Of a stretch of 33,407 bases of DNA, positions 1-33,407 are shown piece by piece. The stretch lies in contig JAKSBG010000318.1 of the NCBI GenBank assembly GCA_022361255.1, forward strand, positions 1 to 33,407. Direction: 5' to 3'. This stretch comes from Verrucomicrobiales bacterium. GTDB taxonomy: Bacteria; Verrucomicrobiota; Verrucomicrobiia; Verrucomicrobiales; DEV007. Every line of letters begins with the position of its first letter. The stretch's first letter is position 1. Below the pieces are notes generated by a model. That model made no database searches. It was not told the origin of the DNA and worked only from the letters and a program-made list of their open reading frames with translations. Made by a program: the position numbers and the translations under genes.

Positions 1-1347
1 AAGGCCGCCCTGGAGCAGGTCGTGCGTTTCCGCGATGTCCGAATTCAGTGAATACAATTTCCACGGAAGTTCGGGACGTTCTCTCACGATTTTCCAGTCG
101 CCTTTTCGCAGGGCGGCACGGTCACCGACGCGCCAGAAAAGCTCTTCATGAGGAACTCCCCCGGCGTCTCCGAGAAGATGCGGCATGAGGTCGACGCCGT
201 CATACTCCTGCTCCTCCTCCAATCCGGCAAGAGCGAGACTGGTCGGGAAAAGATCCAGGCTGGAAACGGCCTCTTCGTAAACGGTTCCCGCTTCGAGAGT
301 GCCCGGAAACTGCATCAGGAAGGGAACACGGATCCCACCCTCAAAGAGGTTTCCTTTTCCTCCGCGCAGCGGGAGGTTGCTGCTTGTCAGCTCGCGAGTC
401 GGACCTCCGTTGTCGCTGAAAAAGACGATCCAGGTGTTCTCGAGAATTCCTTCTTTCTCCACGGCCTGAAGAACTCTGCCGACCCCGTCATCGAGCTGGG
501 CAAGCATCGCGGCAAAGATACGACGCTGCATGTCGTCGATGTGCGAAAATTTCTTCATGTATTTGTCATCGCCCTGCAGCGGGCTGTGAACCGCGTTGTA
601 GGGGAGGTAGAGAAAGAAAGGCCGTTCGTCGCCGCAGCGTTCGATGAACGCGACGGCTTCCCGCGTCATGGCGTCGGTAAGATTTTCTTTCTCTTCCACC
701 GGCTGCCCGTTCCGGTAGATCGGATTGTCGGCATCGTAGTCCGGCTCGTTGTGCCCCATGTGGGTGGAAAAAATGAGCCGCCCGTCTCCCGAAGTCCAAC
801 GCCCCGAGATTCCACCGGGAAGGGATTTCCTCCGAAGCCAGGTCGTCATTCCGTCGTACGGATACGGACGGAAGTAGTGCCCTTCGTGAAGGAAACCGTA
901 GAAATCATCAAAGCCCCGACGGATGGGATTGAAATGCGCGGTCCCGCCGAGGTGCCACTTCCCAACGATCGCGGTGCTGTATCCGGCTCGATCGCGAAGT
1001 TCGTCGGCCAATGTATTCTCGGATACCGGAAGCCCCGCGTCGGGATCTTCATTGCGAGGCCCGATGGGATTGAACTCGAAACCAAAACGAGTCTGGTATC
1101 GACCGGTGATAAACCCCGCCCTCGATGCCGCGCAAAAGGGTGCGGTCACATAGCCGGAAGTGAAACGCACCCCGTTCGTGGCAATGGAATCAATATGCGG
1201 CGTCGGTATATCGGTGTCAGGATCCTGACAACTGAGCTCGCCATAACCGAGGTCATCCGCGACCACAAAAATAATATTGGGCTGGTCCGCAGCCGGACTC
1301 AGGGAGAAGGCAGAATAAAACAGGGCGAGTGCAAAAATCTTTCGCAT
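1..1347 (-). CDS. Secreted sulfatase (arylsulfatase-type, formylglycine-dependent), 3' end cut by window edge
   Basis: Reading from an ATG at 1347 towards base 1, the frame stays open for 449 codons with no stop, so the C-terminus lies outside the window. The protein begins with a short hydrophobic signal peptide ending near SPAA (about residue 20), followed by the N-terminal sulfatase metal-site pattern VVADDLGYGE (Asp31-Asp32). The modification motif C-A-A-S-R has its cysteine at residue 72; in this family that Cys becomes formylglycine. Further family hallmarks are GKWHLGG and FFSDNGGPT followed by LRGGKG and EGGIRVPF. Members hydrolyse sulfate esters, often of marine polysaccharides, in the periplasm or outside the cell; the substrate cannot be told from sequence. 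The start lies 46 bases after the stop of the mono-heme gene, so the two are probably co-transcribed. A long open frame on the opposite strand (148-1482) is a shadow of this gene. Confidence 0.93.
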   Translation of the reverse strand, partial: MRKIFALALFYSAFSLSPAADQPNIIFVVADDLGYGELSCQDPDTDIPTPHIDSIATNGVRFTSGYVTAPFCAASRAGFITGRYQTRFGFEFNPIGPRNEDPDAGLPVSENTLADELRDRAGYSTAIVGKWHLGGTAHFNPIRRGFDDFYGFLHEGHYFRPYPYDGMTTWLRRKSLPGGISGRWTSGDGRLIFSTHMGHNEPDYDADNPIYRNGQPVEEKENLTDAMTREAVAFIERCGDERPFFLYLPYNAVHSPLQGDDKYMKKFSHIDDMQRRIFAAMLAQLDDGVGRVLQAVEKEGILENTWIVFFSDNGGPTRELTSSNLPLRGGKGNLFEGGIRVPFLMQFPGTLEAGTVYEEAVSSLDLFPTSLALAGLEEEQEYDGVDLMPHLLGDAGGVPHEELFWRVGDRAALRKGDWKIVRERPELPWKLYSLNSDIAETHDLLQGGL

Positions 1348-1393
1348 AGGAACCCATGCCCAGTGCCGGCAGCTTGGTCAAGCGGCGGGTTAC

Positions 1394-2722
1394 CTAGTTT
1401 TCCCCGGAGGCCCACACCTCCGGCAAGCCGGGAAGAGTTTCCTTCAGGATCTGCAGAATATGTCCCCGTTCGGAAGAACTGAGGTGAGCAAATTCGGGAA
1501 AGGCATCGGGATTTGTCAGGATTCCGTGCAATTTTTCGAGAATGATGGTGCGGATCCGCTCCGGTAAATGGGCGAAGGCGTCGGAATAGATCAAATGGCT
1601 GCAACGGTATTTCATCATTCGCTCATAGAGACGGAAATCCCGCAAAGAGCGACCTGCTTCCGACTTTTTCTGTTTCTCAGCGAAGGCGTTTAGATACTCT
1701 GCAGCCCCCTCCACCCCACCGGGAAGGGAGATCTCGTCGACCCACAGCATTTTCTCCAGCACATCCACGGCTAGATGGTCGAGAATTCGTTGATTCGTCT
1801 CGGAGAGAGGTGCGTCCGGAGATTCGCCAAAGGCTTTCTGCATTTCGCGGTGCCGATGCAGCGTTGCACGAGTCGTCAGGTTCGCTTCGATCAGCATATT
1901 GTGCACACCGACCTGGTGTTCCAGCATCATCAGAGCAACGACATCACTTTTTCCCCCGTTTAAATAGGGCCCGGGATCAAAAAAATCATCGAGCGATGAA
2001 ACCGGACTTTCCGACAGTTTGTGGAGAGTTACCTCCGTGCTGCGACGTTCGGCGGACGCAAAGCAATTGCCCATGTGCTCCCGCTCCTCCACTTCCCCGC
2101 TGACATACCATCCCCCCCAGCGCTCTTCGATGGGACTGTCATGCCGGGTATGAAACGTGCCTGCCTGAAACAGCGGCTGGCCCGATTCCTGAGCAAAAAC
2201 GGAACGGACCATCAGCCCGGGAAGATTCCGGTTTGAAGATCCGGCATGACAGTTCAGGCAGGATCGTTCACGAACAAGTTCCGGCGGGTGATTCTTTTCG
2301 CGGGAAGTCAGTTTCACGAGATGAAAGATCATGCCCAGCTTTTCATCGAAGCTGACGACCTCAATTTCCCCTCCCTGCACCCAACCGACGTAAGCGTTGT
2401 CGGAGAAATAGATGGCACGGGGAGTGCGCGGTGAAATGCGGCTGTTCTGCGCGCTCGTCTTGGAGTAAACCAGCACCTGAGATTCCATCGGAATCTCGAG
2501 TGCTTCGAGAAGGGCCTGCAAAATTTCACGATCCGTCCCCGAAGCAAGTGCGCCCCCCTTCTCTGCCTTTTCAAAAAGCCGGGTCAGCGCCGTGTTTGCC
2601 TCTGTCGTGTGGTAGTTGATCGGAGCGCGCTCGTAGAGCGGTTCGATACCTGTCGCAGCAGTCCAGGAAAGGATCACCGTGAGAGCAGTAAGACAAAAGG
2701 ATACGGGGCTTTTATTCTGCAT
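1394..2722 (-). CDS. Exported mono-heme c-type protein of unknown function
   Basis: A 442-residue protein with an N-terminal hydrophobic segment (residues about 6-24) that looks like a signal peptide or anchor. It contains one clear heme c attachment motif, C-L-N-C-H at residues 155-159, placed after a mixed alpha/beta region, so the mature protein should lie outside the cytoplasm and bind one covalent heme. Near the N-terminus it carries ERAPINYHTTEANTALTRLF, a segment I associate with uncharacterised planctomycete and verrucomicrobial proteins, though I cannot name a Pfam family with confidence. The C-terminal half is helical and rich in His, Glu and Leu, without a second CxxCH. It sits 46 bases upstream of the sulfatase on the same strand. 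ATG 2722 is the first start that gives a complete signal peptide. The gene is clearly real; its role is unknown and a redox partner role is only a guess. Confidence 0.8.
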   Translation of the reverse strand: MQNKSPVSFCLTALTVILSWTAATGIEPLYERAPINYHTTEANTALTRLFEKAEKGGALASGTDREILQALLEALEIPMESQVLVYSKTSAQNSRISPRTPRAIYFSDNAYVGWVQGGEIEVVSFDEKLGMIFHLVKLTSREKNHPPELVRERSCLNCHAGSSNRNLPGLMVRSVFAQESGQPLFQAGTFHTRHDSPIEERWGGWYVSGEVEEREHMGNCFASAERRSTEVTLHKLSESPVSSLDDFFDPGPYLNGGKSDVVALMMLEHQVGVHNMLIEANLTTRATLHRHREMQKAFGESPDAPLSETNQRILDHLAVDVLEKMLWVDEISLPGGVEGAAEYLNAFAEKQKKSEAGRSLRDFRLYERMMKYRCSHLIYSDAFAHLPERIRTIILEKLHGILTNPDAFPEFAHLSSSERGHILQILKETLPGLPEVWASGEN

Positions 2723-2929
2723 TACAAATACATCTTATAATCATTTCCGGAAACTACCTCTCGCATGATTCCGCCATTCTCCCATGCAGATACTGTGATG
2801 AAAACCGCGATTTTTGCGGGGATTTCCCCTGCGATTACAATCCTGCGGCCCGTTTGTAATAGGTGAATCCGTCGCAATATCGTCCAATGCTGCGGAAATA
2901 TCTCTGAATCCTCCACCCCTCTTATTGTC

Positions 2930-4012
2930 ATGGAAATACTGGAAACACTCGCCGTCGCACTCGGGTTCGCCACCCTTGCGGGGCTCAATCTCTATCTCGT
3001 TGTGCTCGTCACCGGCCTCGCTATCAACCAGGGCTGGGTCGATGTTTCTTCGACCTACCCCGATCTCCTCGCGCTGGGAGATCCTGCCGTGATCACCGCT
3101 GCCGGTGTCTTTTTCTGCCTCGAATTTTTCTCCGATAAAGTTCCCTGGGTCGACTCCCTCTGGGACAGTGTCCACACCCTGATCCGACCGGTCGGCGGTG
3201 GATTGCTCGCGATTCACACACTCGGGCCGACCGACCCCGCCTTTGATGTCATTATCGGAATGCTGGCCGGTGGAACGACCCTCGTCGCCCACGGTTTCAA
3301 ATCCGGAACCCGCCTCGCCATCAACGCTTCCCCGGAGCCATTCTCCAATGTGTCCGCGAGTGTTGCTGAGGATGTCGCTGTATTAGGTGGCCTTGCGATT
3401 CTCGCTACCAATCCCATTCTCGGAGCGGTTCTCTGCCTTGGCTTTCTCGCGATCGCCACCTGGCTGACGCCGAAATTCTATCGCCGGATGAAGGCTTTTG
3501 TCTGGCTGGTTGCCAACAAGACTTTCGCTCTTTTCTCGCCTCCAAAAGAAGAGCACTTGCTACACGCCGGCCTGACATCCGGTGAACACAAAGCGCTGAA
3601 CTCCGTGCTTTACGGCTGCGAGACCGACCCGACCTGGTCCGTAAAAGTCCTCCTCGGAAAAGCAAAAAGCTATCCCGGATTTATCCCGCACACTTTTGGC
3701 CGCCTCGTTGCCGACAGCCACATGCCCGGTAAGCTCCACTTCGTGGGGCGCCGGATGTGGCGTCACTACCACGCACTCATCGCACTGGATGGAATGGAGA
3801 TCACTCATGAGAAGCGCCTCTTCAGCGACGACATCGTGCTCTACGACCTCGCCGGAACGAGCAAGCTCGTCTTCCGTCTCCCTTCGGGGCACGGAGACAT
3901 GGCAAAACGCATCGTTTCCGAACTCATCACGCTCCGGGACGGAGACATGCCTCTTCCCAGTGATCGCAAGATGATCGCGCAGACCGAGTCCGAACTCCAG
4001 TCTGTCGCGTAA
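2930..4012 (+). CDS. DUF4126 domain-containing membrane protein
   Basis: A 360-residue protein whose first about 190 residues form a multi-span membrane domain typical of DUF4126. It has the opening helix with AGLNLYLVVLVTGLA, a second helix after the FSDKVPWVDSLWD segment, a Gly-rich GGGLLAIHTLG stretch, and paired helices around 115-185 including NPILGAVLCLGFLAIATWL. The remaining about 170 residues are soluble and charged, probably cytoplasmic, and are longer than in many DUF4126 proteins, which are mostly membrane. Function of the family is unknown. Its start at 2930 faces away from the mono-heme gene (start 2722), leaving a 207-base divergent promoter region, and a strong hairpin terminator follows at 4094-4133. 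It is convergent with leuC, so it is a single-gene transcript. Two minus-strand open frames overlapping its 5' end are shadows. Confidence 0.85.
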   Translation: MEILETLAVALGFATLAGLNLYLVVLVTGLAINQGWVDVSSTYPDLLALGDPAVITAAGVFFCLEFFSDKVPWVDSLWDSVHTLIRPVGGGLLAIHTLGPTDPAFDVIIGMLAGGTTLVAHGFKSGTRLAINASPEPFSNVSASVAEDVAVLGGLAILATNPILGAVLCLGFLAIATWLTPKFYRRMKAFVWLVANKTFALFSPPKEEHLLHAGLTSGEHKALNSVLYGCETDPTWSVKVLLGKAKSYPGFIPHTFGRLVADSHMPGKLHFVGRRMWRHYHALIALDGMEITHEKRLFSDDIVLYDLAGTSKLVFRLPSGHGDMAKRIVSELITLRDGDMPLPSDRKMIAQTESELQSVA

Positions 4013-4093
4013 TATCCTGCGATCAGACTTTTTTCTGATTCCCTCCCTGGCATCGCCAACTTCGTTGGATCATTCCAACACTGGCGTGCTGAG

Positions 4094-4133
4094 CCCGCCG
4101 CTTCGGTTTTCCGGATGCGGCGGGTTCTTTTTT
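4094..4133 (+). terminator. Rho-independent terminator of the DUF4126 gene
   Basis: An 8-bp perfect GC stem (CCCGCCGC at 4094-4101 pairing with GCGGCGGG at 4117-4124) is followed directly by TTCTTTTTT. It lies 81 bases after the DUF4126 stop and just before the convergent leuC stop. Confidence 0.85.
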
Positions 4134-4138
4134 GGGAA

Positions 4139-5566
4139 TCAGGCCGCAGCCACCTCACCCACCTGGAACACCTCGCGGGCATCACTCACGACACCGGTCA
4201 CGGCCGCTGCTGCCACCATCACGGGTGACATCAAGATCGTGCGTCCGACCGGGCTGCCCTGTCGACCTTTGAAGTTCCGGTTGCTGGAGCTCGCGCAAAG
4301 TTGATCACCGATGAGCTTGTCAGGATTCATCGCGAGACACATGGAGCAACCGGCACCGCGCCACTCGAATCCGGCGTCTTCAAAAATCTGGTGCAACCCT
4401 TCCTGGCGGCAGAGGTGATCGACAATTTCCGATCCCGGAACGGCGATGGCCTGAACGCCTTCCGCGACCTTGTGGCCCTTCAGGTATTTTGCCGCTTCGC
4501 GATAATCGGAGAGACGACCGTTCGTGCAGGACCCGATGAAACAAACATCGACCTTTTTCCCGGCAATGGGAGAGCCACCTTCGAACTGCATATACTCCAA
4601 CGCTTCTTCGATGCTCTTTTTCTCTTCCTCTCCCGATACATCGTCAGCGGAGGGGATGTTCTCGTTCACGAAAATTCCGTGGTCTGGCGAAATGCCCCAC
4701 GTAACGGACGGTGCAATGTCTTCGGCGCGAATGTTTACGATATCGTCGTAGTGGCAACCTTCGTCAGACGCGAGAGCTTTCCAACCCTCAACCGCCTTGT
4801 CCCACTCTTCGCCCTGCGGGGAATAGGGACGCCCCTTAAGATACTCGAAAGTCTTCTCGTCGGGATTTACATAGCCGCAGCGTGCCCCCCCCTCGATGGA
4901 CATGTTGCAGACGGTCATGCGCTCCTCCATCGAGAAATTGTCGAAAAGGCTGCCCCCATATTCGTAAGCGTAGCCGATACCGCCTTTGGCACCGAGCAGC
5001 TTGATGATGTGAAGAACAACGTCTTTCGCGTAGACGCCGGGAGGAAGTTCGCCATCCACATTGATGCGGCGGACCTTCAACTTCCCAAGCGCCATCGTCT
5101 GCGTGGCGAGCACATCGCGAATCTGGGTCGTTCCGATCCCGAAAGCGATCGCGCCGAACGCCCCGTGAGTTGCCGTATGGGAATCGCCACAGGCGATTGT
5201 TGTACCCGGCTGGGTGATCCCCTGCTCCGGCCCGACGACATGGACAATGCCCTGACCGCCGCTGCCGATGTCGAAGAACTTCACTCCGAACTCTTCACAG
5301 TTTTCGCGAAGCGCAGTGATCATGTCCTGAGCAAGATTGTCCTCGAAAGGCTCGACCTGATTTTTTGTCGGAACGATGTGATCGACCGTAGCAAAGGTGC
5401 GGTTTGGATATTTCACCGTGAGTCCGAGATCGCGAAGCATGCCGAAAGCCTGCGGGCTTGTCACCTCGTGAATGAGGTGCGTCCCGATGAGAAGTTGCGT
5501 TTGTCCATTGGACAGGGTCTTCACGGCGTGGGCATTCCAGACTTTTTCGAACAGGCTTTGACTCAT
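4139..5566 (-). CDS. leuC: 3-isopropylmalate dehydratase large subunit
   Basis: A 475-residue aconitase-superfamily protein of normal length for LeuC (about 466-476). With the LeuD small subunit it isomerises 2-isopropylmalate to 3-isopropylmalate in leucine biosynthesis in the cytoplasm. The three [4Fe-4S] ligands are visible: Cys347 in FIGSCTNGR and Cys407 and Cys410 in GAGCSMC. Other family signatures are DHIVPTKNQ near residue 62, [15 protein letters not shown] near 125-139, and [11 protein letters not shown] near 427-437. The start at ATG 5566 gives the usual N-terminus ([10 protein letters not shown]). No leuD lies next to it: downstream is the convergent DUF4126 gene and upstream a divergent lipoprotein gene, so the small subunit must be encoded elsewhere. 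The long plus-strand frame at 4301-5626 is an antisense shadow. Confidence 0.97.
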
Positions 5567-5697
5567 GCTTCTAATGTTTTTCGTTTTTGGGAGCCGAAGC
5601 TAGCACAGGTGGGTCCAATGGGATAACGGAAATTCGAAGCCGACTTTTTCCGAAAAACCGCCACAAAGCCCCGCGCCTCCTTGAATTCGGACTCGTA

Positions 5698-5726
5698 TTG
5701 ATGTAAGTGGACTCAGTCTGGATAAA
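5698..5726 (+). promoter_or_regulatory. Possible sigma-70-type promoter of the LEA-like lipoprotein
   Basis: TTGATG (5698-5703) and GATAAA (5721-5726) are separated by 17 bases, each matching four of six consensus positions. The position, about 35-60 bases upstream of the ATG at 5761, fits a housekeeping promoter. This is pattern matching only. Confidence 0.35.
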
Positions 5727-5760
5727 TCCATATGCAGACTAACCCAACTCTGAACCAACT

Positions 5761-6165
5761 ATGAAAATCACGAAACTGTTCGTAAAAATGATGGCTGTCG
5801 CTTTCGCAGCCAGCGCTTTCGCACTTGTAAGCTGCGATAACGCGGTTGAAGGCGCAAAAGAAGATATGAAAGAAGCCAGTGAGGCAGTAAAGGAAGCCGG
5901 CGAAGCCGTTGCGGAGAAGACTGCAGACGCTGCAGAAGCTACCAAGGAGAAAACTGCCGATGCAGTTGAAGCGACCAAAGAAGGAGCAGCTAAGGCTGGC
6001 GATGCAGTCGCTGACTCCACTAAGAAAGCTGCGGAAGCAACCAAAGAGGGTGCTGCCAAAGCTGGAGAAGCAGTTGCTGATACCGCAAAAGATGCCGGAA
6101 AGGCTGTAAAGCAGAAGGTCAACGAGGCCGCTAAAAAGGTTGAGAAAGCCACTTCCGAAAACTGA
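5761..6165 (+). CDS. LEA-like, alanine/lysine-rich amphipathic-helix lipoprotein
   Basis: A 134-residue protein with a lipoprotein signal peptide: basic start, hydrophobic core, and lipobox L-V-S-C with the lipidated cysteine at residue 25. The rest is almost purely Ala, Lys, Glu, Asp, Thr and Val, with an 11-residue periodicity like group 3 LEA proteins and apolipoproteins. A 22-residue unit starting ATKEGAAKAG is present twice in tandem (about residues 76-119), and shorter relatives (EKTADA followed by EATKE) lie before it. There is no catalytic motif. Inference: a periplasmic, lipid-anchored helical protein that could protect membranes or envelope proteins during desiccation or osmotic stress; many such bacterial proteins remain uncharacterised. 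It has its own upstream promoter-like sequence and a strong terminator, so it is monocistronic and possibly highly expressed. Confidence 0.85.
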   Translation: MKITKLFVKMMAVAFAASAFALVSCDNAVEGAKEDMKEASEAVKEAGEAVAEKTADAAEATKEKTADAVEATKEGAAKAGDAVADSTKKAAEATKEGAAKAGEAVADTAKDAGKAVKQKVNEAAKKVEKATSEN

Positions 6166-6202
6166 TCACGTTCTTCGACTCCTTCTTATAGTTTAGCATT
6201 CG

Positions 6203-6237
6203 AAAAGGCTCTGTGTCCTACGGCACAGAGCCTTTTT
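6203..6237 (+). terminator. Strong Rho-independent terminator of the LEA-like lipoprotein gene
   Basis: A perfect 13-bp stem (6203-6215 with 6224-6236, GGCTCTGTG/CACAGAGCC plus flanking A/T pairs) encloses an 8-base loop and runs into TTTTTCTT. The A-rich 5' arm means it could also stop transcripts arriving from tsaD on the minus strand. Confidence 0.9.
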
Positions 6238-6296
6238 CTTTCCCTTCACCGGCGCCAAAAACTTCATCCAGATTCCAAACCGGATATCAAAATCCT

Positions 6297-7316
6297 CTAG
6301 GGGGAGAGACTCATATTGGGATCAATGTCCGAAGAAAGCTTCGACTCTCGAATCCCGGCCCGCCGCCGTGCCCATGCAGCAAATGCGATCATCGCTGCAT
6401 TGTCAGTTGAATATATAGGATCAACCAATTTCACGAGAACCCCCTCCTTCCCGGCATCCTCGACAATCCGCTCGCGCAGTCTGGGATTACAGCTGACACC
6501 TCCGCTAACAGAAAGGACATCGCTCTGGTATCTTTTTGCCGCAGCAATAGCCTTGGCAACTAGAACATCAACCACAGCCTCCTGAAACGATGCGCAAATA
6601 TTTGCCACTACGGTATCGCAGGGGGCGCCCCCGAGTTTCCGCAATAAATACATAGCAGACGTCTTCAATCCGCTGAAGCTGAAAGAAAAGTCGCCACTGT
6701 CGATCATGCTTCGGGGAAACTCGAAGGCATGCGGGTCTCCTTCCGTCGCAAGCTTCGAAATTTCAGGTCCTCCGGGATAGGGGAGCCCTAACATTTTTCC
6801 CACCTTGTCAAAAGCTTCACCGGCGGCATCATCTTTTGTCGATCCCAGAACCTCATAGTCCGCAACCCCATTTACCAACACTACCAGAGTGTGCCCACCG
6901 CTAACAATGAGAGCAATATGACCGGGAACAGGATCTTTCCGCCCGAGAAAAGGAGAAAGCAAATGCCCCTCCATGTGATTGATGGAGTAAAACGGAACCC
7001 CGAGCGACACCGCAATTGCCTTTGCTGTGGTTCCGCCAATGAGAAGAGAACTGGCGAGACCGGGACCGGAAGTAGCAGCAACTACCGCGACATCCGCCCA
7101 GAGAATCCCGGCCCGCTTAATCGCATGTTCAATTAACGGACGAAGATCCGCACTATGATTTCGCGAGGCTAACTCAGGAACGACGCCGCCGTAGCGGGAA
7201 TGGAGTTCAATCTGGGAAGAAACTTCACTGCAAAGAATCCCCCCGTCCTCTCCGATTATAGCGACAGCGGTTTCGTCGCATGAAGTTTCAATAGCGAGCG
7301 TTACGTCACTTTTCAT
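6297..7316 (-). CDS. tsaD: tRNA N6-adenosine threonylcarbamoyltransferase TsaD
   Basis: A Kae1/TsaD-family protein that transfers the threonylcarbamoyl group to A37 of ANN-decoding tRNAs, working with TsaB, TsaE and TsaC. Visible family features are IETSCDETAVAI at the N-terminus, the metal-binding HxxxH as H-M-E-G-H, the GGHTLVVLV segment, DDAAGEAFDKVGKMLGLPYPGG, and SGGVSCNPRLRER near the C-terminus. The frame continues upstream to a GTG at 7349 that overlaps the TAG stop of the upstream protease by one base and has a good GGAG upstream. I prefer ATG 7316 because the family normally begins only a few residues before the IETSCDET motif; the GTG start would add 11 residues. Either way, translation is closely coupled to the protease gene. 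Confidence 0.95.
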   Translation of the reverse strand: MKSDVTLAIETSCDETAVAIIGEDGGILCSEVSSQIELHSRYGGVVPELASRNHSADLRPLIEHAIKRAGILWADVAVVAATSGPGLASSLLIGGTTAKAIAVSLGVPFYSINHMEGHLLSPFLGRKDPVPGHIALIVSGGHTLVVLVNGVADYEVLGSTKDDAAGEAFDKVGKMLGLPYPGGPEISKLATEGDPHAFEFPRSMIDSGDFSFSFSGLKTSAMYLLRKLGGAPCDTVVANICASFQEAVVDVLVAKAIAAAKRYQSDVLSVSGGVSCNPRLRERIVEDAGKEGVLVKLVDPIYSTDNAAMIAFAAWARRRAGIRESKLSSDIDPNMSLSP

Positions 7317-7348
7317 TTTTCCGCCCCCCGTATTTCTGAGCGAAGTCA

Positions 7349-8761
7349 CTATTCGCTCTCCGAAGCAGGACCCTCCCCGCGTTCTCCCGGGTTGTCGGAA
7401 CTCGGTTCGTCCTCACCACCAGGCTCTTCCGTTTCCTCGGCACGCTTTATTTCACCCGATTCACTGGTTTCAAGTTGATTCTCTTTTGGTGTGGCAGAAG
7501 TGCCGCTGTAGACAAGAGCTCCCTTCATCGCGTCAACCGCACGAATGAGCTGTGGGTCCCGAAATCTCTCCACCTTTTTCTTCTCCGCCTCTGAGAGAGT
7601 ATCCCTCCGAAACCAGCGTGACAAGGCCTCCTCCTCGCCCGGCGTCAGAGTAGCGACAATATTGGGAGTGACGCCGTTCTCGTGAATTGTGCGATGGCTC
7701 GGAGTGTAGTATTTCGCGGTTGTCATTCGGATCGCTTTACCCTCTCCGATCGGAATAATGGACTGAACGGAACCTTTACCGAAGGTCGTTTCCCCAACCA
7801 CAATACAACGCTTAAGATCCTGCAATGCGCCGGAAACAACTTCCGACGCACTGGCTGATGAGTGGTTCACAAGAATGGCGAGAGGGTAGTCCCGTTTCCG
7901 GCGTTTGCTTTCCACTGTGGTCCGATAGACTTTGATTTCGCCGGAGCCGGGCTTGCCCTCAGTCGTAAGAACCACTGTCCCGGCATCGACAAATTCCCCG
8001 CAGATATCGATAGCGGTATTGAGAAGTCCCCCTGGGTTGTTTCGCAGGTCGAGTATAAAAGCATCCATACCTTCCTGCTCCAGTTCATCGAGACCGTCGG
8101 CGAGCTCTTCGGCTGTCGGCGCGCTGAACTGGAGAATTCTCGCGTATCCCATTCGATAGGGCTTCGTGAGATCGGTGTTCAGAATTTTAATATCCTTCAC
8201 GGAAGACTGTTTGATTACTTCCCGCTTCAACTCGAATTCATGAAGCTTCTGTGTCGCCGGTCTGCGAACCGTAAGCTTCAAAGATTCACCCGGCTTGCCC
8301 CGCAGCATGTTGACTGCCTGCGTGATTCCGATGTCCTCTGTGAGCTGGTTGTTGATTTTCAGGATATGGTCACCCGGAAGAATTCCGGCACGCCCAGCGG
8401 GGCCATCCTCACGAACGGTTACAATGGTAAGAGCGTCATTCTTTGTGGAAATCGTTACGCCAATTCCCTCATAGGTGCTGTCTGTGTGGCGCTTGAGCTG
8501 CTCCAGCACCTTGGGCTGCATAAATTGACAGTGTGGATCGAGGTCAGCGAGCATTCCCTCCAACGCGCTGTTGATGAGCTTTTCGTAGGAAACTTTTTCA
8601 GGGTCCACATACCCTTGCCGAATCGTCTCGAGAACTTCGGTAAAAAGCTCGATCTCTTTGAATCCGGTATCCTCTTCGGCCGAATCCTGTGAAATAAGAG
8701 GTGCGCTGCCGATCAGAAAAAATGAAAGGACAATTGCGAGCCGGAGTCTGCGTTCGTTCAT
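7349..8761 (-). CDS. S41-family carboxyl-terminal processing protease (CtpA-like)
   Basis: A 470-residue exported serine protease of the CtpA/Prc type, which trims or degrades envelope proteins from exposed C-termini. From ATG 8761 it has a signal peptide (RRLRLAIVLSFFLIGSAPLIS), an N-terminal helical region, a PDZ domain (about residues 95-180 with GIGVTI and GPAGRAGILPGD), and the S41 catalytic domain. The catalytic Ser-Lys pair is visible as Ser304 in NHSSASASE and Lys329 in TFGKGSVQ, with the supporting Gln333; the 25-residue Ser-Lys spacing is that of the family. The C-terminal about 60 residues are acidic, low-complexity Glu/Ser/Gly/Pro sequence. A GTG 18 bases upstream (8779) is possible but would put charged residues before the signal peptide. 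It lies between DUF3307 and tsaD on one transcript. Confidence 0.94.
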   Translation of the reverse strand: MNERRLRLAIVLSFFLIGSAPLISQDSAEEDTGFKEIELFTEVLETIRQGYVDPEKVSYEKLINSALEGMLADLDPHCQFMQPKVLEQLKRHTDSTYEGIGVTISTKNDALTIVTVREDGPAGRAGILPGDHILKINNQLTEDIGITQAVNMLRGKPGESLKLTVRRPATQKLHEFELKREVIKQSSVKDIKILNTDLTKPYRMGYARILQFSAPTAEELADGLDELEQEGMDAFILDLRNNPGGLLNTAIDICGEFVDAGTVVLTTEGKPGSGEIKVYRTTVESKRRKRDYPLAILVNHSSASASEVVSGALQDLKRCIVVGETTFGKGSVQSIIPIGEGKAIRMTTAKYYTPSHRTIHENGVTPNIVATLTPGEEEALSRWFRRDTLSEAEKKKVERFRDPQLIRAVDAMKGALVYSGTSATPKENQLETSESGEIKRAEETEEPGGEDEPSSDNPGERGEGPASESE

Positions 8762-8849
8762 CGCCCAACCATCCGTCACCCGGCGCGGTTTTCAAGGTCG
8801 GTATTCGTGGATGCCGGTGCAGCCAACGTCGATTCTCCCGGTTGCCGGC

Positions 8850-9257
8850 TCAAGTTGCCGAAGTGGCCCAGAGCAGCCCCACAAACACCACTTTACACAA
8901 AACATGGAGCCACTGATCCACCGCGAAACTCGTTTTTCCTTCGCATTTCAGCGCATCAATCGTCCAGTGAAGGATCAGTTCAGCGACGCCGAAGAATATC
9001 GAACCGGTTAGAACCCACACAAATCCGGCGTGGATAAGACAGTGAGCCGTCATCAGATACACCCAGAGATCTCCCGGCGACGATTTGCCGTCCGCTAGCT
9101 TCGGGGGTTCCGTATGGCGATTCTTCCCCCGGGAGAGAAAGTCCCCCTGCAATGGGAAGTCGGCGAATGCATGGCCGATAATAAGAGCGAATAGTAATGC
9201 CAGAGCGGACCCGAACCCGGTTACCGGTGGAAGAGGACTTGTGAAAGTTTCCAGCAT
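8850..9257 (-). CDS. DUF3307 domain-containing membrane protein
   Basis: A 135-residue integral membrane protein. The sequence GHAFADFPLQGDFLSRGKNR after the first helix, followed by LMTAHCLIHAGFVWVL and a final helix with DQWLHVLCKVVFVGLL, matches the DUF3307 pattern (conserved H..ADF.LQ, K and a second His-rich helix). The function of the family is unknown. Three to four membrane helices are evident. ATG 9257 is used; a GTG at 9272 would add five residues and has no better ribosome binding site. It is followed 88 bases later by the S41 protease on the same strand, so it probably leads that transcript. Confidence 0.82.
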   Translation of the reverse strand: MLETFTSPLPPVTGFGSALALLFALIIGHAFADFPLQGDFLSRGKNRHTEPPKLADGKSSPGDLWVYLMTAHCLIHAGFVWVLTGSIFFGVAELILHWTIDALKCEGKTSFAVDQWLHVLCKVVFVGLLWATSAT

Positions 9258-9344
9258 AAAGGAGGTCCGCACATATACGCCTGCGCCACAAATAAATCAA
9301 GGGGCCGCCGCCGCTTAAGACCGTGAGGATCAGGGGCCGCCCCC

Positions 9345-9812
9345 TTAAAACGAATCAAGCATCGCTTCGCGAGCCATCGCCACTTTCTCGTTTGTCTTCC
9401 GCAAACGCTTGCTCAGCTGTGTCGACACATTGACAAGCAGTCGAGCCGCAGTTCGGGGGTGAGCCTCCAGATATTGTTCCAGCCGGGCTCTGTCAATTCT
9501 CCAAACTTGTGAGATTGATTTGCTGACTACGCTGGCGCTGGCGTTTCCGGGGTCAAAAATATTCACTTCCCCGATCGTATCCCCACCCTTCATGGTGCCG
9601 AGAAGAACCGCGCGTCCGGTAACCTCGGTCTGCACATGGAAGTTACCCATCACCACGAGAAAAAGGGAATCCTGATTGTCGCCCTCCTGGATCAATACGT
9701 CGCCATCATCGAGAGAGATGAACTCTCCGAAATTTCCCAGTTGTGCTCTTTCTTCAGCGTCAAATTCACTGGCAAATCCCATCTGCGGGAGGCTCGCGTT
9801 ATCGTCGGACAT
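9345..9812 (-). CDS. Stand-alone cyclic-nucleotide-binding-fold (CRP-like) protein without DNA-binding domain
   Basis: A 155-residue protein with one cNMP-binding beta-barrel domain (about residues 15-125): LDDGDVLIQEGDNQDSLFLVVMG followed by the phosphate-binding-cassette region GDTIGEVNIFDPG (residues 77-89) and VWRIDRARLEQYL. There is no helix-turn-helix; the C-terminus is a basic amphipathic helix. The cassette keeps the Gly81-Glu82 pair but the arginine that binds the cyclic phosphate in CRP and PKA (G-E...R-x-A) appears as Ala91. Binding of cAMP or cGMP is therefore doubtful, and a protein-protein or other ligand role is possible. It is downstream of the small lipoprotein gene on the same strand, 82 bases away. 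Confidence 0.83.
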   Translation of the reverse strand: MSDDNASLPQMGFASEFDAEERAQLGNFGEFISLDDGDVLIQEGDNQDSLFLVVMGNFHVQTEVTGRAVLLGTMKGGDTIGEVNIFDPGNASASVVSKSISQVWRIDRARLEQYLEAHPRTAARLLVNVSTQLSKRLRKTNEKVAMAREAMLDSF

Positions 9813-9894
9813 AGTAGTTGCTGTGGTGTTGGTTGATCGCTTCGCAGTTCCAAGATGGAACCGGTCGTCGGAAAAGTTTGGTCAGCCGCTCAGA

Positions 9895-10080
9895 TTAGTA
9901 ACCTCCACCCATCCCGCCTCCGGGAAAACCAGCCTGGCCCTCCCAGGATTGGGGCATATTGTGCGGCATGCTGGAAAGCTTTTCGCGTTCCGGCTCGGGC
10001 TCACCTGTTGTCTCACAGGCTCCCAGAAAGAGCGCTGCGAAGGCAGCGACTACGAGAAAAGTTCGGGAAAGTAGCTTCAT
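9895..10080 (-). CDS. Small lipoprotein, unknown function
   Basis: A 61-residue protein from ATG 10080: MKLLSRTF, a hydrophobic core, and a lipobox L-G-A-C with the cysteine near residue 22. The mature part is only about 40 residues, Glu/Pro-rich, then SSMPHNMPQSWEG and a Gly-rich tail. The open frame extends upstream to 10137 but that would place a charged, unrelated extension before the signal peptide and overlap the upstream coiled-coil gene; the internal ATG is preferred. It follows that coiled-coil gene by 40 bases, so the two probably share a transcript. I do not recognise a family. Confidence 0.65.
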   Translation of the reverse strand: MKLLSRTFLVVAAFAALFLGACETTGEPEPEREKLSSMPHNMPQSWEGQAGFPGGGMGGGY

Positions 10081-10120
10081 CGCAGAATCGGGAAGAGCGT
10101 TTGTATTGGAAGAAGCGCGC

Positions 10121-10912
10121 TTAGTTGCTCGTTTCAAAAATCACCTTGTCGCCGGGCTGAACATTGATGCCGGGAACGATGGAATCGTCGACTACGTCAG
10201 TGATCGTCGCGGTAGCTTCGAGATTGACGATTCGCAGACGACCGATACGGGAGTTGCCCCGTTTTACCAGCAGTGAGGCATCAGGACGAACACCGTGTGC
10301 CTGACCGGCATTTACCATGACGAATCCCCACTCGTTATTGACAGCGATGACAGTGGCTACCAGTCCACCGACGGCCAGCTTCTGGGCGCGCTGGTTTTGG
10401 TATTTCTCCTCTTCCCGAACCTTGGCGACTTCCACCTGCTTCGCCTGGTTGGCTGCCTCCATTTGCGCAACCAGCTCCGCTTTCTTATTCTGGCGCTCTG
10501 TCAGGGTGTCCTTATACATCATCAGCGTCATGCGCAGATCGTCGGCTGACTTGATTTCACCACTCGGGAACCGGCGCTGAACGGCAAGGTCAATCTCCTT
10601 TTGCTCAATCTCCACTTTCTTCAGGTCGGCCTCGACATCCTCAAGCGCACGCTCGACGATTTTGAGTTCCTGCTTCACCCCTTCCACTCCGGCGGCAGCC
10701 TGATTGCGACCATCCTTTGCCTGAGTTTCTTTTTCCAGGGTATCTTCACGCTTGTCTTCGGCGGCGCCGAGTTGCTCGGTGACGTCCTTCACTTTTACGG
10801 CAAGGTCATCCAACTCCGCCCGGACCGCTTCGCGATCCCCTTTGTTGATGAGGCCGACGGCTACTGCGCCAATCATAGCGAGCCCGGCAAGAATCATTAC
10901 AAACTTCTTCAT
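10121..10912 (-). CDS. Membrane-anchored coiled-coil protein with C-terminal beta domain (paralog of the upstream gene)
   Basis: A 263-residue protein with an N-terminal membrane segment (residues about 3-22), then a long coiled coil (about 27-175) rich in Lys, Glu, Ala and Gln. The compact C-terminal domain (about 180-263) begins VATVIAVNNEWGFVMVNAG and continues with GVRPDASLLVKRG and IGRLRIVNLE. That domain resembles small beta-barrel domains of envelope proteins such as the FlgT C-terminal type, where a G..GV..G..L.V.R pattern occurs; this resemblance is by eye only. The neighbouring gene at 10958-12037 has the same architecture and the same WGFV-VNAG motif, so the pair arose by tandem duplication. 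The two are 45 bases apart on one strand. The probable location is the inner membrane with the beta domain in the periplasm; function is unknown. Confidence 0.78.
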   Translation of the reverse strand: MKKFVMILAGLAMIGAVAVGLINKGDREAVRAELDDLAVKVKDVTEQLGAAEDKREDTLEKETQAKDGRNQAAAGVEGVKQELKIVERALEDVEADLKKVEIEQKEIDLAVQRRFPSGEIKSADDLRMTLMMYKDTLTERQNKKAELVAQMEAANQAKQVEVAKVREEEKYQNQRAQKLAVGGLVATVIAVNNEWGFVMVNAGQAHGVRPDASLLVKRGNSRIGRLRIVNLEATATITDVVDDSIVPGINVQPGDKVIFETSN

Positions 10913-10957
10913 GTGTCAGTGTGTTTCGAGTTTCACAAAAATTGAATTCGTCCCGTC

Positions 10958-12037
10958 CTATTGAAACGGGTCAGGTGCTGCTCCGGGATCGGGAGTTTCG
11001 GCCGGCGCACCGCTACCAAATGGATCCGGCGCAGCTCCAGCATCCCCTCCACCATTCATCCCGGCTCCACCACCACCGAACGGATCAGGAGCAGCTCCGG
11101 GGTCAGCATTTTCTGCAGGTGCGGCACCACCAAACGGATCGGCAGCCCCTCCCATTCCTGCCCCACCTTCAGCAGCGGGCTGTGCGGGAGCGGCACCATC
11201 AGCTGCCGGAGCAGGGGCTGCGGCAGCCCCATCGCCGTCCGCAGCAGGCACAACCGCAGGAGTGGAAACGCGCTGAGAGTTCACAACCGTGTCACCTGTC
11301 TGGACCGTCTGACCCGGAGCGAGCGAGCCCGGGATGATATCAGCGGCCGATTCTCCAGGTTCCACACCTGTTACGAGCAGCTTGCAAATAGGTTGACCGC
11401 GACGGTAGACATCAAGCTGCGCTCTGCTTACGACCCCCTGGTCATAACCGGCGTTCACAATCACAAAGCCCCACTGATTGTAGGCTTTTTTGACAGTGCT
11501 TTGAAATTGCCCCCGAATAATTCCAGCCTCTTGATCTTTCCGCAACGCAACCAGCTCGGCGGCAACTTTCTTGAACCGGTCCTGATCGACTTTGGCAGCA
11601 GCGACGGCTCCCTCAAGTTGGGTCAGCTCGATCTCCGCAGATTCAATCTCGGTGCGAATCTGAGCCATCTCCTTCTGAATCGTTTCGATTTCCTGAAGAT
11701 TGCCAATCAAGTCTTTGGCCTCAGCAAGTTTCTCTTTCGATGTGACGAGCTTTGCTTCCTGGGCGGTCTGGTTTGCTTTTGCTTCCTGCACCTTGGCAGT
11801 GAGCGTCACCTTCTCGGTTTCCAGCGTCTCTGTCTGATCATTCAGCATCTGAATCTGCTGTTCCAGCTCTGCGATCTGAGTGTTTGTTTCCTCCAGAGAT
11901 TTCGATCTCGCTTCAAGAGTGTCCTTCTGGGTCGAAACTTCGGCAAGATCGGCAATCTTCCCTTTCCTGTTTTCATTCGCCAGATACAGGGAGCCGCCAA
12001 GAACGACGGCAGAAATGACTAGGAGTACCTTCCACAT
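10958..12037 (-). CDS. Membrane-anchored coiled-coil protein with beta domain and DPFG-rich tail (paralog)
   Basis: A 359-residue protein from ATG 12037 (MWKVLLVISAVVLGG). The longer open frame to 12094 adds a polar stretch before the anchor and is unlikely. After the membrane segment comes a coiled coil (about residues 25-165), then the same beta domain as the downstream paralog (NQWGFVIVNAG, GVVSRAQLDVYRRG, ICKLLVTGVEPGESAADI). Unlike the paralog it ends in about 95 residues of Ala/Pro/Gly-rich disordered sequence in which D-P-F-G or D-P-F occurs four times at roughly even spacing, the last at the very C-terminus (DPFQ). Such short linear repeats often serve as docking motifs, but no partner is evident. 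It is the first gene of an apparent transcript with the paralog and the small lipoprotein. Confidence 0.78.
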   Translation of the reverse strand: MWKVLLVISAVVLGGSLYLANENRKGKIADLAEVSTQKDTLEARSKSLEETNTQIAELEQQIQMLNDQTETLETEKVTLTAKVQEAKANQTAQEAKLVTSKEKLAEAKDLIGNLQEIETIQKEMAQIRTEIESAEIELTQLEGAVAAAKVDQDRFKKVAAELVALRKDQEAGIIRGQFQSTVKKAYNQWGFVIVNAGYDQGVVSRAQLDVYRRGQPICKLLVTGVEPGESAADIIPGSLAPGQTVQTGDTVVNSQRVSTPAVVPAADGDGAAAAPAPAADGAAPAQPAAEGGAGMGGAADPFGGAAPAENADPGAAPDPFGGGGAGMNGGGDAGAAPDPFGSGAPAETPDPGAAPDPFQ

Positions 12038-12106
12038 GGCTTCGGTAGTTTGGTTATTTGCGTTTGTGTTTGCTGAAAAGTGCCGCAATCGCAACCAGCA
12101 GTTCGC

Positions 12107-12135
12107 ATCGTAGCGAGCTGGAATCGCAAAAACAA
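12107..12135 (-). promoter_or_regulatory. Possible sigma-70-type promoter of the coiled-coil operon
   Basis: On the minus strand TTGTTT (12135-12130) and TACGAT (12112-12107) are separated by exactly 17 bases, with three and four consensus matches. This lies about 70-100 bases upstream of the ATG at 12037. Pattern matching only. Confidence 0.35.
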
Positions 12136-12243
12136 CTCTAAATTCTTCTCAAACACTCACTCTTAAAAAATTTTTCCCCGAAAACAAGTAGTATCTCGGC
12201 TATTTTCGCCGGGCCAAAACGCAGGATTTTCGACCGATCTGGA

Positions 12244-13332
12244 TCATATCAGATTTTCTAATGATTCATCCAGCCATCGGGTGATGACTTTCCGGTAGGG
12301 AGATCCCAACGGCGGGAGGTCCTCCATGTTATCATTGAAGAAGAACCAGGAGGTGTTCGTTTTTCTTGCGAGGCATTCCCGACTGGCGGGGGCCGGCAGG
12401 AAAACCATTAACTCGACTTTGTACCGGGTGATCGCGTAGGAGCATCGAATCCACTCTTCGCTGTCCGCTGCGAGTTCCTCCGGTAGCTCCGGCAGTTTCC
12501 ACATCCCTTTCCTGCGCCCTCCCTCTTCCTTCTCCAGCAGAATTTTCCCGGAAACGATCGCGAGAGCTACGCGCTCACTTGTGTGCGTAACGGTCGCCTT
12601 TTTTGATTTTCGGGGCAGTTCGGCGGCGAGTTGAGAGTGGGCCGTGCGGCAGTGACCGGAAACCGGACAGTCGCCGCAGCGCGGAGCGCCCTTGAGGCAC
12701 ACCTTCTGCCCCAGCTCCATGATTCCGGAATTGTAGGCGGCAAAGTTTTGATCCGGGGTCAGATCCTCAGCCCATCTCCAAAATGCCTTTTTCGCAGACG
12801 GAGTATCAACCGGATCTTCGAAAGAGAAAATGCGGGCGAGGACCCGAATGACATTTCCGTCAACAATTGCCGCTCTTTTCCCGAAGGCGAATGAGCAAAC
12901 CGCTCCCGCCGTGTAGGGCCCCACACCGGGAAGGGCCATTATCTCTCCGTGATCGCTCGGCATGAAACCATCGTATTGATCGCAAATTACCTGAGCTGCT
13001 TTTTGGAGATTGCGCGCGCGATTGTAATACCCGAGTCCCTCCCAGGCTTTGAGAATCTCCTCCTCATCTGCTCGGGCGAGGCTTTTCCAGTCAGGAAAAC
13101 GCTTCATCCAGCGAATGTAGTATCCTCGCTCCAGAACAGTTGCGATGCGTGTTTGCTGAAGCATCAATTCAGAAACGAGAATGGCGTATGGATCGCGAGT
13201 CTCCCGCCAGGGATAGCGGGCCTGATTCTCTTCAAACCACGAGATCAATTTTGACTGAAACGAGTCAATTGCGGGCGCATCGGGAAACGCCCCCTCAAGC
13301 AACAACCTTTCGAAATTCTTTCCGGTTGGCAT
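12244..13332 (-). CDS. mutY: A/G-specific adenine glycosylase MutY
   Basis: A 362-residue base-excision-repair glycosylase that removes adenine mispaired with 8-oxoguanine. The order of features is the family's: catalytic Glu55 in SELMLQQTR, helix-hairpin-helix LPGVGPYTAGAV (about 134-145), catalytic Asp158 in VDGNVIRVL, and a [4Fe-4S] cluster C-x6-C-x2-C-x5-C at Cys212, 219, 222 and 228. A shorter C-terminal NUDIX-like 8-oxoG recognition domain follows (about 245-362, with ERVALAIVSGKILLEK and GMWKLPELPE). Its length is close to E. coli MutY (350). The start at ATG 13332 adds about 20 residues before the usual N-terminus. It is divergent from the HU gene across 183 bases. Confidence 0.96.
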   Translation of the reverse strand: MPTGKNFERLLLEGAFPDAPAIDSFQSKLISWFEENQARYPWRETRDPYAILVSELMLQQTRIATVLERGYYIRWMKRFPDWKSLARADEEEILKAWEGLGYYNRARNLQKAAQVICDQYDGFMPSDHGEIMALPGVGPYTAGAVCSFAFGKRAAIVDGNVIRVLARIFSFEDPVDTPSAKKAFWRWAEDLTPDQNFAAYNSGIMELGQKVCLKGAPRCGDCPVSGHCRTAHSQLAAELPRKSKKATVTHTSERVALAIVSGKILLEKEEGGRRKGMWKLPELPEELAADSEEWIRCSYAITRYKVELMVFLPAPASRECLARKTNTSWFFFNDNMEDLPPLGSPYRKVITRWLDESLENLI

Positions 13333-13446
13333 GACAGAGGGAAATAAGTGTCCGTGGTACGGGATCTGCTACGACACACGGTAAGAAAGGGATGATAAAA
13401 AATGCGCTTTCATTGAACAGGCACGCGAGAGCTGTGTCTAAGAAAG

Positions 13447-13475
13447 TTTCAAAGAATCGGTTGCTTCTCTAGCAT
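13447..13475 (+). promoter_or_regulatory. Weak candidate promoter of the HU gene
   Basis: TTTCAA (13447-13452) and TAGCAT (13470-13475) are spaced by 17 bases, 40 bases before the ATG at 13516. The -35 match is poor, so this is tentative. Confidence 0.25.
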
Positions 13476-13515
13476 AACCATCAAGATTCCCACACTCCAC
13501 AGGCTGGACTAAAAT

Positions 13516-13824
13516 ATGGCAACAATTACGAAAAGGGATCTCGTCATCCAAATCAGCAATGAAACAGGATTGACACAACAGGAGGTTTTTAACGTTCTCC
13601 AGGCTTTCATCGAGGAAGTCACCGGAAATTTGGCTTCAAACAATGATGTCGTGCTTCGGAATTTCGGAGCCTTTCAGGTTACCAAGACCAAGCCCAAGGT
13701 CGGTCGAAACCCGAATGATCCCGGAGTTGCAGTGCCAATTCCCGCCCGCGCCGTCGTCAAATTCAAGCCCGGAAAGCAGATGAAAGAGCGGGTCGCGAAG
13801 GTTCTTCCTGAACTCGAAAGCTGA
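13516..13824 (+). CDS. HU/IHF-family DNA-binding protein
   Basis: A 102-residue histone-like protein of standard length. The N-terminal helices (TKRDLVIQISNETGLTQQEVFNVLQAFIEEV) and the DVVLRNFGAFQVTKTKPKVGRNP segment leading into the DNA-binding arm are typical. The arm carries RNPNDPGVAVPIPARAVV with the conserved proline that intercalates into DNA, and the end has FKPGKQMKERV. It binds and bends DNA as a dimer and compacts the nucleoid. It cannot be assigned to HU-alpha, HU-beta or IHF subunits. The gene stands alone, divergent from mutY and convergent with the CstA-type gene. Confidence 0.94.
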   Translation: MATITKRDLVIQISNETGLTQQEVFNVLQAFIEEVTGNLASNNDVVLRNFGAFQVTKTKPKVGRNPNDPGVAVPIPARAVVKFKPGKQMKERVAKVLPELES

Positions 13825-13863
13825 GCCCCCATCCCGGAGGCTCTACTTTCCCGCTACCTTCTA

Positions 13864-15813
13864 TCAGCAGGACCTTCCGCCCTCGTTGGCGAATTTCTCT
13901 GTCGGAAGCGGTTCCAGCTGCTCTTCCAGGATCCCTTTGGCTTTAGGCCAGGCGATGAGAGCTTCTGCGATCATCCAGATCTGAAGGACGAGCGTTGCGC
14001 TGCCGATCCCGACGAGAAGCCAGTTGCCCTTGGCGAGGAAGGAGTTTTCTCCCACAAAGACATTCAGGGACATCGCTATCCCGGGCAGGACTAGCATAAA
14101 CAGCATCGGTATTGCGACAAACCACACCGGCAGGTTTCTTCGCCACATCCAGAATGTGATGACGAGAAATGCAAGACCGGCGAGCAGTTGATTGGTCGCC
14201 CCGAAGAGCGGCCAGAGAAGAAGCCCTCCCGTTCCTGCGGGTTTTCCCGCCCCACCTGGAAGGGAGGCGATGAAGGTGGCGATCACGACGGCAAATATGG
14301 TGGCACCGTGTTTGTTCGTCAGCCAGGTAAAGGGATTCAGTGCGTGAGGTTTATGATCCGCAGCCTCTCCTGTTTTCCGGTCCGCCCCTTTGCGGTTGTC
14401 GTCAAAATCGTAGGCTTCTGAAGCAAGTGCCGTTTGCGAAATCTTCGGGGCAAAGGTGGAAGCCAACTCCTGAACCACGTATCGCTGCAAGCGGCAGGCG
14501 GTATCCAGTGTGGTTGCCGCAAAACTGGCGACGAAAACCCCCATCAATGCCACTGCGAACCCCGGTGCTACACCGAGCGCTTTGAGAAAGTTCGCGGAAC
14601 CCTCCACGAACGCCCCCACCTTCGCGCCGAGACTGTTAGCGCCGCCCCACGTTTCGTAGCGGGCCTCGTAGGCAGCTGAGCCGAGCGCCAGGTTTCCATC
14701 TACCCCGGCCACACCGAGGCCGAGTCCTGCGACGCAGGCAAGGATGACTAACACGGCCAGAAAACCCTCCGTGAGCATCGAGCCGTAGCCGACAAACTGC
14801 GCGTCGGTTTCACATTTGATTTGCTTGGAGGAAGTACCGCTGGACACCAGGCAGTGGAATCCCGAAATCGCTCCGCAGGCAATGGTGATAAAAAGAAACG
14901 GAAAGATCATGGGCGCTCCCTCCGGCGCTGCGCGGAACGCGGGAGCCACGATTTCGAGGGACTGACGTTCGCCACCGCTTTCCACCGGGGCTCCACCGAT
15001 CAGCCCTGCCACGATCAATCCGATCACGACGAGTGCCAGTGCACTCAATAGCTGGAGACTGTTGATGTAGTCACGAGGTTGCAGAAGTGTCCAGACCGGA
15101 AGAACCGATGCCACATAGCTGTAGAGCAGGAGCACAACCACCCAGGTCATGATCGGCCAGGCGGCGAGAGCTGCGTTGAATTTTCCGAGAAATCCGACGT
15201 CACCGAAGTAAACCGTCAGATACATCACCCCCAGGGCGACCAGGGATGGAAGGAGGATATTCATTCCCCGGCGGTGCAGATACACCCCGATGAAAACAGC
15301 CAGCGGAATCTGCACGAGGCAGGGGAAAATCGAAGCGGGGTATTGCTTGAAAACCGCGGCTATCACCAACCCGAAAATGGCCAGCACAATCGTCAGAGCC
15401 ATGAACAAAATAAAGAGAAAGAGCAGCCTCGTCCGCCTTGTCAAAACGCGACCCGCGATATCGCCCACCGTCTGCCCGCGGTTTCTCATCGAAACCACGA
15501 GCGATCCGAAATCGTGCACTGCTCCGATCAAAATGGATCCAAAGAGCACCCAGAGAAGCGCGGGAACCCAGCCCCAGATCACCGCGACAGCTGGTCCAAC
15601 GATCGGACCGGTGCCGGCAATGGAGGTAAAGTGATGACCAAAGATGATCGACTTTTTCGTTGGCACGTAGTCCTTGTCGTCATTCAGCGCGACACTTGGA
15701 ACGAGCGCATCCGGGTCGAGTTTGAAAATTTTCCGCGCTAACCATTTGCCGTATGTATTATAGGCAATCAGGTAGAGAACGAGGGCTCCGACAGCGATAA
15801 GTAGAGTTTCCAT
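13864..15813 (-). CDS. Carbon starvation CstA-family transporter
   Basis: A 649-residue polytopic membrane protein from ATG 15813 (METLLIAVGALVLYLIAYNTYGKWLARKIF). Family signatures include DKDYVPTKKSIIFGHHFTSIAGTGPIVGPA, FGSILIGAVHDFGSLVVSMRNRGQTVGDIAG, CGAISGFHCLVSSGTSSKQI, and FAATTLDTACRLQRYVVQEL, spread over about 15-18 predicted membrane helices. CstA relatives take up peptides or pyruvate in carbon-limited cells. An upstream extension of 34 codons exists to 15915 but overlaps the divergent SLC13 gene and lacks the family N-terminus. The tail (EQLEPLPTEKFANEGGRSC) is short and ends in Gly-Gly-Arg-Ser-Cys, as in many CstA proteins. Whether it imports peptides or pyruvate cannot be decided here. 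Confidence 0.95.
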   Translation of the reverse strand: METLLIAVGALVLYLIAYNTYGKWLARKIFKLDPDALVPSVALNDDKDYVPTKKSIIFGHHFTSIAGTGPIVGPAVAVIWGWVPALLWVLFGSILIGAVHDFGSLVVSMRNRGQTVGDIAGRVLTRRTRLLFLFILFMALTIVLAIFGLVIAAVFKQYPASIFPCLVQIPLAVFIGVYLHRRGMNILLPSLVALGVMYLTVYFGDVGFLGKFNAALAAWPIMTWVVVLLLYSYVASVLPVWTLLQPRDYINSLQLLSALALVVIGLIVAGLIGGAPVESGGERQSLEIVAPAFRAAPEGAPMIFPFLFITIACGAISGFHCLVSSGTSSKQIKCETDAQFVGYGSMLTEGFLAVLVILACVAGLGLGVAGVDGNLALGSAAYEARYETWGGANSLGAKVGAFVEGSANFLKALGVAPGFAVALMGVFVASFAATTLDTACRLQRYVVQELASTFAPKISQTALASEAYDFDDNRKGADRKTGEAADHKPHALNPFTWLTNKHGATIFAVVIATFIASLPGGAGKPAGTGGLLLWPLFGATNQLLAGLAFLVITFWMWRRNLPVWFVAIPMLFMLVLPGIAMSLNVFVGENSFLAKGNWLLVGIGSATLVLQIWMIAEALIAWPKAKGILEEQLEPLPTEKFANEGGRSC

Positions 15814-15891
15814 TGATTCCGGGGTTAGGATATAGGAAGGGTCGAATGCTGCCTTGCGAAGAGGCGAAAGGCAACGCTCAATTTTTTCAAA

Positions 15892-17682
15892 ATGGAAATC
15901 CAGGTTTGGCAACAAGTCGTCACCGTAATCATCGTGATTGCGGTATTCGTCGTACTTGTCCGGGAATGGATTTCCCCGGATCTCGCAGCAATGGGGGCTT
16001 TTCTTTCCCTCGTGCTGATCGGTGTTCTTTCGCCGGGAGAAGCTCTCGGGGTCTTCGGCAGCTCAGCTCCGATTACCGTTGCCGCCATGTTCATTATGAG
16101 TGCTGTTCTGGAACGAACCGGACTCATCGAATTGCTCGCCAGTCGATTTGAAACCCTTGCCGGATCAAACCCGCTCCGGGTGATGCTGGTGCTCCTGATC
16201 CTGGTTGCTTCGCTTTCCGCTTTTGTGAACAACACACCTGTCGTGGTCGTTTTTCTACCAATCGTGCTGGCCCACTGTCGCAAATTTGATCTCACGGCCT
16301 CGCGCTTTCTTATCCCGCTAAGCTACGCTGCGATTGTCGGCGGAACCTGTACAATCATTGGAACGTCGACCAACCTGATTGCCTCGGGTATCGCAGCGGA
16401 CGCAGGCATGGAGCCTTTCAGCATGTTCGAAGTCAGCAAGCTCGGCATTCTTTTCGTGGTTGCTGTAATTGTCTATATTTTGTTCGGCGGATGGAAACTC
16501 ATCCCGGACCGGGTCACGCTCTCAACCCTTTTTGACGGCGAAGCCTCGCAGGAATTTCTCACCCAGGTCTACGTTAATGCCGACTCCCCTCTGATCGGGA
16601 AAGCCTTTCCGGAAACGCCTCTGGCAAAACAGCGAAACCTTCGCGTGATCGAAGTCAATCGCGAAGGGCGCCCCCTGCCGGTTCCTCTCAATGAACTGGT
16701 GCTTGAAGCAAAGGATCAGCTCATTCTGAAAACACGCGCCTCCGGGGTGGTCGAGCTGAATGAAACCACCGGCGTCGACCTCATGCCTGATGGAGAACTC
16801 GGACTCGACCATGTTCGCACCGAGTCCGCCGTTCTTATGGAAGGGATTGTTGGCCCAACATCCCGGCTCGTCGGCTACAGCCTGAAAGAACTCAATTTCC
16901 GGCAGCGATTCGGGGTCGTCATCCTCGCGGTGCACCGGCGCGGAGTGAATCTGCGGAATCGTTTTGAGGACGTGAAACTCGCTTTCGGCGACACCCTTCT
17001 TGTTGAAGGGCCAGTCGATCGCATGACAGAACTCTTTAACGAAAAGGATTTCGTCAACCTGAGCAAACCGAAGGAGCGCCCCATACGCCGCGCGAAAGCG
17101 CCCATCGCGATCGGGGCCCTGCTCCTTTTCATGATCGGCGGCGCCATTCTTCCTGCCTACATTCCTATTTTTGCGCTCACCGCTGCCCTGATCACCCTGA
17201 TCACCAAATGCATCGACCCCGACGAAGCCTACCAGGCAGTGGAATGGAAGGTGATATTTATGATTTTCGGAATGCTCGGCCTCGGAATCGGACTTGAGCA
17301 AACCGGCTTGGCGAGAATCATGGCCGAGCATGCCGCAGACTGGTTCCGGGGGTATGGGCCTTTCGCGGTGCTCGCTGCGCTCTATTTGCTCTCCGCAATT
17401 CTTACCGAGCTCATCAGCAATAACGCCGTTGCAGCTCTCCTCACCCCAATCGCAATCGGGATCGCGAACGAGCTCGGAGTCGACCCCCGCCCCTTCGTCG
17501 TTGCGGTCATGTTTGCCTCGTCCGCGAGCTTTGTCACTCCCATCGGCTACCAGACCAACACCTATGTCTACGGGGCCGGGGGATACAGATTTGCGGACTT
17601 CAGCAGAATTGGCCTCCCGCTCGCCATCGCCCTCTGGATAACGGCAAGTTACCTGATTCCCGTGTTGTGGCCTTTCAAGTGA
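15892..17682 (+). CDS. SLC13-family (DASS-type) permease with two RCK_C/TrkA_C domains
   Basis: A 596-residue membrane protein in two transmembrane halves (about 1-200 and 395-596) separated by a cytoplasmic region. That region holds two RCK_C-like domains (about 215-290, ending LILKTRASGVVEL, and about 305-385, ending TLLVEGPVDRMTEL). The transport motifs are SAFVNNTPVVVVFLPIV with TCTIIGTSTNLIASG in the first half and TELISNNAVAALLTPIAIG with FVTPIGYQTNTYVYG in the second, both typical of the SLC13/ArsB superfamily. RCK_C-containing members are found widely in bacteria and are usually proposed to move sulfate or dicarboxylates with sodium; the substrate is not determinable here. It is divergent from the CstA-type gene over 78 bases, so both may share control elements. 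Confidence 0.93.
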   Translation: MEIQVWQQVVTVIIVIAVFVVLVREWISPDLAAMGAFLSLVLIGVLSPGEALGVFGSSAPITVAAMFIMSAVLERTGLIELLASRFETLAGSNPLRVMLVLLILVASLSAFVNNTPVVVVFLPIVLAHCRKFDLTASRFLIPLSYAAIVGGTCTIIGTSTNLIASGIAADAGMEPFSMFEVSKLGILFVVAVIVYILFGGWKLIPDRVTLSTLFDGEASQEFLTQVYVNADSPLIGKAFPETPLAKQRNLRVIEVNREGRPLPVPLNELVLEAKDQLILKTRASGVVELNETTGVDLMPDGELGLDHVRTESAVLMEGIVGPTSRLVGYSLKELNFRQRFGVVILAVHRRGVNLRNRFEDVKLAFGDTLLVEGPVDRMTELFNEKDFVNLSKPKERPIRRAKAPIAIGALLLFMIGGAILPAYIPIFALTAALITLITKCIDPDEAYQAVEWKVIFMIFGMLGLGIGLEQTGLARIMAEHAADWFRGYGPFAVLAALYLLSAILTELISNNAVAALLTPIAIGIANELGVDPRPFVVAVMFASSASFVTPIGYQTNTYVYGAGGYRFADFSRIGLPLAIALWITASYLIPVLWPFK

Positions 17683-17810
17683 TTACGATATTTCGCCCGC
17701 CGATTCCGCTTGCGATCACGTGTTCTGTGCCTTACAGATAGCGCCTTTCAGTCGGCCGGGCCCAGGAAACCGGCATCTTTCTTTCACTCACCCCCCACCT
17801 GCCAACGTTC

Positions 17811-18701
17811 ATGGCCAAAAAAGCGGCGACAAAAAAGGCTCCTGCCAAAAAAGCAGCAGCGAAGAAGAAAACTCCTGCAAAAAAGACTGCAGCGAAGAAA
17901 AAAGCTCCGGCGAAAAAGGCAGCGGTGAAAAAGAAGGCTCCCGCCAAAAAAGCAGCGCCGAAGAAAAAGGCACCTGCTAAAAAAGCGGCTCCGAAAAAGA
18001 AAGCAGCCCCCAAAAAGAAAGCACCTGCTAAAAAGGCGGCTCCGAAGAAATCTGTAGCAAAAGCGCAGGAAAAAAAGGCAGCCAAAGCGCCTGTGAAGAA
18101 GAAGGCAACGAAAAAGCCCTCCGCTGCGCAAAAGAAAGTGGCGAACAAGGTTCCGATCCGGAAGCGCATGGCGGTGAAGAAACGCCCTGTCCTTCCTCAC
18201 CTCGCCCAGCGCCCCCTGCCTGCTGCAGCAAAAGCACCGGCCAAGCCCCGTAAATTGACCGCAGCATTTCTGAAAAAGCAGAAGCAAAAGCTCCTCGACC
18301 TCCGCGACACCCTCGTTGATCAGATGAACGGAGTAGCCCGCGACTCACTGGGGCGTGGCGATGATTCAGCTGACGCATCCGCCTTCGGAATGCACCAGGC
18401 TGACGCAGGAAGCGATTCCTACGATCGCGATTTTGCACTGAACATCCTCTCACAGGAGCAGGACGCCCTGCACGAAATTGAAGAAGCCCTTATTCGCATC
18501 GAAAACGGGGAATACGGAGTCTGCCAGGGATCCGGGGAAATGATTCCGCCGGCCCGCCTTGAGGCAATGCCGTTCGCCCGGTGCACCGTGGAGTATCAGG
18601 AAAAACTCGACGAAGAAAACACCCGCGGAGCCTACAATGCCCCCGTCAGTGCGCTCTTCGGAGCAGAAGATGACAAGGTGGCCAAGCCGGTCGACAAATA
18701 A
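17811..18701 (+). CDS. Histone H1-like tail fused to a DksA/TraR-type domain with degenerate zinc finger
   Basis: A 296-residue two-part protein. Residues 1 to about 150 are a nearly uninterrupted series of Lys/Ala/Pro repeats (AKKAAPKKK and PAKKA units), resembling eukaryotic H1 tails and expected to bind DNA without sequence preference. Residues about 155-275 match the DksA/TraR family: a coiled-coil arm (LLDLRDTLVDQMNG) and DRDFALNILSQEQDALHEIEEALIRIENGEYGVC. The finger region ends PPARLEAMPFARC. The finger has lost half of its usual CxxC...CxxC ligands; only Cys238 (C-Q-G-S) and Cys258 remain. DksA-type proteins enter the RNA polymerase secondary channel. The combination suggests a nucleoid-bound polymerase-associated factor, but that is inference. 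The repeats are also visible at the DNA level as a purine-rich run at 17811-18060. Confidence 0.88.
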   Translation: MAKKAATKKAPAKKAAAKKKTPAKKTAAKKKAPAKKAAVKKKAPAKKAAPKKKAPAKKAAPKKKAAPKKKAPAKKAAPKKSVAKAQEKKAAKAPVKKKATKKPSAAQKKVANKVPIRKRMAVKKRPVLPHLAQRPLPAAAKAPAKPRKLTAAFLKKQKQKLLDLRDTLVDQMNGVARDSLGRGDDSADASAFGMHQADAGSDSYDRDFALNILSQEQDALHEIEEALIRIENGEYGVCQGSGEMIPPARLEAMPFARCTVEYQEKLDEENTRGAYNAPVSALFGAEDDKVAKPVDK

Positions 18702-18728
18702 CCTGAAAACGACTCTGAAATTTATCGG

Positions 18729-18756
18729 TTGAGAAATTCTTCTCAGCGCGTAGAAT
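18729..18756 (+). promoter_or_regulatory. Candidate promoter of rpmG-rpsR
   Basis: TTGAGA (18729-18734) and TAGAAT (18751-18756) are separated by 16 bases and lie about 80-100 bases upstream of rpmG. A small inverted repeat, GAGAA/TTCTC (18731-18744), overlaps the -35 box and spacer. Both boxes match consensus well for this window. Confidence 0.5.
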
Positions 18757-18833
18757 ACCCGCCCTCGCGCCGCGAAACGGCATCGCAGCCCGCTAAGCGC
18801 GAAATCAACAGACGACCCTAACCGAATCAGACC

Positions 18834-19007
18834 ATGCCAAGAGAAGTCATCGTCCTGGAATGCACCGAGGCCAAAGAGGAAGGCGCTCGTCCCTCCATCT
18901 ATGTCACGACCCGCAACAAGAAGAGTCTTCGCACTCCCGGTCGTCTCGAGAAGGTAAAATTCAATCCGTATCTGAAGCGCCGCACTCTTCACCGCGAGAA
19001 GCGCTAG
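18834..19007 (+). CDS. rpmG: 50S ribosomal protein L33
   Basis: A 57-residue basic protein beginning [17 protein letters not shown] and containing [27 protein letters not shown], which is the L33 pattern and length. Only one cysteine is present, so it is the zinc-free (C-minus) form. It is followed 38 bases later by rpsR. No Shine-Dalgarno sequence is visible before the ATG. Confidence 0.95.
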
Positions 19008-19045
19008 TCGGGTCAACCAATTGTTACACTCACACGAAAAACGTT

Positions 19046-19282
19046 ATGGGTCCTAAAACCGAACAAAGAGCGATCAACATGCGCCGCGCGAACCGCCGCA
19101 TGCCACGCCGTCGCTACGACATCAAGCCCGATCAGATCAGCTATCTCAATCCTGAATTTCTCAGCAAATTCACGACTGAGTCCGGCAAGATCTATCCCCG
19201 CCGCACGACCGGAGTTTCTGCTAAGCTCCATCGCAAGATTACCCGTGAGATCAAGCGCGCCCGCGCTCTCAACCTGATGTAA
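19046..19282 (+). CDS. rpsR: 30S ribosomal protein S18
   Basis: A 78-residue basic protein with YDIKPDQISYLNPEFLSKFTTESGKIYPRRTTGVSAKLHRKITREIKRARALNLM, split here by family features: the IDYKD-like start region, the F-x-x-x-x-G-KI-PRR-TG core, and the R-x-I-KRAR end. S18 binds the small subunit platform next to S6. The frame is open further upstream to 18860, but that would overlap rpmG; ATG 19046 gives the correct length. The L33-S18 pairing supports both calls. Inverted repeats follow at 19326-19376. Confidence 0.96.
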   Translation: MGPKTEQRAINMRRANRRMPRRRYDIKPDQISYLNPEFLSKFTTESGKIYPRRTTGVSAKLHRKITREIKRARALNLM

Positions 19283-19325
19283 TCTGCCGCGAGGCAATTC
19301 AATTTTTCCCGCAAGGGACACCCGG

Positions 19326-19376
19326 CAGGGTTAGGTCAATGGCCTAACCCTGTTTGCTTTGGGACCAAACAGGGTT
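19326..19376 (+). repeat. Overlapping inverted repeats (alternative hairpins) between rpsR and the BASS transporter gene
   Basis: Hairpin 1 pairs CAGGGTTAGG (19326-19335) with CCTAACCCTG (19343-19352) around a 7-base loop. Hairpin 2 pairs AACCCTGTTTG (19346-19356) with CAAACAGGGTT (19366-19376). They share AACCCTG (19346-19352), so only one can form at a time, as in an attenuator. Neither is followed by a good T run. They may terminate or insulate the ribosomal transcript, or control read-through. Confidence 0.6.
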
Positions 19377-19414
19377 GGATTCAGCCTGTTGAAGGTCCAG
19401 GGTGACAGTTCGAT

Positions 19415-20305
19415 ATGATCGTCAACGTTCTCCTGCCACTGATTCTGGCATTCATCATGTTCTCGCTCGGCCTCGGGCTGAAGGGGGAGGATTTCGTGAG
19501 AGTGGCCAGGTTTCCGCGGGCATTTGGTATCGGAATACTCAATCAGCTGGTTCTCATTCCCGCCTTTGCTTTGGCGATCATCATGCTGTTCCAGCCGGAA
19601 CCCGAAATGGCGGTTGGAATCATGATTCTTTCCTTCTGCCCCGGTGGAGTGACTTCCAATGTTCTTACCAGACTCGCCGGCGGCAACACACCTCTCTCCA
19701 TTTCCCTGACGGCGGTCGTGAGTTTGGTGTCCATCGTTACCGTCCCTCTTCTCGTCTCCCTGAGCGTGAACCATTTCATGGGAGTTGACGGTCCGGAGGT
19801 CGATGTGACGAAACTCGGACTGCAGATGTTTCTCCTCACGGCGGTGCCTGTCGGATTCGGGATGCTTCTCACCCGGGTTTCCCCGCGACTCGTGGACAAG
19901 ATCGCAAAAGCGGTTTCGCGAATCGCGTTGGGTCTTTTTGTTTTCATCATTTTCGCAGCGATCGTGAAAAACAGAGTCGTGTTTTTCGGAAATCTTCCCA
20001 CTCTGGGACCGGCTCTCATCCTCTTGAATGCCGCCCTTCTCGCGGTCGGCCTTCTCACCGCGAGGCTGGCAAAGCTCGAAACTGCCGATGCCAGCACCAT
20101 CTCGATTGAGTCAGGCATCCAGAACGGAACTCTCGCCATCGCAGTCGGTGCTCTGATTGCCGCTTCGAAAACGGAAACACTTCCTCCGACAACCGTTCCG
20201 GCGGCGGTGTATGGAATCACGATGTATCTCGTCTCTGTCCCTTTTGTGATCTGGCGACGACGGATTTCATCCCGGCAGATCGATTCTCAACCCGCCTCTT
20301 CGTGA
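19415..20305 (+). CDS. Bile acid:sodium symporter (BASS) family transporter
   Basis: A 296-residue membrane protein with about nine helices. Family features are the N-terminal FIMFSLGLGLKGEDF, the FCPGGVTSNVLTRLAGGNTPLSISLTAV segment (conserved CPGG..SN and sodium-site region), and GIQNGTLAIAVGALI near residue 230, which corresponds to the conserved E-x-G-x-Q-N sodium motif (here ESGIQN). Bacterial members transport organic anions such as pantoate, pyruvate or other acids with sodium; the substrate is unknown here. ATG 19415 gives the typical start directly at the first helix. Its TGA overlaps the GTG start of the next gene by four bases (GTGA), indicating translational coupling. Confidence 0.93.
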   Translation: MIVNVLLPLILAFIMFSLGLGLKGEDFVRVARFPRAFGIGILNQLVLIPAFALAIIMLFQPEPEMAVGIMILSFCPGGVTSNVLTRLAGGNTPLSISLTAVVSLVSIVTVPLLVSLSVNHFMGVDGPEVDVTKLGLQMFLLTAVPVGFGMLLTRVSPRLVDKIAKAVSRIALGLFVFIIFAAIVKNRVVFFGNLPTLGPALILLNAALLAVGLLTARLAKLETADASTISIESGIQNGTLAIAVGALIAASKTETLPPTTVPAAVYGITMYLVSVPFVIWRRRISSRQIDSQPASS

Positions 20306-20580
20306 AACCATCAGAAGATAAAACCGGCAAGCGGAAGCCGTGGCTTTTCCGCCTCGGTGTCGGATTGATCCTTCTCTCCGGAGTTTGTTTTTTCACCATG
20401 CTCAGTGTGCCGTTTTTTCCGCTCGGCGACGGACAGAAAGCCATGCTTGGCGGAGGGCTCTTCATCGGAATGCAGATTTCGTGGTGGGTCGGTGCGGCCT
20501 GCGTTGGTCCGGCGGCAGTGAAGAAAATGAGCTCGTGGTTCAAGCGTTCGAAGAAGGAGGATCTTTCATCTGATGAATAG
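20302..20580 (+). CDS. Small two-helix membrane protein coupled to the BASS transporter
   Basis: A 92-residue protein starting at GTG 20302, which overlaps the stop of the transporter gene. Two hydrophobic helices (about residues 15-40 and 47-70) are joined by a short loop with FPLGDGQKAMLGGGLFIGMQISWW; the ends are charged. The loop and second helix resemble the small module called transporter suffix domain that occurs beside or fused to membrane carriers (a by-eye resemblance with its GQKA.LG...F..GE...W pattern). Overlap and order suggest it assembles with or stabilises the BASS protein. There is no catalytic motif. Confidence 0.75.
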   Translation: MKPSEDKTGKRKPWLFRLGVGLILLSGVCFFTMLSVPFFPLGDGQKAMLGGGLFIGMQISWWVGAACVGPAAVKKMSSWFKRSKKEDLSSDE

Positions 20581-20625
20581 TTCCGTCGATAGCACTGTGA
20601 GGTGAAGATGGAGAACGCAGCGGCG

Positions 20626-20662
20626 AAAAAGCCCCCGTGGCGTTCCACAGGGGCTCTTTCTT
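20626..20662. terminator. Bidirectional Rho-independent terminator
   Basis: AAAAAGCCCCCGTGG (20626-20640), loop CGTT, then CCACAGGGGCTCTTTCTT. The stem is about 10 bp with one C-A mismatch. T-rich runs exist on both sides, so it can end both the plus-strand small membrane protein gene (stop at 20580) and the minus-strand beta-helix gene (stop at 20700). Confidence 0.85.
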
Positions 20663-20699
20663 CCACGCAGCACAACCAACTGCACCCCCAAATCTCCCG

Positions 20700-22733
20700 T
20701 TACTTCTTGGCAATCACCCGCAAACGGCTGCGATCGCGCCCCACATGTGCAGATGATGATCTCAGGTCAAAACGCAGATTCTTCCGGACCCTGGACTTAC
20801 GACCGGTTCGCTTCACCCTGACGCGATAGGTCTCCCCCTCTCCATTTCGTAAGGCGGCAGCGGTATGCCCGCTCCCGGCAATGGCAGCGGTCAGGTTTGC
20901 CCTTCTGCCTGTCACGCGATGCACCTTGACCCGGAGATTTCTCTTTTTGATTTTTCCGCGCAGGGTCAAATCGTCCAGATCTCCATCGTTCGTGACTTTG
21001 AGGTAAGCGGATTTTTTCCGGCGCCCTTTCGGACGAACCGTAATTCTTTGCCCGCTTCCCGACACGCTGAAAAGGTCGTTTCCCCGCATCGTCGCCTCGT
21101 TGTTTCGCTTTCCAATAAGTTGATCAGGACGATACACTGCCTCCACCGCGCCGAGATCAGCGAGTGGACCGAAAGGACGGTTGCCCTCGCGGAGATCTTG
21201 GAAAGGAATGGTATCGTCGGTCATCGCGAGGCGGTCCAGAATTTCGGTTTCTCCCGGGAGCGGAACCCCGAACAGATGCTCATCGGGCCCGACGGGATCC
21301 GGTGTCAGATCAACCGGCACATCATCGGTTTCGAAATTTTCGCCGGCAAGAATGATCTCCGCTTCACCAAACGCCTCCCGGTGAGAGACCTCGCGGTTCA
21401 AACCGTTTGTGTTTCCTCCGAGAATTGAATTACGAATGGTGAGCTCAGCATCTCCGCCGACGACAATGGCTGAGTCATTCTGGTTCGGGTCGAAGTTCCC
21501 GACGATGGTTGAACTTTCAATGACCCCGTCACCGCCGAAGAGGTAGATCGCCGTTTCGCGATTTCCCGAGACGATGCAGTTTGTGAGAGCCAGCTGCCCT
21601 GCGGGAATCGGAAGAGAAAAAATTGCTCCTCCGTCACTGAGTGTGCCGGGATCGGCTCCGAATCCGAGGCCGGGGACTCCAGCCAGATTCTGATGGAAAA
21701 TCGCGCTCTGGATGATGAGATTTCCGCCGTAGTGAACGATGGCACCGCCGTGTCCGCCGCTCCCGTTCCGGCCCGATTGAGACATACCGCCATGCCCGGC
21801 TCTATTCCCTACAAACTTGAGTTGGAACAGTGAGACTCCGTTCCCGATGTAAAGGGCTCCGCCTTGACCTCCGGAGCCTCCGAGTCCGTCTCCGCTGTGC
21901 GCCCCGCCATTGCCGGCTTCATTTCCTGAAAACACCGTCTGGCCGAACCCAAAGAAAGAAGACTCATTAAAATAGACAGCACCTCCACTGCCGCCGGCCC
22001 CTGCATTTTCACCGTCAGTAGCTGAGCTTCCGCCATCGCCGGCGCGATTATCGCTGAATGCACTGGCTCCTCCCTCGCAGGCAAACAGAGCGAAGATGGC
22101 GCCGCCGTCACCGCCGTCTCCACCTTCAGTATCGGGGGAATCAAACCCGTCACCAGCCCGGTTGTTCTCGAACTCGGACTGCGAGAAGAAAAGGGATCCT
22201 TTTGTGTAGACCGCGCCACCGTCACCGCCACTGGGATTTATCTCCGATCCGTTTCCCGCCCGGTTATCCGCAAAGCGGCAGTCGACAAGGGTTACTATCG
22301 ACTCCGCGAAATTCATCGACCCGCCATCGTTGCCCCCTCCATCAGGGCCACGCCCATTGATAAATGTCATGCCGGTGATGTTGATGCGGGCTCCGTCACC
22401 GATCTGGACGAGGTGACGACTCGCGTTGTCCGCGTCGACTGTAATTCCATTTTCCAGATTCGACGCATCGATGTTCAGAACGGTGTTCGGATCCCGTACG
22501 GTAACCAGATTTCCAGTGGTCAGAGTGATCGTCTCCCCGTCGAGCGAGGCGTCGAACAAAATCGTGTGATCCGCGTCCGATGAAGCGAGGACCAGATTTT
22601 CCCGCAGGGATCCCGGGCCGCTGTCGTTTGTGTTCGTGACAGTGAAAATATCTGCCTGTGCGGATGCTGTCGTGAGGACCGCACCCATTAGAAGCATCGC
22701 AATGCTTCGTTTCGGTTTTCTTTTGGTATTCAT
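20700..22733 (-). CDS. Exported glycine-rich parallel beta-helix protein with basic C-terminal domain (paralog 1)
   Basis: A 677-residue protein from ATG 22733 with a signal peptide (KRSIAMLLMGAVLTTASAQA). The mature N-terminus ADIFTVTNTNDSGPGSLREN is the start often seen in exported right-handed beta-helix (polymorphic outer membrane protein-like) proteins. The middle (about 100-500) consists of about 20-30-residue rungs with repeats such as F-x-x-N-R-A-G-D/N-G followed by Gly/Asp-rich GGDGGDGGAIF, typical of loops outside a beta-helix. The last about 150 residues form a separate Arg/Lys-rich domain beginning LIGKRNNEATMRGND and containing VTNDGDLDDLTLRG. The gene at 26917 is a full-length paralog. 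The open frame extends upstream to 22832 but the ATG with a signal peptide is preferred. Role unknown: surface or extracellular structure, adhesin or sugar-binding are all possible. Confidence 0.87.
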   Translation of the reverse strand: MNTKRKPKRSIAMLLMGAVLTTASAQADIFTVTNTNDSGPGSLRENLVLASSDADHTILFDASLDGETITLTTGNLVTVRDPNTVLNIDASNLENGITVDADNASRHLVQIGDGARINITGMTFINGRGPDGGGNDGGSMNFAESIVTLVDCRFADNRAGNGSEINPSGGDGGAVYTKGSLFFSQSEFENNRAGDGFDSPDTEGGDGGDGGAIFALFACEGGASAFSDNRAGDGGSSATDGENAGAGGSGGAVYFNESSFFGFGQTVFSGNEAGNGGAHSGDGLGGSGGQGGALYIGNGVSLFQLKFVGNRAGHGGMSQSGRNGSGGHGGAIVHYGGNLIIQSAIFHQNLAGVPGLGFGADPGTLSDGGAIFSLPIPAGQLALTNCIVSGNRETAIYLFGGDGVIESSTIVGNFDPNQNDSAIVVGGDAELTIRNSILGGNTNGLNREVSHREAFGEAEIILAGENFETDDVPVDLTPDPVGPDEHLFGVPLPGETEILDRLAMTDDTIPFQDLREGNRPFGPLADLGAVEAVYRPDQLIGKRNNEATMRGNDLFSVSGSGQRITVRPKGRRKKSAYLKVTNDGDLDDLTLRGKIKKRNLRVKVHRVTGRRANLTAAIAGSGHTAAALRNGEGETYRVRVKRTGRKSRVRKNLRFDLRSSSAHVGRDRSRLRVIAKK

Positions 22734-22757
22734 GGAATGGTTGTGTTGGTTGTTGTG
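22734..22757 (-). promoter_or_regulatory. A/C-rich translation leader of beta-helix gene 1
   Basis: On the minus strand the bases just before ATG 22733 read CAACAACCAACACAACC then ATTCC. There is no Shine-Dalgarno sequence. The beta-helix gene at 26917 has an almost identical leader (CAACAACCAACCACACC then TTCC). Confidence 0.6.
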
Positions 22758-22769
22758 AAAAGGCACCCG

Positions 22770-22785
22770 TTCCGCGAACGCGGAA
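22770..22785. repeat. Perfect inverted repeat in the leader of beta-helix gene 1
   Basis: TTCCGCG-AA-CGCGGAA, seven paired bases around a two-base centre, located 37 bases upstream of ATG 22733 and downstream of the putative transcription start. It could be an operator or a leader hairpin. It is absent from the leader of paralog 2. Confidence 0.5.
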
Positions 22786-22796
22786 TTCGTGATGTC

Positions 22797-22831
22797 ACTC
22801 CCAACGAGGGGAATAGCCGGGATTCGTTTCA
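22797..22831 (-). promoter_or_regulatory. Putative ECF-type promoter of beta-helix gene 1 (element A)
   Basis: Minus strand: TGAAACG (22831-22825), 15 bases, CCTCG (22809-22805), then GGGAGT (22802-22797). The same block, ungapped and identical at about 26 of 35 positions, lies upstream of the paralog at 26861-26895. The spacing between TGAAACG and CCTnG fits -35 and -10 boxes of ECF sigma factors. Assignment to the neighbouring sigma gene is inference. Confidence 0.5.
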
Positions 22832-22916
22832 CATTTCCCCAAAAAAAGGTGAATCAGACTTTCCGGGAGATCTCCGCATGAGTTCCGGTCCCGGTTCGTC
22901 TCACCCGCCACCCCCT

Positions 22917-22944
22917 TGAAACGAACCCGTATCCGTTATCCTGA
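22917..22944 (+). promoter_or_regulatory. Possible autoregulatory ECF-type element before the sigma factor gene
   Basis: TGAAACG (22917-22923), 16 bases, CCTGA (22940-22944), similar to elements upstream of both beta-helix genes. It ends only 9 bases before the ATG at 22954, so a transcript from it would be nearly leaderless. TGAAACG alone is common enough to occur by chance. Confidence 0.3.
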
Positions 22945-22953
22945 TTCCGCCCT

Positions 22954-23694
22954 ATGAATGCTCCCGTCCGATCCGACAATCGTGAAAGCGGTCAGTTTCC
23001 TGATACCCGCTGGACAATCATACTTCAAAGTCAGGGAGAAGATGATGAGGCACGACAGCGTGCTCTCACCCACCTTTGCGAAGCCTACTGGTATCCGATC
23101 TATTGCTATGTCCGTCGGCGTGGATTGAGTCCCTCTGACGCAGAGGACTCCACCCAAAGCTTCTTCTGTGACCTTCTGGAAAAAGATCGTTTTCGACTGT
23201 TCTCGGAAGAGAAAGGCAAGCTTCGCGCCTACCTGCTGACCTCCATTAAGCGCTTTCTCCGTAACGAATGGGTCGCGAGCTGTGCGCAGAAGCGCGGGGG
23301 CGGGACGGCACCGCTGTCGCTCGATGCTGAACTGGCCGAGAAGCGATACGAGGTGGAACCTTCTGAATTTGCTTCACCGGAAAAACTCTTCGAAGTCCGC
23401 TGGGCTTTGACGGTATTGGAACGCGCTCTTGCGCGTGTCAGGGATCACTACATCACACAGGGAAAGGAGAAAATCTTTGAGCAGTTTCGCCACCACCTTA
23501 CCGGCGACGGGGACCTTTCTTTCCGTGACATCGGAACCGGACTGGGCGTCAGCGAAAGTTCTGCCCGGGTTATGCTTTTCAGAATGCGGAAACTCTACCG
23601 CAGCTGTATCGAAGAGGAAATCGGCGCGACGATCACGGACGGGGAATCCGTGCAGGAGGAGGTCGAGTATCTGAATCGTATTTTCGCCAACTAG
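22954..23694 (+). CDS. ECF-like RNA polymerase sigma factor
   Basis: A 246-residue sigma-70-family protein with only regions 2 and 4. After a short N-terminus with FPDTRWTIIL comes region 2 (about 38-110: LCEAYWYPIYCYVRRRGLSPSDAEDSTQSFF). Region 4 lies near 185-215, with a helix-turn-helix, FRDIGTGLGVSESSARVMLFRMRKLYR. The FPDTRW start and the downstream kinase gene are typical of ECF groups in Planctomycetes, Verrucomicrobia and Acidobacteria that are linked to serine/threonine kinases in place of membrane anti-sigma factors. A 30-residue extension follows region 4. The gene is followed after 9 bases by the kinase gene, so the two are co-transcribed, and it is divergent from beta-helix gene 1. 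It likely directs expression of neighbouring genes after activation by the kinase (inference). Confidence 0.92.
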   Translation: MNAPVRSDNRESGQFPDTRWTIILQSQGEDDEARQRALTHLCEAYWYPIYCYVRRRGLSPSDAEDSTQSFFCDLLEKDRFRLFSEEKGKLRAYLLTSIKRFLRNEWVASCAQKRGGGTAPLSLDAELAEKRYEVEPSEFASPEKLFEVRWALTVLERALARVRDHYITQGKEKIFEQFRHHLTGDGDLSFRDIGTGLGVSESSARVMLFRMRKLYRSCIEEEIGATITDGESVQEEVEYLNRIFAN

Positions 23695-23703
23695 GCATCG
23701 CAA

Positions 23704-24780
23704 ATGCCGGGCGAAGAGCAAGAAGGAATTCCGTGCCCGAAATGTGGCAAGTCGATCCCGCAGTGGGCTCCTGATGGCAACTGCCCGGCCTGCCTGTTTG
23801 GCTCCCCGATTCTTCCGGCTGCATCCGAAGACGACAACGGGGAGCGGGTTGGTGAATGGATCCTCCGGGAATCCATCGGCGAAGGCGCTTTCGGAATCGT
23901 CCACCTGGTCGAGCAACTCGATCCGGTTCACCGCGTGGGGGCGATGAAAATTCTCCGTCCCGGCCTGGTCACGCCGGCAGTTCTATCGAGATTCGAATCG
24001 GAATGCCAGGCTCTCGCCCTGCTCGACCATTCTAACATTGTCACCATTTATGAGGCGGGAAAGACCAATGATGAGAGGCCTTTTCTGGTCATGGAGTTCA
24101 TTGACGGTGTTCCGGTTACGGAAGCAGCTTCAGAGCTGAACTACGCGGAGACCATTGATCTCTTTGATCGGATCTGTGCAGCTGTGGCTTACGCGCACCA
24201 GAAAGGGGTGATTCATCGTGATCTCAAACCGGCAAACATTCTCGTTTCAAACGAACATTCCGGAAGCCTTGAGTTCAAGCTTCTCGATTTCGGCATCGCA
24301 CGCGCCTCCGGTAGCAGTGAATTCGAAACGACACTGCTCACGAGCGACGGTCAGTTTCTGGGAACCCCGGAATACATGAGCCCCGAGCAGGCTGCGGGCG
24401 ACCCTCTCGATGTGCGAACTGACGTCTTTTCTCTCGGGGTGCTGCTTTATGAAATGCTTTCGGGGAAAACGCCGCACCGTGTCGTGGATCGGTCTGTTGA
24501 AGGACTGGTGCAGTTTTTTCACGAAGTGAAGCAGGGCCGTGTCGCACCTCTGCCGACGAATCCGGGTGGGAGGGACCTCGATGCGATTACCGGAAAAGCG
24601 ATGCATCCCGATCCCTCGCAGCGCTACGGATCGGTGATGGAGCTGCGCGACGACCTGCAGCGCCTCAGGGAGAGGAAGCCGGTTCGGGCGCGTCGTCCGG
24701 ACCGCCTCTACCTCGCCGCGCGTTTTTTCAGCGTCATTGGAAATCTGTTTCGACGGCCTGCCTCTTTGCAGTCATTTTGA
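23704..24780 (+). CDS. Zinc-ribbon serine/threonine protein kinase (probably the N-terminal part of a split receptor kinase)
   Basis: A 358-residue protein. Residues 11-30 form a zinc ribbon (Cys11, 14, 27, 30: CPKC...CPAC). Residues about 52-320 are a Hanks-type kinase: glycine loop GEGAFG (59-64), ATP-binding Lys82 in AMKIL, catalytic Asp173 in IHRDLKPANIL, Mg-binding Asp195 in LLDFGIA, and the activation-segment end TPEYMSPEQ. All catalytic residues are intact. After LYLAARFF the frame ends in an unrelated tail and TGA at 24780. In the -1 frame the sequence continues with QRHWKSVSTACLFAVIL, a positively charged stop followed by a membrane helix, and then into the propeller protein. This is the usual kinase-transmembrane-sensor layout of such receptors. 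The switch point is the T TTT TTC heptamer at 24723-24729. Confidence 0.92.
   Translation: MPGEEQEGIPCPKCGKSIPQWAPDGNCPACLFGSPILPAASEDDNGERVGEWILRESIGEGAFGIVHLVEQLDPVHRVGAMKILRPGLVTPAVLSRFESECQALALLDHSNIVTIYEAGKTNDERPFLVMEFIDGVPVTEAASELNYAETIDLFDRICAAVAYAHQKGVIHRDLKPANILVSNEHSGSLEFKLLDFGIARASGSSEFETTLLTSDGQFLGTPEYMSPEQAAGDPLDVRTDVFSLGVLLYEMLSGKTPHRVVDRSVEGLVQFFHEVKQGRVAPLPTNPGGRDLDAITGKAMHPDPSQRYGSVMELRDDLQRLRERKPVRARRPDRLYLAARFFSVIGNLFRRPASLQSF
24723..24729 (+). promoter_or_regulatory. Candidate -1 ribosomal frameshift site (slippery heptamer) or frameshift lesion
   Basis: In the kinase frame the bases read CG-T-TTT-TTC-AGC, which is a canonical X-XXY-YYZ heptamer in the correct register. 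A -1 slip yields Phe-Phe-Gln-Arg-His-Trp and leads without a stop through a membrane helix into the 24777-26843 frame, giving a 1046-residue protein. Only a weak CTGC/GCAG hairpin (24758-24771) lies downstream, and the AGGGAGAGGA stretch (24667-24676) is about 46 bases upstream, too far for a typical stimulatory Shine-Dalgarno. A one-base deletion from a T7 run, real or a sequencing error, explains the same pattern. Confidence 0.5.
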
Positions 24781-26843
24781 CGGGAGCCACTTTGTTCAGT
24801 GCGAACCAGGCGCGTCTCGCGAAGAAGGCGGAGGCGAAGACGAAGTCGATCCTGGCGGAATCGGCATACACAGAAGCGGTGGAGAAAATTCGGGACGGAA
24901 ATCCGGCATCAGGCCTCGATCATCTCGTGCAGTCTCTTCAGACAAATCCGTCCCACGCCGAAGCCGCCCGGTTGTTTCGGGGAATCATAGCGATCTATGA
25001 AATTCCCAAATTCAGAAAGCTTGCCGGACCGGATGACTCCCTGATCAACTTTGCCATGAGAAAAGGCGACCGGATCTTGGCAGTGAGTGATGCCGGCATG
25101 TTCAAATGGAGGGGGCAGGAGTATCGTATCGGGGGAAGCCACCACTTCGTGGAAGCCGATCCCGGCAATCGGTGGGTGACCGTCTCGCCGCTGGAGGGTG
25201 GGCTCGGCATCTTCGATACGGAAGCAGGCAAACTCGCATCGGATCGCAAGATCCCCGGCACGCAGGTCAATGATGTCGATTTCCTCCACCATTCCCCCCA
25301 TCTCCTCGCTGCCAATTTTGAAAACGGCGTCGCGAAGGTCGACCTGACATCCGGTGAAGCGGTGTGGGTGTCGAATCTCCTGCTCCAGCCCGAAGCGGTT
25401 GCCGTTTCCCCTGACGATTCCCGGGCTTTCGTCGCGAGTAGCAGCGGCCTCCTCGCGCTTCTCGATACCGCTCACGGCAAGGTTCTGCGTGAGAATGTGA
25501 GGGCGGGAACACCGTTGGTCGGTCTGCACTCAGTCGAAGACGACAGCTGCCTTCTGATCGGGACCGCTGGACTCGAGATTCGTTCTTTCCGTGACCTTTC
25601 CCTTTTGCTGCGCGGCCCCCGGTATGCGGGAAAAAGAATCACACACGCCGTGTCTCCGACGGATCCTCTTGTTGCCGTCGCAAACGAAAAAGAGTGTCTC
25701 GTCTGGAACTATAAGACGGGAGAAACCGTTCTTCGAAAAGCACTCTCCGGACTTCCGGCGGCCATTGCCATTGCGGGCAGTGACCGCCCCTTTCTTGCGA
25801 TCGCCTACCGGCTCGAAGGGGTTGATGTCATCAACTACCGAACCGGCGAATTGCACACGACGCGCATACGTGATCTTTTCCATCCCGTCTCCCTGACGTT
25901 CGCACCAACGGGAAACCGTCTTTTCTGCGCGACGAGGGAGGCTAGCTTCATTGAGGTCGATTTGGGTGAGGGAAAACATCCACTTCAGCTGATAGATGAA
26001 TCTAACGATACTCCGAACTTTCGAGATGACCCCGCTGAACCAAAGGGAAGCATCCTGACGTTTTCGGGAAAGGTGGCAGGAAAACGCCTCGGCTACGCCG
26101 GTTATCGCGATGGCACGATTCACATTTGGGATTTGGACTCAGGGAAAAGTGTTCGGAGCTGGAAATCGAGCAGCTCCAGGCTTTCCGTTGGAACGCTTTC
26201 CCCGGACGGGACACATTTCGCCTGGCGCGATTCCTATCGGGCGATCCGCGTTCTAAATCTCACTACCGGGGAGACCATTCCCTATCCCGAAAAACACGAA
26301 AGAGACATCACTTCGGTAGCCTTCTCTCCCGATTCCGGAATGCTCGCGTCAGCCAACTACGAAGGCGTCGTTCGAGTGGCCTCGACATCCGGCGAACCGG
26401 GATCTGTGATCACGCTGCGTCACGATTTCTCAGGCGAAACCGCGCGCCACTTCTGTCGATTTTCATCGGACGGAGCTCTTCTCCTCAGCTGGGGTGGAAG
26501 TGATCAGGCTGTCAGAGTTTGGGACATTTCCCGCGAAGGGAAGGAAACCCTGACGATACGATCAAAGCTTCTTCCCGTCTCCGCCGACATCAGCCCGAAA
26601 AGAGAGCTCCTCGCAATGTTGCTGGAGACGTCGACAGGGAAGCAGACGATTGAAGTTCGTTCGGCGAGAACAAAGGAGCTTGTTCACCCACCGGTTTTCT
26701 GCACAGAGGTGGACAAAATATCATTCGATGCGCAGGGCCATTTTCTGATCCTCGACGGATCGGTTATGCAAAGAATGAGAATACCCGCAGCAACGCCGGT
26801 CGATCCGGCCAGCCTGCGGGAGTGGGGGTCGGCCGTTCCGTAA
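24777..26843 (+). CDS. WD40-like beta-propeller sensor (probably the C-terminal part of the receptor kinase)
   Basis: The frame is open without interruption to TAA at 26843; the first possible start inside it near the kinase stop is TTG 24777, overlapping the kinase TGA, with no Shine-Dalgarno. Starting there would cut a membrane helix in half. Reading from the slippery site gives the complete helix (VSTACLFAVILTGATLFSA). A charged linker helix (QARLAKKAEAKTKSILAES) and a short TPR-like region (about 30 residues, GLDHLVQSLQTNPSHAEAARLF) follow. Then come about 600 residues of WD40-like blades, with repeats such as AVAVSPDDSRAFVASSSGLLALLDT, IHIWDLDSGKSVRSW and SVAFSPDSGMLASANYEG. The propeller would lie outside the cytoplasm as the sensing part of the kinase. 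I list it separately because the reading frames differ, but the most likely intact product is the fusion of both. Confidence 0.85.
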   Translation: MTGATLFSANQARLAKKAEAKTKSILAESAYTEAVEKIRDGNPASGLDHLVQSLQTNPSHAEAARLFRGIIAIYEIPKFRKLAGPDDSLINFAMRKGDRILAVSDAGMFKWRGQEYRIGGSHHFVEADPGNRWVTVSPLEGGLGIFDTEAGKLASDRKIPGTQVNDVDFLHHSPHLLAANFENGVAKVDLTSGEAVWVSNLLLQPEAVAVSPDDSRAFVASSSGLLALLDTAHGKVLRENVRAGTPLVGLHSVEDDSCLLIGTAGLEIRSFRDLSLLLRGPRYAGKRITHAVSPTDPLVAVANEKECLVWNYKTGETVLRKALSGLPAAIAIAGSDRPFLAIAYRLEGVDVINYRTGELHTTRIRDLFHPVSLTFAPTGNRLFCATREASFIEVDLGEGKHPLQLIDESNDTPNFRDDPAEPKGSILTFSGKVAGKRLGYAGYRDGTIHIWDLDSGKSVRSWKSSSSRLSVGTLSPDGTHFAWRDSYRAIRVLNLTTGETIPYPEKHERDITSVAFSPDSGMLASANYEGVVRVASTSGEPGSVITLRHDFSGETARHFCRFSSDGALLLSWGGSDQAVRVWDISREGKETLTIRSKLLPVSADISPKRELLAMLLETSTGKQTIEVRSARTKELVHPPVFCTEVDKISFDAQGHFLILDGSVMQRMRIPAATPVDPASLREWGSAVP

Positions 26844-26860
26844 CTTTTTCTCAAAAGTTC

Positions 26861-26895
26861 TGAAACGCCTACCTACTTTTCCCCTGGAAGGGAGT
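26861..26895 (+). promoter_or_regulatory. Putative ECF-type promoter of beta-helix gene 2 (element A)
   Basis: TGAAACG (26861-26867), 15 bases, CCTGG (26883-26887), then GGGAGT (26890-26895); ungapped match to 22831-22797 on the other strand. It is followed directly by the A/C-rich leader and ATG 26917. The position between the propeller stop (26843) and the beta-helix start fits an internal promoter. Confidence 0.5.
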
Positions 26896-26916
26896 CAACA
26901 ACCAACCACACCTTCC
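26896..26916 (+). promoter_or_regulatory. A/C-rich translation leader of beta-helix gene 2
   Basis: CAACAACCAACCACACC then TTCC directly before ATG 26917, with no Shine-Dalgarno sequence. It is nearly the same as the leader of beta-helix gene 1 (22757-22734, minus strand). Confidence 0.6.
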
Positions 26917-28953
26917 ATGAAATCAATCATTCCAACATCACCCCTACTGTTCTCACTGGCGCTGCTGCTTTCCGGCAAGCTTGCGGCCGGAGAGTTTCTT
27001 GTCACCAATACCGAAGATGATGGAGCCGGTTCCCTTCGCGATGCGATCGCACAGTGCGAAGCCGAAGAGGAGAATACGATCCGCTTCGAAGCAGCTTTGA
27101 ACGGGCAAACGATAGCAGTCGAATCCGGTGAAATACGGCAGACCATTCAAAATGGCGGCAGCCTTACCATTACCGCAGCGGATCTCCCAGACGGAATCAC
27201 ACTGGATGCGCAGGGGAGCAGCCGCGTTCTCCGGTTTGATGGAAGCGATGGTTTTATTGAGCTGATTCATCTCACCATCACCGGGGGACAGGCTCCTCAT
27301 GGCGGAAGCGCCATGTCGGACGGTGGAGGCGTAAAGAGCGGTTCTCTGATCCGGGCAGAAGACTGCACTTTTACCGGGAACCGCGCCGGTGACGGTTCCG
27401 ACGGGCATCGCCGTGCGGGCAGCGGCGGTGCGATTCTTGCTGCCAGCGACATCACGGTTTTGAACTGCACTTTTCGCGACAATCACGCGGGGAACGCCCT
27501 CATTCAGGGAGACGTGGGTTCCATCGCTGGAGGAGACGGAGGTGCCATTTTCGTTTCCTCCACCGGAACCACTACCGTGTCGGACTGTCTGTTTGAAAAC
27601 AATTCTGCCGGTCGCGGCAGCGAAACCGACTCTCCTGCGAGCCGCGCCGGATACGGAGGCAGCGGCGGGGCCGTTCATGCCGGTCACAATACGACTCAGG
27701 TGAGCAGCAGCCTTTTCCGGAACAACCGTGCCGGAAGCGGAGGAATCAATACCTCCTCGGGGGACGGAGGGATCGGTGGTGCTGCAGGTGCTATCACGGC
27801 AGCTCACACCCAGGTGATGATCACCGACTCAGTATTTCTCGGAAACTTTTCCGGAGACGGGGGCTCTTCAAACGGGGGAGAGAGCGGAAACAGTGGTGAA
27901 GCGGGAGCGGTCCGCGTTTTCGGATTGGCCAATGCGCTCATTCAACGCTGCATCTTTGATCGCAACCAGCTCGGCGTTCCCGGCGCGGTCGTAAACGGGG
28001 GAACACCCGGCTCTCTCCAGGAGGGGGCTGCCGTATACGTCGAGGTCGGAGATGAAAACAGTCTCTTCATCGAAAATTGCGTAGTTTCCCGGAGTGAGGG
28101 AATTGGCGTTTACAGCCAGGGTGGGGTCAGCCAGGCCGTTCACTGCACTTTTGCAGGGAACCGAAGCAATACGGGCGCGGCACTGACATCAGGATTCGCG
28201 AACCAGACTGCCGCTATCAATTGCCTGTTTACCGATAACCGGAACGGCGAGACCCCGGCCCACTTCGGGAGCATTGGGACCGGAATGATCCTCGCCGACC
28301 CGGGAGAATTCGTGCGCGAGGAACCCTCGGTCGATCTGGCAACCAACCCTGTCGCACCCGACGGTAGGCACGCAGCGACGAATTTCGGAATCCCGTTCCC
28401 CGGATCTTCCGCTATCGATACCGCGCCTGAAAACATTTTTGCCCCGGCCGATGACCTCCGTGGAAATCTTCGTGAAGACGGAGCGCGTGACTTCGGGGCC
28501 GTCGAAGTGTCCTATCAAGTTGATAACCGGATCGGAAAACGGTCCAATCCGGCAACACATCGGGGCAATGACGTTTACTCCGCTGTTGCGGCCGTTCAGC
28601 AGGAGAAAATCAAGCTCCGGGGCAATCGCAAGCGGTCACGATACGTGTCGATCGAAAACGATGGCGATCTGGATCACCTCCGTCTCCGCGGAGGCCGCGG
28701 CGGCGGCAAACTGAAAACCAAAACCTACCGCCTCAGTGGAGGGCGCCGAAATGTTACAGGCGCCTGTCGTGGCGCGGGATATCTTGCCGAAAATGTTCCC
28801 GGCCAAAGCAAGGTTGTTTTCAAAGTTCAGGCCAGGGCGAAACGCAGAAGAAATCCACGGCGCTTCAATCGCAATGTCGATTACCAACTCACCTCCGCTT
28901 CCGATGCCACCCTGATCGACCGTGTTCGGGCCAGGGTGAAATACCGGCCGTGA
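26917..28953 (+). CDS. Exported glycine-rich parallel beta-helix protein with basic C-terminal domain (paralog 2)
   Basis: A 678-residue protein with a signal peptide (LLFSLALLLSGKLAAG) and the mature start EFLVTNTEDDGAGSLRDAI, matching that of paralog 1. Beta-helix rungs occupy about residues 90-480 with the same NRAGDGS / GGSGGAVHAG type loops rich in Gly, Asp and Asn. A short linker resembling FGIPFPGSSAID and FGAVEVSYQVD follows, as in paralog 1. The final about 140 residues are the shared basic domain (RIGKRSNPATHRGND, IENDGDLDHLRLRGG, then an Arg/Lys-dense segment). The two proteins have the same length to within one residue and the same domain order. It is downstream of the sigma/kinase/propeller genes on the same strand with its own apparent promoter, and a terminator follows at 28992-29022. 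Confidence 0.88.
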   Translation: MKSIIPTSPLLFSLALLLSGKLAAGEFLVTNTEDDGAGSLRDAIAQCEAEEENTIRFEAALNGQTIAVESGEIRQTIQNGGSLTITAADLPDGITLDAQGSSRVLRFDGSDGFIELIHLTITGGQAPHGGSAMSDGGGVKSGSLIRAEDCTFTGNRAGDGSDGHRRAGSGGAILAASDITVLNCTFRDNHAGNALIQGDVGSIAGGDGGAIFVSSTGTTTVSDCLFENNSAGRGSETDSPASRAGYGGSGGAVHAGHNTTQVSSSLFRNNRAGSGGINTSSGDGGIGGAAGAITAAHTQVMITDSVFLGNFSGDGGSSNGGESGNSGEAGAVRVFGLANALIQRCIFDRNQLGVPGAVVNGGTPGSLQEGAAVYVEVGDENSLFIENCVVSRSEGIGVYSQGGVSQAVHCTFAGNRSNTGAALTSGFANQTAAINCLFTDNRNGETPAHFGSIGTGMILADPGEFVREEPSVDLATNPVAPDGRHAATNFGIPFPGSSAIDTAPENIFAPADDLRGNLREDGARDFGAVEVSYQVDNRIGKRSNPATHRGNDVYSAVAAVQQEKIKLRGNRKRSRYVSIENDGDLDHLRLRGGRGGGKLKTKTYRLSGGRRNVTGACRGAGYLAENVPGQSKVVFKVQARAKRRRNPRRFNRNVDYQLTSASDATLIDRVRARVKYRP

Positions 28954-28991
28954 TTTTCCACGGTGACCTACAGAGAGACATGAATTATGGT

Positions 28992-29022
28992 AAAAGGCGC
29001 GGCGCATCGGCCGCGTCTTTTT
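28992..29022 (+). terminator. Rho-independent terminator of beta-helix gene 2, abutting the next start codon
   Basis: AAAAG-G-CGCGGC (28992-29003), loop GCATCG, then GCCGCG-T-CTTTTT (29010-29022). This is a 12-bp stem with one G-T wobble and a T run that ends at 29022, immediately before the ATG at 29023 of the SRAP gene. Confidence 0.8.
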
Positions 29023-29667
29023 ATGTGCAACCTCTACGACATCGGCAGACCTCGCGGGAGGAAAGATCACGACTGGGAAAAGGCGATTGCGCAGACTCTC
29101 GAAGAGGTGGAGGCCAACCTAGAAAAGCGATTCGGAATCCGCAAGACCGACCCGGGCCTCGTCATTACCAAAAACGGGTTAGGGCCGCGAGCTTCCCTGA
29201 TGCGCTGGGGATTCGACCGCCCTTTTAACAATGCCATCAACAATGCCCGCTCCGACAAACTCGACGGGATGTGGTCAACGGCGTGGGAAAAAAGACAGCG
29301 ATGCCTCATTCCGATATCCACCTTCTACGAGTGGACGGGTTCGGCGGGAAACAAGCAAACCTACGCATTTCAATGTCCTGACAGTGACACACCGCTCTGG
29401 GCCGCAGGATTGTGGGAGGAACGCAACGGGGAAAAAGCGTATTCCATGCTAACGACGAATGCCTCCCCGCAAGTTTCGAAAATTCATCACCGAATGCCTG
29501 TCTTGCTTGCGCCCGGGGACTTTGAAACCTTTCTCACGGCAAGCAATCCGGACGGACTTCTTACACCTTTCACCGGCAAACTTGAGATTTTCCGCTGCTT
29601 CAACCCCTTGAAAAATCCGTCAGCACATCAAGGCCCCGAGCGGGAAGATTTTCTGCCGGGTTTTTGA
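29023..29667 (+). CDS. SRAP-family (YedK/HMCES) abasic-site crosslinking protein
   Basis: A 214-residue protein from ATG 29023. The family needs a cysteine at position 2, exposed after methionine removal, which forms a thiazolidine crosslink with abasic sites in single-stranded DNA. Here the start reads Met-Cys-Asn-Leu-Tyr, so this ATG is chosen over the in-frame ATG at 28987. Other signatures are SLMRWGF, NNARSDKLDG (the conserved NAR-E region, here ending SDK), RCLIPISTFYEWTG with the active-site Glu, ML TTNAS and KIHHRMPVLL with the conserved His. Length is normal. It protects replication forks from abasic lesions. The gene sits directly behind a terminator hairpin, and its stop abuts that of the convergent response regulator gene. 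Confidence 0.94.
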   Translation: MCNLYDIGRPRGRKDHDWEKAIAQTLEEVEANLEKRFGIRKTDPGLVITKNGLGPRASLMRWGFDRPFNNAINNARSDKLDGMWSTAWEKRQRCLIPISTFYEWTGSAGNKQTYAFQCPDSDTPLWAAGLWEERNGEKAYSMLTTNASPQVSKIHHRMPVLLAPGDFETFLTASNPDGLLTPFTGKLEIFRCFNPLKNPSAHQGPEREDFLPGF

Positions 29668-30381
29668 TCAAACCAGCTTGTAGCCCACGCCGTGAACGGT
29701 GACGAGGCATTGCGGATCCCTGCCTGCGTCGCCGATTTTCTTCCTCACCTGAGCCACGCACTGATCAAGCGTTCTCGTCGTTCCAAAATATTTCACTCCC
29801 CAGACCGCTTCGAGGATTCGGTCGCGGGAAAGAACTTCTCCACGATGCCCGTGGAGATACCGTAGCAATTCCAGCTCACGCGGCGTCAGGGAAGCAGTCT
29901 CTCCATCCAGGCTGATTTCATAGTTCGCCGCATCAACCGTCGCGTTTCCGACGGAGAAAGTGGATTCCGGTTCTGTTTCCCTTTCTGCGCCGGCAACGTC
30001 CCAACCGTTGCTTCGCCGAAGCAGCGCCTTTACTCTTGCGAGCAGTTCAACAATGGAAAAGGGCTTGGTCACATAGTCGTCGGCTCCACTGTTGAGACCC
30101 ACCACTTTGTCCATTTCCTGCCCCTTCGCGGTCAGCATCAGGATGGGAATTCGGCAGCCGTCTTTTCTCAGTTCCTGCGCGATTTCGTAACCGCTCTTCC
30201 CGGGCAGCATCACGTCGAGAAGGACCAGATCGGGAAGCGCCTTTGCGATTTCCGGGATGGCTTCGTCACCGCGTTCGCAGGAAAGCAGGCCGTATCCCTC
30301 CGCTCGAAGAACCTCCTCCAGGCCGAAGCGAATGTTGGCGTCGTCTTCGACGACGAAAATGGTGATCTCGCTGTTGCTCAT
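29668..30381 (-). CDS. OmpR/PhoB-family response regulator
   Basis: A 237-residue two-domain regulator. The receiver domain (about 5-120) has acidic residues Glu12-Asp13-Asp14, the phosphoacceptor Asp56 in LLDVMLPG, Thr84 in LMLTAKG and Lys106 in VTKPF. The winged-helix DNA-binding domain (about 140-237) has LTPRELELLRYLHGHRGEVLSRDRILEAVWG and the C-terminal hairpin TVHGVGYKLV. It follows the histidine kinase gene by 88 bases on the same strand and is surely its partner. The 88-base gap contains ACAGGGTT twice (about 30385 and 30410), which could be part of a regulatory site. Target genes are unknown. Confidence 0.96.
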   Translation of the reverse strand: MSNSEITIFVVEDDANIRFGLEEVLRAEGYGLLSCERGDEAIPEIAKALPDLVLLDVMLPGKSGYEIAQELRKDGCRIPILMLTAKGQEMDKVVGLNSGADDYVTKPFSIVELLARVKALLRRSNGWDVAGAERETEPESTFSVGNATVDAANYEISLDGETASLTPRELELLRYLHGHRGEVLSRDRILEAVWGVKYFGTTRTLDQCVAQVRKKIGDAGRDPQCLVTVHGVGYKLV

Positions 30382-30469
30382 AAATCTAACAGGGTTCAGT
30401 CACTGTCCTGACAGGGTTGCCTGCTCGACCTGACCCTCTTTCGCCACAGGCTACAGAGGGACCGGGGAG

Positions 30470-32575
30470 TTACGTCTTCGCCTCCGGCAGGGTGATGAAA
30501 AAGGTGCTGCCGCCGCCGCCCCTCTTTCGGTATTGAATCGTTCCACCGAGTTGCTCGACAATCTGGCGGCAGAGGGCGAGCCCGATGCCCGAACCCTCGA
30601 CGCCGGAATCGATCGAATCATCGACGCGGTAAAATTTCTCAAAGATCCGGCGCTGATTTGATCCGGAAATGCCCGGACCCCGGTCGTGAACGGCCAGAGT
30701 CACGCTGCCGGATTCATCGGGTCGAATCTCGACGAGAATTTCCTCACCGTTGGGCGCATATTTTTCGGCGTTGGAAAGAAGGTTCCAAATCACCTGCGTG
30801 AGGGCATCGCGATCCCCGCGAACGAGACTGTGCGGAGCTGCATCGAGATGAATTGGAACCGAATCCGCGTCGTTTTCCGGGTGGTAGGCGGACACTGTTT
30901 CTTCCGCGAGAAGCGAAAGGTCGATGGGTTCGGTTTCCAGCTTCAGTTCGCCCCGGTCGAGCCGGGAAAAATCGAGCAGGCGATTGATGAGCCGGGTCAA
31001 TCTCGCTGACTCCTTGCTGATGACTTCGGAATACTTTCTGGTCTGGTCAGGATCATTCACCTTTTCCCCGGCCAGCAGTTCGGAAAACATCCGAATGGAA
31101 GTCAGCGGAGTTTTCAATTCGTGGCTCACGTTTCCGACGAAGTCGGTTTTTCGAGTCGCCAACTGCATTTCAAAATTGATTGCCTTCAAAATCAGAGTGC
31201 CGCCGACTGCCACAGCAACGAGAAGCGTCGCGACAACGAGCCACAGTGTCAGTCGCACGGTGCGGGCGGATTTATTGAGTGCGTCGGGATCGAGAAGGTA
31301 GGCGGCGACCTCCCACCGGGGCAGCAACTGTCCGACTTCGGAAGCCACGAAAGGCAGGGTCCAATCAGCAGCGAAACCCGGCTCGGAGAGAGCGACCGGC
31401 TCAGTCGCAGTATCGAGCAATGCGAACGCCACCTCTTCCGTTCCGCGAAGCGCGTCGGGGGCAAACAGCTGCTCGAGATCTTCGCGGATAGCCTGCAAAT
31501 CAAGCTCGGTCCAAAAAGTGTAGCCGGGAAGTGAGGGTGGACGTCGCCAGAGCAGGACATGAAGTTCGTCGTCGATGAGGCGACTCACCGCGCCCTCCTC
31601 TCCCGTTCCGGTCAGGTCATTCAGCCGGAGTTCCTCTGCGCTGACACGGGATCCGTTTCTGATCCCGAAGGACAGATCAGCATCCTGCGCGGGGAGGTAG
31701 TTTTGCGATGGATTTACCGTGCGCAGCTGCTGAGGTGCCGGCCTTTCCCGGGCGGGTTCGGGAAGGGATTCTTCGGTATCTCCGGCGGAAGGAGCCGGGG
31801 CGAGTCCATTCTGCGCATTCCCGAAAGAGAAATCGCGCAGCTTGTTCTGCGCGATGGTGACTTTCCAGGAGTTTTCCTTTTTTGCCGCGGCTGCCGGCGC
31901 TGCTTCGGCGATCTGATCGGCTGATTCCATGTTCGCCTTTTTCAGCAACACTCTCCCCGGTCCCGCTGAGGCGTTTCTCCCCGTGGACATTTTTGCCCGG
32001 GGGGCTGCCACAGCTACCGGCTTGGCGGCAGCGCCCTCTGATTCATCCGGAGTCGGAGCCGATGAGGCAAGCGCGGGTGACGGCTGCGCCCGCGCCGCTT
32101 TCGATGGTGAAGCAGCAGGCTCTTCGATCACCTGAACCTGGCGGTTCAAAATCTGCGGTGCCTGATAGACTTCCACTTCCCGCTGATTCCCGAAAAAAGC
32201 TTCGTTGTTTTTCAAGAAGGCAGCCTCAGCAGATCCCGGCGCGGGGCGCCGGCTGATGATGTCGCCCGCAGTGCTGACCGTGACCCCCGTCGAAGCCTGG
32301 CTCCAGCGATCAGTGATGATGCCGGGAAAGTCATTTACGAGAGTTTGACCGTTTTCCTCCGCCAGCTCGTCTACGAGATCGCTGTAGAATACGCGGACGT
32401 CATCGAGGAAAAGATTGATGTCCGCAGCGATGGTGTCGCAGGTCGCCTGATGAACGAGCGCCTTCTGGCTGTTCAACACCACTTCCTGATCACGAACCGA
32501 CCGGATCGCCAGCGCCGCAAGCAGCAGCGCCGGGATCAGGATCGAAATCAGGAAGACAAAGGCAATTCGTTTCAT
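30470..32575 (-). CDS. Membrane sensor histidine kinase with long low-complexity extracytoplasmic insert
   Basis: A 701-residue protein. The first membrane helix covers residues about 4-24, and an extracytoplasmic region runs to the second helix at about 441-464. The cytoplasmic part contains the H-box VSHELKTPLTS with phospho-accepting His485, the N-box WNLLSNAEKYAPNG, and the G-boxes DRGPGIS and GSGIGLAL. The sensor region is about 415 residues, of which about 150-290 is Ala/Pro/Ser/Lys-rich and probably disordered; the flanking parts look folded. There is no HAMP domain of clear type. It lies between the VWA-protein gene (20 bases upstream) and the response regulator, so the three form one unit. 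The signal is unknown. Confidence 0.93.
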   Translation of the reverse strand: MKRIAFVFLISILIPALLLAALAIRSVRDQEVVLNSQKALVHQATCDTIAADINLFLDDVRVFYSDLVDELAEENGQTLVNDFPGIITDRWSQASTGVTVSTAGDIISRRPAPGSAEAAFLKNNEAFFGNQREVEVYQAPQILNRQVQVIEEPAASPSKAARAQPSPALASSAPTPDESEGAAAKPVAVAAPRAKMSTGRNASAGPGRVLLKKANMESADQIAEAAPAAAAKKENSWKVTIAQNKLRDFSFGNAQNGLAPAPSAGDTEESLPEPARERPAPQQLRTVNPSQNYLPAQDADLSFGIRNGSRVSAEELRLNDLTGTGEEGAVSRLIDDELHVLLWRRPPSLPGYTFWTELDLQAIREDLEQLFAPDALRGTEEVAFALLDTATEPVALSEPGFAADWTLPFVASEVGQLLPRWEVAAYLLDPDALNKSARTVRLTLWLVVATLLVAVAVGGTLILKAINFEMQLATRKTDFVGNVSHELKTPLTSIRMFSELLAGEKVNDPDQTRKYSEVISKESARLTRLINRLLDFSRLDRGELKLETEPIDLSLLAEETVSAYHPENDADSVPIHLDAAPHSLVRGDRDALTQVIWNLLSNAEKYAPNGEEILVEIRPDESGSVTLAVHDRGPGISGSNQRRIFEKFYRVDDSIDSGVEGSGIGLALCRQIVEQLGGTIQYRKRGGGGSTFFITLPEAKT

Positions 32576-32595
32576 CGGCGGAAACAGTCCGTCTA

Positions 32596-33407
32596 CTATC
32601 GCTTGGAATTGCGAATCCCGAAAGACTCACTCGTCAGTTTCTTCCGCTGAGCTTTGGAGAGACCGTTCTCACCGAGTCCTGCCTCGGCTTCCTCGATGGA
32701 CTGGATCTCGTCTGCGATCTCCGCCTTTTTCGCCGAAGGCGCCGCGGTCCAGGCGGACTGCAGTTTCGCTTTCTGACTCGCGAAGTTGGCGCGTGCCGCC
32801 GCAATGTTTCCCTCGTCGGCCAGGGCAATGGATCGCTCGGTATCCATCGCGTTTTTCCAGACAGCTGCCTCCGCCTGAATTTCGCGGTTCAGGGTTTTCT
32901 CCGCCATTTTCACATCCTCGGTATAGCCGACCACTATGGGGGCTTCGGAGAAATTCTTCGCCCCGTCAGCCGAGAAAGATACCGTCGCGATTTCCGTGAT
33001 GTCGCCAACGACGTCCCCGGAAATTTCGCATTCGAGATAGAGTTCACGGGTCTGCCCGCCGGAGATGGTGGCGAAGCGCAGCGATTCCTCCTGCCCTTTC
33101 AACTCACCGGGACGACCGAGAAAACGAATCGGGCGAACGCCTTTCGGGCAGCGAATGCGAATTTCGATGTCACGGGCCACGATGCTTTTCAGCTCGCCGA
33201 GTTCATCGCGGAAAACGTCGGGGAGTTTTTCGACATCGGCGACGTAGTAGTAGTTTGCATCGCTGGCTTCGGCGAGAGCGGTCATGAGAGTTTCGTTGTA
33301 GTCATTGCCGAGACCGATCGTGGTTACCGACATTCCGCGACGGGCGAGGCGGGTTCCGAGTCCGGCGATTTCGCGGTTACTGCTCGGGCCGACGTTCGCA
33401 ATGCCAT
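32596..33407 (-). CDS. VWA-domain protein, 5' end cut by window edge
   Basis: The frame is open to the right edge, so the N-terminus is missing. The visible 269 residues begin in a von Willebrand A domain: GIANVGPSSNREIAGLGTRLARRG and SVTTIGLGNDYNETLMTALAEASDANYYYV are the late VWA strands and helices, and the metal-binding start of the domain lies outside the window. A beta-rich region follows (ARDIEIRIRCPKGVRPIRFLG and GGQTRELYLECEI), like the segment after VWA domains in exported bacterial proteins. The end is a helical, Ala/Lys/Glu-rich tail. It precedes the histidine kinase gene by 20 bases, which suggests that the VWA protein is either the sensing partner or an output of this two-component system. 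Confidence 0.85.
   Translation of the reverse strand, partial: GIANVGPSSNREIAGLGTRLARRGMSVTTIGLGNDYNETLMTALAEASDANYYYVADVEKLPDVFRDELGELKSIVARDIEIRIRCPKGVRPIRFLGRPGELKGQEESLRFATISGGQTRELYLECEISGDVVGDITEIATVSFSADGAKNFSEAPIVVGYTEDVKMAEKTLNREIQAEAAVWKNAMDTERSIALADEGNIAAARANFASQKAKLQSAWTAAPSAKKAEIADEIQSIEEAEAGLGENGLSKAQRKKLTSESFGIRNSKR

Follow-up and report, generated by a model that had tools for sequence, protein, structure and literature searches.

In this study we describe a strongly basic C-terminal domain (CTD) shared by two beta-helix proteins encoded in a stretch of 33,407 nucleotides from a Verrucomicrobiales bacterium (the window, meaning the whole of the DNA that was analysed). The domain closes dozens of otherwise unrelated, mostly signal-peptide-bearing proteins in the same genome and in part of its genus, and we tentatively read it as an anchor that attaches the C-terminus by charge to an anionic polymer of the cell surface, comparable to the C-terminal domains of certain S-layer proteins.

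Two carriers in the window

The features of the window on which the analysis is based are as follows.

20703..21146, minus strand: cationic beta-sandwich CTD, copy 1 (profile matches 20703-21116, 20703-21146 and 20706-21149)
28501..28950, plus strand: cationic beta-sandwich CTD, copy 2 (profile matches 28531-28950, 28501-28947 and 28498-28947)
20700..22832, minus strand: carrier 1 gene, 710 aa from the GTG as listed
22653..22733, minus strand: carrier 1 signal peptide-like stretch (own heuristic, end placed by eye)
21156..22650, minus strand: carrier 1 Gly/Asp-rich repeat part, beta-helix-like (BLASTP alignment with carrier 2, P0005, E 2e-73)
26917..28953, plus strand: carrier 2 gene, 678 aa
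26917..26991, plus strand: carrier 2 signal peptide-like stretch (own heuristic, end placed by eye)
27331..27765, plus strand: carrier 2 right-handed beta-helix, residues 139-283 (PF13229, E 3.1e-8, 33.8 bits, cut-off 25.9)
28399..28509, plus strand: carrier 2 choice-of-anchor Q-like stretch, residues 495-531 (NF041518, 21.8 bits, below the cut-off of 25)

Positions 20700-21130 are the 3' end of the minus-strand carrier 1 gene, whose stop codon lies at 20700-20702; the ATG at residue 34 (base 22733) suits the signal peptide better than the GTG and is the more likely start. From IGKR to the end carrier 1 has 138 residues (20703-21116), with the homologous block beginning earlier, near 21146-21149, while the CTD of carrier 2 comprises its last 140 residues (28531-28950) in a block that starts at about 28501 and is directly preceded by the choice-of-anchor Q-like stretch. 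No Pfam model scored above its cut-off in carrier 1.

An earlier note on this DNA had described two beta-helix proteins with a common basic end, and this description holds: the two CTDs are 38% identical, both contain the motifs IGKR(N/S)N.AT.RGND and NDGDLD.L.LRG, and the full carriers align over 658 columns (BLASTP, E 2e-73). The contrast that it drew between a basic end and an acidic remainder is equally clear, at pI about 12 against 4.4-4.5 (11.98 and 11.57 for the CTDs of carriers 1 and 2, which hold 39 and 35 K+R and 10 and 10 D+E, against 4.36 and 4.50 for the remainders). What the note understated is the extent of the case, which concerns 35 open reading frames (ORFs) of the genome and not two proteins.

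A single, strictly terminal domain

The genome to which the window belongs has 5.85 Mb in 548 contigs and is 95.7% complete. In it a profile built from the two CTDs matched 30 places at E < 0.002, the window pair included, and a 30-row profile matched 36 places at E <= 0.01, one of which is a 42-column scrap at a contig edge; the likeness is far above chance. The domain is borne by 35 ORFs, two of which run off contig ends, and it is the last domain in all 33 carriers with a complete 3' end, never internal, with 1-21 residues from the match to the stop. The same was found in all 26 carriers sampled from the sister genome G219 (1-41 residues beyond the match), a sample drawn from regions among the better-scoring of its 62 copies. 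Neither set includes a protein with two copies. A search with the pattern G(N/D)(N/D)xYNxxGxGQ, in one genome per species, yielded 68 loci, of which 58 encode the domain; at its genus loci, which include some G219 copies again, 41 of 41 copies with a visible stop are terminal and one more is cut.

Upstream of the CTD, the 35 own carriers differ widely. Fibronectin type III (fn3) and choice-of-anchor Q domains were each found in three; subtilase, NHL, MauG-like, PKD and beta-helix parts in two each; animal-type haem peroxidase, FG-GAP, choice-of-anchor I and RHS were single cases, and no family occurs in more than three among the best 25 of 48 and of 36 families. Some carriers consist of little more than a signal peptide and the CTD (L043, a 224-residue frame whose signal peptide appears lipobox-like by eye; G198:C235, 192 residues; G218:C147, 193 residues), and the CTD may therefore work alone. 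The earlier note had suggested a sorting or surface-attachment signal, possibly one binding acidic helices or anionic polysaccharides. Such a role fits, because the domain is strictly terminal, single in each protein and placed behind unrelated upstream domains; binding to the acidic helix of another copy would be conceivable as well, given upstream parts that are acidic on average (about -11 per 140 residues).

Export signals and charge

Of 47 carriers whose 5' end is complete, 42 showed a signal-peptide-like start by our own heuristic (own genome 23/26, G219 19/21), as against 32 of 93 control ORFs, the controls being the other ORFs of at least 200 residues at the same loci; two of the three own-genome misses (L041 and L048) have a hydrophobic start by eye. 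The carriers do not look cytoplasmic, the location that the earlier note had named as speaking against its proposal.

The net charge of the CTD averages +27.6 in the own genome (+13 to +39, n=33) and +22.0 in G219 (+13 to +32, n=26), whereas the control ORFs have a mean of -2.1 over their last 140 residues (sd 7.4, n=93), with 6 of 93 at +10 or above and a maximum of +20. Per 140 residues the upstream parts carry -11.3 on average in the 33 own-genome carriers (range -23.0 to +3.0) and -10.6 in G219. When 102 genus copies and 56 others were compared column by column, K or R occupied at least 70% of the genus copies in 9 columns and 30-70% in 37, amounting to 32 K+R per domain, while the core shared across phyla (D11, Q36, N56-D57, T89, D141) is not basic. 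Many moderately basic columns around a non-basic core agree better with contact by charge than with a single, fixed basic site. The data do not support selection that keeps the total charge constant: its variance, which relatedness inflates, is 43, against 25 in column shuffles.

The opposite charges within one molecule might also be explained by matrix assembly, an idea close to that of the earlier note, in which the basic CTD of one molecule would pair with acidic helices or propellers in its neighbours and so build a coat or biofilm matrix. Its attraction is that upstream parts acidic on average and strongly basic CTDs occur in the same molecules of the own-genome set, as they do in the window pair (pI 4.4 and 4.5 upstream against 12.0 and 11.6 in the CTD). 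Many bacteria commonly export acidic proteins, however, and an acidic half therefore calls for no explanation of its own; moreover, the proteins made of a signal peptide and a CTD have no acidic partner half; we regard this explanation as improbable.

Predicted fold and known families

AlphaFold2, given the window CTD (20703-21152) in an alignment with 81 other copies taken from the window and the pattern-search loci, predicted a beta-sandwich of nine strands and one short helix (mean pLDDT 95.5, pTM 0.89). The neighbours of this model in the PDB (VIA-align) are Ig-like sandwiches of many sorts with many near-ties, including the N-terminal part of a GH123 enzyme (8k2h; Z 11.1, 134 aligned, 3.2 A), an integrin hybrid domain (Z 9.9, 108 aligned, 2.4 A) and the N-terminal domain of PorA (6kjk; Z 9.7, 121 of 134 aligned, 3.2 A). 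All three resemble the CTD as Ig-like sandwiches at 10-11% identity, and the likeness of the predicted model to them is one of common fold, giving no sign of common function. No relative of solved structure was found by sequence with the genus profile; a wider profile matched 12 chains at E <= 10, the best being a designed Fn3 fusion (1.1e-5) and the rest at 0.14 or above. The small beta-sandwich domains to which the earlier note had likened the CTD, said to be repeated in some exported planctomycete and verrucomicrobial proteins, are matched in fold by the prediction and, as far as the tandem arrangement goes, by relatives in long proteins of other phyla.

Neither Pfam (best PF21568, 18.4 bits against a cut-off of 27.8) nor NCBIfam (E <= 0.1) holds a family for the window CTD, so the known family with another function that the earlier note had envisaged as a refutation was not encountered in either. 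Other single members gave scattered weak matches in both collections, with 21 Pfam families having any match at E <= 1 to the 30 own members. DUF11 (PF01345) matched 10 of 82 family members weakly (best E 3.8e-5) and the window CTD not at all at E <= 0.1; like other bacterial Ig-like repeats it consists of beta-sandwich repeats, as found in the CTD family, but the latter has a core of its own, PD...GNNxYN..G.GQ...NDG...(N/D)(V/I)T...D. Judging from these matches, the tandem relatives of the CTD may be partly seen by DUF11. The whole-protein threshold of choice-of-anchor T (NF041740, 70 bits) was not reached: of ten members scanned singly two matched, at 16.8 and 11.9 bits over 22-27 residues, and 12 of 82 members gave weak matches (best E 1.9e-5). 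The motif letters were found in no paper of the open-licence PMC literature, and nothing on the domain appeared among the titles and abstract openings listed from it. We infer from this that the CTD represents an undescribed family of about 145 residues, an Ig-like beta-sandwich whose supercharged scaffold would serve as a C-terminal display tag.

Distribution in the genus and phylum

With an 82-row profile at E <= 1e-3, CTD copies were found in 15 of the 33 genus genomes. Eight are rich in copies (64, 62, 44, 39, 38, 35, 27 and 26), seven hold 1-8 copies (four of these being 53-79% complete) and 18 hold none (five of these being 52-86% complete and 13 at least 90%); of the 23 genomes with a completeness of 90% or more and a contamination of 5% or less, 10 have the domain. 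The bearers include the metagenome-assembled genomes (MAGs) PAAG01 (NAT23), CAJXQE01, JARGNG01, JAEUHI01 and JAGRPC01, assigned to Verrucomicrobiales or Verrucomicrobiia. At E <= 1, single matches appear in the zero-copy genomes G197 (0.06) and G212 (0.16) and, in other genera, in G232 (0.2) and G233 (0.04).

The profile search over Verrucomicrobiota that the earlier note had proposed returned many copies in part of the genus, but few across the phylum, where the CTD is rare. A scan of genome contigs with the two-row alignment found no relative, the 30-row model found 1 of 194 genomes, namely the own one (at most 20 candidates scored per genome), and the wider model found 11 of 387 at E <= 1e-3, the own one included (at most 10 candidates scored per genome). 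Besides the own genome, G422 matched at 1.6e-26, in a frame of 10,950 residues, and the others weakly, at 1.5e-7 to 5e-4.

On an RpoB tree of 25 of the 33 genus genomes (G194, whose row is short, and seven others that gave no match were left out) presence and absence need six changes, at least four of them falling on branches with good support. Any clustering of absence is weak, with 32 of 500 label shuffles needing as few changes, and zero-copy groups fall between the high-copy G219 and G198 and the high-copy G000 and G218. For eight of the 35 own carriers the same sister protein, in G219, G198 or G218, is the best match of both the upstream part and the CTD, these being one-way best matches against a sample of sister carriers. 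Identities in the upstream part and the CTD are 54% and 64% for L032 and L207 of G219, 63% and 51% for L050 and L206, 36% and 45% for L036 and L219, 42% and 37% for L056 and L224, and 58% and 52% for L042 and L161 of G218; the further pairs are L031 with L214, and L046 and L034 with L147 and L152 of G198. The simplest reading would be that an old set of carriers has been lost whole several times, although the sequences would also allow transfer of single carrier genes as a possible alternative. Joint loss of dozens of tags is what would be expected if all of them need one common partner.

Remote relatives outside the genus

The profile of own copies also recognises remote relatives, such as the acidic tandem one in Candidatus Zipacnadia (L154, 3e-25) and those in Nocardioides (L130, 8e-29), and the core columns D11, G25, Y29, Q36, N56-D57, T89 and D141 are common across phyla. 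Outside the genus, 42 internal copies were found in 12 loci, mostly in tandem, together with two cut copies; these internal copies have a mean net charge of -5.3, with one of the 42 at +5 or above, and relatives in Armatimonadota, WOR-3 and others are mostly of this internal, tandem, acidic kind. Twelve terminal copies in 12 loci average +7.0, with eight of the 12 at +5 or above, and belong to three Nocardioidaceae, three other Actinomycetota, four Chloroflexi (three of these copies coming from one MAG) and two Verrucomicrobia. Nocardioides pocheonensis bears three copies of the domain and N. immobilis one. Some copies are terminal yet non-basic (L136 at -10, L121 and L129 at 0, L173 at +1), the near-neutral L129 and L173 being genus copies.

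In a domain tree of 132 rows the genus copies form one group of 76 (SH-aLRT 99), and place needs two changes and charge class four. Terminal place and basic charge go together in the family as a whole, but could not be upheld as repeated independent events: since there is one well supported independent pair (two on all branches), their link does not constitute a statistical test.

With relatives in other phyla mostly internal and often in tandem, the CTD might be no more than a lineage-specific terminal cap or stalk that plays no part in sorting, its basic surface being due to drift or serving as a module for an outside ligand such as sulfated algal polysaccharide or extracellular DNA. Sulfatases do adjoin one short CTD gene and lie two genes away from another, which would suit an outside ligand, but they are a common family. 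Against this reading stand a domain that is strictly last in every complete carrier (33/33 and 26/26) and upstream parts that include no polysaccharide-degrading enzyme family among the best 25 of 48 and of 36 families in the 35 carriers, the exception being a GH85 C-terminal domain model in two. We consider this possibility just as improbable as matrix assembly.

Comparison with known sorting and anchoring systems

The CTD of the type IX secretion system (T9SS; TIGR04183 and TIGR04131) is a terminal Ig-like sandwich behind a signal peptide in some 30 cargo proteins per genome, and that of RgpB has 7 strands and 73 residues, as given in the passages of PMC4804311 that deal with these domains. 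The present domain is likewise a terminal Ig-like beta-sandwich on many signal-peptide-like proteins; unlike the RgpB domain it has about 145-150 residues and 9 strands, being about twice as long and far more basic, and unlike the T9SS CTD it is related to domains of Nocardioides and Chloroflexi and, in other groups, to internal copies in tandem. TIGR04183 did not match the window CTD (NCBIfam, E <= 0.1) and matched one of the 82 wider-family members at 0.0037. SprA (PF14349) was found in none of the 33 genus genomes and none of 14 control genomes, as against both Bacteroidota used as positive controls (2/2), and T9SS was rejected on this ground as the machine serving the CTD.

PEP-CTERM with exosortase and GlyGly-CTERM with rhombosortase are tags present in many copies if at all, on carriers with a signal peptide that are alike mainly C-terminally, and in the passages of PMC1569441 and PMC3237569 that treat them, known tags with such a footprint are sorting signals paired with one partner. 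The CTD agrees with them in being many-copy if any, in the signal peptide and in the C-terminal homology, but they consist of a short motif, a transmembrane helix and a basic cluster, whereas the CTD is a folded domain; by eye, the window CTDs and the own copies in the alignment show neither a PEP motif nor a transmembrane helix. Exosortase was not found in G218 (93% complete, 38 copies) or G213 (96% complete, 8 copies), nor was it found in G206 (27 copies), where a completeness of 84% and 5 PEP-CTERM matches make a miss likely; G000 gave a partial match. PEP-CTERM above the cut-off was found in 13 of the 33 genomes, namely in four of the eight rich in CTD copies, three of the seven with few and six of the 18 with none, and was not found in G218. 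Dependence on exosortase and PEP-CTERM is not supported, exosortase not having been found in G218 and G213 and PEP-CTERM counts being unrelated to CTD counts. An exchange of anchors between PEP-CTERM and CTD is not supported either, as none of 35 PEP-CTERM-like ORFs has an upstream part in common with 98 CTD upstream parts; these ORFs come from 40 regions of seven sister genomes (six zero-copy and G201 with one copy), cover part of the PEP-CTERM matches and, by eye, include five that look like chance frames and one counted twice.

The CTD could be what a dedicated machine for export or sorting at the outer membrane recognises, with its charge aiding recognition and the tag perhaps cleaved afterwards. 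It has the anatomy of a sorting tag (signal peptide, diverse upstream parts, a single terminal homology domain, many copies if any), an Ig-like sandwich as in the T9SS CTD (PMC4804311, in the same passages) and an all-or-none spread in the genus. The machines sought were nevertheless not found, neither SprA in the 33 genus genomes nor exosortase and PEP-CTERM in G218 with its many copies. No neighbour gene is common to the short CTD genes at the compared loci apart from the sulfatases near two (at L297 and L298 the CTD ORF was not picked up in this comparison), and no export-machine gene was seen beside these short CTD copies. The terminal domain also occurs in Nocardioides and Chloroflexi, which are usually counted as single-membraned. 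We therefore hold such a machine to be unlikely, though the first of the alternatives. Its more specific form, in which the CTD would be the tag of an unrecognised Verrucomicrobiales pathway for outer-membrane export and surface sorting that would need neither T9SS nor exosortase, whose own machinery would come and go as one block and which would serve as many as about 65 cargo proteins in a genome, is a little less probable again.

Discussion

The closest precedent in terms of charge is found in the S-layer proteins of the Lactobacillus acidophilus group, in which a conserved C-terminal domain of positive charge binds to anionic polymers of the wall, as reported in the passages of PMC2571106 on that domain. 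As in these proteins, a positively charged C-terminal domain is borne here by exported proteins whose other part is variable. The differences are that the Lactobacillus proteins belong to a Gram-positive wall, and that the present domain is an Ig-like sandwich of about 145 residues on dozens of unrelated proteins; the Pfam family of Lactobacillus S-layer proteins is not among the 21 Pfam families matching the 30 own members at E <= 1.

Given the negative tests for known partners and this precedent, anchoring of the C-terminus by charge to an anionic polymer at the surface, similar to that of the S-layer CTD, is favoured over its rivals, at somewhat less than an even chance. It is followed by the tag of a dedicated machine and then, on a par, by charge-paired matrix assembly and the cap or outside-ligand module. 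On the anchor reading, carriers would leave the cytoplasm by Sec export and then pass to the surface, where the CTD, at +13 to +39, would attach by charge to an anionic polymer, be it LPS, capsule or some other acidic exopolysaccharide, leaving the N-terminal part, mostly acidic, on display. A genome that lost this polymer, or a partner needed to put the tag in place, would have lost its carriers together. Counted against the anchor are a CTD charge variance above that of the shuffles, some terminal copies that are non-basic, a link of place and charge with almost no independent repeats, the lack of an anchor swap with PEP-CTERM in the ORFs compared, and the want of a common neighbour gene, sulfatases apart, at the short CTD genes compared. 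It would also leave unexplained the passage across the outer membrane, which a diderm would need.

As genus genomes mostly hold 26-64 copies or none, the partner, whether a polymer pathway or an export machine, can be searched for by gene content, a comparison used for exosortase and rhombosortase in the parts of PMC1569441 and PMC3237569 concerned with their discovery. Should the anchor reading be correct, one unnamed domain would hold a large exported set, placing dozens of unassigned proteins per genome at the cell surface, and it would amount to a cationic, non-covalent form of protein display in diderm bacteria.

Genes between the two CTD genes

The two genes of the window that encode the strongly basic C-terminal domain (CTD) enclose a cassette of a 246-residue ORF and, downstream of it, a kinase ORF, which is followed by a WD40-repeat ORF:

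22954-23694, plus strand, 246-residue protein, no Pfam family matched (threshold E <= 0.001)
23704-24780, plus strand, Ser/Thr kinase ORF (PF00069)
24777-26843, plus strand, WD40-repeat ORF

On visual inspection, the first protein resembles an extracytoplasmic-function sigma factor. The kinase and WD40-repeat ORFs share four bases but are read in different frames; together they look like a single kinase-WD40 protein broken by a frameshift, whether real or due to assembly error.

CTD carriers and large PEP-CTERM-like proteins

Outside the genus, the domain occurs in five tandem copies at L133, a locus in a MAG named 'Rhizobium sp. Q54' (CAMBVS010000071.1), and these cluster with an Armatimonadetes copy in the domain tree; the contig is perhaps wrongly binned or named, or the domain may have been transferred. 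In G422, a member of another family within the same phylum, a single strong match (G422:C6:42628-43065, L185; 1.6e-26) lies inside an open frame of 10,950 residues.

Within the genus, G219 carries several CTD genes near one another on contig C38 (L206, L209, L213, L300), and two more (L210 and L212, in frames of about 910-930 residues) also lie near each other on C46. PEP-CTERM-like proteins were also observed in G201, G205, G210 and G224 (loci L262-L291); their length (about 1000-2400 residues) and often similar C-terminal ends (...ITLTAVPEP) suggest a second, distinct family of very large putative surface proteins.

The CTDs of one carrier pair, L129 (JAEUHI) and L173 (JAGRPC), are near-neutral, with net charges of 0 and +1, and fall inside the genus clade, which is elsewhere basic. 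This pair offers a natural test of whether the CTD requires charge at all.
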